Source of the DNA: Brachyspira sp. SAP_772
GTDB taxonomy: Bacteria; Spirochaetota; Brachyspiria; Brachyspirales; Brachyspiraceae
DNA: 64,000 bases
Assembly (NCBI RefSeq): GCF_009755885.1
Contig: NZ_VYIX01000001.1
Coordinates: 732,157-796,156 of the forward strand
Direction of reading: 5' to 3'
Below, piece after piece: positions 1 through 64,000 of this stretch. The notes beneath the pieces are model-generated. The model did not search any database and was not told the DNA's origin. It saw only the letters and a list, made by a program, of their open reading frames with translations. The number at the start of each line of letters is the position of its first letter. The stretch's first letter is position 1. The position numbers and the translations under genes were made by a program.

Positions 1-1716
1 AAAGTTCTTGATACAGCAAAATCAAAAGAAATAAAAAAGCATTGCGTATCAGTAATCAGTAATAATGAAAGCATTGTAAGAAGCGAAGTAGAAAAATTAG
101 CAAATGAAGGAAAAGAAGCATCAAGAACAGTTTATAAAGAAATAATTAAATATTGGGATTTACAGAAGTTTAATGATGATTTTAAGTTCAAAAACGTTGA
201 AGAGATAGAAGCCCATTTAAATAAATACTATAATGAAGGACATGAAACTCTAATAAAAGATATAGACGAAAATATACTTTCTAATATTCTATTAAAAGAT
301 AAAACAACTAAAGCACCTTTAAAAATAGTTCAGTATGTGTTTATGGAATACGTTGCATTAAAAGAGCCTTCCATATTAAAAGACTGCAACAAAATAGCAG
401 AGTTTTTTGATATTAACTCATTTAGAAATGCACTTGACGCTATATATTCTAATTGGCTTAACAACAAAGCAGATACAAAATTAAAAAATATACTTATTCC
501 ATATTGTATTTTCCAGCCTGAAGATAAACTCTTAAAATTAAAAGCACAAATTGAAGAATGGGCATTAAATTCAAGAGGAGCATTAGCAGCACATGCGGTA
601 TATGCCATAGCATTAAATGCAAGCAAATTTGCATTGGTATTAGTTGATACAATGTCTGTAAAAGTTAAAAATAATCAGGTAAAAAATGCTGCTAAAGATG
701 CATTAAAAAAGACTGCCAAAGCATTAGAGATTTCAGAAGATGAGCTAATAGATAAAATAATTCCAGATTTAGACTTTGATAAAAAAGGAATGAGAGAGCT
801 TCATTACGGAGGAGAAGCTAACAGAGTATTTAAACTTCAAATAAAAAATGATTTCACTATCGAAGTAACAGATTCAAATGATAAAGTTTTAAAATCACTC
901 CCAGCACCAAACAGCAAAGACAATAATGCAACAGCAGATGCTTCTAAAAAAGAATTAACTTTGATAAAGAAAAACATAAAAATGATAACTTCTAATCAAA
1001 TAACAAGATTAAATAAAGTTTTATTAAACGGACGTAAATGGTCTTATAAAACTTTTACTGAGCTTTTTGTTGACAACCCAATAATGAATATATTTGCTTT
1101 AAAACTTATATGGGGCGTTTATGATGAAAAAAATAATTTAATAGAAAGCTTTAGATATATGGAAGATGGAAGTTTTAATACTTTTGATGAAGAAGAATAC
1201 ATATTTGAAGATAGTCTAAAAAATAAAAAAAATATTACTTTAGTTCACCCAATAGAATTAGACGAAGAAAAATTATCAAAATGGAGAAATCAATTAAGCG
1301 ACTACGAAATATTACAGCCTATAAATCAGCTTGATTTATTATTTGAAGAAGTGAAAGAAGAGCATATAAAAAATAACAAAATCATTTCATTTGAAGATAG
1401 AGAAATAACAGCAGGCGAGATTATGTCAATGGCAAATAAAATGTCATTTGAAAGAAGCAGAGATATTGAAGATGGAGGAAGTTATACTTATTATGAATTA
1501 AAAGACTCTATGTTAAATATTGCATGCCGTATAGATTTTGAATATATGTGGTTTGGAATGGATGCGGGTGAAAAAGTAACATTTAAAAATATTGCTTTCC
1601 ACAGACTAGATGAAAATGGCAGCTGCAATGAAGAAGAATATATAAATCCTTTAGAAATTAATAAGAGATTTACTTCATCAATATATGGAACAGTAAAATC
1701 TTATTTTATGAAGTAA
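1..1716 (+). CDS. DUF4132 domain protein, C-terminal part (5' end outside window)
   Basis: The reading frame is already open at base 1 and runs to TAA at 1714-1716, so the gene starts before the window; the ATG at 337 is internal. The C-terminal third has the layout I associate with DUF4132 (MolR/WGR-linked family): a 'NGRKWSYKTFTELF' stretch, then 'LIWGVYDE', 'FRYMEDGSF', 'LVHPIELD', 'LSDYEILQPI', and near the end 'ITAGEIMSMANKMSFERSRD'. The part upstream is helical and Lys/Glu-rich, as in the HEAT-like region before DUF4132. No signal peptide or membrane segment is seen in the visible part. The biochemical role of the family is not established, so no function is assigned. The next gene is on the opposite strand, so this one ends its transcription unit. 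Confidence 0.8.
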   Translation, partial: KVLDTAKSKEIKKHCVSVISNNESIVRSEVEKLANEGKEASRTVYKEIIKYWDLQKFNDDFKFKNVEEIEAHLNKYYNEGHETLIKDIDENILSNILLKDKTTKAPLKIVQYVFMEYVALKEPSILKDCNKIAEFFDINSFRNALDAIYSNWLNNKADTKLKNILIPYCIFQPEDKLLKLKAQIEEWALNSRGALAAHAVYAIALNASKFALVLVDTMSVKVKNNQVKNAAKDALKKTAKALEISEDELIDKIIPDLDFDKKGMRELHYGGEANRVFKLQIKNDFTIEVTDSNDKVLKSLPAPNSKDNNATADASKKELTLIKKNIKMITSNQITRLNKVLLNGRKWSYKTFTELFVDNPIMNIFALKLIWGVYDEKNNLIESFRYMEDGSFNTFDEEEYIFEDSLKNKKNITLVHPIELDEEKLSKWRNQLSDYEILQPINQLDLLFEEVKEEHIKNNKIISFEDREITAGEIMSMANKMSFERSRDIEDGGSYTYYELKDSMLNIACRIDFEYMWFGMDAGEKVTFKNIAFHRLDENGSCNEEEYINPLEINKRFTSSIYGTVKSYFMK

Positions 1717-1832
1717 AAACTTTGACGAAGTCCGCAGAGCGACCGAATGTACTTACTTAGGTATTGGCATAAAAGAACCTTATATCCTTCGGATACGCTT
1801 TGCGAAGAACTGCATTTTTTATAAACTAATAC
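1717..1832. repeat. Intergenic block with short hairpins, possible dispersed repeat
   Basis: This non-coding stretch is visibly richer in G+C than the coding DNA around it. It contains small inverted repeats: TATCC-ttc-GGATA near 1790, and CTTCG with CGAAG flanking an 11-base spacer just after it. It ends in CTGCATTTTTTA (1810-1821), and the same 12-mer recurs in the other intergenic block at 2941-2952. Base composition and the shared motif suggest a dispersed intergenic repeat. I cannot count genomic copies from one window. Confidence 0.4.
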
Positions 1833-1892
1833 TCAAATATATTCAAAAATGCTAAGTCCTAACCTTTTTATATCTAGTATTTACTCTATATC

Positions 1893-2702
1893 TTATGTAA
1901 ATATATATTCATTAAAAATATTCAAAGCATTAATTTTATTGTATGAATCTCCGCCTCTCCAATGCATTAATTTCTCGGATAGTTCAGTATCTCTGTATTC
2001 TCTTTCTTCTTTAGCTTCCAAAATATCCAAATAGGATAATATTTCTAAAAGTATAATCCTTTCAGCTTTTGAAGATGGAAAAATATCTTTTAAAGTTTTT
2101 TCTAATTTATTTGCTGAGTCTTTTTCATTGTTGTATGAATCTATTTGTTTTAGAATATCATTAAAAATTTTTATATCATCTGGAGTTGGGTAAAATTCAA
2201 AATCATTAATTTTTTTAAATTCTTCTAAATCAAAATAAATATATGATAAATGTTCAAGCCTCACTCCGCCCCATTTATATTTTTCAAAATTATATACATT
2301 TCTATCTTGTAAATTAAAGTCATCGCCAATGATAAAGTAATTATCATTGCATTCATTACAATATGATGGATATGACTTATTATTTATAAAATTATGAATA
2401 TTGATTTTTTTGCCTAAATATAAACTTGATATAAAACTTCTTAAATTTAATTGTCTAGTTGATAAACTGCACAAAAATGCTCTGACTGTATTTTCAAAAT
2501 TAATTTCTTTTACCAAATCATTTATTCTTATTATAAGTTCATCATGTTTAATAATTTCATCTGTAAAATCAAACATAAGTCCTTTTTCTTTTGCATATAA
2601 AAAATCATCATCATTTATTATCATTTTATTATCATCAATCCAGCCATTTTTCCAAAAATAATTAAATAATATTTTTTTAGCTTTCTTATCAATTATATGC
2701 AT
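1893..2702 (-). CDS. Hypothetical protein, 269 aa
   Basis: I do not recognise this gene. The frame is open for 269 codons with the Lys/Asn/Ile-rich usage of its neighbours and starts at ATG 2702. The product looks soluble, with no signal peptide or membrane segment. One CxxC pair ('YCNECNDNYF', about residue 115-124) could bind a metal but has no second pair. The C-terminal half is helical and charged ('ILLEILSYLDILEAKEEREYRD'). It is convergent with the DUF4132 gene and flanked on both sides by hairpin-rich non-coding blocks, so it appears to be a single-gene unit. It could be a cytoplasmic enzyme or an effector or immunity-type orphan; nothing seen decides this. Confidence 0.6.
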   Translation of the reverse strand: MHIIDKKAKKILFNYFWKNGWIDDNKMIINDDDFLYAKEKGLMFDFTDEIIKHDELIIRINDLVKEINFENTVRAFLCSLSTRQLNLRSFISSLYLGKKINIHNFINNKSYPSYCNECNDNYFIIGDDFNLQDRNVYNFEKYKWGGVRLEHLSYIYFDLEEFKKINDFEFYPTPDDIKIFNDILKQIDSYNNEKDSANKLEKTLKDIFPSSKAERIILLEILSYLDILEAKEEREYRDTELSEKLMHWRGGDSYNKINALNIFNEYIFT

Positions 2703-2832
2703 GTACTATCCTCATTTTTAGTATATTTTTGAAAACATACTAAAAATTTTAAGTTTTTTATTTGCATGGGTTAGCCACCGTATCCCCACATTATCTTATT
2801 ATATAATAAGAGTGAAATATTTGCACTTTTTG

Positions 2833-2858
2833 GTTCTTTTTGCGGCGGGAAAAAGAAC
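2833..2858. repeat. Intergenic hairpin, copy 1 (loop GCGGCGGG)
   Basis: A perfect 9-bp inverted repeat, GTTCTTTTT (2833-2841) and AAAAAGAAC (2850-2858), encloses the 8-base loop GCGGCGGG. It is preceded by TTGCACTTTTTG. The same leader, the same loop and a stem of the same length occur at 3022-3047 with different but still complementary stem bases. No reading frame covers it convincingly. Confidence 0.75.
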
Positions 2859-2886
2859 AATAAAATTTTTATCTTTTTTATTATTT

Positions 2887-2955
2887 GCAGGGCTTTGCCC
2901 CGCACCCCACTTCTTTTGGTGACCCAAAGAAGCAAAAAGACTGCATTTTTTAGTC
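2887..2955. repeat. G+C-rich intergenic multi-hairpin element
   Basis: Three short inverted repeats follow each other: GGGC-ttt-GCCC (890-900 of the 2 kb block), CTTCTTT (2910-2916) with AAAGAAG (2926-2932), and GACT (2939-2942) with AGTC (2952-2955). The stretch is much richer in C and G than the surrounding DNA. It carries CTGCATTTTTTA, which is also found at 1810-1821. A 66-codon frame across it (2895-3095) looks accidental because it translates the hairpins and has no family resemblance. I read the block as a non-coding, probably multicopy element. Confidence 0.5.
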
Positions 2956-3021
2956 TAAAATATAGATATTATATTTTATTTATATTTCAAACATATAAAG
3001 CTAAAATACTTGCACTTTTTG

Positions 3022-3047
3022 CAACTTTTTGCGGCGGGAAAAAGTTG
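3022..3047. repeat. Intergenic hairpin, copy 2 (loop GCGGCGGG)
   Basis: A perfect 9-bp inverted repeat, CAACTTTTT (3022-3030) and AAAAAGTTG (3039-3047), has the same loop, GCGGCGGG (3031-3038), and the same TTGCACTTTTTG leader as the hairpin at 2833-2858. Relative to that copy, the three outermost stem bases differ on one arm and the other arm carries the three complementary changes, so pairing is kept. Confidence 0.75.
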
Positions 3048-3139
3048 AATAAAACAAAAACTTATATAACAAAATATATTTGTTTATGTATTTAGAAAAA
3101 TATAATAATAAAAATTTCTTCAATAAGATAAAAAAATAA

Positions 3140-3166
3140 TAAAACAATTTTTCATTATGACGATAA
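3140..3166 (+). promoter_or_regulatory. Sigma-28 (FliA/WhiG-type) flagellar promoter for flgL
   Basis: TAAA (3140-3143), exactly 15 bases, then GACGATAA (3159-3166). The enterobacterial sigma-28 consensus is TAAA-N15-GCCGATAA, so only one base differs. It lies 45 bp before the flgL start codon, where a late flagellar promoter is expected. The assignment rests on the match and the position. Confidence 0.75.
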
Positions 3167-3171
3167 AACAA

Positions 3172-3202
3172 ACTGGGATGATATATATTTTTTAATTAGG
3201 AG
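3172..3202 (+). promoter_or_regulatory. Possible CsrA-binding leader (two GGA motifs, one over the SD)
   Basis: The short leader of flgL holds ACTGGGATG (3172-3180), close to the CsrA selection consensus ACARGGAUG, and a second GGA inside the Shine-Dalgarno AGGAG (3198-3202), about 22 bases on. Two GGA motifs with one covering the ribosome site is the arrangement CsrA uses on flagellin mRNA in Bacillus. The same mRNA encodes CsrA and FliW. This is inference; no strong hairpin presenting the first GGA was identified. Confidence 0.35.
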
Positions 3203-3210
3203 TTAAAAAT

Positions 3211-4464
3211 ATGAGAGTTACAGAGCAAGCCCAATATAATAGAGCTATAAGCAGTATTAAGAAAAATTATAGTGAAATGGAAGCATCTCAAACAAGGCTA
3301 TCTACAGGTCAAAGAGTACAAAGACCTCATGAAAATGTTACATCCACAATCAATTCTATTTACTACAGAACAAGAAAATCATCATTAGATAGATATCAAA
3401 ATAATATAGTAGACGGTAAAGAAAGATTAAGTGTAGCACATGATTCTATGAGTTCTATTACACAAGCTTTAGCAAGAGCAAGAGACTTAGCAGTGCAAGG
3501 TGCAAACAGCACATACTCTGCAGAAGACAGAGCTACAATGGCTATGGAAATAGAAGAAATGATAGAAAGAATATATGACATATCTAAAACTCAAAGCAAA
3601 GGAGAGTTTATATTCTCTGGCACAAGTGTAAAAACTGCACCATTTAGAGCATTATACGGACATGATGAAAAGGCAGGACGTTCAATAATTCAAACAGTAA
3701 TGTATGAAGGCGATGCTAATGCTCAAAATAGAGAAATAGAAAATGGTCAATATATAAATGTTGGTACACCGGGAAACTATACTTTTTGGGGTACAAATAT
3801 GGAAATAATATCAACAGTTGATGCCGGCAATTATGTTGCTTCAGAAAACCAAGATATTATGATAGATGATATGGTTATAAACATAAAACAAGGCGACAAT
3901 ATTGAAGCTATAGTTCAGAGAATAAACGATGCTAATGGAAATGTTAGTGCTTCTATAGGAGATTTAAGAGGAGGTGCTAAAGTTATACAATTAAAAACAT
4001 CTACTCCTCATAAAATACTTTTACAAGATTTAAAAGGAGGCACTGTATTACAAGATATAGGTTTAGTAAGACAAGGAGCAGGAAACATTCCAGAAAACAA
4101 TTATGAACCTAGTGCGGTTGTTTCTGGTAAATCTATATTTGAGAGCTTAATATATTTAAGAGATGCTATGCTTAATGATGATGTTAGAGCTATAGGCAGT
4201 GAAGCTTTAGGATATATAGACAGTGCCATAGATAATGTTACAACTGTTCAGGCTAATGCTTCTTCAAAAGTAACAAGACTCGATATGGGATACAATAGTT
4301 TTGAAGACCAAAAACTTGCAATAGATGAGGCTTTGGCTAAAAATGAAAATATTGATTATGCTGAAGAGATTGTTAATTTCAATATGTGGCAATATGCTCA
4401 TAATGCAACATTACAAACTACAGGAAGATTATTAGGAAGAACATTATTAGATTATATGAGATAA
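3211..4464 (+). CDS. flgL: Flagellar hook-associated protein 3 (hook-filament junction)
   Basis: FlgL is the second junction protein between hook and filament and is exported by the flagellar type III system. The 417-aa product has the flagellin-like N-terminus, 'MRVTEQAQYNRAISSIKKNY', followed by 'STGQRVQRPHENVTSTINSIYYR', typical of the D0/D1 helices. It ends in the matching C-terminal helix ('EIVNFNMWQYAHNATLQTTGRLLGRTLLDYM'-type sequence, residues about 385-417). The central region is variable. AGGAG (3198-3202) sits 8 bases before the ATG and a sigma-28 promoter lies upstream. It is followed by fliW and csrA on the same strand, a late-flagellar unit joining structure and post-transcriptional control. 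flgK, often the preceding gene, is not adjacent here. Confidence 0.93.
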   Translation: MRVTEQAQYNRAISSIKKNYSEMEASQTRLSTGQRVQRPHENVTSTINSIYYRTRKSSLDRYQNNIVDGKERLSVAHDSMSSITQALARARDLAVQGANSTYSAEDRATMAMEIEEMIERIYDISKTQSKGEFIFSGTSVKTAPFRALYGHDEKAGRSIIQTVMYEGDANAQNREIENGQYINVGTPGNYTFWGTNMEIISTVDAGNYVASENQDIMIDDMVINIKQGDNIEAIVQRINDANGNVSASIGDLRGGAKVIQLKTSTPHKILLQDLKGGTVLQDIGLVRQGAGNIPENNYEPSAVVSGKSIFESLIYLRDAMLNDDVRAIGSEALGYIDSAIDNVTTVQANASSKVTRLDMGYNSFEDQKLAIDEALAKNENIDYAEEIVNFNMWQYAHNATLQTTGRLLGRTLLDYMR

Positions 4465-4506
4465 TATAAACTAATTTAACAATAAAAACTTAAAGGAAAT
4501 TATTTG

Positions 4507-4974
4507 ATGCCAGAAATAGAATCTAGAATATTAGGAAAAGTAGAAGTTTCTGATAACAATTTATATCACCTTAACGGAAGCATATTAGCATTTGAGGACT
4601 ATGATGAGTTTTATTTGCTCAATATGGACGAAGAAGGTACTTTTAAAATACTTCAATCTAAAGATGATAAAAATATATGCTTTATATTGATAGATCCATT
4701 TCTGGTATTTAAAGATTATAAACCCGATGTTCATGATAATGATATAAAACTATTAGAAATTGAAAAAGAAGAAGATATACATTTATTAACAATAGTAACA
4801 ATACCGAATGACAATTTCAAAGCTATGAGTGCAAATTTAATAGCTCCAATAGTTTTTAATATTAAAAATCATAAAGCAAGACAATGTACTGTTATTGGTG
4901 ATAAATATAATACAAGACACCCAATATTGTCAGAGAACAATGCTGAAAATAATAAAAAAGAGGAGAAAAGTTGA
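4507..4974 (+). CDS. fliW: Flagellar assembly factor FliW (CsrA antagonist)
   Basis: FliW binds CsrA and releases it from flagellin mRNA; flagellin in turn titrates FliW. The 155-aa product has the family's pattern: an opening 'ESRILGKVEV' strand, 'GSILAFEDYDEFYLLNM', the 'DPFLVFKDYKPD' segment (about residue 62-73) and 'LLTIVTIPNDNFKAMSANLIAPIVFNIKN' further on. I chose ATG 4507 over the in-frame TTG three bases earlier; both are served by AAAGGA at 4492-4497. It sits 42 bp after flgL and 3 bp before csrA, so the antagonist and its target are translated from the same message. A charged Asn/Lys/Glu tail follows the conserved core. Confidence 0.92.
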   Translation: MPEIESRILGKVEVSDNNLYHLNGSILAFEDYDEFYLLNMDEEGTFKILQSKDDKNICFILIDPFLVFKDYKPDVHDNDIKLLEIEKEEDIHLLTIVTIPNDNFKAMSANLIAPIVFNIKNHKARQCTVIGDKYNTRHPILSENNAENNKKEEKS

Positions 4975-4977
4975 TAT

Positions 4978-5223
4978 ATGCTTGTACTATCTAGAAAAAT
5001 CAATCAAAGCATTGTTATAGGCGATAACATAGAAATCATGCTTGTTGATATACGAGGCGATCAAATAAAATTAGGCATCAATGCTCCAAGAGATGTAAAA
5101 ATATTTAGAAAAGAGGTTTATGAAGAGATAGAAAGTCAAAACTTAGAAGCTTCTAAAGCAAATCCAGAACAATTAAATATCTTAAGCAGTTTTGTTAAAA
5201 ACAAATTAGAAAAAAATAAATAA
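4978..5223 (+). CDS. csrA: Carbon storage regulator CsrA (RNA-binding translational repressor)
   Basis: CsrA dimers bind GGA motifs in mRNA leaders and block or stabilise messages. The 81-aa protein opens with the family signature '[20 protein letters not shown]' and continues with '[26 protein letters not shown]', including the conserved Arg of the RNA-binding strand near residue 44. The C-terminal extension (about residue 55-81) is longer than in gamma-proteobacterial CsrA but usual in FliW-linked versions. The gene lies 3 bp after fliW, with GAGAAAAG just upstream of its ATG, and ends 3 bp from the stop of the convergent murI, leaving no room for a terminator between them. Confidence 0.95.
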
Positions 5224-5226
5224 TTC

Positions 5227-6030
5227 TTATAAAACTATTCTTTCTAATTCATAATTAATTTTTATATATTGAGAAATAAAATCATTAAAATCTTTTTTTT
5301 CACCTGTTGTAAAAAATTTTAAATTTCCTCCAGAAGTATTAACCAAATTATTATCAATAAGATATTTTTTTATAGATAATACTATTTTTGTGCTAGGGTC
5401 TATTATATTTTTTATATTAGTTTTTTTGCTCTTTACAACTGTCTTTATATCATCTATTATAAGAGGATAATGCGTACAAGCAAGAAGCAAAGTATCGGAA
5501 TTATCATCTATTTTTGTTATATAATTTTCTAAAACTTCAAATCTATCATCATAGCTATTCCAATTATGTTCTATCATAGGACATAATTTCTGACAAGCTA
5601 TCTGAGTAACTTTTATTTTTTTATTGTAATTAAGTATTTTATCATGATACATATTAGAGTGAACTGTAAACTCTGTTGCCATTATAGATATATTATTATT
5701 TTTTGTATTATCAATTATATCCTCTACCCCATTAGATATAGTCTCTATTATAGGGATATTATATTTTTCTTTTAATATATCATAAGAAGAAGCAGTAATA
5801 GTGTTACAAGCAATAACTGCCATTTTGCAATCTTGTTTTATAAGAAAGTCTAATATCTTTATAGATAATTGAGTTATTTCTTCTTTAGATTTATCACCAT
5901 AAGGTATATTATGATTATCTCCAAGATATATATAATTTTCATTGGGAAGCATATTCAATAATTTTTTTAAAACACTTATACCGCCAAATCCAGAATCAAA
6001 AACAGCTATAGGTTTAGAAGATGTATTCAT
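5227..6030 (-). CDS. murI: Glutamate racemase
   Basis: MurI converts L-glutamate to D-glutamate for peptidoglycan. The 267-aa protein shows the full signature: 'AVFDSGFGGISVLKKL' (about 9-24), 'YLGDNHNIPYGDKS', the first catalytic Cys in 'AVIACNTITASS' (about 74) and the second in 'LLACTHYPLI' (about 184). Length is normal for the family. It starts at ATG 6030; the Shine-Dalgarno match is weak. It is divergent from the oad operon and convergent with csrA, so it seems to be monocistronic. It provides the D-Glu later added by the Mur ligase pathway, of which murD also lies in the window. Confidence 0.94.
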   Translation of the reverse strand: MNTSSKPIAVFDSGFGGISVLKKLLNMLPNENYIYLGDNHNIPYGDKSKEEITQLSIKILDFLIKQDCKMAVIACNTITASSYDILKEKYNIPIIETISNGVEDIIDNTKNNNISIMATEFTVHSNMYHDKILNYNKKIKVTQIACQKLCPMIEHNWNSYDDRFEVLENYITKIDDNSDTLLLACTHYPLIIDDIKTVVKSKKTNIKNIIDPSTKIVLSIKKYLIDNNLVNTSGGNLKFFTTGEKKDFNDFISQYIKINYELERIVL

Positions 6031-6127
6031 TTAACATAAATCCAAATAATCTTTTTAATATTATATATACTATGTTATAAAAGTCAAATATATTGTGATA
6101 TGTAGTTTTTATTTTGTATAAAGATAC

Positions 6128-6156
6128 TTGTATATATGTGTAAAATATTGTATAAT
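6128..6156 (+). promoter_or_regulatory. Sigma-70-type promoter of the oad operon
   Basis: TTGTAT (6128-6133), 17 bases, then a perfect TATAAT (6151-6156). It lies 30 bp before the first gene of the decarboxylase operon, with GGAGG (6177-6181) as the ribosome site. Called on consensus and position. Confidence 0.65.
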
Positions 6157-6185
6157 AGTTCCAAAATAAAAGTTAGGAGGATTTC

Positions 6186-6425
6186 ATGAACGGAAGTATC
6201 ATAGAAGCCTTACAAATAATGCTTATAGGTATGGGCGTAGTAGTATTGTTCTTGATAATATTAGTTTATGTAATGAAGCTAGTAAGTGTTATTATAGCAC
6301 AAGTAGATAAAATTATGCCTCAGAAAGAAGAAGAACAAACTGCATTACCCGTTCAATCTGTGAGTAATGACAAGATGGTTGCTATTGCTATAGCTTTAGC
6401 ACATGTTCATAGTAATAAAAAGTAA
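6186..6425 (+). CDS. oadG: Oxaloacetate decarboxylase gamma-like small membrane subunit
   Basis: The 79-aa product has one N-terminal membrane helix ('ALQIMLIGMGVVVLFLIILVYVMKLV', about residue 8-33) and a short cytoplasmic tail with 'EEEQTALP' and 'MVAIAIALAHVH'. This is the layout of the gamma subunit of Na+-transporting decarboxylases (OadG/MmdD family), which anchors the alpha subunit to the membrane beta subunit. The last gene context supports this: oadA begins 26 bp later, then oadB. Sequence identity in this subunit is always low, so the call rests on length, topology and operon position. A strong GGAGG lies 4 bp before the ATG. Confidence 0.8.
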   Translation: MNGSIIEALQIMLIGMGVVVLFLIILVYVMKLVSVIIAQVDKIMPQKEEEQTALPVQSVSNDKMVAIAIALAHVHSNKK

Positions 6426-6450
6426 TGGACAAGTATAAGGAGAAAATAAT

Positions 6451-8256
6451 ATGGCAAAAAAAGAAGTAAAATTTATGGTAACAGCATTCAGGGACGGATT
6501 TCAATCTGTTTACGGTGCTAGAGTATTATCCAAAGACTTTATGCCAGCTGTAGAAGCATTTGTAAACGCTGGTGTTAAATATTTTGAATCTGGCGGCGGT
6601 GCAACATTCCAAAGTGCATTTTTCTACAACAATGAAAATGCTTTTGATGTAATGGATACTTTTAGAAAAACTGTTGGACCAGATGTTAATTTACAAACTT
6701 TGGCAAGAGGAGTTAATGTTGTTGGTTTGGAATCTCAGCCTAGAGATATGATTAAACTTCATGCTCAGCTTTTCAAAAAACATGGTATCACCACCATTAG
6801 AAACTTTGATGCATTAAACGATGTAAATAACCTAATTTATAGCGGACAATGCATTAAAGAAGCAGGCTTAAAACACCAAGTATGCGTTACTATGATGGCT
6901 CTTCCTCCTGGATGTGAAGGTGCTCATGATGCTGCTTTCTATGGTAAAGTATTAACTCAAATAAAAGACAATGTAGATTTTGACTCTGTATGTTTTAAAG
7001 ATGCTTCCGGTACTACTACTCCTCAAGTGGTTTATGATACAATTAAAGAAGCTAGAAAGATTTTAGGTAAAGATGTACATATACAAATGCATAGCCATGA
7101 AACTGCTGGTATTGGTGCTTTACAATATAGAGCTGCTTTAGATGCTGGTGCTGATTGTATAGACGTTTCTTTAGCTCCTGTATCTGGCGGTACTTGTTCT
7201 ACAGATTTAATAGTTATGTGGCATGCTTTGAGAGGTACTGATTTCTATTTTGATATTGATATAGATAAAATTAGAGAAGCTGAAGAAGTATTCAAAGAAT
7301 GTATGAAAGATTACTTCCTTCCGCCTGAAAGTAGAACCGTTGAGCCTATGATTCCATTTGCTCCAATGCCTGGCGGTGCATTAACAGCTAATACTCAAAT
7401 GATGAGAGATATTAATGTAATGAACCGTTTCCCTGAAGTTATTAAAGCTATGACTGAAGTAGTTAAAAAAGGCGGATTCGGTACTTCTGTAACTCCTGTA
7501 TCACAATTCTATTTCCAACAAGCATTTAACAATGTAATGCAAGGCGATTGGAAAAAGATTGCTGATGGTTATGGAAAAATGGTATTAGGTTATTTTGGTA
7601 GAACTCCTTCTACTCCAGACCCAGAAATAGTAAAAATAGCTAGCGAACAATTAGGTTTAGAGCCTACTACAGAGCTTGCTATGGATATAGATGATAGAAA
7701 CCCTAAGAAAGGAAGAAAAGCAGCTGAACAAGCATTAAAAGATGCTGGTATCACTGATCTTTCTGATGAAAACGTATTTATAGCTGCTGCTTGTAAAGAA
7801 AAAGGTATACAATTCCTTAAAGGTGAAGCTAAACTTGGTATTAGAAAGAATGCTGGAGGTGCTTCTGCTGATGGTGTTAAAGCTACAAGCAATGAAGTTA
7901 CTGTTACAGTTGGTGGTTCTAGTTATGGAGTAAAAATAGAAAATGGTAAGGCTATAGTTGATGGTGTAAGCTATGATTATACTATTAAAGATGGTATAGT
8001 TGCTGGTGCTGCTCAATCTGCTGCTCCTGCTTCAAGCGGTTCTGCTACTCCTGTTACTGCTGGTTTACCTGGTACAGTATTAAAAATACTTGCTCCTGTT
8101 GGAACACAAGTTCAAGATGGAACTACTATATTGATTGTAGAAGCTATGAAAATGGAAGTAGAAATTAAATCTTCTGCAAGCGGTGTTGTAAAAGAGGTAA
8201 AAGTTAAACCGGGTGATGCTGTAGTTGCTGGTCAGGAATTAGCTATTGTTGGATAA
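6451..8256 (+). CDS. oadA: Biotin-dependent decarboxylase alpha subunit (oxaloacetate decarboxylase type)
   Basis: This subunit moves CO2 from a 2-oxo or acyl substrate to biotin; the beta subunit then releases it and pumps Na+. The 601-aa protein has a TIM-barrel carboxyltransferase domain (about 8-300), a PYC/OAD conserved domain (about 300-460) and a C-terminal biotinyl domain (about 530-601) with '[11 protein letters not shown]' carrying the biotin Lys. An Ala/Ser-rich linker ('[11 protein letters not shown]') precedes the biotinyl domain. The metal-site motifs differ from the usual form: 'TAFRDGFQS' for TTLRDxHQS, 'CFKDASG' for IKDMAG and 'MHSHETAG' for HxHxTxG. The key Asp, Gln, Lys and His residues are kept, so it should be active, but the true substrate is uncertain. 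Confidence 0.88.
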
Positions 8257-8284
8257 TAGATGCTTGTTTGAAGGAGTGAAAAGA

Positions 8285-9664
8285 ATGAAGAAAATATTTT
8301 TAGTATTTACACTTGTCTTGATGACAGCATCTGTGGTTTTAGCACAAGAGAATGAAGAATATAAACCTATTGATATAAAAGAATCACTTATATCTTTAGC
8401 TAGAAACACTGCTTTTGGCGGATTTTTCCCTAGAAGTGAAAAAGAAATAGCTGAAGCTCAGGCAAAAGCTGAAAAAAGTAAACAAGAAAAATATCAAACA
8501 AAACTTAATGATATTAAAGTAAAAACTGCTCCACTATGGCAGAACATTATTATGATTTGTGTAGGTTTACTTTTAGTATATCTTGCTATAGCTAAAGGTT
8601 TTGAGCCGCTTTTACTTATCCCTATAGGTATGGGCGGAATACTCGCTAATATACCTGTTGCTAATATTGCAGCTTTGCCTGTTGTAGAGATTATTAATGG
8701 GATTCCTGTTACTTTAAGCAGCGGCGGATTTTTGGGTCAAATATATACTTTTGGTATTGAATCTGGATTATTCCCTCTATTCATCTTCATTGGTGTTGGT
8801 GCTATGACAGATTTTGGACCGCTTATTGCTAACCCTAAAACTGCTTTACTTGGTGCTGCTGCTCAGATAGGTATATTTGGTACTTTACTTGGTGCTATGG
8901 TTTTATCAACTTATGTACCTGTTATCAATTTCTCACTTAAAGATGCTGCTTCTATAGGTATTATTGGCGGTGCTGATGGTCCTACTGCTATATTTACAGC
9001 TTCAAGACTTTCACCTAGTTTATTGGGTGCTATTGCTGTTGCTGCTTATTCTTATATGGCTTTAGTTCCTATTATTCAGCCTCCTATCATGAAATGGCTT
9101 ACTACTGAAAATGAAAGAAAAATTGAAATGAAACAGTTACGCCCTGTTAGTAAAAGAGAGAAAATTATATTCCCTCTTGTAGTTATCATACTTGTTGCTT
9201 TACTTTTACCAGATGCTGCCCCTCTAATTGGTGCTTTGATGTTTGGTAATTTAATTAAAGAATCTGGCGTTACTGAAAGATTATCAAAAACTGCTCAAAA
9301 TGAATTAATTAACATTGTTACTATAATGTTAGGTTTATCTGTAGGTAGTAAATTGGCTGCTGATAAATTCTTACGTTTTGAGACACTTGGTATATTGGTA
9401 TTAGGTTTAGTAGCATTCTCTATGGGTACTGCAGGCGGTGTTTTACTTGCTAAATTAATGAATGCTGTTAGTAAAGATAAAATTAATCCTTTAATAGGAG
9501 CTGCTGGAGTATCTGCTGTTCCTATGGCTGCTAGGGTTGCTAACAAAGTTGGACAGGAATCTAACCCTCACAACTTCTTATTAATGCACGCTATGGGTCC
9601 TAATGTATCAGGAGTAATTGGTTCTGCTGTTGCTGCTGGTGTACTGCTTGCTATATTAGGTTAA
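8285..9664 (+). CDS. oadB: Na+-translocating decarboxylase beta subunit
   Basis: OadB is the integral membrane carboxybiotin decarboxylase and Na+ pump. The 459-aa protein shows family hallmarks: '[20 protein letters not shown]' (about 97-116), '[17 protein letters not shown]' with the key Asp, '[20 protein letters not shown]' (about 225-244), and '[19 protein letters not shown]' near the end. I placed the start at ATG 8285, directly behind GAAGGAG, rather than at a TTG in the oadA stop region. Unusually, the family domain is preceded by a signal-peptide-like segment ('[20 protein letters not shown]') and about 55 charged residues. It lies 28 bp after oadA and belongs to the same unit. Confidence 0.92.
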
Positions 9665-9699
9665 TAAAAATAATTAAAATATAAAGGAGTAAAAAAATT

Positions 9700-10281
9700 A
9701 TGACTACAATATTAAAAAGATATAATAGTGCTAGAGCTTATTTAATTAATGATGCTTCTGCTGTAAAAAAATTATCACTTGCTTTAGTTTTTGCTGTTGC
9801 TTTAGCTATTGCTTCACAAATAAAAATATATTTACCATTCACACCTGTGCCTATTAACTTTGCTACTTTTGCTGTATGTGCTAGTGCTTTAACACTTGGC
9901 GGTTTTTGGGCTTTTGTTTCTGTTGCTTTATTTATATTAGCTGGTTCTATGGGACTTCCTTCTACAATAGCTCCAAATGCTTTAGGTGCTACTACTGGTT
10001 ATTTAGTAGGTTATGCTTTATGTGCTTTGGTATTAGGTAAATATACTGAAAAAAATAATGCTGTAAACTTTGTAAAAACTTCTGTAATATTATTCGTATC
10101 ACAAATCGCTATAGTGCATATTTGCGGTATGATAGGTTTATACATATGGTCTGCAAATGTTGGTACTCCATACACTTTAACAGAAGTTATAATGAAAGGA
10201 AGTGTTCCATTTATTCTTGGTGATTGTGTGAAAGCTATTGCTCTTTCTTCATTAATGACTATTGTATTAAAAAATAAATAA
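9700..10281 (+). CDS. bioY: BioY biotin transporter (S component)
   Basis: BioY is the substrate-binding membrane protein for biotin uptake, acting alone or with an ECF module. The 193-aa protein has about six hydrophobic segments and the family signature 'FTPVPINFATFAVCASALTLGGFWA' (about 47-71), followed by 'LAGSMGLPS' and 'ATTGYLVGYALCALVLGKY'. The C-terminus has the expected 'GSVPFILGDCVKAIALSSLM'. It is 35 bp downstream of oadB behind AAAGGAG and ends at a strong terminator, so it appears co-transcribed with the biotin-requiring decarboxylase. No EcfA or EcfT genes are nearby. No BirA-type operator was recognised. Confidence 0.93.
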   Translation: MTTILKRYNSARAYLINDASAVKKLSLALVFAVALAIASQIKIYLPFTPVPINFATFAVCASALTLGGFWAFVSVALFILAGSMGLPSTIAPNALGATTGYLVGYALCALVLGKYTEKNNAVNFVKTSVILFVSQIAIVHICGMIGLYIWSANVGTPYTLTEVIMKGSVPFILGDCVKAIALSSLMTIVLKNK

Positions 10282-10302
10282 TATTATATTTTATATAATA
10301 TA

Positions 10303-10337
10303 AAAAAAGGAGGTTCAATTTTTGAGCTTCCTTTTTT
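10303..10337 (+). terminator. Intrinsic terminator of the oad-bioY operon
   Basis: A 15-bp stem, including G-T pairs, joins 10303-10317 and 10323-10337 around a 5-base loop, with an A-run on the 5' side and a six-T run at the 3' side. It starts 22 bp after the bioY stop. Confidence 0.85.
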
Positions 10338-10632
10338 ATTTATTAATATTATTCATATCTCTTTTAAATAAACATAGATTTTTTTATAATAGTGAATAAT
10401 ATGTAAATTATTTTTGTAAAAAACATTGATTTTTTTTATATATATTTTATAATTTGACAACTTTATTTTAGGAGCAACTTAATATAAGCATAAATAATCT
10501 TACATTAATTGAAAATTATCAATATTTTTTACAAACTTTTCACTTATAAATTCTTTTATAATATTTTTATTGTAAATGTTTTTTATATAAAGATTGCTGC
10601 TTTTTCTAATAAAGAATAACAAGGATATTAAT
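10338..10632. other. Intergenic region, no gene seen
   Basis: About 295 bp of very AT-rich DNA between the oad-bioY terminator and the next gene. A TTGACA near 10457 has no good -10 at a normal distance. I saw no open frame with coding character, tRNA-like fold or clear hairpin. It probably holds the promoter and leader of the glycosyltransferase gene. Confidence 0.5.
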
Positions 10633-12171
10633 ATGAAAGATAATATTAATAAATTTTTTAAAACAATAATTAATAATAAAATTTTTTTAATTTCATTTAT
10701 ATTTATTATATTATCATATATAGCTAAAATTATTTTAATTTCGTTTACTACATTGATAGATGATGAAGCACATTATGCCCTATGGACTAAACATCTTCCA
10801 TTTGGTTTTTTTGACCATGGTCCTGGAATAGCATTTTTTATGAAATTAAGTATGATTATATTTGGAAATACTGGATTTGGAGTTAGATTTGGAAGTATTT
10901 TATTTAGTATATTAGTATCTATTTTTATTTATATATTCCTAAAAAAAGAAAAAGATGAAAACACTGCTATAATATTTGTTATACTTTTTAATACCATACC
11001 TTTTTTTGCTGGTCTTTCTCTCATTGTAACAATAGATACCCCTATGTTTTATTTTTTAATTTTTTCAATAATGGCATATTATAAAGCAATATATTCAAAT
11101 AAAAAATATTTCTATTTAGCTGGTTTTTTATTTGGTTTTAGTTTACTTTCTAAAGAAGGTGCTATATTTGTAGGTGCTTCAATTTGTTTTTTCACACTAA
11201 TTTCAAATAAAAGAAAAGAGATATTTTTATCTAAAGAATTTTATTTATCATTTATAATTGCTGCTTTAGTATACATGCCATTTATAATATATAATTTTCA
11301 AACTGATTTTACATTTATAAAATACGCATTAGATAGACAGCTTCAAAAACCTGGAAGTATTAATAGAACTTTAGATTTTTGGGGAGCACAAATAGGATTA
11401 TACAGCCCTTTATTTTTTATATTATTTTGTTATCTAATTATAAAAATATTTATAGATTTTTTAAAGAAAAAAGAAATAGAAAATAATTTTTATTTTGCTT
11501 TTATATCATTATTGCCATTTATTTATATATTGCAAAAATCATTTAAAAATAAATTAGAAGCAAATTGGGCTTTATTTATGTATGGAGGCGGATTATTTTT
11601 AGTATCATACTATATATCTAAAAACTGGAATAAAAAATATATTAGAAATCTTTTTCTTGCTAATGTTTTATTTTGTAACATAGCTATATTTATAGTAATA
11701 CTTCAATACTTTATGCCTATTATACCTATAAATGGAGACCCTACAGATAGATACTATAAATATAATGCAATAAGGTATGATTTAAAAGACTATTATAATT
11801 CTAATATGGATAAAAACATAAGAATGTTTGGCTTAAATTATCAAATACCTTCAATGATTGATTTCTATATAGATACAGAAAAAGAAGCTGTATGTTTAAA
11901 TTGGAATACATATCACCCTACAGTATTTGATTTTTGGTATAAAGATAATGATTTTATAGGAAATGACTTTTATCATATAACTACTTCATCAGATACTAAT
12001 TTAATATCACAATATTTTGATAATGTTGAATATATTACAAATTTTCAATCTTATAGAAAAAAATTAAATGGTGAAATCAAATATTTAGATAATTATTATA
12101 TATTTTTATGTAAGAATTATCATGGCAAAGGTACAGACTATATTTATAAAAGCAAAAAGATTCAATTTTAA
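10633..12171 (+). CDS. GT39/ArnT-type membrane glycosyltransferase (dolichyl-phosphate-mannose transferase-like)
   Basis: The 512-aa protein has a GT-C fold: many hydrophobic helices over the first 370 residues and a soluble C-terminal domain of about 140 residues. After the first helix comes the acidic loop 'TLIDDEAHYALWTKHLPFGF' with 'FDHGPGIAFF', the catalytic-loop pattern of the PMT/ArnT family, which transfers sugars from a polyprenyl-phosphate donor to lipid A, protein or glycan acceptors outside the membrane. The start is ATG 10633 behind AAGGA; a TTG upstream would add residues without a ribosome site. It stands alone between two intergenic gaps. Donor and acceptor cannot be told from sequence. 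Confidence 0.8.
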   Translation: MKDNINKFFKTIINNKIFLISFIFIILSYIAKIILISFTTLIDDEAHYALWTKHLPFGFFDHGPGIAFFMKLSMIIFGNTGFGVRFGSILFSILVSIFIYIFLKKEKDENTAIIFVILFNTIPFFAGLSLIVTIDTPMFYFLIFSIMAYYKAIYSNKKYFYLAGFLFGFSLLSKEGAIFVGASICFFTLISNKRKEIFLSKEFYLSFIIAALVYMPFIIYNFQTDFTFIKYALDRQLQKPGSINRTLDFWGAQIGLYSPLFFILFCYLIIKIFIDFLKKKEIENNFYFAFISLLPFIYILQKSFKNKLEANWALFMYGGGLFLVSYYISKNWNKKYIRNLFLANVLFCNIAIFIVILQYFMPIIPINGDPTDRYYKYNAIRYDLKDYYNSNMDKNIRMFGLNYQIPSMIDFYIDTEKEAVCLNWNTYHPTVFDFWYKDNDFIGNDFYHITTSSDTNLISQYFDNVEYITNFQSYRKKLNGEIKYLDNYYIFLCKNYHGKGTDYIYKSKKIQF

Positions 12172-12345
12172 TTTTTGATATATGTTTATTATATTCTTAA
12201 ATTTATAAAATTGGCATGCTTTTTTTAATATATAAAATACATATTTTCAATATAAATTACATATAGCTAAAACTATATTATATACTTGAAAAATAATATA
12301 TTTGTTATATCATATACGAAAATATTTACTTTAGGATAATAATTA

Positions 12346-13377
12346 ATGAACAATAAATTAGATGAAAATAGAATAAAACAAGGAGTTGGCGGGCAGGCTG
12401 TAATAGAAGGCATCATGCTTAGGAATAAAACTCATTATGTAGTAGCCGTTAGAAAGCCAAACAAAAAAATAGATTTTATAAAACACAAAATAGAAGCTAA
12501 TAAAAATAAATTAAGCAAGATGTTCTTCTTTAGAGGAATTGTAAACTTTGTAGATATGATGAAATTGGGTTATAAGACTTTAGTTTTTTCTGCTAATACT
12601 GCAGGACTTGAAGAAGAAAAAGAAAAAAAGGAACTATCTAAAGAAGAAAGCAGCAAAAAAGAAAGTGTTGCTATGACTTTAAGTATGCTAGTTTCTTTAT
12701 TCTTTGCAGTTGGACTTTTTATAGCATTACCATATTTCATTACAACTCTAATAGGTATAAACGAGAAAGAACATGTTATATTATTTAATCTTACAAGAGG
12801 TGTTATAAAATTAGCTATATTTGTGGGGTATTTACTTGTTATTTCTTTGTTTAGTGATGTGAGAAGAGTGTTTGAATATCATGGTGCTGAACATATGGTT
12901 GTTAATGCTTATGAACATGGGCTTAATCCTGATCTAAACAATATAAGAGATTATACAACTATACACCCAAGATGCGGTACTACTTTTATGTTTTTGGTAT
13001 TAACTGTTTCAATACTTCTTTATATGTTTACAAGTTATTTTGTATATTCTTATATTTATGCTTCATATATCCCTCCCAAAATTTTAGGAAATCTCACAGT
13101 ATTGGCTATGAATATAATTTTGCTTCCTATAGTGTCTGGAATATCTTATGAATTATTAAAATTAGGTTTTATATTTTATAATTTTCCGTTAATGAGACTT
13201 GCAATACTTCCCGGTTTACTGCTTCAAAAAATAACAACTAAAAGGCCAAAAGATGATGAATTAGAAGTTGCTTTATTTGCTTTAAATAAATTATTAGATG
13301 ATTCTGTAGGAGAAAGAAGCGAAGAGGAAGTAAAAGCAGATATTGAAAAGGAAAATGAAGCTCAGTTATGCGTATAA
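12346..13377 (+). CDS. DUF1385 family membrane protein (YqhQ-like)
   Basis: The 343-aa product matches DUF1385: it opens with 'GVGGQAVIEGIMLRNKTHYVVAVRKPN' (about 14-40), continues with 'FFRGIVNFVDMMKLGYKTLVFSA', and holds the central 'EYHGAEHMVVNAYEHG' (about 177-192) and 'HPRCGTTFMFLVL' motifs rich in His and Cys. About four to six membrane helices follow. The conserved His/Glu/Cys positions suggest a metal site, but the family's reaction is unknown to me. AGGA lies just before the ATG. Its last 10 bases overlap the start of the next gene, so the two are probably translationally coupled. Confidence 0.88.
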   Translation: MNNKLDENRIKQGVGGQAVIEGIMLRNKTHYVVAVRKPNKKIDFIKHKIEANKNKLSKMFFFRGIVNFVDMMKLGYKTLVFSANTAGLEEEKEKKELSKEESSKKESVAMTLSMLVSLFFAVGLFIALPYFITTLIGINEKEHVILFNLTRGVIKLAIFVGYLLVISLFSDVRRVFEYHGAEHMVVNAYEHGLNPDLNNIRDYTTIHPRCGTTFMFLVLTVSILLYMFTSYFVYSYIYASYIPPKILGNLTVLAMNIILLPIVSGISYELLKLGFIFYNFPLMRLAILPGLLLQKITTKRPKDDELEVALFALNKLLDDSVGERSEEEVKADIEKENEAQLCV

Positions 13378-14489
13378 AAAAACGTTTAATAGCAAATGAT
13401 GATTATTATGAATATTCTGCAAGCTATATAAAAAAGTATATTTTAATAGCTTCTATTATAGTTTTTATAATATTATCTGTATGCTTATTTATATACATTA
13501 ATTATCATACTATTCCTAATAAATCTTTTGCAAGAAATAATATTCCGATTATTGAAAATAATAATATTATGAATAATAAAGGAATATATTATACTGGAAC
13601 TTTTACTAATATTCCAAAATCTATAACTATTAATGACAACATGAAAGAATCTCTTTATATGTGTTTATTTCATGACAACAATATAATATTTTGGAAACTA
13701 TATAAATATGATGTAAGAAGATATTTTTTATATAATGCATTTAATATATTGGACGGAGATTCTCAAGAGTTTATAATAAAAGAAGATAAAAAGAACTTTT
13801 TAGATTTTTATGATAACTTTATAAGAAGCCAATTTAGAAAAACAGAAGGCTCTTTTAATTTAGAAATACCTAATTTTGAAAATACAAAAATTAATTTGGA
13901 AACCTCAATAAACAATTTAATTAATAGTGAATTAAGTTTTAAATTTACAAACTTTCATGCCTCTATGATAAATTGGAAAGGAAACAGAGCGTTATATAAT
14001 GCATTTTATTTTGGTATTCCTAGAGGATATTTAACTGTACCAGGTAGTGATAATACTATAGATGAAAGAAGTTCTATTTTAATTTTTAATACTGTAGGGC
14101 GTATCCCATCAAGATATACACATAATGTTATAATGGCATTAGTATATTCTTCATATAGCACAAAACCAATACCTATACTAATATATGACAGTAAACCAGA
14201 ATCTCAAAACTCTAAAATAATAAAAATATTATACAGAAACAAATGGTATATATATAATACTTTTATATCTCATCAATATAAAGACAGCATAGATTTTTAT
14301 TCTAAAGAATTAGGCTTTAGTTTGGTATTTAATCTTACAGGAAAAGAAAACAAAGATTCATTTGGAAGTATTAGCAAAGTAGATAGCACTATATCTTTAG
14401 GAGTTTTGAATGGCTATATTACTATTGACAATGAGCAATTAAATATTAATGGCAACGCTGTAAAAGAATATATGCATAGTATATTCTAA
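13368..14489 (+). CDS. Hypothetical membrane-anchored protein, coupled to the DUF1385 gene
   Basis: I do not recognise this 373-aa protein. A short basic N-terminus (residues 1-25) is followed by one strong membrane helix ('YILIASIIVFIILSVCLFIYIN', about 25-46). The remaining 325 residues would then lie outside the cytoplasm and are rich in aromatic and Asn residues, with segments such as 'FHASMINWKGNRALYNAFYFGIP' (about 203-225). No catalytic motif is evident. The ATG overlaps the end of the DUF1385 frame by 10 bp in another frame, which points to a joint function. A bidirectional terminator follows. Confidence 0.75.
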   Translation: MRIKKRLIANDDYYEYSASYIKKYILIASIIVFIILSVCLFIYINYHTIPNKSFARNNIPIIENNNIMNNKGIYYTGTFTNIPKSITINDNMKESLYMCLFHDNNIIFWKLYKYDVRRYFLYNAFNILDGDSQEFIIKEDKKNFLDFYDNFIRSQFRKTEGSFNLEIPNFENTKINLETSINNLINSELSFKFTNFHASMINWKGNRALYNAFYFGIPRGYLTVPGSDNTIDERSSILIFNTVGRIPSRYTHNVIMALVYSSYSTKPIPILIYDSKPESQNSKIIKILYRNKWYIYNTFISHQYKDSIDFYSKELGFSLVFNLTGKENKDSFGSISKVDSTISLGVLNGYITIDNEQLNINGNAVKEYMHSIF

Positions 14490-14506
14490 TTTTTTAATAT
14501 ATAAAA

Positions 14507-14537
14507 AAGCACATATTATAAAAAATAATATGTGCTT
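14507..14537. terminator. Bidirectional intrinsic terminator between convergent genes
   Basis: AAGCACATATTAT (14507-14519) and ATAATATGTGCTT (14525-14537) form a perfect 13-bp stem with an A5 loop. An A-run lies on the left and T/A-rich DNA on the right. It sits between the stop of the gene ending at 14489 and the stop of the hydrogenase gene at 14564, so it can serve both. Confidence 0.75.
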
Positions 14538-14563
14538 AAATTATTGAATGATTAATTATATAT

Positions 14564-16036
14564 TTATTCTTTATTTAATTCTTTACCAGTGGAAGCATAT
14601 CTTTGTAATTGTACAGTAGCAGCCTTAGGATTTTTCACAACACAAGGACCTCCCACACAACCGCCATTACAAGCCATAACCTCAACCAAATTTGGAGTAT
14701 CATCACTAACAGGAGTCTCTCCAGACTGTACTTTACCGTAAGCTCTTAACTGCTTCATCCCCTCTTTATCAAGCCCATTAATAACAGCAGCTTTTAAATT
14801 TTCAGGATGTTTTAATCTTATTTTAACAGCCTCAGCAACTCCGCCGCTCATAGCATATTTTCTTCCAGAAGCAGTAGGAATAACCCCTATATCTAAATCA
14901 GGCTCTTTGGTAACATCAGTACCCGTAGCTATAAATAAAGCATCAAGCTCTTCCATAGATAAACAATAATCTACCAAATCATCATCAATACTCTCTCTTC
15001 TTTTAGCAAGGCAAGGTCCTATAAATACATTAATAGCATCAGGATCCTCAGCATGCATCATTTCAGCAGTGTAATGCATAGGAGTTTTTGTCTCAGATAC
15101 ACAAGGAATTAATTCTGGAACATGTTTTCTAACAGCCTTAACATAAGCAGGACAGCAAGAAGTAGTCATTAATTTATCTCCCCTCTCCATTCTCTCCTCA
15201 AACTCAGCTGCCTCTCTGTCAGAAGTAACATCAGCTCCCAAAGCTACCTCCCAAACTTTATTAAATCCTATATTTAATAAAGCACTTTTTAATTGACCCG
15301 GCTTAGCATTAAACTGTGAAGCTATAGCAGGTGCATACATTACATTAACTTTTTTATCTTCTTTTAAATGTTTAAGTACATCCAAAAGCTGTCCCTTATC
15401 CATCATAGCACTAAAAGGACATTCTCTCATACAGTTGCCGCAGAATATACATTTATGATAATCTATTACCTCTTTTCCCTGCTCATTTTTATTAATAGCA
15501 CCAACAGGGCAAGATTCTTCACATGGCACAGGTATATATATGATTGCATGATAAGGACAGTTTTTTAAACATAATCCGCAGTTGATACATTTACTGCTAT
15601 CTATATAAGCTCTCTTTTCATCTAATATAGTAATAGCATTCTTAGGACAGTTCACCATACAAGGTCTAGCCAAACAAGCCTGACAAGCATCTGTAACCAA
15701 AAAGTTAGCTCTAACACAAGCATTGCAAGCCTCATCAAGTACAGTAAGCATAGGCCAAGTTGGTTTTTCTCTCTCTAATGCCAATTTAGCATATTCTGAT
15801 AAAGGTATGCCGCTATCTTCTTTACCTTCAACACTTATACCTAATCTTGCCATAATCCTGTTTTTTATTATCTCTCTATCGTGATGAATACAGCATCTTA
15901 TTGATTTGCTATCTCTCGGTATTATTTCTATAGGCATCCTATCAATTTCTTCTATCAATCTATCTTCTATAAAAAGCGTAGCTATTCTCACTAAAATATC
16001 TTTTTTTAATTGAGCAGCATTATTATTAATATTCAT
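14564..16036 (-). CDS. [FeFe] hydrogenase, group B1/B3 type, monomeric
   Basis: This enzyme interconverts H2 and protons plus electrons, probably with ferredoxin. The 490-aa protein begins with a helical 'RCCIHHDREIIKNRIMARLG' segment. It then has a Cys-rich region (about 105-215) with several 4Fe-4S motifs ('CQACLARPCMVNCP', 'CINCGLCLKNCP', 'CIFCGNCMRECP'), followed by the H-cluster domain. The three H-cluster motifs are variants: 'TTSCCPAY', 'GPCLAKRRE' and 'EVMACNGGCVGGP', where group A enzymes have TSCSPxW, MPCxxKxxE and ECMACPGGCxxGGGQP. These variants are typical of group B. I placed the start at ATG 16036 behind TTGGAGTG. No maturation genes (hydE, hydF, hydG) are nearby. Confidence 0.85.
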   Translation of the reverse strand: MNINNNAAQLKKDILVRIATLFIEDRLIEEIDRMPIEIIPRDSKSIRCCIHHDREIIKNRIMARLGISVEGKEDSGIPLSEYAKLALEREKPTWPMLTVLDEACNACVRANFLVTDACQACLARPCMVNCPKNAITILDEKRAYIDSSKCINCGLCLKNCPYHAIIYIPVPCEESCPVGAINKNEQGKEVIDYHKCIFCGNCMRECPFSAMMDKGQLLDVLKHLKEDKKVNVMYAPAIASQFNAKPGQLKSALLNIGFNKVWEVALGADVTSDREAAEFEERMERGDKLMTTSCCPAYVKAVRKHVPELIPCVSETKTPMHYTAEMMHAEDPDAINVFIGPCLAKRRESIDDDLVDYCLSMEELDALFIATGTDVTKEPDLDIGVIPTASGRKYAMSGGVAEAVKIRLKHPENLKAAVINGLDKEGMKQLRAYGKVQSGETPVSDDTPNLVEVMACNGGCVGGPCVVKNPKAATVQLQRYASTGKELNKE

Positions 16037-16347
16037 ATACACTCCAATTATATATTTTTGCACAATTATATACTTAAACAAGTATTTTTTCAAGTTAAAA
16101 CTAAATTAATAGTACAAAATAAGTATAAAAAAGAACAAATAATGAAAAAATAATTACAAATAACAAATATATCACAAAATAAAAATTATTTATTATCTTA
16201 TAAGAACATTAAAACATATAATAAAACATACAAATAAGCATTTAATATTTTTTTATTAAACTCCTTGACAACGAATATAAAAAAAACTATATTATTTATG
16301 TGCTTTTTTAAAGCCAAATTATTTTATTATTATTAAAGGAGCTTTTT
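16037..16347. other. Divergent intergenic region between hydrogenase and ald
   Basis: About 310 bp of almost pure A+T between two divergent metabolic genes, so it must hold both promoters. The ald promoter is clear at 16265-16293; the hydrogenase promoter was not resolved. I saw no small frame or RNA fold. Long A- and T-runs suggest curved DNA. Confidence 0.5.
16265..16293 (+). promoter_or_regulatory. Sigma-70-type promoter of ald
   Basis: A perfect TTGACA (16265-16270), 17 bases, then TATATT (16288-16293), 54 bp before the ald ATG. The spacer contains an A8 run. AAAGGAG lies before the start codon as ribosome site. Confidence 0.75.
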
Positions 16348-17457
16348 ATGCTTATTGGATGTCCAAAAGAAATAAAAAATCAAGAATACAGAGTTGGTTT
16401 AACACCATCGAATGCTGCTGACTATATATTACATGGAAACAAAGTAATTATAGAATCTGGTGCAGGAGTTGGTTCTGGATTTACAGATGAGGAATATAAA
16501 AAAGTTGGAGCGGAGGTAGCTGATAAAAAAAGAGTATTTGAAGCGGATATGATAATAAAAGTAAAAGAGCCTATAGAAGAAGAATATGATTATTTCAGAG
16601 AAAATCAAATATTATATACTTATCTTCATTTGGCAGCAGATAAGCCTCTTACAGAAATGTTATTAAAAAAGAAAATTAAGGCAATTGCTTATGAGACCAT
16701 GAAAGATGAATTTAATCAATTACCTTGTTTGGCACCTATGAGTTGTATTGCTGGAAGATTATCAATTCAAGAAGCAGCTAAATATTTGGAGAAAAAATTT
16801 GGAGGTGAAGGCGTATTATTAGGAGGAGTTCCCGGCGTACAAAAGGCAAATGTTGTTATACTTGGTGCTGGGGTCGTTGGGCTTAATGCCGCACAAATAG
16901 CTATGGGAATTGGTGCAAATGTTTCAATTACTGATATTAACATATCAAGGCTTTCTTATATAGATCAAATATTTAATATGAGAATAAATACATATTTTAG
17001 TGCTCCTTCTACATTAGAAGAATTATTTAAAAATGCTGATGTTGTTATAGGAAGTGTATTAATACCCGGTGCAAAAGCTCCTAAGCTTTTAAGAAAAGAA
17101 CATTTAAAAATTATGAAGAAAGGTGCTGTTATAGTGGATGTAGCAATAGATCAAGGAGGATGTTTTGAAACCTCTCATCCTACCACCCATGATGACCCTA
17201 TTTTTATTATTGATGATATTGTACATTATTGTGTTGCCAATATGCCTGGTGCTGTAGCTAGAACTTCAACTATAGCTCTTACTAATTCTACAACTCATTA
17301 TGGTATAATGTTGGCAGAAAAAGGATTAGAAGGAATTTGTAAAACTAATAATACACTACTTACAGGACTAAACACTTATGATGGAAAATGTACTTTCAAG
17401 GGTGTAGCAGATGCATTTGGTTTAGAATATGTTGAACCTTTAAAAGCATTAAAATAA
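16348..17457 (+). CDS. ald: Alanine dehydrogenase (NAD-dependent)
   Basis: Ald interconverts L-alanine with pyruvate, ammonia and NADH. The 369-aa protein is of normal length. It opens with 'MLIGCPKEIKNQEYRVGLTP', whose Arg contacts substrate, has the catalytic Lys region 'IIKVKEPIEEEY' (about 72-83) and His in 'YTYLHLAAD' (about 96). The Rossmann motif is 'VVILGAGVVGLNAAQIAMG' (about 169-187), and 'GAVARTSTIALTNST' closes the site. A strong promoter precedes it and a terminator follows, so it is monocistronic. In a fermenting spirochaete it could regenerate NAD+ by reducing pyruvate or feed alanine carbon into pyruvate. Confidence 0.95.
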   Translation: MLIGCPKEIKNQEYRVGLTPSNAADYILHGNKVIIESGAGVGSGFTDEEYKKVGAEVADKKRVFEADMIIKVKEPIEEEYDYFRENQILYTYLHLAADKPLTEMLLKKKIKAIAYETMKDEFNQLPCLAPMSCIAGRLSIQEAAKYLEKKFGGEGVLLGGVPGVQKANVVILGAGVVGLNAAQIAMGIGANVSITDINISRLSYIDQIFNMRINTYFSAPSTLEELFKNADVVIGSVLIPGAKAPKLLRKEHLKIMKKGAVIVDVAIDQGGCFETSHPTTHDDPIFIIDDIVHYCVANMPGAVARTSTIALTNSTTHYGIMLAEKGLEGICKTNNTLLTGLNTYDGKCTFKGVADAFGLEYVEPLKALK

Positions 17458-17476
17458 TATATAAAAAATAAATTAT

Positions 17477-17512
17477 AAAAAAGCAGGGATTTTTTATTTT
17501 CTCTGCTTTTTT
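17477..17512 (+). terminator. Intrinsic terminator after ald
   Basis: AAAAAAGCAG (17477-17486) pairs with CTGCTTTTTT (17503-17512) around a T-rich loop, ending in six T. It lies 20 bp after the ald stop. The A-run on the other side lets it also serve the convergent rtcB gene. Confidence 0.75.
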
Positions 17513-17582
17513 AAATTCAAAGTTTTAATAAAAATATATTTAACTATTTATATTTTATATATAATTAATTTGTTTTAAATAA

Positions 17583-18761
17583 TTAAGAAGTTGATTTTAT
17601 ATTAAGAATAGGCTTTAATCTATCTATAATTTTTACTGTAGGATATATTAATTCTTCTATTTGCTTAGGATCTTTATAAGCTTGTGGAGATTCATCTAAA
17701 GTATTTTTGCATACACTGCTTGAATAAATTCCTTTCATAGATTCTATAAACTCATTCATATCTAATTGCTTTTTTGCCTGCATTCTTGATAAAACTCTGC
17801 CCGCCCCATGAGGTGCTGAATAATTCCAATCTTCATTACTCTTTCCTTCGCATATCAATATACCGTCTCTCATGTTAAAAGGTATTATCATCTTTTCATT
17901 TTTATAACTTCTTATAGCACCTTTTCTTATGATAAAATCTTCAAAATCTATAAAATTATGTACCGATGAAAAAGCATCTTCTATCTTTATATTTAATAAA
18001 TCTTTTATAATTTGAAGCATTGTTTCTCTATTTATTTTTGCATAATATTGTGCTATTACCATATCAATTAAATAATCAAACATTTCTTTATCTTGTAAAT
18101 AATACTCTTCATTATTTTTAGCTATTTTAGCATGATATCGGCAAACTTGATTACCGAAATTCCTAGAGCCCGAATGTATAGTTATATAATAATCATTATT
18201 TGAGGATTTACCTATTTCTATAAAATGATTTCCCCCTCCAAGAGTGCCTATGGAGTTATAGAATTTTTCTAAATCTATATCTACTTTTTTGCATAGATTT
18301 TCTATATATTCATTATCTATTTCAAAAGCCTTATAATTTGTATTAAATTTTTTATTATAATTAATTATAAAATTCCTTATGAGTTCATTGAGTTCTTTAA
18401 AATTAAAAAGAGTATTAAAACTTTTTTTATGAGTGCTTTGTCCCATTGGAATATTTTGTTTTATAGTTTTATCAATTTTTTCTAATGATATATCTTTTAT
18501 TTCATCACTTAATTTTGAAGTAAGCATTCCACAGCCTATATCAACACCTATATGAAAAGGGTTTACTCTGTCAGTAAGAGGCATTGTAAAACCAACAACT
18601 ATTCCTTTGCCCAAATGAGTATCAGGCATAATTCTTATCTTTACATTTTCACTGGCTTTTTCATTCAATATTTTATACAATACAGAATAAGATTCTTCGT
18701 CAATATTATAAGTGAAAATTTTGCAATCTTTATTATATTTTCCTTTTAGTTCTATCATCAA
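17583..18761 (-). CDS. rtcB: RtcB-type RNA ligase
   Basis: RtcB joins 2',3'-cyclic-phosphate or 3'-phosphate RNA ends to 5'-OH ends with GTP and Mn2+. The 392-aa protein shows the metal and guanylate motifs in order: 'MPDTHLGKGIVVGFTMPL' (about 44-61), 'GVDIGCGML' with the metal Cys, 'LGGGNHFIEIG' (about 177-187), 'IHSGSRNFGNQVCRYH', and 'APHGAGRVLSR' with the guanylated His. It starts at two consecutive ATG codons. It belongs to the shorter class of the family. Neither RtcA nor archease is adjacent, so it may act in RNA repair alone. It is convergent with ald. Confidence 0.9.
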   Translation of the reverse strand: MMIELKGKYNKDCKIFTYNIDEESYSVLYKILNEKASENVKIRIMPDTHLGKGIVVGFTMPLTDRVNPFHIGVDIGCGMLTSKLSDEIKDISLEKIDKTIKQNIPMGQSTHKKSFNTLFNFKELNELIRNFIINYNKKFNTNYKAFEIDNEYIENLCKKVDIDLEKFYNSIGTLGGGNHFIEIGKSSNNDYYITIHSGSRNFGNQVCRYHAKIAKNNEEYYLQDKEMFDYLIDMVIAQYYAKINRETMLQIIKDLLNIKIEDAFSSVHNFIDFEDFIIRKGAIRSYKNEKMIIPFNMRDGILICEGKSNEDWNYSAPHGAGRVLSRMQAKKQLDMNEFIESMKGIYSSSVCKNTLDESPQAYKDPKQIEELIYPTVKIIDRLKPILNIKSTS

Positions 18762-18845
18762 ATATAATCCTATATTATTTTTATATCATATATACAAAAA
18801 CTATACTTCAAAAACAAAAGTATTTTTTATAGAATAATTTTTTTA

Positions 18846-19748
18846 TTAGAAAAGTAAACTTATCTCCATCCCTATTTTATTTTCATATCCAAAATAACTA
18901 GAAGCTCCTCTAGGTCTGCCAAATCCATATTTTAAAGCAACTGTAAATCTATAAAACTCTACACCTACCCCAACATTAACATATCCATGCCAAGGCTCTT
19001 TTATAAGTCCTAAATTATCTTTCTTATCAAGTATAGCCCCTCCATTAATACCAGCTATAAAATTAATAATATCTTTATAAATAGGTAATCTATAATCCAA
19101 ACCAGTATGCACTCTAAAAAGCTGAGGGCTGTTTCCTAGAGCATTATAAGATAATTCTGCTCCCAAATATACAGTAAAACCTTTTATATAATAATATGCC
19201 GCAAGAGAAGCAAACTCATAGCTGCTTCCGCTTCTAATCTTATAATCTCCCTTAAATCCATCAACTAAATGTGTAGATTGATGATATACAGGAATAAATC
19301 TTATTTTCATATTGATACCTGCAATATTTTGAAGCCACAAATCTGTAAATAAAGCAAACTGCCCAAAAAAATCATAAACGTCAAAAAGACCTGTATTCCT
19401 GCCTAGTATAGAAATTTCCATTCCTGCTCCCATACCTACAGAAAAATATTTGTTTCTATAAAACATTATCTCAGTAGCAAGTCTTCCCTCTATATAAATA
19501 GAAACAGATTTAAAATCCCAATTAGCAGTATTGTCTATTGCCGTTAAAGTTTTATGAACATCAAAATTCTTAGCAAAAAGCAATCTTCCTATAAAAGCCC
19601 TCGGATCCTGCCATCCAACATAATATTTATCAACATCATAAATACGAAAAGGATTAGTAAAACTATAATCGTTAGATACTCCATTTTGCGAATATAATAA
19701 AAAATAAAAATTTAAAAAAAGTATTGTAATGATATATATTCTTTTCAT
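18846..19748 (-). CDS. Exported hypothetical protein, likely outer-membrane beta-barrel
   Basis: The 300-aa product starts with a signal peptide ('MKRIYIITILFLNFYFLLYS', then 'QNG'), taking ATG 19748 as start because the longer frame needs a TTG. The rest alternates short hydrophobic and aromatic-polar strands ('GRLATEIMFYRNKYFSVGMGAGMEIS', 'AYYYIKGFTVYLGAELSYNALG') and ends in a strand closing on Phe ('NKIGMEISLLF'), the usual barrel-assembly signal. This is the pattern of an outer-membrane beta-barrel; the family is not recognised. It follows rtcB's start by 85 bp on the same strand and may head that unit. Confidence 0.7.
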   Translation of the reverse strand: MKRIYIITILFLNFYFLLYSQNGVSNDYSFTNPFRIYDVDKYYVGWQDPRAFIGRLLFAKNFDVHKTLTAIDNTANWDFKSVSIYIEGRLATEIMFYRNKYFSVGMGAGMEISILGRNTGLFDVYDFFGQFALFTDLWLQNIAGINMKIRFIPVYHQSTHLVDGFKGDYKIRSGSSYEFASLAAYYYIKGFTVYLGAELSYNALGNSPQLFRVHTGLDYRLPIYKDIINFIAGINGGAILDKKDNLGLIKEPWHGYVNVGVGVEFYRFTVALKYGFGRPRGASSYFGYENKIGMEISLLF

Positions 19749-19845
19749 GATAAAACTAAGCAAAAATTAATATTAATTTATTTTAAGCTATTTTAATATA
19801 ATAAAAAATTTTTAACAAGTTTTTTAATAATAAAAAATAATTAAT

Positions 19846-19873
19846 TTGACATTATATAGTTTTATTATATATT
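19846..19873 (+). promoter_or_regulatory. Sigma-70-type promoter
   Basis: A perfect TTGACA (19846-19851), 16 bases, then TATATT (19868-19873), 33 bp before the start codon of the gene at 19907. Called on consensus and position. Confidence 0.65.
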
Positions 19874-19906
19874 AATATATACATCGCTATTTAGAGAGAG
19901 TGTTTT

Positions 19907-20584
19907 ATGAAAAAATTATTCGTGTTATTCTTAGCAATATCTATAATAACTTCAACAGCATTTGCAAGACATGGAGGCGGTGCTGCTTTATTTGTACCTC
20001 TTACTGGAAGTTTTGCTTTTACTGATATAAGAACTTCAGACGGAAAAAAAATTGATTCATTAAAATCTTCCGGGGCTTTTGATTTTGGAGTATTACTTCA
20101 GCCCGGATATTTTTATGATTTCTCTGGACTAATTGGTTTGGATGTACTTGCTGATATTGGATATTATAGAAGTTCTTACAACTTTAGAGATACTGCTAAT
20201 AGCGGAAGTATGGTTTCATATAATTTTGATACTTTAAATCTTGGTGCTATGGTAAGGGTGTCAATTTTATTCTTATCTTTAGGAATAGGATCTGGTGTAA
20301 AGTTGCCTCTTCAAGCAAACATTCAATATGCTGATAATAAAATTACTTACAACTATGATAAAATTAAAGAAAACTTTCATAATGCTTATATACCATATAT
20401 AAAATTCACAATAGACTTTAGGTATTATTTAAATAGTTTCTCAGCATTATCAGCTGGATTATATTTTAATTATGACTTTAACATAAACCAAAAAATGCCA
20501 AACTATTCAAGATACAATATATCTTCATTTGATTTTGGTTTTCAAGTAGGTGCTTATTTAGTAGGTTCTAGTGATTATTATTAA
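19907..20584 (+). CDS. Outer-membrane beta-barrel-like protein, 225 aa
   Basis: A clear signal peptide ('MKKLFVLFLAISIITSTAFA', cleavage near residue 20) leads into a mature protein of alternating beta strands ('YFYDFSGLIGLDVLADIGYY', 'SALSAGLYFNYDFNINQ') with Gly and aromatic residues, ending in 'SSFDFGFQVGAYLVGSSDYY'. This resembles small outer-membrane barrels of the OmpA/OMP_b-brl kind. A promoter precedes it and mgtE begins 24 bp downstream, so the two may share a transcript. No specific function can be given. Confidence 0.7.
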   Translation: MKKLFVLFLAISIITSTAFARHGGGAALFVPLTGSFAFTDIRTSDGKKIDSLKSSGAFDFGVLLQPGYFYDFSGLIGLDVLADIGYYRSSYNFRDTANSGSMVSYNFDTLNLGAMVRVSILFLSLGIGSGVKLPLQANIQYADNKITYNYDKIKENFHNAYIPYIKFTIDFRYYLNSFSALSAGLYFNYDFNINQKMPNYSRYNISSFDFGFQVGAYLVGSSDYY

Positions 20585-20607
20585 TAATAATTGGAAAAAT
20601 AAAAAAT

Positions 20608-21972
20608 ATGCTAAAAGAATTATTATTACCTGAAATAGAAGACCTAATAGAACAAAATCAATGGGAGGATATTAGTGAAATATTATCCCTATGGCAGGAA
20701 GCAGAAACTGCAGATTTAATTACTTCTATAAAAAAAAATGAAGATAAAATTAATATATTTAAAACTCTTCCAAAAGAATATTCTATAAAAGTTTTTCCAG
20801 AGTTAGTTTCTATAGATCAGCAGCATATTATAGAAAGTATGACTGATGAGAAAAAAAAGGAATTACTTGAGAATATTAGTCCAGATGACAGAACTTCATT
20901 CTTAGAATCTATAGATGAAGATATGTCTAAAAATATATTAAAACTACTTGGAAGCGAAGAGAGAGAAATTGCTTCTTTACTCTTATCATATCCAGAAGGC
21001 AGCATTGGACGTATGATGACGCCTGAATATATAAGCATAAAGCCTGACTGGACTGTTGAAGAGGCATTTGAATATGTTAGAAGCAATATAGAAGATGCAG
21101 AAACTTATACTACAATATATGTACTAGATAACAAAAGAACTTTAATAGGCTCTATTACTTTGAGACAATTATTTTTCAGCGGACAAAAAGTACTTATACA
21201 AGATATAGTTAATAATTGTCCATATATATTGGCATATGAAGATAAAGAAAATGCAATAGAAATTATAAAAAAATATAACCTCCATTCATTAGCTGTTATA
21301 GATAATAAACATTCTATGGTAGGAATTGTAACTGTAGATGATATATTAGATATTGCAGAGGAAGAATATACAGAAGATTTCCACAAAATGGCTGGTATCA
21401 CTTCTGATGACAATCAATTTGATGATAATTTAAAAATCACTCCTATATTTACAATGTACAAAAAAAGAATATTATGGCTTTTAGCTTTGGTATTTGTGAA
21501 TTTATTTTCAGGCGGTGTTATAAGCATATTTCAAAACACATTACAAAAGCATATAGTATTAGTTGCATTTTTACCGTTACTCATAGGAAGCGGCGGTAAT
21601 GCTGGAAGTCAATCCGCAACTTTGGTTATACGCTCTCTTGCAATAGGAGATGTTGTATTAAAGGACTGGGTATATTTACTCTCTAAAGAAGTATTAGTCT
21701 CTTCAATATTAGGATTAAGTATGGCATTTGGTGCTAGTATACTAGGTGTTATAAGGGGAGGTTTTGAAATAGCAATAATAGTTAGCATATCTATGTTTAG
21801 TATAGTTTTTATTGGAAGCATTATTGGTTTAACTTTGCCTTTTATATTAACAAAATGCAAATTAGACCCTGCTATAAGCGGTGCTCCAGTATTAACTTCT
21901 ATATGTGATATTGCTGGTGCGGGCATATATTGCTCTATAGCTACTATAATTTTTTATATGTTAGCTAAATAA
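20608..21972 (+). CDS. mgtE: Magnesium transporter MgtE
   Basis: MgtE is a Mg2+-gated channel. The 454-aa protein has the full layout: an N-terminal superhelical MgtE_N domain (about 1-125), two CBS domains (about 130-255) starting at 'GSIGRMMTPEYISIKP', a plug helix, and a C-terminal pore of five helices (about 285-454). The pore signature 'LPLLIGSGGNAGSQSATLVIRSLA' is at about 322-345, and 'LDPAISGAPVLTSICDIAG' at about 421-439 contains the Asp that lines the ion path. Acidic residues in the N and CBS domains fit Mg2+ sensing. It follows the barrel gene closely; no M-box riboswitch is visible in the 23-bp gap. Confidence 0.95.
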   Translation: MLKELLLPEIEDLIEQNQWEDISEILSLWQEAETADLITSIKKNEDKINIFKTLPKEYSIKVFPELVSIDQQHIIESMTDEKKKELLENISPDDRTSFLESIDEDMSKNILKLLGSEEREIASLLLSYPEGSIGRMMTPEYISIKPDWTVEEAFEYVRSNIEDAETYTTIYVLDNKRTLIGSITLRQLFFSGQKVLIQDIVNNCPYILAYEDKENAIEIIKKYNLHSLAVIDNKHSMVGIVTVDDILDIAEEEYTEDFHKMAGITSDDNQFDDNLKITPIFTMYKKRILWLLALVFVNLFSGGVISIFQNTLQKHIVLVAFLPLLIGSGGNAGSQSATLVIRSLAIGDVVLKDWVYLLSKEVLVSSILGLSMAFGASILGVIRGGFEIAIIVSISMFSIVFIGSIIGLTLPFILTKCKLDPAISGAPVLTSICDIAGAGIYCSIATIIFYMLAK

Positions 21973-21986
21973 AAAAATATTGTAAT

Positions 21987-22014
21987 TTGATGTTTTTATA
22001 ATATATTATATAAT
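21987..22014 (+). promoter_or_regulatory. Likely sigma-70 promoter of the ankyrin gene
   Basis: TTGATG (21987-21992), 16 bases, then TATAAT (22009-22014), 34 bp before the ATG at 22048. The region is so AT-rich that a chance match is possible. Confidence 0.5.
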
Positions 22015-22047
22015 ATAAAATGAAATAATAATAAGGTATATTCATTT

Positions 22048-23682
22048 ATGATGAGAGAAATAGAAATAGAATTACATGAAGCTTCAGCTAATAATAATAT
22101 TCTTGCTTTAGAAATTTTATTAAAAAATAAAGATATAAATATTAATTTAGAAAATGTATTAGGATTAACTCCTCTAATGCATGCTGCTAAATTTGGATAT
22201 ACAAAAATAGCAGAAATGCTTATAAAAGCAGGTGCCGATATAAATAAGGCTGATAAATTATTTATAACACCACTAATGAGTGCAGCTGCTAATGGTCATT
22301 ATGATGTAGCAAAACTTCTTATAGAAAGCAATGCTGATGTTAATAAAAAAGATGTTAACAATACAACAGCTTTGCATTATGCTGCTTCTTCTAATCATAC
22401 TGATATAATAAAACTATTAGTTGAAAATAAAGCAGATATTAATGCTAAAACAGATGTTAATATTACTCCTATTATGTATTCTTGCCAATTATCAAATTAT
22501 GAGGCTGTAAAATTTTTAGCTGATAATGGTGCTAAACTTGATGACAGTGACATATATGAAGAGAATGTACTTCATTATGCAATATCTAGCGGAAATATAG
22601 AAATAGTAGAATATATATTAAACAAGCAGCAATTAGAAATACCAAGATACGCTCTTACAATAGCTTCTATTAGTGGGAATTTATCACTTGTTCATTATAT
22701 ACATTCAAAATTAAAAGATGATAGAAAAGAAAATATATTCTCTAGTGCTTTTATATCGGCAGCACATAATGGGCATTTAGATATTGTTAGGTATTTTTTT
22801 GACACATCAAAAAAAGATGCTCCTAAAGCTATAGCTCTAGCCTCTTCTGGCGGGCATAAAGATGTAGTTGAATATTTACTTATGAATAAAATATCACCCA
22901 ATGGAATATCTGATGAGGGTAAATCGGCTTTAATATATGCTATAGAAACTTCTAATAAAGATATTATTGAGCTTTTAATTAAATATAATGTTGATATTAA
23001 TATGCCTGATGATGATGATATAACTCCATTAATGCATGCTGCAAGTGTTGGAGATATTGAGATAGTAAAAAAACTTTTAGATAATAATGCTAATGTTAAA
23101 TTGATAGATAATTTGGGAAGAAATGCCCTTGCACATGCCGCTATGAGTGGAAATATAACAATTATTGAGCTTTTGCTTCATAATGGTTTAACTCTAAAAA
23201 ACAAAAAAGAAAATATTAGCCTTTTAATGTGGTCTGTAATATACGACAATTTAAAATCTGTTAAATATTTAATACAAAAAGGAATGGACATAAAAGAAAA
23301 AGATAAAAATGGCTGGAACCCTTTTATGTTTGCTTGTGCAAAGGGATATACTGACATTATTGAATATGTATTAAAAATATATCCAGACATATTAATAGAG
23401 AAAAGTAACAATAATGAAACAGCATTAATGATAGCAGCAGATAATGAAAAAATAGAAATAGTTGATTATTTGCTTTCTAAAGGTATTTGTATTAAAGAAA
23501 AAAATGCTGATAATTATAGTGCCTTAGAAATTGCTATAATAAAAAATAACTTTGAGATATGTGAATTAATTATAAACTTTTATAAAATAAATTATCCAAA
23601 TTATAATTTTCAAAATGAGTATAATCTAGCAAGAGATAAAGGAAACAAAAAAATAATAGATTTTATTCAAAGTAAATTATAA
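22048..23682 (+). CDS. Ankyrin-repeat protein, 544 aa
   Basis: Nearly the whole protein is built of ankyrin repeats of about 33 residues, for example 'GLTPLMHAAKFGYTKIAEMLIKAGADIN' and 'NTTALHYAASSNHTDIIKLLVENKADIN'. About 14-15 repeats can be traced, and some in the middle are degenerate (about 190-250). There is no signal peptide or membrane helix, so it is probably cytoplasmic. Ankyrin arrays bind proteins; the partner is unknown. It starts at two consecutive ATG codons and has its own candidate promoter. A second, membrane-anchored ankyrin protein lies at 61191-63020. Confidence 0.9.
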   Translation: MMREIEIELHEASANNNILALEILLKNKDININLENVLGLTPLMHAAKFGYTKIAEMLIKAGADINKADKLFITPLMSAAANGHYDVAKLLIESNADVNKKDVNNTTALHYAASSNHTDIIKLLVENKADINAKTDVNITPIMYSCQLSNYEAVKFLADNGAKLDDSDIYEENVLHYAISSGNIEIVEYILNKQQLEIPRYALTIASISGNLSLVHYIHSKLKDDRKENIFSSAFISAAHNGHLDIVRYFFDTSKKDAPKAIALASSGGHKDVVEYLLMNKISPNGISDEGKSALIYAIETSNKDIIELLIKYNVDINMPDDDDITPLMHAASVGDIEIVKKLLDNNANVKLIDNLGRNALAHAAMSGNITIIELLLHNGLTLKNKKENISLLMWSVIYDNLKSVKYLIQKGMDIKEKDKNGWNPFMFACAKGYTDIIEYVLKIYPDILIEKSNNNETALMIAADNEKIEIVDYLLSKGICIKEKNADNYSALEIAIIKNNFEICELIINFYKINYPNYNFQNEYNLARDKGNKKIIDFIQSKL

Positions 23683-23729
23683 ATAAATATTTTTTAATCA
23701 CAAATAAAAAATAATATATTAGGACTTTT

Positions 23730-24614
23730 ATGATAGATAAAAATAATAAAGAAAAATTGGGAAGTATTGGACTTTTTTTAACTGCATTGATATGGGGATA
23801 TAGCTTTGTTGCTGTAAAAGTTGTTGTAAATGAAGTAGCTCCATTTTATCTCGTTGGGTTTAGAAATTTTATAGGCGGAGTATTTCTATTTTTAATATTT
23901 TTCAAAATTACAAAAACTACAACCAAAAGAGATATTTTATTAAGTTTACCTGTTGGTATAACTTTATTTTTTGGTTTTTGGCTTCAGACTATTAGTGCTC
24001 AATTTATAAGTGCATCAAAAATAGCATTCTTTACAGGGGCCTATGTTATATTAGTGCCTTTCTTAACTTGGATAGTATATAAAAAGAAACCTCATGCAGC
24101 AGCATTTATTGCGGCATTTATAACATTAATAGGTTTATATTTACTTACATCAGTAGATGGAATCAAAAATATAAAAGCTGGAGATTTATTTGCAATATTA
24201 TGTGCAGTAGCTTTTGCTGTACATTTAGTATTAATAGATACTATAATATCAAAAGTAAATGGTATAAAAATGGCTTCCTTACAATTATTGGTTGCTGGAA
24301 GCATATCATTAATATTAGGTATTATCACAAGAACACCATTTAATTTTTCAGCTCTATCAAATGAAACTATATATTCATTTTTATATTTAGCATTAGGAGC
24401 TACTGCAATGGCTTATTTACTTCAAACTGTTTCACAAAAATATGTATCCCCTCATAAAACTGGTATAATATTAAGTTTGGAGTCTTTTTTAGGAGCTTTA
24501 TGCGGAATTATATTTATGCAAGACGCTATTAATTTCAAAACAATTTTAGGCGGACTTTTAATAATATCAGCAATCTTTATATGCGAAATAGGAAGCAATA
24601 TTAAAAAAAGTTAA
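23730..24614 (+). CDS. EamA/DMT-superfamily transporter
   Basis: The 294-aa protein has ten hydrophobic segments in two EamA halves. The first half opens with 'GLFLTALIWGYSFVAVKVVVNEVAPFYLVGFRNFIGG' (about 11-47), the typical first-repeat motif, and the second half ends in 'SLESFLGALCGIIFMQDAINFKTILGGLLIISAIF' (about 250-284). Members export amino acids, drugs or other metabolites; the substrate cannot be predicted. The gene follows the ankyrin gene by 47 bp. Its stop codon overlaps that of fliD on the opposite strand through a shared TTAA (24611-24614). Confidence 0.88.
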   Translation: MIDKNNKEKLGSIGLFLTALIWGYSFVAVKVVVNEVAPFYLVGFRNFIGGVFLFLIFFKITKTTTKRDILLSLPVGITLFFGFWLQTISAQFISASKIAFFTGAYVILVPFLTWIVYKKKPHAAAFIAAFITLIGLYLLTSVDGIKNIKAGDLFAILCAVAFAVHLVLIDTIISKVNGIKMASLQLLVAGSISLILGIITRTPFNFSALSNETIYSFLYLALGATAMAYLLQTVSQKYVSPHKTGIILSLESFLGALCGIIFMQDAINFKTILGGLLIISAIFICEIGSNIKKS

Positions 24615-26818
24615 TTGCCGTTATTATTTTGGTTTTGCATAGATTCAAGTCTTTTTCTCTCGCGTTCAGCCTGCTGCAATTCTGATTGCATTCTATAGTA
24701 GGAAGCTAATCTCTGCTGTCTATATTCCTCTATTCTATCTTTTTCTGCATCCATACGCTTTTTATTATCATCAAGACGGCTTTTTGTCATAGCAATACTA
24801 TTTTCAACTATTCCCCTAGTCTGTGAATAAGGTGTTACAAAGTCATTCATAGTATAAGCAACTCCAGTGTCTGGTATATCATCTCCAGAAGTATCATTAG
24901 CAAATAACTCTTCTATACCGTCCATCTGAGTTTCTATTTTATTCATAAACTTCTCTTCATCTATTTGTAAATAACCTTTTTTTACTACAGACCAATCCTC
25001 GCCAGCATTTCCTCTGTTAATACCAATTTGATCTAATAAAGCTAACTCTTCACCATACTCTGTTTCATAAGGAGCTGCTATAATAGACTTAATTCTTTGT
25101 GATATATTATTAACTAAAGTATTGCCGCTAAATACACCGATATAATATAATTTCTTTCTTAAAGCCGTGTCAGTAAGCTCAGGGTCAAAAACAACGCCCA
25201 ATGTATTTGCTAAATCTATCATATCAGTTCTGCTCATAGTCTCTAAACTTTCCATTACATCATTATTTAAAGGTGTATGAGTGGTATCATTAAGTAAATC
25301 TATAACATCATTATAAGCACTTACAAAATTAACTATGGCATCCACTACCCCTTCTTTGTTTACTTCTATTGTAGTAGCAAACGCCTCCGGTGTAGGTTTT
25401 AAGGCTGTGATATTAAGTCCATCTACAACATCTTTAAACTCATTGCTTTCACTAATTACGTCTATACCATCAACAGAAGCCCTAGCATCTGTAGCCTCAG
25501 ATATTAAATAATTTGGAGCATCTTCTTCTCTGCCCATATCTTCAACTAATAAATCTTTATAAAAAATATTATATCCTTCATTTTTGTTTATAAGAACTAC
25601 CTGAGTAATAACATCCCCCTCTTCAAATTGACTTCCTATAGGTATGTTTAATCTCTGCCAGCTAGAACTAATAGTAGGCAAAGCAAAGAATTTTTCAACC
25701 TCATCTCCTGCCTTATTAATATATTTAACTCCTATTATCTCAGAATTAAATCCTGTAGCGTCGATTGCTTCTGGTGCTTCAGCTTCAACATCTTTTTTAG
25801 CTGCTCTCTCTGCTTCAAGTGCCTCTTTATACTTTTTTATATCCTCAAATGTTCTAGAACTGTCCGCAGGTGATAATCCTTCTCCATAAAGCTCAACATC
25901 TTTATATATTACACTATCTATTTTATTGAAAGTAAGCCCCGTATCTGGTATAGATAAATCAACTGTAGGAGGCATTATAGGAGCTTCTTCTTCAACATCA
26001 TCTAAAGTGTCAGATGCTCTCGCTGTAATTGAAATGGTAATATTCTCATTAGCTTCAGCCTCTCTATGCAAAGGCATTGATAATTTATTTACTCCCTTTA
26101 ATACAATAAAATCATTCTTTATCATATAATTTGTAGTTAAATTATCAGATTCATCTTTCCATTTATTTATTAAACTTTCATTAAATATATGCCCTAAATA
26201 TCTATAAGGTCTTCTTGTAAACATATTAAGCTCTTTTAATATGCCAGCATCATCGCTTACAACTTCCACTATATTTTGAGAACCTGTTTTAACTAAGTCT
26301 ATAGTGAGGACTTGTAGATTTCTTGACTTTTGAGTGATTGTTGTTTTTATTTTTTTACCGAATGCTTTTTCCAAAGTCTTTTGCAAATTAACTAAGCTTC
26401 CGCCTGCAAAATCTATAGTATATTCATCATCTGCTACTTTTAATTTTATAGTACCTGCAGGAAGAGTATCATTCATATTATATGCTTTTGAAGAGAATTT
26501 CTGGCTATTTGCTAACTCTTTAATTGCTATATCATAAGTGGTTGTGCTTGCAAGCCTATTAGCAGATACAGTAAAATAATCTGGAACACCCTCACCTGTA
26601 CCAACATAATTTTTAAATGGAGAGCGAAAACCATACAACTCTTTTGAAGTAGTTGTTAATATATTTAATCTGTTTTTTAAATCTTCATAAGCAGATATTT
26701 CTCTCTGATAATTTCTAGCATTATCAGCAAGGTTTGAAAGAGTAAGACTTCTCTTATTAACTTCAGCATCTACTGCATTTTTATAAACGTCTTGAAGAAA
26801 AGCATCACTAGTAGCCAT
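24611..26818 (-). CDS. fliD: Flagellar hook-associated protein 2 (filament cap)
   Basis: FliD caps the growing flagellar filament and helps flagellin fold. The 735-aa protein has the FliD_N region ('NRLASTTTYDIAIKELANSQKFSSKAYN', about 87-114) and a long FliD_C region (about 485-700) starting near 'VNKEGVVDAIVNFVSAYNDVIDLLND'. It ends in a Gln/Arg/Glu coiled coil ('RMQSELQQAERERKRLESMQ') as in spirochaete FliD. It is longer than typical FliD; the excess is a Glu/Ala/Pro-rich middle section (about 260-440). A weak sigma-28-like site lies about 92 bp upstream and GAGGAAT before the ATG. Confidence 0.9.
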   Translation of the reverse strand: MATSDAFLQDVYKNAVDAEVNKRSLTLSNLADNARNYQREISAYEDLKNRLNILTTTSKELYGFRSPFKNYVGTGEGVPDYFTVSANRLASTTTYDIAIKELANSQKFSSKAYNMNDTLPAGTIKLKVADDEYTIDFAGGSLVNLQKTLEKAFGKKIKTTITQKSRNLQVLTIDLVKTGSQNIVEVVSDDAGILKELNMFTRRPYRYLGHIFNESLINKWKDESDNLTTNYMIKNDFIVLKGVNKLSMPLHREAEANENITISITARASDTLDDVEEEAPIMPPTVDLSIPDTGLTFNKIDSVIYKDVELYGEGLSPADSSRTFEDIKKYKEALEAERAAKKDVEAEAPEAIDATGFNSEIIGVKYINKAGDEVEKFFALPTISSSWQRLNIPIGSQFEEGDVITQVVLINKNEGYNIFYKDLLVEDMGREEDAPNYLISEATDARASVDGIDVISESNEFKDVVDGLNITALKPTPEAFATTIEVNKEGVVDAIVNFVSAYNDVIDLLNDTTHTPLNNDVMESLETMSRTDMIDLANTLGVVFDPELTDTALRKKLYYIGVFSGNTLVNNISQRIKSIIAAPYETEYGEELALLDQIGINRGNAGEDWSVVKKGYLQIDEEKFMNKIETQMDGIEELFANDTSGDDIPDTGVAYTMNDFVTPYSQTRGIVENSIAMTKSRLDDNKKRMDAEKDRIEEYRQQRLASYYRMQSELQQAERERKRLESMQNQNNNGN

Positions 26819-26909
26819 ATATAAAATTCCTCTAATTTCTTATATATATTAAAAACTTAAATACATATAATATGTAAAATATATATTTTCTTATTTAAAT
26901 ATATAAAAT

Positions 26910-26936
26910 ATTTCGGTATAATGTTAAATATAGTTA
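26910..26936 (-). promoter_or_regulatory. Possible sigma-28 promoter for fliD
   Basis: Read on the minus strand, TAAC (26936-26933), 15 bases, then ACCGAAAT (26917-26910). The spacing equals the sigma-28 rule and the CCGA core is kept, but four of twelve consensus positions differ. It lies 92 bp before fliD. It is weaker than the flgL promoter. Confidence 0.35.
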
Positions 26937-26953
26937 GCATAATATTTGAAAAA

Positions 26954-27379
26954 CTATTCTTCAATCTTTTTTATATCATTTATAATATTATCTATATTTT
27001 CCAACTCTTCAACTGAATAATCTTTTAATTTCATAGCAATGGCTAGTAATTTCTTATTTTTTTCTGCATCTGAAATATCCTCATTACAAAGAAGTAAAGA
27101 TATAGGTATATTCAATACTTTAGCAATCTTATTCAAATTAGTAATAGATATATTTCTCTTTCCAACTTCAACCCCTTGTAAATATTTTGGAGATATTTTT
27201 GCCATATCAGCAATATACGATATAGTTCTATTTTGAGATTTTCTTATAATTCGTATTCTGCTTCCTATATCATATAAAAAAGATAGTTCATTATTATCAT
27301 TGTCAATATTTTTATTTTCATCTTTGCAATCTGATATCATACTCTTGTAAAAATGTCTTTTTAAATTGTGTTTATCCAT
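26954..27379 (-). CDS. XRE-family DNA-binding protein
   Basis: The 141-aa product has a Cro/C1-type helix-turn-helix in the middle (about 35-97): 'IGSRIRIIRKSQNRTISYIADMAKISPKYLQGVEVGKRNISITNLNKIAKVLNIPISLLL', with the 'YLQGVEVGKR' recognition turn. A charged N-terminal tail and a C-terminal helical tail ('VEELENIDNIINDIKKIEE') flank it. It begins 3 bp after the radC stop, so the two are co-transcribed, with radC first. It is probably a local transcription regulator; the target is unknown. No phage or plasmid genes adjoin. Confidence 0.88.
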   Translation of the reverse strand: MDKHNLKRHFYKSMISDCKDENKNIDNDNNELSFLYDIGSRIRIIRKSQNRTISYIADMAKISPKYLQGVEVGKRNISITNLNKIAKVLNIPISLLLCNEDISDAEKNKKLLAIAMKLKDYSVEELENIDNIINDIKKIEE

Positions 27380-27382
27380 TTA

Positions 27383-28075
27383 TCAAACTCCTACATTTAT
27401 GCTATCTTTATATTTATCTAATATTCCATTTTCCCTAAAACTATAATGAAGATTACCTGCTATTATAATATGGTCTAAAACTTTAATATTAACCATAAAA
27501 AATGCTTTATATATTATCTCTGTTATTTCAATGTCAGCCTTTGAAGGTTTTGCTATACCAGAGGGGTGATTGTGTGATAATAAAACATAACTAGAGCCTA
27601 AAGATAATGCCTTCTCAACTAAATCCCTAGGATAAATAGTAGCAGAGTCTATAGTTCCCCTAAATATTTGTTCTATTGAAATTAACCGTTTATTAATATC
27701 CAAACATATTATAGAAAAAGCTTCAAACTTAAGCCGTCCAAACTTTATAACAAGATAATTTATCAAGTCTTTTTTCTTAAGGTCTAAACTATCACTCTTT
27801 AAACTATTAATTAAAAAACATTCCAAAAGCATTGGTATATTTTTTAATATAAAAACCTTTTTTGAAGTGATGCCTTTAATTTTTAGAAGTTCTTTTTCAT
27901 CAGAGTTTACTATATTATACAAATTATGAAACTTATAATAAAGTTTATCTGTTATAATATTTGCATTATTTAAAGATATTCCATTAGAAAGTAAATACGA
28001 TACTATTTCTTTTTCTTTTTTTAAACTAAGGTTTTCATAATTTGGATTTAAAATAAAATTATCGTCAATAAACAT
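27383..28075 (-). CDS. radC: RadC/JAB-domain protein
   Basis: The 230-aa protein has a helix-hairpin-helix-like N-terminal part (about 20-80) and a JAB/MPN metalloprotease-like RadC domain (about 105-225). The zinc motif is complete: 'LLSHNHPSGIAKPSKADIEIT' gives His-x-His and the downstream Asp, within 'GSSYVLLSHNHPSG'. Despite the name, a DNA-repair role is not firmly shown for the family; many copies sit on mobile elements. Here it is upstream of and nearly touching the XRE gene, with no integrase or toxin visible. Confidence 0.9.
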   Translation of the reverse strand: MFIDDNFILNPNYENLSLKKEKEIVSYLLSNGISLNNANIITDKLYYKFHNLYNIVNSDEKELLKIKGITSKKVFILKNIPMLLECFLINSLKSDSLDLKKKDLINYLVIKFGRLKFEAFSIICLDINKRLISIEQIFRGTIDSATIYPRDLVEKALSLGSSYVLLSHNHPSGIAKPSKADIEITEIIYKAFFMVNIKVLDHIIIAGNLHYSFRENGILDKYKDSINVGV

Positions 28076-28291
28076 ATTATTATATCCTTATTAAAATGAA
28101 GTATTACCTATAGTTAAACAAATATTTTTTTAAAATAAGCCAAAATCAAATAAATTAAAACAATATTTAATTCATAATTTCCACTTAAAAAATATATTTA
28201 TTTATTTTTTTTTGAAACAACAATTAGATAAAATATTGACTTTTTGTATAATAGCTATATCATTTTTTTATATAGAGTTTTGGAGTAAACT

Positions 28292-29320
28292 ATGACAAAG
28301 AGACTAATTATTATACTATATGCTATTAATTTATTTTTAATGTCTTGTACATCAGATTCAACATCTCCATTTGATATAGAATATTTTATACTTCTTTTTG
28401 GCGGCGGAAGTGTAATAGAAAAAGAAAAAGCTATAACTGACTCTGCTCAAATCTCAGATTTTTTAAATAAACATGAAGGCATATATTATTCAAAATATGA
28501 AGATGAAAGCCTTGATTTAAGATATATAATAGAAAATGATAAAATATATACAGGATATAACACAGAAGTAACTGGCACTAGAACATTGTTTGGTACAAAA
28601 TTGCAAATATATATACCTGGAAAAACTACAGGAACTGGTTATGATAAAAATGATGAAATGTTTACTTTTAATTTTGCTACAAATCAAAATATATATTTAT
28701 TTGCAAATGCAATATTTCATAAAGATAGTTATTCTATAGCAACTGGATATTCATATAAAATAGGAGAAGCCATTGAAGAATTAAAACAATACAGCGGAAA
28801 TTATTATTATTATGATTATGATGATACAAAAAAATATTATATACTTATAGATGCAAATGGACAAATATATATAGATGATAATTTAAATATCACATATTCA
28901 ACTGCATCAATAAAAGATAAAGTACTCACTATTACATACACTAAAACAGGGGAAACTAAAATAAAACAAGAATTACATTTTTATGATGATAAATTAATTT
29001 TTGGTAATTCTTGGATAAATGACCAATTACAATATGAAGCTTTAAAAAGATATGATTTATTTAGCCCATATAATGGTACCTATACAGGAAAAGACGGAAC
29101 TACTGATATAACTTTAACTGTTACATCAAATGAAATAAAATTAAGCACTCTTGGCAGATATGATACTTTTACTCCTGTGATGAGCGGAAACACTTTGATA
29201 CTTTATCAATACTCTTCTAGGTATCCTACAAAAGAATATAAATTCGTATTTAATAATGATAAAGTAACATATACAAAACCAGATAATGGCGGAACTGTTA
29301 TACTATATAAACAAAGCTAA
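28292..29320 (+). CDS. Hypothetical lipoprotein, 342 aa
   Basis: The N-terminus is a lipoprotein signal, 'MTKRLIIILYAINLFLMSCT', with the lipobox Cys at about residue 19. The mature part is beta-rich and seems to hold three related segments of about 90 residues ('NKHEGIYYSKYED', 'QYSGNYYYYDYDD', 'SPYNGTYTGKDG'), each opening with a G-x-Y pattern and carrying strands such as 'YKFVFNNDKVTYTKPD'. This suggests an internally repeated, lipocalin- or META-like fold, but I recognise no named family. It stands alone, divergent from radC. Confidence 0.72.
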   Translation: MTKRLIIILYAINLFLMSCTSDSTSPFDIEYFILLFGGGSVIEKEKAITDSAQISDFLNKHEGIYYSKYEDESLDLRYIIENDKIYTGYNTEVTGTRTLFGTKLQIYIPGKTTGTGYDKNDEMFTFNFATNQNIYLFANAIFHKDSYSIATGYSYKIGEAIEELKQYSGNYYYYDYDDTKKYYILIDANGQIYIDDNLNITYSTASIKDKVLTITYTKTGETKIKQELHFYDDKLIFGNSWINDQLQYEALKRYDLFSPYNGTYTGKDGTTDITLTVTSNEIKLSTLGRYDTFTPVMSGNTLILYQYSSRYPTKEYKFVFNNDKVTYTKPDNGGTVILYKQS

Positions 29321-29398
29321 TTTTTTAATTAAATTATAATTGAAAATTTTATATTATTATGATATTATTTTAATAAGTTATTTTTGGAGAAATATTTA

Positions 29399-29626
29399 AT
29401 GAAAAAAATGAGCAAAAATCCTTTTCTTATTGAAGTGGAGAGAAAATTTGGGAAAGATAGTTTTGAATACTCTGCATTTATGCGCGGAAGTAAAAAATTT
29501 AAAATAACTAAAGAAGAAATAGATGACAGATATAATTTAACTTTAAAAGAGTTTGCATATTATGCTCAAGTATCTGGTTTTAAAGTATTATCTGATGTAG
29601 ATAGCTTAATCATATTTAAAGAATAA
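29399..29626 (+). CDS. Hypothetical small protein, 75 aa
   Basis: The start is set at ATG 29399 because TTGGAG (29384-29389), the start of the longer frame, is the ribosome site itself. The product is charged and soluble ('NPFLIEVERKFGKDSFEYSAFMRGSKKF'), with no membrane segment or known motif. It lies between the lipoprotein gene and the kinase gene, 35 bp before the latter, so it may share its transcript. Composition and a proper ribosome site argue that it is real; no function can be given. Confidence 0.6.
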   Translation: MKKMSKNPFLIEVERKFGKDSFEYSAFMRGSKKFKITKEEIDDRYNLTLKEFAYYAQVSGFKVLSDVDSLIIFKE

Positions 29627-29661
29627 AATCATAAAATTAAATTAATTAAAAAGCAAAAATA

Positions 29662-30486
29662 ATGAAAGATTGTAATGTACTTCTTATAAATGATATATGT
29701 TCTTATGGTAAAGCTTCTCTAACAGTTAATATTCCTGTTCTTTCTGCTTTTGGTATAAAAGTCTCTCCCCTAATAACTGTATTATTATCTAATCACACTG
29801 CTTTTGAATCTTTTTGTGCCTTCAATTTAACAGAACAATTGAAACAAATAGTAAATGAATTAAAAAAGAAAGAGGCACAATTTGACGCTTTATATATAGG
29901 TTGGCTTGCATCCGATGAACAAGTAGATATAGTTATAGATATAATAGAATATTTCAAAATAAAAACTGTATTATTAGATCCAATATTAGGAGATAATGGC
30001 AAATTATATTCTTCTATGACAGAAAAACATATAAAATCCATTAAAAGAATACTAAAATATGCTACAATAATAACACCTAATATCACAGAATTATGTTTGC
30101 TTTTGGATAAAGACCCAAGCAAAAAATATACAGAAGAAAATGTAATAGAAATGGCTAAAGAATTATCAAATATAACTTCAGAAAATGTGATTGTAACAAG
30201 TGTAGAAAAAGATAACAAGTTCGGTTCTCTAGCATACAATAAAAAAAATAATAATATTACAACAAGTTATTTTGATAAAATAAATATAGCAATGCCGGGT
30301 ACAGGTGATGCCTTTGCTTCTGCATTATTAGGATATATATTAAATGACTATTCTATAGAAGATGCATTAAAAAAAGCTACTAAATTTATTTACACAGCAA
30401 TAGAGCTATCTGTAAAAGAAAATGATAATAGAATATATGGCATATCCATAGAAAAAAGACTTAATCTGTTAAAAGATTTATATTAA
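29662..30486 (+). CDS. Pyridoxal/pyridoxamine kinase family protein (PdxY/ThiD type)
   Basis: The 274-aa protein is a ribokinase-fold B6/hydroxymethylpyrimidine kinase. It opens with 'VLLINDICSYGKASLTVNIPVLSAFGIKVSPLITVLLSNHT' (about 5-45), has 'VLLDPILGDNGKLYSSM' (about 97-113), 'IITPNITELCLLL' and the anion-hole motif 'MPGTGDAFASALLGYIL' with the catalytic Asp at about residue 215. The opening resembles PdxY more than ThiD, so phosphorylation of pyridoxal or pyridoxamine to the 5'-phosphate is the likeliest role. No thi or pdx genes adjoin. The start lacks a strong ribosome site. Confidence 0.82.
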   Translation: MKDCNVLLINDICSYGKASLTVNIPVLSAFGIKVSPLITVLLSNHTAFESFCAFNLTEQLKQIVNELKKKEAQFDALYIGWLASDEQVDIVIDIIEYFKIKTVLLDPILGDNGKLYSSMTEKHIKSIKRILKYATIITPNITELCLLLDKDPSKKYTEENVIEMAKELSNITSENVIVTSVEKDNKFGSLAYNKKNNNITTSYFDKINIAMPGTGDAFASALLGYILNDYSIEDALKKATKFIYTAIELSVKENDNRIYGISIEKRLNLLKDLY

Positions 30487-30495
30487 TAAACAAAT

Positions 30496-33246
30496 TTATT
30501 TTAATAGTTTATTTAATATATCTTCTATTTCTCTTTCTATGTATTTTTTATCATTCATATCTTTGCCCCAAACAGATTTATTCAATGCTGTTTTATATAA
30601 TTGCAAAGATTGTTTTAGAAGAGTATTTGTGTTTCTGTCTATATAACTTTCAGCTCTCAATTTATATATTCTAGCAAGTAAAGCATATCCGCTTGCATCA
30701 TCAGGAAGAAGTGAAATATAATTTAGAGCATATTTCTGTGCCTTGTTATAATCTCTAAAATTATTTAATGCTACAATAGAAGCTCTATAATTTGCAGCTG
30801 CCTGATTTTTATTAATGCTAATTATATTCTCATACCCTTCTAGTGCTTCATTAATATTGCCTGTTATTTCATTTACATAAGATATCTGATACAAATAGTC
30901 AAGATTATCACCATTAATTAAAACAGCTCTATTAGCATATCTCATAGCAGCATCATTATTTCCAAGTTTAACATTTAATTTTGATAATGCATAATAATCT
31001 CTATCAGATTCATATTCATTATTTAAATTAAATAAAGATAAAGGATAAGATGAAACATTAACAATACTATCCACCTTCCAAAGCAAATCCACTTCCATAT
31101 ATTTAGAAGCCCTGTCAAAAGCATTAATAGAATATCCATATAATCTGCTTTTACTATAAATTCTTCCTAATATAGCGTCTTTTGCTCCTTCAACATTAAC
31201 ATACTTAAAAATATTATAAGTCATATCATAAGCACTATTATCATATTCATATGCCAATGATTCTGCTAAAGCTATAACATTATTCATATAAGCAGGTGCT
31301 ATTCTTAAAACCTCCCTTCTAACTTCAGAAAACTTAACATATCCATTAACATTATTATAATTGCCCATAGAAGCTAAATAAGAATCAATATATATCTTAT
31401 TTTTTATAGCTATAGCATCATAATTATCTCTATTAATTCTTGTAGCTAAATTAGCAATATTTTTTGATTTTTCATAATCTTTTTGATTATATAAATATGA
31501 AGCATAATAACCATATATTATAGAGTTTATCTTTTTTATATAAGGATCTTTAGTATCAATATTTTTAAGTCCATCTATATAATTTATAGCTTCTTCATAT
31601 CTATCATTTCTTAAATATTCAAATACTTTATCCGTAATAAGAGAAGTATTATATTTTAAATCATCTTCCCAAAATAAAGTAGATTTTATATCTGTGAGGT
31701 ATATCTCTTTTTGATAATCAGAAATATCGTTTGATTTTACTCTTATACCTAGTAATTCTCTTAATAATAAAACATTATCAATACTGATAGTATTATTATC
31801 AAAAGCTGTTTTTAAAAGTTTAATTGCTTCATCTGTAGAGCCTAATTTAGAATAGCTATTTGCAATATACCATAATCTTTTTTGCTCTTCATAACCTTCA
31901 AATCTGCTATTCATAATTAAATTAACAACATTAACATATAGCCCCTTATTATATAAATAATCAGCCCTATCAAGAATAAGATTATTTTCAAGAGATTTCA
32001 TCAATCTAGCAACCGTATTTCTATAAGCATTAATACTAACTAATATATCTCTTGCTTTTTTATAGTCTCTTTTAAATATCAAATATTTAGTGTATTCTAT
32101 TTTATTTTCATCAGATATATCATATATACCTACAATTTGAGAAATTATTTCATTTGGATAATATAAGTACCCATAATTATAAAGCATATTAGCAAGTGTT
32201 TCATATAATCTAGGCTTATTATAAGAATATTTTAGCCCCTCTTCTAATATATTTATAGCCTCTCTTTCTTTACCTTCATACAAAAATATTTGAGCAAGTA
32301 TAGCATAAGCTTCATCAAAATCTTTATTATTTCTTATAAAACTATTTATCATGCTTTTAGCTTCAGTATAATTTTGAGTTTTAAAATAAGTTTTAGCCAA
32401 AGCAAGTTCTATTTCAGGAAAATCTTTTGTATAATTGGAAAGAGAATCTAATTTAATAAATGCATTAGTATAATCATTAGATATTATATAACTATCCCAA
32501 ATATAAAGCTCTTTCTGAACTGTAGCATTTGATATTTTAGAGTTTATTCTAATTAAATTATTATTATTAGAAACATTTTCTATAAGGGCTACATTATAAT
32601 TGTTTATGGCATCATCATACTGTTTTTTAAAAATACTAATATCTCCAAAACCTTCGTATCCGCATTCACTGCCATTTTTTATACATAAACTATAATATTT
32701 CTCAGCACTCTTTATATCAAAATTTCTTAAAGCAATATCTCCAGCCAAATATAACCAATAATTATCATTATATATTTTATATGCAGATATATAAGCTATT
32801 AAAGCATATTCGTATTCATTAATCTTATAAAAGAAATCAGTTATATTAGTATGTACTTCCCTATCATTAATATACCAATTTATAATCTTACTAAAATCTA
32901 AAGAAGCATAATATAAATCTCCATGCCTGTAATAAGCAAGCCCTCTCGTATAATAAATATCATAATAATCTTTATAACTTTCTTCTAATAAATTACAAAT
33001 ATTAATAGCTTCATTATATTTTGACTCTTTTATTAATAGTTTAGCTTCATTTAATTTATTTGTAATATCTATTTTTATTTCTTCATTTGCATTATTTAAA
33101 AAATCATTTGTAATAATATTAACATTCTCTAAATTAATATCCAAATTTCTATCAGATACAGTTTTTTGAGAATATTGTAAAATATCTTTGGAATATGCCG
33201 AAATATATAGCATAAAAATAGCAAGCAGTATCTTTATTAATTTCAT
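30496..33246 (-). CDS. Exported TPR-repeat protein, 916 aa
   Basis: A signal peptide ('MKLIKILLAIFMLYISAYS', residues 1-19) precedes a very long array of tetratricopeptide repeats from about residue 60 to the end. Examples are 'YYTRGLAYYRHGDLYYASLDFSKII', 'LLYRELANML'-like helices in the middle and 'LSKLNVKLGNNDAAMRYANRAVLINGDN' near 780. The protein is therefore a periplasmic or surface scaffold for protein contacts. Length and signal resemble large TPR proteins found in spirochaetes; the partner is unknown. It converges with the kinase gene, 9 bp apart, and is divergent from the glycosyltransferase gene. Confidence 0.85.
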   Translation of the reverse strand: MKLIKILLAIFMLYISAYSKDILQYSQKTVSDRNLDINLENVNIITNDFLNNANEEIKIDITNKLNEAKLLIKESKYNEAINICNLLEESYKDYYDIYYTRGLAYYRHGDLYYASLDFSKIINWYINDREVHTNITDFFYKINEYEYALIAYISAYKIYNDNYWLYLAGDIALRNFDIKSAEKYYSLCIKNGSECGYEGFGDISIFKKQYDDAINNYNVALIENVSNNNNLIRINSKISNATVQKELYIWDSYIISNDYTNAFIKLDSLSNYTKDFPEIELALAKTYFKTQNYTEAKSMINSFIRNNKDFDEAYAILAQIFLYEGKEREAINILEEGLKYSYNKPRLYETLANMLYNYGYLYYPNEIISQIVGIYDISDENKIEYTKYLIFKRDYKKARDILVSINAYRNTVARLMKSLENNLILDRADYLYNKGLYVNVVNLIMNSRFEGYEEQKRLWYIANSYSKLGSTDEAIKLLKTAFDNNTISIDNVLLLRELLGIRVKSNDISDYQKEIYLTDIKSTLFWEDDLKYNTSLITDKVFEYLRNDRYEEAINYIDGLKNIDTKDPYIKKINSIIYGYYASYLYNQKDYEKSKNIANLATRINRDNYDAIAIKNKIYIDSYLASMGNYNNVNGYVKFSEVRREVLRIAPAYMNNVIALAESLAYEYDNSAYDMTYNIFKYVNVEGAKDAILGRIYSKSRLYGYSINAFDRASKYMEVDLLWKVDSIVNVSSYPLSLFNLNNEYESDRDYYALSKLNVKLGNNDAAMRYANRAVLINGDNLDYLYQISYVNEITGNINEALEGYENIISINKNQAAANYRASIVALNNFRDYNKAQKYALNYISLLPDDASGYALLARIYKLRAESYIDRNTNTLLKQSLQLYKTALNKSVWGKDMNDKKYIEREIEDILNKLLK

Positions 33247-33325
33247 AATATTTCCTTACAAATACTGCTATAAATATCGGAAATAATGGTATTATTTTTT
33301 AATAAAGATATAAAAATAAATTTAT

Positions 33326-34369
33326 ATGAAAGAAATAATAATATTAACATCAAATATCACAATAAAAAATAAAACAAATATATTTATATTGAATTTAATA
33401 GAGTTATTATATAAAAAAGGGGTAAAAGTAACATTATATTCAAATAAATTTCCAAAAACTTTTCATGGATACATTACAAAAAAACATCTGTCATTAAAGT
33501 TTACAAATATAAAAGAAATAGCAAATCAATCAAAAAATGCCAACGCAATAATAGCTATAGACTATCCGATGAATATAATAGCATACAAAATAAAAAATAT
33601 GTTTAATAAGATGAGAATAACTTCACCTTTAATAATATGGTATTCAATAAACTTTCAAAAAAATATATATAAAAATAATAATAAAAGAAAATTAAAAGAA
33701 GATTATAAAAGTATTTCAAATATAGATATAGTGTTATGTGCCAATGAAAAAACAAAAAACATGTTGGAATATATTTATAATAATAAAGCAATAGAAATTA
33801 TACGCCCATATTACTCACCATATATTTTTAATAATAATAACAATAAAGAGAATTATATACTCACTTTCTTTAATGCAGAAAACAGCATATATAAATGCAC
33901 TGCTGCCTACTGTGAATATATAAATAATTCAATAAAAAATAATAAAGAGATATACAAATTAATAATAGTAGGATACAACAAATACTTAGAAGATAATATA
34001 AATAAATTAAATATAAAAGACTATGTAGAGTTAGTGGATTATAATTCTAATATAGAAAAGATAATATCAAACGCCTATACAATTTTAATACATAATATAG
34101 ACGACCCTTTCTATATAGAATTAATATCCTCTTGGAATAATAAACAAATACCAATAATAGATTCTAAAAGCCCATCCGCTGAGATTAGCATAGATAATAA
34201 AAATGCTCTAATATATAACTCTCAAAATCCAATATCTTTATGTAATAAATTAATTACACTCATAGAAGATAAAGAGTTATATAATAGCCTTTCATCTTCA
34301 ATAGAAAATATTCCAAGTATTGAAGATAGTGCAAATCAATTATTAGAAATAATATCAAAAAAATTATAA
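33326..34369 (+). CDS. GT-B glycosyltransferase-like protein
   Basis: The 347-aa protein has a two-domain GT-B layout: an N-terminal half with '[18 protein letters not shown]' (about 23-40) and a C-terminal half with '[41 protein letters not shown]' (about 211-251), the pattern of GT4/GT1 donor domains. The final 'GLP..E'-type catalytic Glu motif is weak ('[12 protein letters not shown]'), so the activity and sugar are unsure. The sequence is very Asn/Lys/Ile-rich. Its stop overlaps that of dnaJ on the other strand (TTATAA, 34364-34369). Confidence 0.7.
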
Positions 34370-35494
34370 ATTATTTCTGCTAGGTTTTCTCAATTTTGGC
34401 TCTTCATTATTTGGAATAACTTTTTTAAGTTCATTAAATAATCTTTTCTCTTCAGAAGATAATTTATTATTAACATCAATATTTACTATAACAAATAAAT
34501 CTCCTCGAGATGACCTATTAATATGATTAGCACCATTTCCTTTTAACTTAAAAATCTGTCCGCTATTAGTGCCAGCAGGAATTTTTATTTTTACTTTTTT
34601 CTTATCTAATGTTTCTATAAATATATCATCACCTAAAGTAGCTTGCACTATATTAATACCCACTTCAGTAATTAAATCAATACCCTCTCTAACAAAATAT
34701 TGATGCGGTGCAACATGTATATAAAGATATAAATCTCCATTTACACCTCCAGCTATAGCCTCACCTTCACCAGCTATTCTTAATTGAGTATTATCATCAA
34801 TTCCCTTAGGTATATTAACAGATATAGTTTTAGGCTTTTTAATAGTACCAGTTCCATGACATTTTTTACAAGGTGTAGTAACAATAGAGCCAGTACCATT
34901 ACATCTGCTGCAAGTTCTTCTCACACTAAAAAATCCCTGAGCCATTCTTACTTCGCCTGTACCATTACAAGAAGGACAAGTTTGAGTTTTTGTACCGGGT
35001 TCAGCTCCACTTCCATGACAAGCATCACAAATATCTTTTTTATCTAATTTAATCTCCATCTTTTTTCCAAATACAGCATCTTCAAGAGAAAGTGTAATAT
35101 CATGTCTTAAATCATTACCTCTTCTTTGACTTCTTGAACCTCTAGAAGAAAATCCGCCTCCAAAAAAAGAACTAAATATATCATCCAAATCCCCAAAACC
35201 GCCAGAACCTCCAAACATTTGTGAAAAGTCAAATCCGCCTCTTCCATAAGCATCAGCAAAATCACTATGAACACCTTGAAAACCAAATTGATCATATTGT
35301 GCACGTTTCTTCTCATCAGATAATATTTCATAAGCTTCTGTAGCTTCTTTAAACTTCTCTTCTGCTTCTTTATTTCCCGGATTTCTATCAGGGTGATATT
35401 GCATAGCTAATTTTCTATATGCCTTTTTAATTTCATCAGCACTAGCTGTTTTATTTACTCCCAATACTTCGTAATAATCTCTTTTGTTTGCCAT
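34364..35494 (-). CDS. dnaJ: Chaperone DnaJ (Hsp40)
   Basis: DnaJ delivers unfolded proteins to DnaK and stimulates its ATPase. The 376-aa protein is full length: a J-domain (about 4-70) with '[20 protein letters not shown]' containing HPD, a Gly/Phe-rich linker ('[16 protein letters not shown]', about 85-125), four zinc repeats ('CDACHGSG', 'CPSCNGTG', 'CSRCNGTG', 'CKKCHGTG', about 145-215) and the C-terminal substrate domains. dnaK and grpE are not in the window. A small J-domain gene lies 68 bp upstream on the same strand. No CIRCE-type inverted repeat was seen in front of it. Confidence 0.96.
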
Positions 35495-35562
35495 TTTAAC
35501 ATATCCTCATTAATAAAATACATAAAAAATAAAAGCTTATATATAAAATCAAAAATAAAAAA

Positions 35563-35850
35563 TTATTTTCTTCTCTTACTTCCAACTATTATACTAACGC
35601 CTAAACCTAAAGCTGCTAGGCCTGTAATAACATATTTATTGTTAGCTAAATACTTAATATTATATTCCATTCTCTTTTTTTTGTCAGATAAAACATCATA
35701 AGCCTCAGTAATCTCTTTAAACTTATTAGCACTAGTATCATCTCCAGCATTTCTATCAGGGTGATATAATTTTGCTAACTCCCTATAAGACTTTTTTATT
35801 TTCTCTTCACTTGCAAATATATTAACATTAAGTATTTTATAATAATCCAT
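35563..35850 (-). CDS. Small J-domain protein with C-terminal membrane helix
   Basis: The 95-aa product is almost only a J-domain (residues 2-65): 'YYKILNVNIFASEEKIKKSYRELAKLYHPDRNAGD' with the HPD loop, and 'FKEITEAYDVLSDKKKRMEYN'. A hydrophobic helix ('YVITGLAALGLGVSIIVGS', about 73-91) follows, ending in RRK, so it is probably tail-anchored with the J-domain in the cytoplasm. It would recruit DnaK to the membrane. It lies upstream of dnaJ on the same strand and may be co-transcribed with it. Confidence 0.85.
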   Translation of the reverse strand: MDYYKILNVNIFASEEKIKKSYRELAKLYHPDRNAGDDTSANKFKEITEAYDVLSDKKKRMEYNIKYLANNKYVITGLAALGLGVSIIVGSKRRK

Positions 35851-35925
35851 AAAAATATCCTTAAATTATATATATAAAAACAATTTTCATCAATACAAAA
35901 AAATACACAAAAAATTAAACAAAAA

Positions 35926-36618
35926 TTAATTATCAAAAAACATTAAACTCTCAACTATAAGCAATAATCCGCTAGCTATCCATATACTTTTAGTACCTAA
36001 AATGTTAGTAAATAAACTACCCAAAAATGCTCCAAACATAAAACATAATAAAATACTTAAATATATAAGACCATTTTTTAAACCTGTTTTATCTTTATTA
36101 AACAAGAATTTAAAAAAATTTTCTGAAGCAGATCTCAAATTTCCAGTACACATATTAGTAACATAAGCAAGTCCCTCAACCCTATTAAAAGTTATCATCA
36201 AAATACCAGACATAAAAGCTATAAAACTGATAACTAAACTGTCAAATATATCTCTAGGTAAAAGACCAACTACAAAAAGTATAATGGCATTTATTAGTAT
36301 TACTAAATATTCTAATTCCATTAATTTTTTTTTATTTAATATTTTTTTTATATATAATGCAAACCAAATACCTATTATAAATACAAAAATAGATATTAAA
36401 TAATGTATAGCCTCAAAGAAATTTCTTTCAGCAATACTCATAGCAAGAAATATAATGTTTCCTGTCTGAGCATAGGCAAATACACCATCTCTTGTAATAT
36501 AAGTATATGAATCAACAAATCCCCCTATAATACTAAATATTGACGCAATATAAATAGTTTGTGTTGTATGTATTGATTCATTCTTTCTTTTAATGAAAGA
36601 GATGAGATTACTTCTCAT
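35926..36618 (-). CDS. DUF1275 (YoaK-like) membrane protein
   Basis: The 230-aa protein has six to seven membrane helices and the DUF1275 pattern: 'ASIFSIIGGFVDSYTYITRDGVFAYAQTGNIIFLAMSIAER' (about 25-65), where the 'GFVDSYTY' and 'QTGNI' motifs are typical, and 'YVTNMCTGNLRSASENFF' later (about 150-168). The family is of unknown function, possibly a transporter. It lies upstream of the small J-domain gene on the same strand, 75 bp away, and downstream of the META lipoproteins. Confidence 0.85.
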   Translation of the reverse strand: MRSNLISFIKRKNESIHTTQTIYIASIFSIIGGFVDSYTYITRDGVFAYAQTGNIIFLAMSIAERNFFEAIHYLISIFVFIIGIWFALYIKKILNKKKLMELEYLVILINAIILFVVGLLPRDIFDSLVISFIAFMSGILMITFNRVEGLAYVTNMCTGNLRSASENFFKFLFNKDKTGLKNGLIYLSILLCFMFGAFLGSLFTNILGTKSIWIASGLLLIVESLMFFDN

Positions 36619-36703
36619 ATAAAAAATATTCCCATAAAATTAATTGCAAATATTATAACATAAAATAGGATTTTTAGAAATATATAAGAAAGAAATTATA
36701 TAT

Positions 36704-37120
36704 CTAATAAAGTCTTTTAAAAATAAGCTTAAGATCATTATCTAAAGTGTTTATAACTAACTCTTCACCATTAAACTCTATAGATGAAGCGGCTGTTAAA
36801 TATTTTAAATAATCTTTTTCTTCAGTTATAGCCTCTTCTTCTTCTGATATTTTTGTAACTTCTATGTTTTTTATAAATAAAATATTACCTCTTCTAAGTT
36901 CATATTCTCCAAAATATGTATTAGCTCCGCCATAACCGTAAAACTCTGTATTATAAAAAGATATTGTAATACCATTATCTTCAAACATATTCATAAGCTT
37001 ATAAGTTTTACCTGTAAGTGTGCTAGATGACACTGATAATGATTTCTTAGTGGAGGAACAAGAAAATATTATAAAAAATATAAATATTATAAATATCTTT
37101 TTTAAATTATTTTTTTTCAT
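36704..37120 (-). CDS. META/HslJ-like lipoprotein (second of a pair)
   Basis: The 138-aa product has a lipoprotein signal ('KKIFIIFIFFIIFSCSS', lipobox Cys at about 21). Its body reads like a META domain: 'LTGKTYKLMNMFEDNGITISFYNTEFYGYGGANTYFGEYEL' (about 35-75), then 'YLKYLTAASSIEFNGEELVINTL', ending in a strand 'LKLIFKRLY'. The family includes HslJ and is linked to envelope stress in other bacteria. It overlaps the preceding paralogue by 4 bp (ATGA-type junction), so the two are translationally coupled. The exact function is unknown. Confidence 0.75.
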   Translation of the reverse strand: MKKNNLKKIFIIFIFFIIFSCSSTKKSLSVSSSTLTGKTYKLMNMFEDNGITISFYNTEFYGYGGANTYFGEYELRRGNILFIKNIEVTKISEEEEAITEEKDYLKYLTAASSIEFNGEELVINTLDNDLKLIFKRLY

Positions 37121-37527
37121 ATCTCTTCAAAAACCAAATAATTACTAGAAAGTAATGTGTATAAAGTTAATTTTTTTCCTTCAACCTTATATGAAGTAGC
37201 ATCTTTTAAAAGCCTTAAGTATTCATCTTCTGCTTTCATTTTATCTTTACTTCCAGACATTAATGTTGTTATTAAATTATATACATTAAAAATATCTCCA
37301 TCTATCTCATATAAAGATGAATATCTATTAACTGCTGAAAAACCATTTATTTTATTATCATTAAATTCAATTGTAATACCCATCTCTGGATATATACTAA
37401 CTAATTTAAACTTTCTGCCATCTAATATATCTTTTTTATCTGTTGTATTATTTTCTGTGATTTTGTTTTGCTCTGTAGTAGAACATGAACATATTAATAA
37501 CAATATAAAAATAAAGAACTTTTTCAT
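37117..37527 (-). CDS. META/HslJ-like lipoprotein (first of a pair)
   Basis: Starting at ATG 37527 behind TTGGATG gives a 136-aa lipoprotein ('MKKFFIFILLLICSCSTTEQ', lipobox Cys at about 13-15). The body parallels the next gene: 'LDGRKFKLVSIYPEMGITIEFNDNKINGFSAVNRYSSLYEI', 'DEYLRLLKDATSYKVEGKKLTLYTL', final 'LVFEEI'. The longer frame from 37599 would put a hydrophilic stretch in front of the lipoprotein signal and is rejected. The pair seems to come from a tandem duplication followed by divergence. Confidence 0.75.
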   Translation of the reverse strand: MKKFFIFILLLICSCSTTEQNKITENNTTDKKDILDGRKFKLVSIYPEMGITIEFNDNKINGFSAVNRYSSLYEIDGDIFNVYNLITTLMSGSKDKMKAEDEYLRLLKDATSYKVEGKKLTLYTLLSSNYLVFEEI

Positions 37528-37615
37528 AAACATCCAAATAATTATTATTAAATTAATGCAATTATCGGTATTAGTGTATTTATTTTTTATGATACACAAT
37601 ATTTTTAAAATAAAA

Positions 37616-37640
37616 TCCCTTATCCAAAAAAGATAAGGGA
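37616..37640 (-). terminator. Intrinsic terminator after the substrate-binding lipoprotein gene
   Basis: TCCCTTATC (37616-37624) and GATAAGGGA (37632-37640) form a perfect 9-bp stem. On the minus strand it is followed by TTTTATTTT. It lies 22 bp after the stop of the gene at 37663. Confidence 0.8.
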
Positions 37641-37662
37641 CTGTAAAATATAATTTAACAAT

Positions 37663-39261
37663 TTATTCTAAATAAGCATAGTGAAATTGATATTCTTGTA
37701 ATGGAGTTAATACATAATCTTTTAATCTTTTGCTTACCAAAGTTGGATTTGATGGATTGTATATTGGGATAAGCAAATTATCTTCTGCTACTAATAATTT
37801 TTCAGCTTTATGCATAGCCTCCATTCTTATATTTTGATTAGCAGTAGATCTAGCAGTTTCTATATATTGGTCAAACATAGCATTACTATATCCTGTAGAG
37901 TTTTGACTTCTATAGCTTAAATAATTTTCTAAGAAAGTCATAGGGTCACTATAATCACCAATCCATAAAGTTCTTATAAGCTGATAATCTTTGTCACTTC
38001 TCATTTGCTGATAAGCAGCCCATTCTAAAGCAGTTATTTTCAAATCAATACCCAAATTCTCTTTCCACATCTGCTGCACAGCCTCAGCTACCTGCATATA
38101 AACCAAATCTGAAGTAGTTTTATATTCTAATACAGGAAAATTCTCACCATTAGGATATCCTGCTTCAGCCAATAATTTTTTAGCCATCTCAACATTATTA
38201 GAATAAGCATCTTTAGATAAATCAATATATTCTCCGCCATTTTCTCTAAAATCTCCGCTAACATCATAAGCCCCCACAGGAACCCAAGCACTAGTAGGTG
38301 ATTTTGCAGTAGGAACAACATTTTCTACTATATAATTTCTATCTATTGCCAAAGATAATGCCTTTCTTATTCTTACATCCTTTAAAACTTCATTAGTAGC
38401 ATTTATACCAAAAGCAACTGTAGAAAAATATGGAGCTATATTAATTATACCCTCTTCTTTAAGTTTTGCTAAATCTTGCTCTATAATATTAACAGAAAAG
38501 TCTAATGAACCATCTTTTATACCAGCAAGTGCTAAAGTAGCATCTTTCATCATCACAAAAGTAATTTTTTCTGGAACAATATTATCTTTATTCCAATAGT
38601 TAGTATTTTTAATTACAACTATCTTTTCATCAGGGTTTCTTTCTGTCATAATAAAGGCACCATTACCAATATAGCTTTCTGGGCTTAATGACCATTTATC
38701 TCCGTACTTTTCTATTATGTCTTTTCTAACAGGAGCAAATATAGGATAAGTAAGTATATCTAAAAAATAACCTGTAGGAGCCTCTAAAGTTATTTCTAAA
38801 GTATAATCATCTATTGCTTTTACTCCAAGTTCTTCTACTGGAAGTTCGCTAGAAAGTATTTTTATAGCATTTTTTATATATTCTACAAATGAAGTATATT
38901 CAGCAGCACTAGCAGGATTAGCAGCTCTTTGTAAAGCATAAACAAAATCATTTGCTGTTACATTTAATCCGTCAGACCACTTACCATTCTCTCTCAAATG
39001 AAAAGTATATGTAAGTCCATCATCTGAAATATCCCAACTCTCACAAGCTCCGCCTTGCAAATTTCCATTCTTATCTTTAATTATCAAAGTTTCAAATACA
39101 TGTCTTGGATAAACAAAATCATTTCCAGATAATGTAGGGTCTATTGTCTTTGGCTCTTCCCCAGCATTAATAAACAATTCTTTTGAAGAACGACTTACAT
39201 TATTTGTACATGAAAAAATTAAAACAGAAATACAAAAAAATAGTAATATTCTTTTTAACAT
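37663..39261 (-). CDS. Oligopeptide ABC transporter substrate-binding lipoprotein (OppA-like)
   Basis: The 532-aa protein is an extracytoplasmic solute-binding protein of family 5. A lipoprotein signal ('MLKRILLFFCISVLIFSCTN', Cys at about 18) anchors it. The body opens with 'LFINAGEEPKTIDPTLSGND', has the family motif 'WDISDDGLTYTFHLRENGKWSDGLNVTANDFVYALQR' (about 75-111), 'APTGYFLDILTYP' and 'KALSLAIDRNYIVENV' (about 300-315). It would capture peptides for import. The permease genes are not adjacent; an OppD-like ATPase starts at 63088 but is far away. A terminator follows. Confidence 0.92.
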   Translation of the reverse strand: MLKRILLFFCISVLIFSCTNNVSRSSKELFINAGEEPKTIDPTLSGNDFVYPRHVFETLIIKDKNGNLQGGACESWDISDDGLTYTFHLRENGKWSDGLNVTANDFVYALQRAANPASAAEYTSFVEYIKNAIKILSSELPVEELGVKAIDDYTLEITLEAPTGYFLDILTYPIFAPVRKDIIEKYGDKWSLSPESYIGNGAFIMTERNPDEKIVVIKNTNYWNKDNIVPEKITFVMMKDATLALAGIKDGSLDFSVNIIEQDLAKLKEEGIINIAPYFSTVAFGINATNEVLKDVRIRKALSLAIDRNYIVENVVPTAKSPTSAWVPVGAYDVSGDFRENGGEYIDLSKDAYSNNVEMAKKLLAEAGYPNGENFPVLEYKTTSDLVYMQVAEAVQQMWKENLGIDLKITALEWAAYQQMRSDKDYQLIRTLWIGDYSDPMTFLENYLSYRSQNSTGYSNAMFDQYIETARSTANQNIRMEAMHKAEKLLVAEDNLLIPIYNPSNPTLVSKRLKDYVLTPLQEYQFHYAYLE

Positions 39262-39419
39262 AATTCTCCCCTTCTATATATGGTTAAGTAATAATACTAT
39301 ATTTAGAAATATAATGCAATTAATTAATAATATATTTACTTATATATATAATAAAATTCTAACAGAATTTTCTATTTTTTCGATAATTATAACGATACAA
39401 TAAAAAATGGAGTTGCAAA

Positions 39420-41267
<1,848 letters not shown>

Positions 41268-41269
41268 TA

Positions 41270-41716
41270 TTACTTTTTATTACATACAAAACTTTTACCT
41301 ATAAGAGTTGGATATAATATATTTTTTGTAAACTTAATTGTAAGAGACGAAGCATCTTCAGAAAAAGTTAAAGAACCCTCTACAAATTTTTGATTTGCTT
41401 TAGGTACAGAAAAAGTGTAATCTAATCCTTTTCCTTCAACATCTAAATATAATAAATAATCAGGTTCATTTGTATTATTGCTGTTAATAGAAGATGATAA
41501 TTTGTTATATTTTATAGCTACCCATAAATATGCATTTTTTAAGTTTGTATCTACACTTGAAGCATCAAAACTATCAACTGAAACATAACTACTTTTATTA
41601 AACTGCTCTAAACCTTTTGAATAATCAACACTAAATGCATCATTACCAGTTTTATCTTTATTGGAACAGCTAATAAATAAAACAACAAAAATAAAGTACA
41701 ATGATTTTTTTATCAT
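41270..41716 (-). CDS. Hypothetical lipoprotein, 148 aa
   Basis: A lipoprotein signal ('MIKKSLYFIFVVLFISCSNK', Cys at about 17) precedes a beta-rich soluble domain without a recognised family. Features are 'YLWVAIKYNKLSSSINSNN' (about 68-86), 'LLYLDVEGKGLDYTFSVP' and 'LTFSEDASSLTIKFTKNI'. It ends in 'VCNKK', with one Cys that could pair with none other in the mature part. GGAGG stands 9-10 bp before the ATG. It converges with the GerMN gene, 2 bp apart, and lies downstream of jag, separated by a terminator. Confidence 0.68.
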   Translation of the reverse strand: MIKKSLYFIFVVLFISCSNKDKTGNDAFSVDYSKGLEQFNKSSYVSVDSFDASSVDTNLKNAYLWVAIKYNKLSSSINSNNTNEPDYLLYLDVEGKGLDYTFSVPKANQKFVEGSLTFSEDASSLTIKFTKNILYPTLIGKSFVCNKK

Positions 41717-41790
41717 TTTATCTTCCCTCCAATAAATTATTTAATAATATAATATAACTATTTTTAATATTTTACAATAAAAATAAAAAA

Positions 41791-41813
41791 GGCCGCATTT
41801 TATTTATGCAGCC
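41791..41813 (-). terminator. Intrinsic terminator of the rpmH-rnpA-yidD-yidC-jag cluster
   Basis: GGCcGCAT (41791-41798) and ATGCaGCC (41806-41813) form a stem with one mismatch. On the minus strand it is followed by TTTTTTATTTTTATTG. It lies about 30 bp after the jag stop. Confidence 0.8.
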
Positions 41814-41844
41814 TCAATTTTTGTATAAATTATTTTTTAATTAG

Positions 41845-42549
41845 TTATCTATTTCTGTAATAGGATTTATTATATCCGCCCTTATCATTATATCTTTTAT
41901 TATTGTATCCGCCTTTCTTTTTAGAATAAACTCTAACACTTCTATATGGCGGTTCACCATCACTTTTAGTTTCTACATCTTGGTCATTTTGTAATTCTAA
42001 GTGTATTATTCTTCTTTCATAAGGAGACATAGGCTCAAGTGAAACAGTTCTTCTAGTTCTTTTAGCTTGCTGTGCAGCTTGACGAGCCATATGCTTTAAA
42101 GTCTCTTCACGTCTGTCTCTATATCCATCAACATCTAATATAATATGTCTCTCATTATCATCGCCAAATTTTTTAGAAGCTATTAATGATATTATGAACT
42201 GTAAAGCCTCTAAAGTATTTCCTTTTTTACCAATTAAAACTCCAGAATCTTCTGTAGAAATATCTATATATATTCTTTTTTCAGTTTCTTCTTTTACAGT
42301 TACTTCAGCATTAATACCCATATATTTTAAAACAGTGGCCATAATTTCTTGAAACTCATTCAAATCATTAGCCAATTCTTCATAAAAAACTCTTATAATA
42401 GTGGGCGAATCTTCTCCTATTCCAAGAATACTCCTTTTACCTTTGTCTATCACCTCTACTCTAACTTGATCCTCTGTAAGATTAAGTTCTGTAAGGGCAT
42501 TATTAATAGCGTCTCTCTCAGATTTGCCACTAAACTCTTTTACTAACAT
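41845..42549 (-). CDS. jag: Jag/KhpB RNA-binding protein
   Basis: The 234-aa protein has the three-part Jag layout: a Jag-N domain (about 1-52) with 'VKEFSGKSERDAINNALTELNL' and 'GKRSILGIGEDSPTIIRVFY', a KH domain (about 75-150) with the GxxG loop in 'SGVLIGKKGNTLEALQFIISLI', and an R3H domain (about 150-210) with 'LEPMSPYERRIIHLELQ'. It ends in a Gly/Tyr/Asn/Lys-rich tail ('RYNDKGGYNKSYYRNR') unlike the usual C-terminus. Jag proteins bind RNA and affect envelope growth and membrane-protein biogenesis. It follows yidC by 26 bp, the classical order. Confidence 0.93.
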   Translation of the reverse strand: MLVKEFSGKSERDAINNALTELNLTEDQVRVEVIDKGKRSILGIGEDSPTIIRVFYEELANDLNEFQEIMATVLKYMGINAEVTVKEETEKRIYIDISTEDSGVLIGKKGNTLEALQFIISLIASKKFGDDNERHIILDVDGYRDRREETLKHMARQAAQQAKRTRRTVSLEPMSPYERRIIHLELQNDQDVETKSDGEPPYRSVRVYSKKKGGYNNKRYNDKGGYNKSYYRNR

Positions 42550-42575
42550 AATTTCCTCCTTAAAAAAGAATAAAT

Positions 42576-44426
42576 CTATTTTCTTTTCTTTTTTGCATTT
42601 CTTTTTTTAGTATATTTTTCTTCAACAACCGTTTCATTATTAGAATCATTTTTATTTAAAAGTTTTGAAGTTATAAATTGCTGAATTACCCCAAAAATAT
42701 TCTGTGCTGTCCAATATAAAGCCAAACCGCTTGCAAAATTGTAGAACATAAAAAGCATCATAAGCGGGAATATAGTAGTCATCATCTTCATCTGCATAGC
42801 AGCCTGTCCAGAAGCACCTGCAGAAGAAGAAGGCTGTATCTTCATACTAACATAACTTGTAACAGCCATAAGTATAGGGAATAAATTGAAATTAAAACCG
42901 CCCAAAATAGGTATAGATGCTGGAAATACAAATAACCTATCTGGAGAAGATAAATCTGTAATCCACAAGAAAGGAGTATTTCTAAGCTCTACCATAGACT
43001 GCATCAAATAGAAAAATGCTATAAGAAGCGGGAAAGGTAAAAGCATAGGTAAACATCCGCCCAAAGGATTAATTTTCTCTTTCTTATAAATATTCATTAT
43101 TTCAGCATTTAATTTTTCAGGATTATCTTTATACTGCTCTCTAATACGTTCTATTTTAGGATTAGCCAGCTGCATCTTTCTCATGGATTTATATGAAGCA
43201 TGGTTAAGCGGATAAGTAACAATTTTAAATAGTAAAGTAAATAATATTATCGCCCAAGCATAACTCTTAGTAAAACCATATAAAACATTCAAAATAACAT
43301 CTAATATATAAGTTAAAGGTCTTAAATTAAGCCCTAAGAAAGATTCTTGGAATATTGATTCATAAGACTCTTCAAGATAATACTTAGAGAATATTCTTCT
43401 TACCTTTGGTCCTATATAAACAGAATAAGTGTCTACAACTGAAGAACCAGATTTTATATTATGCTCAGATATTAAATTAGCAACATGGAAATCATTTCTA
43501 TATTCATTAGTAACAGGCCTAGAAAAAGTCATAGTTTCAAACTTAGCATTAGACTGTGCGGGGCTAGAAATAATAGCAAAATATCTATTATTTAAAGCCA
43601 CCCATTTATCCTGACCTTCATAAATATTGTATCTAACATTATTAGTTTTAGCACCATTACCAAAACCGAACAATTTTGAGAATATATTTTCTTTAACTAT
43701 ATCCCCAGTAAGAAGAACTTTTGACTTACCATTACCCTTTATTAAATACTGTGCCTTTGTAGCATCTTCTCTCACAGCATTTTTCTCAGTCCTATAAGGC
43801 CCAATACCAGTACCCAAAAAATAAGAATAATACATAGATAGATCTTTTTCTCCAAGATTTTCTATAGTTACTGTATTAGTTAATTGATAAGGGTCTTCAC
43901 CAAAAGCAAAAGTCTTTTTTATTCTTATAGGATTTCCCTCTAAAGAAGCATCTGCCACATATGTAATAGTATTATTTTCTTTCACAGAATAATAATTAAA
44001 AATATTAGGTAAAGCTATAGAGTTTGATAGGTTTTGAAAAGTTAGAGTAAAAGGATATATACCTTCATAAACCTGCTCTACCATATCAACAATTTCATTT
44101 GTTATCTCAGAATCTTGTTTATAATAATTTTTAAGTTTATATGAAAACAAAGAACCATTTTTAAATGTAGCTATAACATAATCATTTTCTAATGTTTCAG
44201 TAGTATCATTAGTTAAACTATCATTAGTTATATAATCAACTTTTTGTATTTCTGAAGTATTTAATAATACGTTTTGATTTTCAATATTATTATTTTGATT
44301 TGTATTGTTAGTTTGTATATTTTCATTTGCTACGGGTTTAATTGTTTTAGCCTGATAGAACATATATGCAAACAAGATTACTCCAGAAAGTGCAACGGCT
44401 AAAATCATTCTCTTGTTATTACTCAT
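42576..44426 (-). CDS. yidC: Membrane protein insertase YidC (OxaA)
   Basis: YidC inserts and folds inner-membrane proteins. The 616-aa protein is of the Gram-negative type: an N-terminal helix ('MILAVALSGVILFAYMFYQ'), an Asn-rich linker, the large periplasmic P1 domain (about 75-345) and the conserved five-helix core (about 375-600). The core includes 'YAWAIILFTLLFKIVTYPLNHASYKSMRKMQLANPKIERI' with the conserved groove Arg-region, 'NPLGGCLPMLLPFPLLIAFFYLM' and 'FPLMMLFMFYNFASGLALYW'. The C-terminus is very basic ('EKYTKKRNAKKKRK'), fitting ribosome contact. It lies 26 bp after yidD. Confidence 0.95.
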   Translation of the reverse strand: MSNNKRMILAVALSGVILFAYMFYQAKTIKPVANENIQTNNTNQNNNIENQNVLLNTSEIQKVDYITNDSLTNDTTETLENDYVIATFKNGSLFSYKLKNYYKQDSEITNEIVDMVEQVYEGIYPFTLTFQNLSNSIALPNIFNYYSVKENNTITYVADASLEGNPIRIKKTFAFGEDPYQLTNTVTIENLGEKDLSMYYSYFLGTGIGPYRTEKNAVREDATKAQYLIKGNGKSKVLLTGDIVKENIFSKLFGFGNGAKTNNVRYNIYEGQDKWVALNNRYFAIISSPAQSNAKFETMTFSRPVTNEYRNDFHVANLISEHNIKSGSSVVDTYSVYIGPKVRRIFSKYYLEESYESIFQESFLGLNLRPLTYILDVILNVLYGFTKSYAWAIILFTLLFKIVTYPLNHASYKSMRKMQLANPKIERIREQYKDNPEKLNAEIMNIYKKEKINPLGGCLPMLLPFPLLIAFFYLMQSMVELRNTPFLWITDLSSPDRLFVFPASIPILGGFNFNLFPILMAVTSYVSMKIQPSSSAGASGQAAMQMKMMTTIFPLMMLFMFYNFASGLALYWTAQNIFGVIQQFITSKLLNKNDSNNETVVEEKYTKKRNAKKKRK

Positions 44427-44452
44427 AAAACAAAAAAGCTCCTTAAAAATAA

Positions 44453-44665
44453 TTATGGAACAGGATCATATATTTTTTTAGCAAGGGGATTACACCTAAG
44501 TACTCTTGCTATAGCGAGAAAACTGCCTTTAAAAGCACCATATTTAATAACAGCCTCTTTAGCATATTCAGAACAAGAAGGAATATACCTACAAGAAGGC
44601 TTAAGATATGGTGATATTGCTTTTTGATATATAAAAATTAAAAACAATAATATTTTCTTAAGCAT
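44453..44665 (-). CDS. yidD: Membrane protein insertion efficiency factor YidD
   Basis: The 70-aa product matches YidD (haemolysin-domain DUF37): 'FLIFIYQKAISPYLKPSCRYIPSCSEYAKEAVIKYGAFKGSFLAIARVLRCNPL', with the three conserved Cys residues at about 22, 28 and 52 in the 'CRYxPSCSEY' and 'RCNP' motifs. It assists YidC. It sits between rnpA (15 bp) and yidC (26 bp) in the usual order, so it is part of the operon. Confidence 0.95.
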   Translation of the reverse strand: MLKKILLFLIFIYQKAISPYLKPSCRYIPSCSEYAKEAVIKYGAFKGSFLAIARVLRCNPLAKKIYDPVP

Positions 44666-44680
44666 AAAAAACCAAATCCA

Positions 44681-45097
44681 CTAAATCCTATTAAACAACT
44701 TCATTAACTCTTTTTTATAATCCAAAAATGAACGGGAAATGTATCTATTAATAATGATAAAATAGTCATACCCTAAAGGTATATTAGTTTTTTCTGTTCT
44801 ATAGATTTCTCTAACAATTCTTTTCACCCTATTTCTTTTTACAGCATTAGCTTTATTTCTTTTTATTGTTACAACAAATCTAGAATAAGAACGATTATTT
44901 TGCTTTACAAGCATAGTAAAAAAATAATTACTATACTTTAGCAAATTAGAATTATCATTTTTATTAAAAAAACAAATTATATCTTTTTTATTTTTAAGTT
45001 TTTCTTTACGATATAATCTAAATGATACTCTCTTATTTTTTTCCCGATCATTAATCAGATTAGTATTACCATTTAATGATTGATTAACATCACTCAT
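44681..45097 (-). CDS. rnpA: Ribonuclease P protein component
   Basis: RnpA is the protein cofactor of RNase P, which trims the 5' end of tRNA precursors. The 138-aa product holds the family signature '[22 protein letters not shown]' pattern (residues about 90-111, with '[10 protein letters not shown]' as the RNR motif), preceded by '[13 protein letters not shown]' and followed by '[12 protein letters not shown]'. The N-terminal 25 residues, rich in Asn and Lys, exceed the usual start. If translation began at the ATG 45097, it overlaps rpmH by 8 bp, a coupling also seen in other bacteria where the two genes are nested. Confidence 0.92.
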
Positions 45098-45233
45098 CGG
45101 CAGAAGTTAAACGATATCTACCCTTTCTTCTTCTACGTTTTAATACATCTCTACCGTGCTTTGTTGCCATACGTTTAAAAAAACCAAATTTCCTAGCACG
45201 ACGCAACTTACTTGGCTGATAAGTACGTTTCAT
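45090..45233 (-). CDS. rpmH: 50S ribosomal protein L34
   Basis: A short frame of 47 codons gives the highly conserved L34: '[20 protein letters not shown]' followed by '[19 protein letters not shown]' and a short tail 'YRLTSADE'. L34 lies at the bottom of the large subunit. It is preceded by AAGGAG and a near-perfect promoter. The last 8 bases overlap the rnpA start in another frame, so rnpA translation is probably coupled. It heads the cluster rpmH-rnpA-yidD-yidC-jag. dnaA, which often stands next to rpmH, is not beside it here. Confidence 0.97.
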
Positions 45234-45302
45234 TTTTTCTCCTTCAAAGATTATATTTATCTTAATTTATTAAGTTAATAGCAATTTAAATTATGATGCT
45301 TA

Positions 45303-45331
45303 AATATACTTTATAATTATTTTTTTGTCAA
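45303..45331 (-). promoter_or_regulatory. Strong sigma-70 promoter of rpmH
   Basis: On the minus strand: a perfect TTGACA (45331-45326), 17 bases, then TATATT (45308-45303). It lies 70 bp before the rpmH ATG. The spacer starts with an A6 run. Confidence 0.8.
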
Positions 45332-45379
45332 GCATAAAACATTTATCATAATATAATAAAAAACAGAAAACGCATATTC

Positions 45380-45682
45380 TTATTCAATTTTTTTAACCCA
45401 TTTTATTGTATATCTGTCAAAAGATTTACTTCTATCGGCAAGCCATAGTGTTTCTTTTTTAACTTTAGCTTCTATACTAATGATTTTACCCTGATATTTA
45501 GAATACTCTTCAAAAAAATCTTTATCAAAATAATAATCTATATTGTTTTCTGATATAACTACATTTGGAAAAAGATAAGTACCTACTACTCTAATCTCAC
45601 CTGTTATAACCTGCTTCTTAGCAAAAAGCATAATAAATAATAAAGAAATAATAGACACAGCCTTAAAAAAATTATTATTCAT
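45380..45682 (-). CDS. Exported hypothetical protein, 100 aa
   Basis: A hydrophobic N-terminus ('FFKAVSIISLLFIMLFA', about 5-21) is a signal peptide or anchor. About 80 residues of beta-type sequence follow: 'ITGEIRVVGTYLFPNVVISENNIDYYFDKDF', 'YQGKIISIEAKVKKETLWLAD' and a closing 'YTIKWVKKIE'. The order 'V-G-T', 'L..G..I.I.AKV' resembles small OB-fold periplasmic proteins, though I cannot name the family. It is on the same strand as rpmH and upstream of it, but the rpmH promoter lies between them. Confidence 0.65.
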   Translation of the reverse strand: MNNNFFKAVSIISLLFIMLFAKKQVITGEIRVVGTYLFPNVVISENNIDYYFDKDFFEEYSKYQGKIISIEAKVKKETLWLADRSKSFDRYTIKWVKKIE

Positions 45683-45781
45683 AAACCAAAATACCTTATT
45701 TATAATCTAATAATATATTATTATTAAAATTATGTCCATATAGCTATTGAACATAAAATTAAATTAATATATTATACTACA

Positions 45782-46342
45782 ATGAGTAAATCTATTAAAC
45801 AATCAAAAGCAGTGCTTGTTATTGCATTAATGTATAGTGAATCTGAAATATATAATAATACTTTGAACGAACTAATAAACAATTTTGGAAACACTAAAAT
45901 AATTGGAGAAGAGTATTTATTTTCTCATTCTCATTATTATGCTGATGAAATGGGAGAAGATTTAAAAAAAAGATTTATAGTATTTGAAAATATGATAGAG
46001 CGAGATTATATAGTAGAAGTAAAAAAAATAACTGATGAAATAGAAAAAAAATATTTAGACAGTAATAATAACAGAAAAATAAATATAGACCCTGCAATAC
46101 TTACTTTAGAAAACTTTGTGCTAGTAACAAATAAAAACTTCACTCATAGAATATATTTAAAAGACGGAGTATTTGCTGATTTAACTCTAATATACAAAAA
46201 GAAAAAAGGATATACTGAACTACCTTGGACTTACGCAGACTATTCAAGCAATGAAACAAAGCTCTTTTTAAAACAAATAAGAGAGCTATTCTATAATAAA
46301 TTAATAGAAAGCTCCCCATTTGGTTCAAACTGGAATAATTAA
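45782..46342 (+). CDS. DUF4416 family protein
   Basis: The 186-aa product matches DUF4416: '[28 protein letters not shown]' at the start, '[26 protein letters not shown]' (about 42-67), '[38 protein letters not shown]' (about 100-138) and '[10 protein letters not shown]'. The conserved His, Tyr and Glu residues suggest a catalytic or binding site, but no function is known to me. It lacks signal and membrane segments. Its stop overlaps that of the chemoreceptor gene on the opposite strand through a shared TTAA (46339-46342). Confidence 0.88.
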
Positions 46343-48594
46343 TAATCTTTTATATCAGCAGTTTTTACAAACTCTTTATCCCAAACACCAATATGTTCTA
46401 TTAAGAGCTTTGCTAGAAGTCTAGAGAAATCTTCAGCAATATTTCGCCAATTAGAACTAGTTTTAAATGCTTCATATTCTTCATTAATAGCTTTAATAAA
46501 CTTTTTATGTTCCTCAAAATGTTCTTTTATTTTTGGATAATTCTCTTTATTTTGCATTTGTATTTTCTGCTCTTCAGAGAAGTGATATTTAGTATAATCT
46601 ATAGCACCTTTAAATGCTTCATCAACTTCATTTTTATCATTATTGTATAGAGCATGATGCACTTTATTAGCATAATCTATAATCTGTTTATGCTGTTCAT
46701 CTATTATTTTATTATGTGTATAATATTGACTAGTCCACTCTAATCTACGAGGACCAACCTTAAAAAAGCTCATAGCATTAAATAATTCTTCCATTTGTTT
46801 TTCAAGTTCCTGAGAAGATTCCTGCATAGAATATACTAAACTAGTATTTTCTTGAGTCTTAGAATCCATATTCATAACAGCACTATTGATATTATTAATG
46901 CCAGCCATCTGTTCATTTGTTGTATTAACCATATCTTCTATTACTTTTGTTGTTTCATTTATTTTATTTTCTATATCAGCAAATAATTCTCTAGATGTAT
47001 TAGCAGAATTGGTAGCATTTTTTACTTTTTCATTACTGCCGTTAATAAAAGAAGTTATATTATTAACAGAGCTTTGTGTAGTCTGCGCCAAATTTCTAAC
47101 TTCAGAAGCTACAACTGCAAACCCTCTTCCTTGTTCACCAGCACGTGCTGCCTCTACAGAAGCATTTAAGGCAAGTATATTAGTTTGAAAAGCAATGTCT
47201 TCTATAAACTTTACTAAACCGCTAATTTTATTACTATATTCAAAGGCTTCTTCTGTATTTTTTGCAGTTTCTGCTATGATACTTCCTGCTTTCTCTATAG
47301 CATCCCTTGACTCTATCATCATCTTATTAATTAAATTAGCATTTTCCACAGATTTTTCTATAGTGCTTGATATCTCCTCTGTAGCTTCTGCTGTTTTACT
47401 TAAAGAATCTATTTGTTCATTTGTTCTGTTATATAAATCTTTGTTGGCATAAGAAAGCGAATAGGCTGTTTTTTTAGTTAAGTCTATATTAGAATTTGCT
47501 GTTTCAATTATGCTCTTCATAGAATTTCTTATATTGTCAAAACTTCTTATTAAATAGCCCATTTCATCTTTTCTGTTTAAATATTTATCAGCTATATTAA
47601 AAGTTAAATCTCCGTCAGATATGATACTAGCCACCCTCAATGCTTCATTAACATAAGAAATAAGTCTCTTAGTAAATAAAATAGCAAAAGAAACCAAAAC
47701 ACCTATAACAACAATAGCAGTTATTATGGCATACAAAACCATATTTCTTGAAGGAGCATATAACTCACTTTTAGCCATAGAAACTATAATATACCAATTT
47801 GTATTTTTTATATTATGAAATGACATATAATATACTTCTTTGGCATCTTTATAAGTAATGATACCATTTTTATCTTTTATCACTGTTTCATATGGCGGAT
47901 AATTATCTGTTGTCAATATTTTATTTTTATCTTTATGAGCTAATATCTTTTTATTTTTATCTATAATAACAATTTGACCAGAATTACCTATACTAAAATT
48001 GATAATAAATCTATCAACAAAATCTGCCCAATTTACATTACCTACTAAAACCCCTATTAAATTACCATTATTATCTTTTATACCATGCCATAATCTATAA
48101 GTTGGAAGCCCTGTCATTAGAGATTTTTCTATACTATCTTCACCTCCTGTATTATATCCAGAAGCTTCAAACATTTTCCAATCTTCATTTGCTTTATTAA
48201 TTGATACTCCTAATAAGTTTCCTCCTGAAGAATCTAAAATAGCGTTTCCTGCTGTATCTATAATGATAAAGTTCAAAAAAGAATTTTTACTATCTGCAAA
48301 AGATTTTAATGCATCTTCAGCATTTAATCTTAAAACAGTATCATTTGTATTTTGAAGAAAATTAATAACATCATTATTTTTAGAGAAATTCACCATAGAA
48401 TTATTATTATCTTCAAACCATAAATCAACAAGCTTATTATAAGACAAAACATTCGACTCAAGCCCATTTCTCACTATAACATCCATCGCCTTTGATGCCA
48501 AAAGAGAAACCATAATTATACTAGATATTGTAGCAATTATAACTGAAACTGTAACTATAAAAGGTATCTTAAATATTAATTTATGAACATTCAT
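46339..48594 (-). CDS. Methyl-accepting chemotaxis protein fused to bacteriohemerythrin
   Basis: The 751-aa receptor has a first membrane helix (about 10-32), a dCache-like periplasmic sensor (about 40-275, with '[22 protein letters not shown]'), a second helix (about 285-308), HAMP (about 310-365) and the signalling domain. Its hairpin tip, '[20 protein letters not shown]' (about 467-486), is canonical. The C-terminus (about 620-750) is a hemerythrin with all seven di-iron ligands: 'DEQH', 'YHFSEE' (His and Glu four apart), 'HFEEH' (two His) and 'HIGVWD' (His and Asp). It should sense O2 or redox in the cytoplasm plus a ligand outside, and feed CheA/CheW. It has no methylation-site or CheR-tether motif that I can define. 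Confidence 0.93.
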
Positions 48595-48658
48595 CTATAC
48601 TATTACCTCTAAAAAATTAGTTTTTTTAATTTATTTTATTTAAATTTAATAAAAATTA

Positions 48659-50062
48659 TTAAAAAGTATTCAATTCATTAACTAAACTTTTAAAATATTT
48701 TCCTCTCTCTTCATAATTTTTAAAACTATCAAAACTTGCACATCCCGGTGAAAGCAAAACAGTATCTCCTTTTACAGCTATTTCTTTAGCATAATTAAAC
48801 GCTTCTGTGAAATCTCTCACAATAATTTTATTAGAAACCTCTATCATGTTGTTTAAATCGTCAGATGCTTCACCTGTGAGAATAAGTTTTTTTACTCTCT
48901 CTTCTATAATCGACTTTAAAGGTTTAAAATCTATACCCTTATTTCTTCCACCCATAATGAGTATGATGTCTTTATCAAACGCTTTCAAAGCACTCATAAC
49001 AGCACTCATTGATGTTGCCTTAGAATCATTTATATATCTTACTCCGTCAATTTCTCTTACAAACTCTAATCTATGCTCTATGCTTTTAAAATTATTAACA
49101 GCTTTATCTATATATTCTACTGGTATATTATCTTTTAAACACACCAAAACAGAAGCTAAAATATTTTCTATGTTATGCATTCCAAGAAGTTGTCTTTTTG
49201 CTATAGAAAATAATTTTTCATTGTTATAATACAAACATTCATCTTCACTGTTATAATATAAATTAGCTTCTTTACATTTAGTAGAAAAAGTTAATACATT
49301 AAAAGCTAAATCTTTTGTTTTTATAAGTTCATTATAATATATATTAGTATAATAATTGTCATAATTCAATATTAAAAAGTCATCGCCATTTTGATTTTTA
49401 GTAATATTTTTTTTGGTATTAAAATAATCTTCTATATCATCATACCTATCTAAATGGTCTTCAGCTATATTTAGTATAACAGAAATATGAGAATGAAAAT
49501 TATAAACTGTTTCTAACTGAAAACTAGAAAGTTCTAATACTATATCTTCATCTTTTTCTATACTTTCAACTTCTTTAGAAAAAGTATTTCCAACATTGCC
49601 TAATAATCTAGCCTTTTTATAGGAACTTATAATACTATAAATTAAATTAACTGTAGTAGTTTTGCCATCTGTACCTGTTACTGATATATAATTTCTATCT
49701 GGAATTAAATTATAAGCAAACTCTATCTCCCCTATAACTTTTATACTTCTTTTTTTAGCCTCTTTCACTATATCTATGCTTTGAGGCACTCCGGGAGACA
49801 TTATTATCAATGTAATATCTTCTAAAACATTTATATCTTGCTTTCCAAAGTGTAATTTTATATTTTTATCTTTTAATGCTTCTATACTTGTTTTTAATTC
49901 TTCTTTTGTTTTACTATCACTTAGAGCATATTTAATATTAATATTATTATTGCAATTTATATCATACAAAACATTGGCAATACTAACTCCGCTTCTTAAT
50001 GTAGCACCTAGTATTAATATATTTTGTTTTTCTAAATAGTTTATATATTCTTTATTAAGCAT
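48659..50062 (-). CDS. murD: UDP-N-acetylmuramoyl-alanine:D-glutamate ligase
   Basis: MurD adds D-glutamate to UDP-MurNAc-L-Ala in the cytoplasm. The 467-aa protein has three domains: N-terminal UDP-binding (about 10-110, 'LILGATLRSGVSIANVLYD'), the central ATPase with the P-loop 'ISVTGTDGKTTTVNLIYSI' (about 125-143) and 'LELSSFQLE' (about 175), and the C-terminal domain with 'YINDSKATSMSAVMSALKAF' (about 342-361) and 'LLSPGCASFDSFKNYEERG' (about 437-455). All catalytic motifs are present. It is 5' to the chemoreceptor gene by 64 bp; no other mur gene adjoins, but murI lies elsewhere in the window. Confidence 0.95.
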   Translation of the reverse strand: MLNKEYINYLEKQNILILGATLRSGVSIANVLYDINCNNNINIKYALSDSKTKEELKTSIEALKDKNIKLHFGKQDINVLEDITLIIMSPGVPQSIDIVKEAKKRSIKVIGEIEFAYNLIPDRNYISVTGTDGKTTTVNLIYSIISSYKKARLLGNVGNTFSKEVESIEKDEDIVLELSSFQLETVYNFHSHISVILNIAEDHLDRYDDIEDYFNTKKNITKNQNGDDFLILNYDNYYTNIYYNELIKTKDLAFNVLTFSTKCKEANLYYNSEDECLYYNNEKLFSIAKRQLLGMHNIENILASVLVCLKDNIPVEYIDKAVNNFKSIEHRLEFVREIDGVRYINDSKATSMSAVMSALKAFDKDIILIMGGRNKGIDFKPLKSIIEERVKKLILTGEASDDLNNMIEVSNKIIVRDFTEAFNYAKEIAVKGDTVLLSPGCASFDSFKNYEERGKYFKSLVNELNTF

Positions 50063-50136
50063 TTTTATTCCAATTTTTTTTCTTTATATTATACCAAAAA
50101 GAGTAATAAATTTAAATGTGTTTTATACATATAAAA

Positions 50137-50172
50137 AAAGCTAACTTATGTAATTACATATAAGTTAGCTTT
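50137..50172 (-). terminator. Intrinsic terminator after the lipoprotein gene at 50209
   Basis: AAAGCTAACTTAT (50137-50149) and ATAAGTTAGCTTT (50160-50172) form a perfect 13-bp stem around a 10-base loop. On the minus strand it is followed by TTTTTTTAT. It lies 37 bp after the stop. Confidence 0.85.
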
Positions 50173-50208
50173 AATTCTTCTACATTAACAACAAAATTAA
50201 CAATAAAA

Positions 50209-50607
50209 TTATTCAGTAAATAAAGGAGTAGTTTTATTAGTATCAAATCCTATAATCTTTGTAACTATTAAATATTTGTTGGTAGTGCCTTCTTCCATAC
50301 CTGCCCTATTTTCCAAATAACCTTCTACTTTAAGATTAACTTTAGTAGGCTCAGCAAAATTAAAAGCAGTATATTCTCTCTCTAAATTAATATACTCCCC
50401 TTCCATAGCTACAGGATAATTTTTCATCTCTGCATAGTTACTAAATATGGCAGAATCAGCGTAATAAACAAAATCTCCTTCAAAATAAGTAGTCTTTGAA
50501 GTTAATTGTGCTTCATTTGGCATAGCAGCACTTTCATTCTTTTCTGTTTTATTAGAGCAAGAAATAGCTAAAATAAATACTATAAATAGTAAAAATATTC
50601 TCTTCAT
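50209..50607 (-). CDS. Hypothetical lipoprotein, 132 aa
   Basis: A lipoprotein signal ('MKRIFLLFIVFILAISCSNK', Cys at about 17) precedes a short Ser/Glu/Ala-rich spacer. A beta-type domain follows: 'TTYFEGDFVYYADSAIFSNYAEMKNYPVAME' (about 40-70), 'GEYINLEREYTAFNFAEPTKVNLKVEGYLENRAGMEEG' and 'NKYLIVTKIIGFD'. The last part resembles OB-like domains of NlpE-type lipoproteins ('V.L.GY.E.RP..EG'), but this is only a pattern likeness. It is a single-gene unit with its own terminator. Confidence 0.72.
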   Translation of the reverse strand: MKRIFLLFIVFILAISCSNKTEKNESAAMPNEAQLTSKTTYFEGDFVYYADSAIFSNYAEMKNYPVAMEGEYINLEREYTAFNFAEPTKVNLKVEGYLENRAGMEEGTTNKYLIVTKIIGFDTNKTTPLFTE

Positions 50608-50704
50608 TTTTTGTCCTTTCTATATAATAGAATAGATTTTAACATAAATATTTTTTTGTTACAAATTTACCTAATATCATAAACATATTCATTTATTAAT
50701 TTTT

Positions 50705-51473
50705 CTACTTAATTAAAATTAATATTTTTTTTATTTTAAATACTCCTAATGTATCTGCTTTTTCTACAATATCTAAGTAATTGAGTAGTACATTATAATA
50801 TTCTCTATTAAAGAAATCATGTATTATAATTACAGCATTTCTACAATAAAATATGCTATTTAATACACAAGCAACTCTAAATCTACCATCAACAAGTATA
50901 GTATCTATATTGTTCATTTCTTCTTTACTCAATTTAGTAAACACATATTTAGAATAATTAGGATATGACTCTCTAGCAGAATCATCTATGGTCTACTCCA
51001 ATCTCCAACTTTTCCTATATCTACATAATAAAATTTTAATCTAGAAGCTTGTTCTGCTTCAAAAATAGTATTATTATTTCTCATATATTCAAGCCAGTTA
51101 GGATCTCCTTCTATAGATATTATATTGGCATTTGTCATTTTTGATACTATAGAAGTACTACCATCAGCTCCAAATTCAATATAATTTTTACTATTTTTTA
51201 TATGTTTTATAAATAATTCTCTCTCAGAATTGCTCATATGAATAGGTAATTTAATATTTAATTTTTCTAAGTTATTTAATATCAGTTCAAAATTTTTAGA
51301 TAAGTTATTTATTTTTTATTTAAATCTTCATATTTTTTATTATTATTTTTCATTTCTTTCAATAATTCGATATTTAAATTAACACTATAGATTAAGTATT
51401 CCCTAACAGCATTTCTTAAATTTTTAAAAGGTATCCACCAGACTATTTTATTCATTATTTCATCTATGTTCAT
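50705..51473 (-). pseudogene. SAM-methyltransferase-like gene broken by two 1-base deletions
   Basis: Three frames in succession make one coherent protein of about 256 aa. It starts at ATG 51473 behind AGGAG with 'MNIDEIMNKIVWWIPFKNLR', continues with a coiled coil, then 'NYIEFGADGSTSIVSKMTNANIISIEGDPNWLEYM' (a Rossmann-type SAM-binding opening), 'KLSKEEMNNIDTILVDGRFRVACVLN' and 'FNREYYNVLLNYLDIVEKADTLGVFKI'. The first break is in an A6 run (51312-51317 as T6 on the plus strand): seven A would restore 'EDLNKKINNLSKNF'. The second is near 50986-50990: one more A restores 'SRPIDDSARESYPNYSKY'. Both breaks are single-base losses. It could be a real decayed gene, a slippage-controlled gene or a sequencing error. 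Confidence 0.75.
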
Positions 51474-51506
51474 AATATCTCCTATGCAAATAAATTTATG
51501 CAATAA

Positions 51507-51545
51507 ACAACCTATGCTACATTTTTTGAATGTAACATAGGTTGT
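51507..51545 (-). terminator. Hairpin between the repeat-tailed gene and the methyltransferase-like gene
   Basis: ACAACCTATGCTACAT (51507-51522) and ATGTAACATAGGTTGT (51530-51545) form a 16-bp stem with one G-T pair and a 7-base loop. On the minus strand the following TTTATTGC is only moderately T-rich, so it may be a partial terminator or attenuator. On the plus strand it is followed by AATTTTTTAG. Confidence 0.6.
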
Positions 51546-51594
51546 AATTTTTTAGTTTTTAAATTATTATAAACCTGTATGTACTCTTTACATA

Positions 51595-54144
51595 TTATTT
51601 CTGGTCTGGTCTGGTCTGGTCTGGTCTGGTCTGGTCTGGTCTTATTTTAAATTTAGACCTAAAACTTTCACGCCACTTTTTTACTGGTATCCACCAAGCT
51701 ATTTTATTAATACTATTTTCATTAACTCTAAAAGTAAATTTTATTCCAAACAAATATGCAAAAATATAATTATTTGTATTATAAATTCCAAAAAATTTTA
51801 TCCAATTTCTATTTTCTCTAATTTCATTAATTAATTTCATTTTTTCATTATTAAGTCTTATCAATTCATCACTTATCTGATTTATTCTATTATCTAATTT
51901 TGGAATTATATTTTTATTTAATTTACTAATATTAATTTTTAACTCATTATTTTCTTTTATAAGTATATTTATAATATTAGTTTTATAATCATCATCTTTT
52001 ATTTTTTTATCAGAATACAAAGCATTTTTTATCCATTCTAAAGATCTATCTTTTTCTTTTTCTAAAATATTATTTATTTCGGTATAGTCCATATAGAATA
52101 AAAGTTCATAGTTAATGGCATTGGTTTCATTTACTATATCTTTAGAGATAGGTAAAAGTCTATTTTTTATATCAAATAAATTCAAAATAGAATTTATCCT
52201 ATTTAGGTTGCTTTCATAATAATCATAACGCAAACATAAAAAAGGTTTATTATATATAATAGAAAAACACGTCCCATGAAACCCATCTGTTATAATACAT
52301 GAAGCATTCTTTATTAAAGATAACCACTCTTCAGGTTTTTCTATAAAACCATCACTTCTATGATTTGAAAATATAACTTTTTTATTTATTTTTAAAGCTA
52401 TTTCATTAACAACTTCTTTCACTTTTTCTTTACTATGTACATAACAAAAAATATAATCCGATATATTTTCATCATTATAAATCAACTTATCATATTCTTT
52501 TCTATCTATTAAAAATACAGGATCTAATACAAAATCTGATTTTATATTTAAATTCTCATTAAAAAAATTAACTGTTTTCTTTTCTCTAATGGAAATATAA
52601 TCAAATAATGATAAATAATATTTCACAGTTTGATTGTATACATAGTCTGAGTATAATTTTTGATTATCATCACCTACAGAAGTAGAAATAGCTATCTTTT
52701 TCTTGCTATTTTCCACAAATTCTAAAAAATATATATATTTACTATAATCAGATACCATATCTCTAGATAAAAAATTGTTCCATAATTGATCCGAAGCTGT
52801 TATGAACATATCACATTTATTATTCAATTCATGTAAAGATTCTTTATTTATATTATCAAATATATTAACATAATATTTTTCAGCGAATTCTCTAGCAATT
52901 CCTTTACTATAATAATTATACATGTTAGCATCTTTATCTAGTGTATCTAATACTAATATTGAAAAACCAAGATTTTCTAATAATTTATATAAAGCATAAT
53001 ATGTTAATATAGCACCATAGTTATTAGCAAACCAAAAACCTACTAAACATATATCAAATTTGTCATAATTTAAGAATAATTCCTTTAAACTCTCTTTGTC
53101 AAAATTATCAAAAAAATATTTTCTATTCCCTAATACTTTGATTTTTCCATTTATTCCTCCATTTGAAGGTTTTATAGAAGTAACATTCTTATAGGTAAAA
53201 GAACTATTTATAATATCGAATATATATTTAGCTTTTTTGCTATTTATTAATGTAAGACCTACTCCCTTATTATCATTATCTTTTACACCCCAATAATCAC
53301 CAATACTAATATCTCCAACCCTTTCATATTTTCTATATTTACAACGTAAACATTCTTCTTTCACAGATATATGTTTTAAAAATGATTGTATATAAATATC
53401 ATAACAACCCCTAGATATATATTCTCTATTATCCCATTTAATATATATCTTATGATCAGCATTCCAACCAAATTTTTCTTTATCTCTAAAACTAACATAC
53501 TCTATATTTTTAATTTCTTCATCTGTAAATAATTCTTTTAAATACTTTTTCCAAACTTTTTGAGGTACTATACTATTACAAAGCAAATCAACTGTAATTA
53601 AATTATCATAATCTTTTCCTAAATAAGAGTATAAAGCAGATACCTGGCAAGGACATCCGCTAAATAATACTTGCTTTTTTTCATTAAGTAATTTTTTTAT
53701 TTCTAAAAAAGTATTTCTTAAACTACTTTCTATATATTTAGAGCCTCTTAATTTATCTAAATCTTGTTCATTATTAATTATAATATGCTCAACTCCAAGC
53801 CAATCTTTAGTAAAAGCAGCTCCACATACATAACCATTATTTTCCAATACATAATTAGCTAATATAGTAAACATACCGCCTGATGAACTTTTCATCCTTA
53901 TATCATCACTAGCTCTAACATCATATATTTCTTGTTTGAAATTGGTTTTAAAATTATCATTCAAAGCATGACATTTTTTTACACACAAACCGCAATTTGT
54001 ACATCTATCTTCATCTATTAGAGGATAACGAAATCCTTCTTTTGTCTCTATCATTTCTATAGCATTATGAGGACATACTTTTTCACAAACAGAACAACCA
54101 GTACATTCTATTTTATTTAAAATATCTATACTATTATTTTTCAC
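51595..54144 (-). CDS. Ferredoxin/FrhB-type flavin-iron-sulfur module fused to polysaccharide pyruvyl transferase
   Basis: The 849-aa protein joins several parts. Residues 12-60 hold two 4Fe-4S motifs ('CTGCSVCEKVCP', 'CTNCGLCVKKC'). About 75-345 is a coenzyme-F420-hydrogenase beta (FrhB_FdhB) N plus C module ('SSSGGMFTILANYVLENNGYVCGAAF', 'LFSGCPCQVSALYSYLG', 'CLRCKYRKYERVGDISIGDYWGV'). About 365-660 is a polysaccharide pyruvyl transferase ('VGFWFANNYGAILTYYALYKLLENLG', 'SLIKNASCIITDGFHGTCFSII'). About 715-770 is a coiled coil, followed by an 'INKIAWWIPVKKWRESFR' module. The end is 'RPDQT' repeats from a 5-bp repeat, then TAA. It likely modifies surface glycan with an oxidised or pyruvylated sugar. 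It is a single gene downstream of lysS. Confidence 0.85.
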   Translation of the reverse strand: MKNNSIDILNKIECTGCSVCEKVCPHNAIEMIETKEGFRYPLIDEDRCTNCGLCVKKCHALNDNFKTNFKQEIYDVRASDDIRMKSSSGGMFTILANYVLENNGYVCGAAFTKDWLGVEHIIINNEQDLDKLRGSKYIESSLRNTFLEIKKLLNEKKQVLFSGCPCQVSALYSYLGKDYDNLITVDLLCNSIVPQKVWKKYLKELFTDEEIKNIEYVSFRDKEKFGWNADHKIYIKWDNREYISRGCYDIYIQSFLKHISVKEECLRCKYRKYERVGDISIGDYWGVKDNDNKGVGLTLINSKKAKYIFDIINSSFTYKNVTSIKPSNGGINGKIKVLGNRKYFFDNFDKESLKELFLNYDKFDICLVGFWFANNYGAILTYYALYKLLENLGFSILVLDTLDKDANMYNYYSKGIAREFAEKYYVNIFDNINKESLHELNNKCDMFITASDQLWNNFLSRDMVSDYSKYIYFLEFVENSKKKIAISTSVGDDNQKLYSDYVYNQTVKYYLSLFDYISIREKKTVNFFNENLNIKSDFVLDPVFLIDRKEYDKLIYNDENISDYIFCYVHSKEKVKEVVNEIALKINKKVIFSNHRSDGFIEKPEEWLSLIKNASCIITDGFHGTCFSIIYNKPFLCLRYDYYESNLNRINSILNLFDIKNRLLPISKDIVNETNAINYELLFYMDYTEINNILEKEKDRSLEWIKNALYSDKKIKDDDYKTNIINILIKENNELKINISKLNKNIIPKLDNRINQISDELIRLNNEKMKLINEIRENRNWIKFFGIYNTNNYIFAYLFGIKFTFRVNENSINKIAWWIPVKKWRESFRSKFKIRPDQTRPDQTRPDQK
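51600..51642 (-). repeat. Pentanucleotide simple-sequence repeat, 8 units (TCTGG on plus, CCAGA on minus)
   Basis: Eight perfect copies of a 5-bp unit plus three bases lie at the very end of the coding frame of the fusion gene. Since 5 is not a multiple of 3, each unit gained or lost shifts the frame. In the present 8-unit state the frame closes three bases after the repeat. It is the only such repeat seen in the window. Confidence 0.95.
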
Positions 54145-54281
54145 AAATTACTCCATTTATTATAATTTTTTGATTAGCTTGCTTGCTTTAATAAAGTATA
54201 AAGCTAAATAATTTAATTTATTTGATATATTCATACACTATTATTATATAATAAAATAATATTAATATCAAATAAATTTCA

Positions 54282-55802
54282 CTATTCTAACTTTCTCATT
54301 TGGGGGAAAAGAATAGTATCTCTAATGCTAGGCACATTTAAGAAAAGTATAGCCATTCTATCTATTCCTATGCCAAGACCGCCTGTAGGAGGAAGCCCAT
54401 ATTCTAATGCGTTAATAAAATCTAAATCCATATCCATAGTTTCATCTTCACCGCGAGCTTTTGCTTTTAACTGCTCTTCAAAACGCTCTTTTTGGTCTAT
54501 TGGGTCATTAAGCTCACTAAATCCATTAGACATCTCCATTCCGCCAATAAAGAGTTCGTATCTCTCTGTAATGTCTGGATTGTCAGGATAAGATTTTGAA
54601 AGAGGAGAAACTGCTTTAGGATAATTAATAACAAATGTAGGCTGAATAAGTTTTTCTTCAACTTTCTCTTCAAATACCGCAACCATTACTTCCCATTTAG
54701 TAGGCTTGCTTTTTGAAGTGTCTATCTCTACTCCTATTGATTTTGCTTTTGATATAGCTTCATCGTCTGATTCTATAGCATTGAAATCAAGACCTGAATG
54801 CTCTTTAACTAAATCAACCATAGGTATTCTTGCAAATGGAGGCTTAAAATTAATCTCATAATCTTTATATTGAGAGTTATATTTTCCATTTAATTTAAAA
54901 CATACTTTTGAGAACACCTCTTCTACCAATTCCATAACCTTGTGGAAATTAGCATAAGCCATATAAGCTTCCATCATAGTAAACTCTGGATTATGTCTTG
55001 TAGATATTCCTTCATTACGGAAATTTCTGTTAAGCTCAAATACTTTATCAAAACCGCCAACTATAAGCCTTTTTAAATAAAGTTCAGGTGCTATTCTTAA
55101 ATAAAGTGTCATATCTAAAGTATTATGATGTGTAACAAATGGTTTAGCCTTAGCTCCTCCAATTAATGGGTGCATCATAGGAGTTTCTACTTCAAGAAAG
55201 TTATTTTCTATCATTACTTCTCTTATAGCAGATATCATTTTAGAACGTTTAATAAATGCTTCTTTAACGTCATCATTCATTATTAAATCAACATATCTTT
55301 GTCTATAACGAAGCTCTGTGTCAGTTAGTCCGTGGAATTTTTCAGGAAGCGGATTTAATGATTTTGTAAGAAGCTTTAATTCGCTTGCATATATTGTAAT
55401 CTCTCCTGTTTTTGTTTTAAAAACAGTTCCTTTTACTCCAACAATATCACCTATATCTATAAGTTTTTTGAATACTGTATTATAAAACTCATCGCCAAGC
55501 TTATCTTTTTGTATATAAGCTTGAATAGTGCCTACTGAATCTTTTATAGTTAAAAATGAAGATTTACCCATAACTCTATAAAGCATAATTCTTCCAGCAA
55601 CGGCAACTTCAGTTTCATTCTTTTCAAGCTCTTCAAATTTCTCTGCTATATCCTTTGATTTATAAGTTACATCATAACTATTTGGAAACGGGTTTATTCC
55701 CATACTTCTTAATGTGTTTAACTTTTCTTTTCTGTTTTCTTTTTCTACACTAGTATTTTTTTCATTTTGTGTGTTTTCAGAATGATTTTGATTTTCTGAC
55801 AT
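54282..55802 (-). CDS. lysS: Lysyl-tRNA synthetase, class II
   Basis: LysS charges tRNA-Lys. The 506-aa protein has a charged N-terminal tail (about 1-25), the anticodon-binding OB fold (about 60-155, 'VAVAGRIMLYRVMGKSSFLTIKDSVG') and the class II core with all three motifs: motif 1 near 'RSKMISAIREVMIENNFLEVETPMMHPLIGGAKAKPF', motif 2 'FELNRNFRNEGISTRHNPEFTMMEAY' (about 260-285) and motif 3 'GGLGIGIDRMAILFLN' (about 475-490). Length is normal. It is followed by a 137-bp gap and then the fusion gene; no T-box is expected in a spirochaete and none was seen. Confidence 0.97.
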   Translation of the reverse strand: MSENQNHSENTQNEKNTSVEKENRKEKLNTLRSMGINPFPNSYDVTYKSKDIAEKFEELEKNETEVAVAGRIMLYRVMGKSSFLTIKDSVGTIQAYIQKDKLGDEFYNTVFKKLIDIGDIVGVKGTVFKTKTGEITIYASELKLLTKSLNPLPEKFHGLTDTELRYRQRYVDLIMNDDVKEAFIKRSKMISAIREVMIENNFLEVETPMMHPLIGGAKAKPFVTHHNTLDMTLYLRIAPELYLKRLIVGGFDKVFELNRNFRNEGISTRHNPEFTMMEAYMAYANFHKVMELVEEVFSKVCFKLNGKYNSQYKDYEINFKPPFARIPMVDLVKEHSGLDFNAIESDDEAISKAKSIGVEIDTSKSKPTKWEVMVAVFEEKVEEKLIQPTFVINYPKAVSPLSKSYPDNPDITERYELFIGGMEMSNGFSELNDPIDQKERFEEQLKAKARGEDETMDMDLDFINALEYGLPPTGGLGIGIDRMAILFLNVPSIRDTILFPQMRKLE

Positions 55803-55945
55803 TAAATTATCCCTCTTAACAAATATTTCTATTTTAACAGTTTAAATAACTGAAAATAATACAATAAATATATATTATATTAAAAAAAAACTCTATAACA
55901 AAAAAATGATTATTTAAAAGAAAAATAATAAAATTAATTAACAAA

Positions 55946-56449
55946 TTATCCCGCTAAATCACCATACTCAATATTTTTATCGCCATCAACATAAACTATC
56001 AAAGAATGATGCTTAAAATAATCAGGTTCAAAAAGTATATGCATAGTAGTATCTGGTCTAGATTCATCTTCCTCAAAATCAATTAGTATGCTATCTAAAT
56101 ACATAGCCTTATAAAAATCTTCCTCTTTTATTGGAATATTAATTATCTCGCCAATAGCATTTTGATAAGAATTATCATCTATTTGTTTATTTGTAGAAAC
56201 CCACTCTTCTGCCAAAGTAATACATTGTTTTGAAATAAGAAAGTCAGAAATAGCTTTTTTATGCTCTTCTATCCATTTCAATATTTCATTAATTTTATCT
56301 GCATATTTTAATAACATATCAGATTTATTCGATTCCTCTCCAAAATCTATAATCAAACTAATATTCTCATCTTCCCATAAATTGCATGAAGCTTCATAAG
56401 AAAAATAATCACTTTCAGAAAAATCTTTTATTTGTAAAGAATTTGACAT
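55946..56449 (-). CDS. DUF2262-like protein, 167 aa
   Basis: The protein is acidic and soluble. The C-terminal half reads like DUF2262: 'LDSILIDFEEDESRPDTTMHILFEPDYFKHHSLIVYVDGDKNIEYGDLAG', where the final 'HSLIVYVDGD..I..GDLAG' closely follows that family's 'GHSIIVxVDxxGxFxxAxIAG' ending. The N-terminal half has 'WEDENISLIIDFGEES' and the helix 'LKWIEEHKKAISDFLI'. The family is of unknown function and is often found next to other small cytoplasmic proteins. It lies between lysS and the cytidylate-kinase-like gene on the same strand, with 59 and 143 bp gaps. Confidence 0.65.
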   Translation of the reverse strand: MSNSLQIKDFSESDYFSYEASCNLWEDENISLIIDFGEESNKSDMLLKYADKINEILKWIEEHKKAISDFLISKQCITLAEEWVSTNKQIDDNSYQNAIGEIINIPIKEEDFYKAMYLDSILIDFEEDESRPDTTMHILFEPDYFKHHSLIVYVDGDKNIEYGDLAG

Positions 56450-56508
56450 CTCTAACTAATCCTAAAATAGTTTTGTTAATAGTATAATACATTAAATTAT
56501 AAAATTCA

Positions 56509-57141
56509 TCATTTTTTTATATTTTTTAATTTTTTATTCATACCATATATTATAATATCGCAAATCTCATCATAATTAAAACAACCGCTATCTAAAGTCA
56601 TATTATAATTTATCATATTCCCCCATTCTTCTCCAGTATAATATTTATGATAATTATATCTATAAGAATCCATATTCTTTAACTCTCTCTCAGCATTTTC
56701 TATATTTACTCCATATTCTTCATTTATTCTTTTTATTCTATTTTCTATAGAAGAGTGAATAAATACATTAAAAGAATTATCAGAATATTTTAATATAAAA
56801 CTAGCACACCTCCCTATTATAATAGCTGATTCTTTTTTAGCTATATCACTTATTACTTTGCTTTGTATTTCAAATATTCTATCTAGTGTAGAATAAGTTT
56901 TATTTCCTGCAAAAGGGCTTTCAAATTTTCTTTTATTATATGCTGTAAAAAATATATTATCATTTATAAAACATTCATCTTTCAATTCTATAATACCTCT
57001 AGCTAATCCTGTTTTATCAACAACTATATCAATCAATTCTTTATCATAAAAATTGACATTCAGTATTTTAGCTAATTTCTCTCCAATTAGCCTTCCTCCG
57101 CTTCCATATTGTCTGCTTATTGTTATAATAAAATTATCCAT
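56509..57141 (-). CDS. Cytidylate kinase-like protein (Cytidylate_kin2 family)
   Basis: The 210-aa protein opens with 'IITISRQYGSGGRLIGEKLAKILNVNFYDKELIDIV' (about 4-39), the P-loop of the Cytidylate_kin2 family ('SRQYGSGG' with the phosphate-binding Gly run) followed by 'YDKEL'. Later it has 'SDIAKKESAIIIGRCASFIL' (about 93-112) and the lid-like 'RIKRINEEYGVNIENAERELKNMDSYRYNYHKYYTG' (about 131-166). The family differs from the true Cmk; it may phosphorylate a nucleotide or another small molecule. It is divergent from the ABC exporter gene. Confidence 0.88.
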   Translation of the reverse strand: MDNFIITISRQYGSGGRLIGEKLAKILNVNFYDKELIDIVVDKTGLARGIIELKDECFINDNIFFTAYNKRKFESPFAGNKTYSTLDRIFEIQSKVISDIAKKESAIIIGRCASFILKYSDNSFNVFIHSSIENRIKRINEEYGVNIENAERELKNMDSYRYNYHKYYTGEEWGNMINYNMTLDSGCFNYDEICDIIIYGMNKKLKNIKK

Positions 57142-57310
57142 AAAACTATATTAACTTTTATAAAATATTGTTAAATATTATAATATAAAAAATATTTAAA
57201 TCCATACTAATAATTAACTATTATTCAAATTAATTGTTTTTTATTGCATTAATTAATAATTAAATATAAAATATATAAAACTTGATTGCATATAATTTTT
57301 AGGATTTTAA

Positions 57311-59263
57311 ATGATAAAAAAAATAAAAGAATTTTTTAAAAAAGGAAATAAACCATTTGATTATGGAGCAGTTACAGAAGAACATAGAAAAAAATATTAT
57401 GGTAAAATAGAAAAACATCCATATAAAAGAATGTGGTCATATGCTATGAGACATAAAAAGCTTTTTATACCATCTTTTATAATTAGCATAATGTATACAA
57501 TAATTAATATACTTCCTCCTTTTTTTGGTCAATTAGCAATATCTATTACAGGCGGTAAAAGAGTTGATTTACTTGATAAAATACCTTTTGTAAATGAGTT
57601 AGCATCTAAATTTAGCAACATTAGTACAAAACAATTAGCAGAACAATTTTTAACAGCAGATAGCATAACTAATCCAATAGTAATAGCACAATTTGCTTTT
57701 ATTATTATAATAGGCTTCATATATGTAATATTTCGTGTTAGTTTTGATTATATTAAAACATTTCTCTTTCAATTTACAGCACAAGAAATAGGCAAAGATG
57801 TTCGTGCTGATATGTTAAAAGGGTTAATGAATACGGATATAGCATATTTTAAACAAGAAAAAGAAGGCGATTTAATGAGCAGAGTCATTAATGAATCTGG
57901 AACTATAGAGAATTTTCTATCTACTACATTACCAAATATGATAACAGTACCTTTGACTTTAATACTCACATTAGCAGTATTATTAGTGTTAAATGTCAAA
58001 CTTACTTTAGCATGTTTTATAGCTGCCCCGCTGATAGGACTTGGTATTGATAAAGTTTCAAAACTAATAAGAACAAGAGTTACAGCTGAGCAGAATTTAT
58101 TAGGGGCTACTACTTCATTGATACAAGAAGATATAAGAGGAATAGAGGTTATAAAAATATTTTCTAAAGAAGATGAAGAAGTAACAAAATATAGAAAAGT
58201 ATATGCCGATTTAATAGGATTTATGAGAAAAATAGCTTTGCTTACTTCGTTAAATAGACCTATGACAGAGCTTGTAATGATAGTAGCTATGCTTATAATA
58301 CTTGCTTACGGCGGATTTTTAATATTTAAAGGTGAGATGCCTTTTGAGTTTTTGTGGGGATTTTTGCTTTATATGCTTAATATTTCAACTCCTGTAAGGG
58401 ATTTATCTGGAATATTTATTAATCTTCAAAGAACCATGGGGATAGCTCAAAGGGTTTTTCAAATAATAGATTTACCTTCTGAACAAGTTGATGACCCTAC
58501 TAAAAAAGAAATGAAACCAATAGAGCATTCTATAACTTTTGAAAATGTTAATTTTGAATATACTAAAAGAGGAGAAGAAAAACCTTTCCACTTAGGCCCT
58601 ATTAGTTTTAATGTAAAAAAAGGAGATGTTGTTGCTTTTGTTGGTAATAGCGGCGGCGGTAAAACTACTTTAATAAGCCTTATACCTAAATTATTTACCC
58701 CTTCTGAAGGTGTTATTAGATTTGATGGTATAGATATTAACGAACTTAATACAAGAAGTGTGAGAAATCAAATTGGTGTGGTATCTCAAGAGAATATTTT
58801 ATTTTATGGTACTGTAAGAGAAAATATACTTTATGCTAACCCTAATGCAACTGATGATGATTTATTAAGAGCTGCAAAAATAGCACATGCTGATGAGTTT
58901 ATATTAAAACTTCCAAATGGATACGATACTCATATAGGTCCAAGAGGGGTAATGCTTTCAGGCGGTCAGCGTCAGCGTATAGCTTTAGCAAGGGCAGTAT
59001 TAAAAAAACCTTCTATATTAATACTTGATGAAGCTACAAGTGCATTAGATACAGAAAGTGAAATGTATGTTCAAAAAGCATTAAATGAAATTATTAACCT
59101 TCAAACTACATTTGTAATTGCACATAGATTATCTACTATAAAAAATGCTACTTACATTTGTGTTGTCGAAAATGGTAAGATTACAGAATCTGGCACACAT
59201 GAAGAGCTTATGAAAAAAGGCGGAAAATATCAGTATTTGTATTCGCTTCAGTTTAGGGATTAA
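57311..59263 (+). CDS. ABC exporter, fused permease and ATPase (MsbA-like)
   Basis: The 650-aa half-transporter has a six-helix membrane domain (about 45-370) and an ATPase domain (about 400-645). The ATPase motifs are complete: Walker A 'VGNSGGGKTTL' (about 448), Q-loop 'VSQENILFYG', signature 'LSGGQRQRIALARAVL' (about 553-568), Walker B 'ILILDEATSALD' and H-loop 'IAHRLST'. The intracellular coupling part 'QEKEGDLMSRVINESG' is typical. Such homodimers export lipids, drugs or peptides; the cargo is unknown. rdgB starts 5 bp after its stop, so they are co-transcribed. Confidence 0.93.
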   Translation: MIKKIKEFFKKGNKPFDYGAVTEEHRKKYYGKIEKHPYKRMWSYAMRHKKLFIPSFIISIMYTIINILPPFFGQLAISITGGKRVDLLDKIPFVNELASKFSNISTKQLAEQFLTADSITNPIVIAQFAFIIIIGFIYVIFRVSFDYIKTFLFQFTAQEIGKDVRADMLKGLMNTDIAYFKQEKEGDLMSRVINESGTIENFLSTTLPNMITVPLTLILTLAVLLVLNVKLTLACFIAAPLIGLGIDKVSKLIRTRVTAEQNLLGATTSLIQEDIRGIEVIKIFSKEDEEVTKYRKVYADLIGFMRKIALLTSLNRPMTELVMIVAMLIILAYGGFLIFKGEMPFEFLWGFLLYMLNISTPVRDLSGIFINLQRTMGIAQRVFQIIDLPSEQVDDPTKKEMKPIEHSITFENVNFEYTKRGEEKPFHLGPISFNVKKGDVVAFVGNSGGGKTTLISLIPKLFTPSEGVIRFDGIDINELNTRSVRNQIGVVSQENILFYGTVRENILYANPNATDDDLLRAAKIAHADEFILKLPNGYDTHIGPRGVMLSGGQRQRIALARAVLKKPSILILDEATSALDTESEMYVQKALNEIINLQTTFVIAHRLSTIKNATYICVVENGKITESGTHEELMKKGGKYQYLYSLQFRD

Positions 59264-59268
59264 TATTT

Positions 59269-59859
59269 ATGATAAATAAATTAGTAATAGCTACAGCTAA
59301 TAAGCATAAATTAACTGAAATACAAAACATATTCAAAGACTCTGCAAAAGAGATATTGCCAATGCCTGCAGATATTGGAGAGATAATAGAAGATGGAAAT
59401 AGCTTTATAGAAAACTCTCTAATAAAAGCAAGAGCTGTATATAATCATACAAAACTACCCTCTTTGGCAGATGATTCGGGTATTTGCATAAATGCTCTTA
59501 ATGGAAAGCCCGGAATATATTCTGCAAGATACGGCGGAGAAAATTTAGGCTATAAAGAAAAGATGCAGTTAATATTAGATAAATTAAAAAATAAAAATGA
59601 TAGAACGGCTTATTTTATCACTTCTGCGGTATGTGTATTAGATAATAATTATTATATAGCTTTAGAGGGGAGAGTTGATGGAGTGATAATTGAAAGCCCT
59701 AAAGGTTTTGATGGATTCGGTTATGACCCTATATTTAAGCCTAATGGATATGATGTTACATATGCAGAGATGACCTTAGAGCAAAAAAACTCTATGAGCC
59801 ATAGAGCAATAGCTATGAATAAAATGAAAGAAATATTGTATAATATAAACAACTTTTAA
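59269..59859 (+). CDS. rdgB: XTP/dITP diphosphatase (RdgB/HAM1)
   Basis: RdgB hydrolyses non-canonical purine triphosphates such as XTP and dITP to monophosphates. The 196-aa protein has 'LVIATANKHKLTEIQNIF' (about 4-21), 'SLADDSGICINALNGKPGIYSARYGGE' (about 63-89) with the metal Asp residues, and 'GFDGFGYDPIFKP' (about 146-158) followed by 'EMTLEQKNSMSHRAIAM'. All family motifs are present. It begins 5 bp after the ABC exporter gene, and no separate promoter is seen. Confidence 0.95.
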   Translation: MINKLVIATANKHKLTEIQNIFKDSAKEILPMPADIGEIIEDGNSFIENSLIKARAVYNHTKLPSLADDSGICINALNGKPGIYSARYGGENLGYKEKMQLILDKLKNKNDRTAYFITSAVCVLDNNYYIALEGRVDGVIIESPKGFDGFGYDPIFKPNGYDVTYAEMTLEQKNSMSHRAIAMNKMKEILYNINNF

Positions 59860-59909
59860 TATATAATAAATTCTAAGCTTTCAATATATAAAAAAACAAT
59901 ATTAAGCAT

Positions 59910-59938
59910 TTGAATTATTTTTTATTTTTTATTATAAT
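59910..59938 (+). promoter_or_regulatory. Sigma-70-type promoter of the OYE gene
   Basis: TTGAAT (59910-59915), 17 bases, then a perfect TATAAT (59933-59938), 40 bp before the ATG at 59978. AAGGAG lies before the start codon. Confidence 0.65.
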
Positions 59939-59977
59939 ATACCCTATCTAAGCATATTATTTTAAGGAGTTTTTATA

Positions 59978-61012
59978 ATGAAAGCAGAAAAAAGTAATCT
60001 TTTTACACCTTTACAAATAGGTAATATAGAAATAAAAAACAGAGTTGTAATGCCTCCAATGTGTATGTATAGTGCTGAAGACGGATATGTTAATGATTGG
60101 CACATACAGCATTATGCTACAAGGGCTATAGGAGGAACTGGTTTAATAATAGTAGAAGCTACTGGAGTTTTACCTTATGTAAGCAACATTACTGATAATG
60201 ATTTGGCTATATGGGACGATAAATATATTGACGGTTTAAGCAAATTAGTAAATGCAGTTCATGCTAATGGAGCAAAAATTGGTATACAGATTAATCATGC
60301 TGGAAGAAAATGCGAGTCTACAAAAATAGATAAAATATACGCTCCAAGTGCTATAGCATTCAATGAAAAATTTAGAACACCTGTAGAAATGACACAATCA
60401 GATATTAATGAAGTAGTAGATGCTTTTGCTAGTGCTGCTGTAAGAGCTAAAAAGGCAGGATTTGACATCATAGAACTTCATGCTGCTCATGGTTATTTGA
60501 TTTCTACATTCCTATCACCATTATCAAATAAAAGAACAGACGAATACGGCAAAAACAGAGCTAAATTCTTAGAAGAGATATTAAGAAAATGCCGCGAAGC
60601 TGTAGGAAGTGACTACCCTATACAAGTAAGAATATCTTCTTATGACTGGAGAGAAGGCGGAAACACTGTAAAAGATTTTGCTGAAATGCTAAAACCTTTA
60701 GAAGAAGCTAAATTAATAGATTCTATAAACGTTAGTACTGGAGCAGTTACAGCAGACGGTAAGATTATTCCTTATGAAGGCTATCAAGTGCCTTTCTGCA
60801 GAGAATTAAAACAATATATGACAGTGCCTTGTATAGGAGGAGGTCTTATATATGACCCTAAAATGGCTAATATGATGGTGAGAAATGGCGCTGCTGATGC
60901 TATATACATAGGCAGAGAATTATTGAGAAACCCTTATTGGGCATTACAGGCTGCAAGAATTTTAGGCATTGATGTACCATTCCCTAAACAATATGAAATG
61001 GCTAAAAGATAA
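59978..61012 (+). CDS. NADH:flavin oxidoreductase, Old Yellow Enzyme family (NamA/YqjM-like)
   Basis: The 344-aa FMN enzyme reduces activated alkenes with NAD(P)H. It opens with 'LFTPLQIGNIEIKNRVVMPPMCMYSAEDGYVNDWHIQHYATRAIGG' (about 7-52), where the Cys after MPP is the YqjM-class redox-tuning residue. 'QINHAGRK' (about 106), 'AAHGYLISTFLSPLSNKRTDEYG' (about 168-190) with the catalytic site, and 'GGLIYDPKMANMMVRNGAADAIYIGRELLRNPYW' close the barrel. Length is normal. It is monocistronic between a promoter and a terminator. The physiological substrate is unknown. Confidence 0.93.
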   Translation: MKAEKSNLFTPLQIGNIEIKNRVVMPPMCMYSAEDGYVNDWHIQHYATRAIGGTGLIIVEATGVLPYVSNITDNDLAIWDDKYIDGLSKLVNAVHANGAKIGIQINHAGRKCESTKIDKIYAPSAIAFNEKFRTPVEMTQSDINEVVDAFASAAVRAKKAGFDIIELHAAHGYLISTFLSPLSNKRTDEYGKNRAKFLEEILRKCREAVGSDYPIQVRISSYDWREGGNTVKDFAEMLKPLEEAKLIDSINVSTGAVTADGKIIPYEGYQVPFCRELKQYMTVPCIGGGLIYDPKMANMMVRNGAADAIYIGRELLRNPYWALQAARILGIDVPFPKQYEMAKR

Positions 61013-61033
61013 TTAATAATAATTGTTATATAG

Positions 61034-61076
61034 GCTTTATTATGCATATAAAAAATATGTGTAATAAAGCTTTTTT
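61034..61076 (+). terminator. Intrinsic terminator after the OYE gene
   Basis: A 16-bp stem with two G-T pairs joins 61034-61049 and 61055-61070 around an A-rich 5-base loop, followed by TTTTTT (61071-61076). It lies 21 bp after the stop. Confidence 0.88.
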
Positions 61077-61190
61077 ATTTAACACACGATTAACAAACAA
61101 TTACTTCAAAAAAAATTTACTCTTTTAATTTATATAAAATATGTTATATTATATGCAAGTTTTTTAGCAAGTCTTTTAATAGGAAAGTTT

Positions 61191-63020
61191 ATGAATAATA
61201 ATAATCAATACGATGAAAATAAAAAATATTTATTTAAAGTACTAATTATAGCATTAGCAATTATTTTTATATTATTAATTGGTGCAGGAATACTTGTTGG
61301 TACATTCTTATTTATAACAAATAAAGCCAATTTAAATAAAATGGTAGACAATTATCATATATATGATGAAGCTATATACAATAAAAGGTATGGAGATAGC
61401 GTTGTAAAAGAGTTTGTAAATAATTATGGTGCTGATGTTAATGAAACTGATATAGAAAATAAAACTCCTCTCTATCATGCTGTTGAAGCAAACAATATAA
61501 AGGCTGTTAAATTCTTATTAGAAAATAAAGCAGATGCAGAAATATCAAGCGATGAAGGAATAACTCCTCTGCTCTTAGCAATAAAAAACAATAATAAAAA
61601 AATAGCAGAACTTCTAATAGAAGAAGGCAATGCTAACGTATATGGTTCTTATACTGGAGATGATATAGAAAATTATCCTATGTATTATGCAATATCTCAA
61701 ACAAACAAAAGTATGATAAAATTATTATTAGATAATTCATTTGATTTAAAAAGAGAGCCTACAATTTTAAGTTATGCCATTGAAAACAGCGATAGAAGTA
61801 TAGTTAAATATTTAGTAGATAATGGTGCGGATATTAATTATCAAAATGCTGATGGAAGCACTGTATTATATAATTCTATAGTATCATTAGATTATGATTT
61901 ATTTAAATACTTTTTGGATAAAGGTTCAAAAGTAGAAAATAATAGTTTCAATAAAAAATATGGAAATGTTATAATGGCTGCTGCGGGCTCTAAGTTTAAT
62001 AATAGTTCAAGCAAACAGCCTGTTGATTTAGTTCTTCTTCAAAATGGTGCTGCAAATAGTGCCAAAATAATGAAAGATATTATAACTAACTTTAATAAAA
62101 ATGATATTAACAGTTATATAAATGGAATGAATGCTTTAATAATAGCTTCTGGTAATTCATATATAGACACTGTAAGAATACTTTTAGAAAATGGTGCTGA
62201 TGTTAATTCTTATGACAATGATGGATGGACTTCTCTTATGTATGCTGCAAATAATGGAGATATAGAATTAGCTAAGTTACTTATTTCTAATAATGCAAAT
62301 GTTAATATTCAAAGTTATGATTATAGTACTGCTTTAATGTGTGCTATAAAAAGCCCTATTGTAAAAAACAGAATACCTATGATAGAGTTATTAATAGCAA
62401 ACAAAGCTGATATCAACACAACAGATGCTAATGGACTTGGTGCTTTAAATATTGCTATAATGAATAATGATATGGAATTAACAAAGTTTTTCATTACCAA
62501 TAAAGCAGATTTAAATAAAACAACTATGGAAGATGGAAGCTCTTTAATAGAATATGCTATTAATACTGATAATATAGACTTGCTTCAGCTTTTAGTTGAA
62601 AATGGTGCTGATATTAATAGAGCAAATGATATATCAAGTTTAACACCTTTAATGAGAGCTTCAAGAACTGGGCTTGAAAATATAGTGAGAATATTACTTT
62701 CAAGAAATGTAGAATTAAATACTACAGATAAATATGGAAGCACTGCTTTACATATGGCAGCTGAAAACTCTCAATTAAACATTGTAAAACTTTTACTTAA
62801 TAAAAAACCAAAGCTAAACATACAAAATCAATATGGAGATACTCCTTTACATAATGCTGTTAGAGCTGGAAATATTGATATAGTAAGTGAGCTTGTTATA
62901 GCTGGTGCTGATATCAATATAGAAAACAATAACGGAAAATTACCTATGGATATAGCAAGAGATAATAACAGTTTAGCTATATATGAAGTATTAAGACAAG
63001 CTCAAGACAATATACAATAA
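61191..63020 (+). CDS. Membrane-anchored ankyrin-repeat protein, 609 aa
   Basis: An N-terminal membrane helix ('FKVLIIALAIIFILLIGAGI', about 15-34, extending to about 43) is followed by about 14-16 ankyrin repeats to the end. Examples are 'NKTPLYHAVEANNIKAVKFLLENKAD', 'GWTSLMYAANNGDIELAKLLISNNANVN' and 'GSTALHMAAENSQLNIVKLLLNKKPKLN'. One repeat near 255-285 is interrupted by an insertion. With a short basic N-terminus, the repeats may lie outside the cytoplasm. The partner is unknown. It is a single gene following the OYE terminator. Confidence 0.9.
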   Translation: MNNNNQYDENKKYLFKVLIIALAIIFILLIGAGILVGTFLFITNKANLNKMVDNYHIYDEAIYNKRYGDSVVKEFVNNYGADVNETDIENKTPLYHAVEANNIKAVKFLLENKADAEISSDEGITPLLLAIKNNNKKIAELLIEEGNANVYGSYTGDDIENYPMYYAISQTNKSMIKLLLDNSFDLKREPTILSYAIENSDRSIVKYLVDNGADINYQNADGSTVLYNSIVSLDYDLFKYFLDKGSKVENNSFNKKYGNVIMAAAGSKFNNSSSKQPVDLVLLQNGAANSAKIMKDIITNFNKNDINSYINGMNALIIASGNSYIDTVRILLENGADVNSYDNDGWTSLMYAANNGDIELAKLLISNNANVNIQSYDYSTALMCAIKSPIVKNRIPMIELLIANKADINTTDANGLGALNIAIMNNDMELTKFFITNKADLNKTTMEDGSSLIEYAINTDNIDLLQLLVENGADINRANDISSLTPLMRASRTGLENIVRILLSRNVELNTTDKYGSTALHMAAENSQLNIVKLLLNKKPKLNIQNQYGDTPLHNAVRAGNIDIVSELVIAGADINIENNNGKLPMDIARDNNSLAIYEVLRQAQDNIQ

Positions 63021-63031
63021 AAATATATAGA

Positions 63032-63059
63032 TTGTAAATTTTTTATAATATATTATAAT
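63032..63059 (+). promoter_or_regulatory. Possible sigma-70 promoter of the oppD-like gene
   Basis: TTGTAA (63032-63037), 16 bases, then TATAAT (63054-63059), 28 bp before the ATG at 63088. AAGG lies before the start. The region is AT-rich, so a chance match is possible. Confidence 0.45.
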
Positions 63060-63087
63060 TAACATAATATTTAAGGTAATAATATAT

Positions 63088-64000
63088 ATGTCAATTATAT
63101 TAAAAGTAGAAAATCTCAAGATGTATTATCACACATCTAAAGGCGATATAAAAGCCATTAATGATATTAGTTTTGATATAGAAGAAGGAGAGACTCTAGG
63201 CATTGTTGGCGAATCGGGATGCGGAAAAACATCTCTTGCCGCATCACTTTTAAGAATGCCCTCCCCTCCCGGAAAATATGAAGGCGGAAAAATTATATTA
63301 GACAATGAAGATATAATACCGCTTAAAGAAGAATATATAAGAAAAAATATAAGATGGTCAAAAATATCTATGGTCTTTCAGGGAGCTATGAACTCTCTCA
63401 CTCCTGTATATACTATAGGCTATCAAATGCTTGAAACATTAAACAGACATGTTGATATGAATAAAAATGATGCATACAAACTCATAAAAGAATATTTAGG
63501 ATATGTTGGTCTTCATGATAGTGTAATGGATAGATATCCGCATGAGCTTTCTGGAGGAATGAAACAAAGAGTTGTAATAGCAGCTGCTTTATTTTTAAAA
63601 CCTAAATTAATAATATTAGATGAACCTACCACAGCATTGGATGTTATAGTGCAGGCTCAAATAATAAACCTATTAAAAAAACTAAAAAAAGATTTTAATT
63701 TATCATTTATATTTATTACTCATGATTTGGCATTAGAAGCAGAAATATCTGACAGAGTTTGTGTAATGTATGGAGGAAAAATAGCAGAGCTTGCCAAAAG
63801 TGAAGATATTTATAATAATCCAAAACACCCATATACAAAAAGATTATTAGCGGCTACTCCTAGACTTAAAAAAACAGTTGATAAATTAGAGTTTATAGAA
63901 GGGACTCCTCCTGATTTGCTTAATCCGCCAAAAGGATGCATGTTTTATGATAGATGCAAAGAGAGAATTGATAAGTGTAGATATGAAGAGCCTATTATAA
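63088..64000 (+). CDS. Oligopeptide/dipeptide ABC transporter ATPase, OppD-like (3' end outside window)
   Basis: The frame starts at ATG 63088 and is still open at base 64000 (304 codons). It has Walker A 'GIVGESGCGKTSLAASLLRM' (about 38-57), Q-loop 'ISMVFQGAMNSLTPVYTIGYQ' (about 93-113), signature 'PHELSGGMKQRVVIAAALF' and Walker B 'LIILDEPTTALDV' (about 172-184). The C-terminal oligopeptide-family region has 'HPYTKRLLAATPRL', 'EGTPPDLLNPPKGCMFYDRC' and the Cys motif that binds a 4Fe-4S cluster in OppD/DppD proteins. It powers peptide import; its permease and partner ATPase are probably just downstream. Confidence 0.93.
   Translation, partial: MSIILKVENLKMYYHTSKGDIKAINDISFDIEEGETLGIVGESGCGKTSLAASLLRMPSPPGKYEGGKIILDNEDIIPLKEEYIRKNIRWSKISMVFQGAMNSLTPVYTIGYQMLETLNRHVDMNKNDAYKLIKEYLGYVGLHDSVMDRYPHELSGGMKQRVVIAAALFLKPKLIILDEPTTALDVIVQAQIINLLKKLKKDFNLSFIFITHDLALEAEISDRVCVMYGGKIAELAKSEDIYNNPKHPYTKRLLAATPRLKKTVDKLEFIEGTPPDLLNPPKGCMFYDRCKERIDKCRYEEPII

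Follow-up and report, generated by a model that had tools for sequence, protein, structure and literature searches.

The fusion enzyme gene and its 3' end

The window, which is the whole stretch of 64,000 nucleotides of Brachyspira DNA that was analyzed, contains a gene for an 849-residue protein in which FrhB_FdhB N- and C-terminal domains, with a 4Fe-4S domain, are joined to a polysaccharide pyruvyl transferase (PS_pyruv_trans) domain. A preliminary description of this DNA had called the gene a fusion enzyme, and the domains found bear that out. The last residues of the protein are encoded by a CCAGA array, which is followed by an intrinsic terminator hairpin and a methyltransferase-like gene (Table 1).

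Table 1. Features at the fusion enzyme locus; positions refer to the window unless a locus name precedes them
Feature	Position	Strand	Remarks
Promoter-like TTGATA-17-TATAAT	54243..54271	minus	precedes the leader ORF
Leader ORF, MNISNKLNYLALYFIKASKLIKKL then stop	54160..54234	minus	lies 5' of the fusion gene; contains a remnant (AAGC)3 tract
Fusion gene, 849 aa	51595..54144	minus	4Fe-4S/FrhB_FdhB domains and polysaccharide pyruvyl transferase
(CCAGA)8 array	51600..51639	minus	eight perfect units, in the last codons of the fusion gene
Stop, present 8-unit state	51595..51597	minus	49 nt before the hairpin
Stop, 9-unit state	51588..51590	minus	42 nt before the hairpin
Stop, 7-unit state	51512..51514	minus	within the 3' arm of the hairpin
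Conserved module, about 108 nt	51498..51605	minus	match to model R1, 99.9 bits
Intrinsic terminator hairpin	51507..51545	minus	-22.5 kcal/mol; arms preserved by paired changes across relatives
Downstream gene, methyltransferase-like	50670..51473	minus	first ATG at 51473, 33 nt past the hairpin
Intact homologue of the downstream gene	L189:9421-10203

The array is a tandem repeat within a translated ORF, and its unit length is no multiple of three. TRF delimits it at 51600-51642, with a period of 5, 8.6 copies, and a match of 100%. Because a unit of five and a codon of three are coprime, the array encodes (PDQTR)n in each of the three frames, and only the residues 3' of the array differ. When the copy number was changed in silico, eight units (likewise 5 or 11) gave an end in PDQK, nine units (likewise 6) an end in RNNM, and seven units (likewise 10) an extension of 29 residues, EIICKEYIQVYNNLKTKKLQPMLHSKNVA, with a stop inside the hairpin. 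The preliminary description had claimed that eight minus-strand units close the fusion frame, that the unit number modulo 3 sets three exits, and that the long exit ends in the 3' arm of the hairpin; all three points proved exact. The frame changes without N-terminal truncation, and the ORF that holds the array is the enzyme gene itself, with no dedicated short leader peptide under its own promoter. Array-less homologues of the fusion enzyme (G006 and G021) stop just ahead of the repeat, ending in KFK.

Two CCAGA arrays are present in the genome from which the window derives. The same genome contains a second, partial copy of the fusion enzyme (L213, G000:C1:52712-53782), which matches residues 1-360 at 68% identity and is disrupted by two stop codons, one TAG and one TAA. 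In G023, a homologue of the fusion gene (L182:5200-5600, minus strand) carries in its C-terminal part a long in-frame repeat (DKISNGIYS and onward) that ends in an inverted copy, and the end of that gene is apparently broken.

The hairpin 3' of the array folds with a z score of -7.3 relative to dinucleotide shuffles, and it closes a conserved module of about 108 nt composed of a small palindrome, an A+T-rich spacer with one open frame, and the terminator. The U-tract of the window hairpin, TTATTGCA, is weaker than that of most relatives. The downstream gene, called methyltransferase-like in the preliminary description, is broken here: along an intact 261-residue relative, its successive pieces match in frames 3, 2, 1, and 3, each at 64-92% identity. 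Barring an assembly error, the gene thus contains two frameshifts or more. With eight units, the switch is predicted to be in its OFF state. Given the frameshifted target and the weak U-tract, the window copy may be a decayed, possibly dead, example of a working family.

A short leader ORF preceded by a promoter-like sequence lies upstream of the fusion gene. The homologous leader in G007 (L189) contains 35 AAGC units and then the same terminator module, and the window gene, with its remnant (AAGC)3 tract, may thus formerly have been under a further switch located 5' of it.

Distribution of the module and variation in unit number

Surroundings were catalogued for 54 arrays among relatives in Brachyspira, including B. 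innocens ATCC 29796 and B. alvinipulli ATCC 51933. Arrays with four or more CCAGA units are present in 19 of 25 Brachyspira genomes, whereas 16 genomes that represent other genera of the phylum contain none, and a covariance model of the module, R1, has matches in 22 of 26 Brachyspira genomes. Nearly all catalogued arrays lie at the 3' ends of genes, often past the motif WWIPxxKWRxxFR. In about 50 of the places catalogued the order is the same: the repeat, a spacer of about 55 nt, an intrinsic terminator, and the next gene about 33 nt farther on. The region 3' of the arrays consists of a small palindrome, an A+T-rich spacer, and an intrinsic terminator of the form TTACAACCTATG-loop-GCATAGGTT with a T-run, the arms of which are preserved across relatives by paired changes. 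A terminator scan returned none at 13 of 57 CCAGA arrays.

Among the genes tested, those 5' of the modules encode glycosyltransferases of families 2 and 9, radical SAM proteins, TupA-like ATP-grasp proteins, and FkbM methyltransferases. Those 3' of the modules encode glycosyltransferase 2, NeuB, cytidylyltransferase, and ATP-grasp proteins, FkbM and other methyltransferases, and the same fusion enzyme as in the window. CCAGA repeats were also found in 49 viral contigs; none of the phage records searched resembles the module. A scan of named genomes matched many unrelated genomes and was taken as chance. Several draft contigs of B. innocens (L177, L186, and L197-L202) end at or near CCAGA arrays, and short-read assemblies thus probably miscount or lose such loci.

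The preliminary description had proposed that the unit number varies and had named constancy in relatives as the observation that would count against it. The window array is known from one strain; across the array family, the unit number is not constant. Homologous arrays in nine complete B. hyodysenteriae plasmids were compared, with single arrays assigned to two paralogous amidoligase loci via their downstream flanks. The arrays have 6.8, 8, 8, 8, 9, 10, 10, 11, 11, and 13 units at the first amidoligase locus, 3 (five times), 8, 8, and 11 units at the second, and 4, 9, and 10 (four times) units at a fucosyltransferase locus, which also includes an interrupted array. The flanks are conserved, and all three frames are represented. 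Related species differ as well: at a locus common to B. alvinipulli and G002, with 93% identity upstream, the repeat is 37 and 32 nt long, respectively; one gene stops immediately and the other reads the long tail. We infer that slippage causes this variation.

Exit frames, terminators, and the function of the repeat

Of the 54 repeats whose terminator lies no more than 150 nt away, 53 have both an exit frame that closes before the hairpin and one that stays open to it, compared with 18.6 expected from dinucleotide shuffles of the spacers; as many modules share ancestry, these cases do not count as independent. Among 50 CCAGA modules, 45 have an open long frame and 20 an open next frame, and the third frame is never open. 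When changes in the spacer were placed on a tree by parsimony reconstruction from 42-nt sequences, stop-making changes in the long frame numbered 4 against 9.9 expected (P = 0.026, a modest value), and the other two frames had no such deficit. Synonymous changes in the long frame showed no excess (23 against 22 expected). A deficit of stops without an excess of synonymous changes indicates that openness is maintained rather than the peptide, and selection thus seems to keep the long frame open with its residues mattering little. An earlier pairwise count had pointed to amino acid conservation of the long tail, with more synonymous change and no stops, in a set chosen partly for an intact frame; the reading of a functional peptide was downgraded when the tree count on the spacer alone retained the stop deficit only. 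Hairpin loop lengths in multiples of three were suggestive and were set aside, with L189:651607, L192:9929, and L207 as exceptions. At the (GACAA)n locus L308, no frame reaches the terminator.

The terminators that follow repeats also differ from others in the same sequences in what lies behind them. A co-directional gene begins within 45 nt of the terminator in 24 of 35 cases after repeats versus 4 of 87 other terminators, one of the latter four being an array-less copy of the module. The distance from hairpin to next gene has a median of 33 nt, too little to accommodate a further promoter behind the hairpin, and the next gene is thus probably dependent on read-through. A TATAAT in the spacer of the module was weighed as a possible promoter of the next gene and rejected, as inspection by eye found no -35-like hexamer 15-18 nt away.

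The position occupied by CCAGA can hold other repeat units. Modules without an enzyme gene consist of a start codon, (GACAA)n in a tiny ORF, a spacer, a terminator, and a glycan gene, as observed at L183, L185, L197, L178, L313, L317, and other loci; at L178, the leader precedes a homologue of the fusion enzyme in the window. Upstream of several (GACAA)n leaders lies TTGACA-16-TATAAT or a near match, and a dedicated short leader with its own promoter match is found at several (GACAA)n loci and at one (AAGC)n locus. That three unrelated repeat units occupy one architectural position speaks for a function of that position, and since no enzyme is part of the (GACAA)n and (AAGC)n leaders, its role there cannot be the choice of an enzyme tail.

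On these comparisons of sequence, the array, spacer, and hairpin probably form a phase-variable, translation-coupled transcription attenuator. Slippage would alter the number of CCAGA units. With eight or nine units (n = 2 or 0 modulo 3), ribosomes would release the mRNA 42-49 nt ahead of the hairpin, which would then fold behind RNA polymerase and stop transcription. With seven units (n = 1 modulo 3), the ribosome would translate into the hairpin and block its folding, and transcription would continue into the next gene, which starts 33 nt on, a distance too short for a separate promoter. The enzyme would be barely altered. We infer both the blocking of the hairpin by the ribosome and its effect on transcript level. 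The likely function of the repeat is control of termination by the reading frame and, less likely, a choice of C terminus, so of the proposal in the preliminary description that the repeat offers three C termini, the existence of three exits stood, but as the purpose of the device, terminator control is likelier.

It is unlikely that the repeat serves mainly to pick one of three tails, with the long tail (ending KLQPMLQYKIAA) altering the activity, stability, or location of a glycan enzyme. The open long frame in 45 of 50 modules would suit such a role, as would the AA or VA that still precedes the stop in modules with a degraded hairpin (e.g., L186:3935 and L210:3826) and the several module length changes that are multiples of three; the missing synonymous excess on the tree, the array-less homologues that end ahead of the repeat, and the leaders that contain no enzyme all speak against it. 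Still less probable is that the repeats and terminator are homology tracts at the ends of genes for shuffling or duplicating glycan genes and that the effects on frame are incidental. The same module does follow unrelated genes (glycosyltransferases, radical SAM, TupA-like ATP-grasp, and FkbM methyltransferase), and some copies are near identical within one genome, but shuffling does not predict that 53 of 54 pairs keep a frame open as far as the terminator, that the next gene lies so close, or that unrelated repeats sit in the same place. Recombination may have a role alongside attenuation.

Two further explanations are very improbable. Ribosomes in the long frames could finish close to the start codon of the next gene, or beyond it, and feed initiation there, with termination of minor importance; frame C of several modules indeed stops near or beyond the next start (at L188 the exit is at +152 and the next start at about +126), but the window has a single long frame, which ends 38 nt before the next ATG, and the preservation of the hairpin by paired changes is a further point against such coupling. 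The tract could also be neutral or selfish, slippery without function. Simple repeats expand by themselves, and the window copy precedes a broken gene, but the same anatomy recurs at many loci, with unrelated repeat units in the same position.

Should attenuation be at work, repeats that lie past the catalytic part of an enzyme and seem harmless would control the next gene, and standard searches for phase-variable genes, which are based on truncation, would miss them. The window gene is a sugar-coat gene of a gut spirochaete, and its repeat is probably a random genetic switch for the next gene; phase variation of surface sugars lets many gut bacteria evade immunity and phages. With somewhat less confidence than for the attenuator itself, we think it likely that in Brachyspira the 3' ends of ordinary enzyme genes act as phase-variable leaders for the next gene, that glycan clusters carry several independent terminator switches, the combinations of which would diversify the cell surface, and that this arrangement is genus-wide and employs at least three repeat units.

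Comparison with known systems

The coupling of repeat-dependent frame to a terminator, which the preliminary description had expected to be new, has a tested earlier case in the pil1/pil3 loci of Streptococcus gallolyticus (Danne et al. 2014, PMC3894217), the one streptococcal species from which the principle is known in the open literature searched. In pil1, which has GCAGA repeats, a leader stop 39-49 bp before the hairpin gives low expression and a stop within the hairpin high expression, and switching requires both translation of the leader and the terminator (PMC3894217). In Escherichia coli, one base inserted at the 3' end of a gene brings the stop closer to a terminator, from 28 bp to 5 bp ahead of it, and lowers termination from about 90% to under 10% (PMC4824070), an engineered counterpart of slippage at a 3' end. 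The coupling of frame to hairpin that the sequence predicts for the window is strongly supported by comparative anatomy (53 of 54 pairs) and, in other organisms, by published experiments on the same arrangement (PMC3894217 and PMC4824070). The open literature searched contains nothing on such repeats, or on phase variation of surface sugars, in Brachyspira. If the switches work, the chief novelty would be that a full-length gene provides, with its 3' end, the leader for the gene behind it; the occurrence in a spirochaete, the number of loci, and the several repeat units would be new as well.

Short-tandem-repeat slippage in the coding DNA of surface-glycan genes is shared with the 5' ON/OFF tracts of Haemophilus, Neisseria, and Campylobacter, but in contrast to those classical contingency loci, the Brachyspira tract is located at the 3' end and changes frame without truncating the gene. 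Tracts of classical appearance are also found in Brachyspira. In B. alvinipulli (L196:8171-9875, minus strand), an N6_N4_Mtase DNA methylase gene has a CCAGA array directly after its start codon and is in the OFF frame in the assembly, which makes it a candidate classical phase-variable methyltransferase. At L309, L310, L312, and L315, (GACAA)n lies shortly after the start codon of a longer ORF, with a perfect TTGACA-16-TATAAT promoter in three of the four cases, and all four are candidate classical ON/OFF loci.

In pyrBI-type attenuation of enterobacteria, translation into the terminator prevents its folding in response to the UTP level. Entry of translation into the terminator is proposed to have the same effect in Brachyspira; unlike in pyrBI, the proposed control is genetic, through slippage.

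Similar to pil1/pil3, the window locus has a five-base repeat within a translated ORF, its frame sets the translation stop either approximately 40-50 nt before or within an intrinsic terminator, and surface genes follow directly. The unit number, which differs between strains in pil1/pil3, does so in Brachyspira at homologous arrays on B. hyodysenteriae plasmids. The main differences are that the proposed Brachyspira system belongs to another phylum, uses another unit, occupies many loci per genome, and precedes glycan rather than pilus genes. In addition, pil1/pil3 have a dedicated leader peptide, whereas the ORF in the window is a full-length 849-residue enzyme gene in a cluster; dedicated-leader versions that resemble pil1 are formed in Brachyspira by the GACAA and AAGC repeats. 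Lacking a dedicated short leader, the window locus would thus be a variant of the pil1-type phase-variable leader attenuator rather than a plain member.
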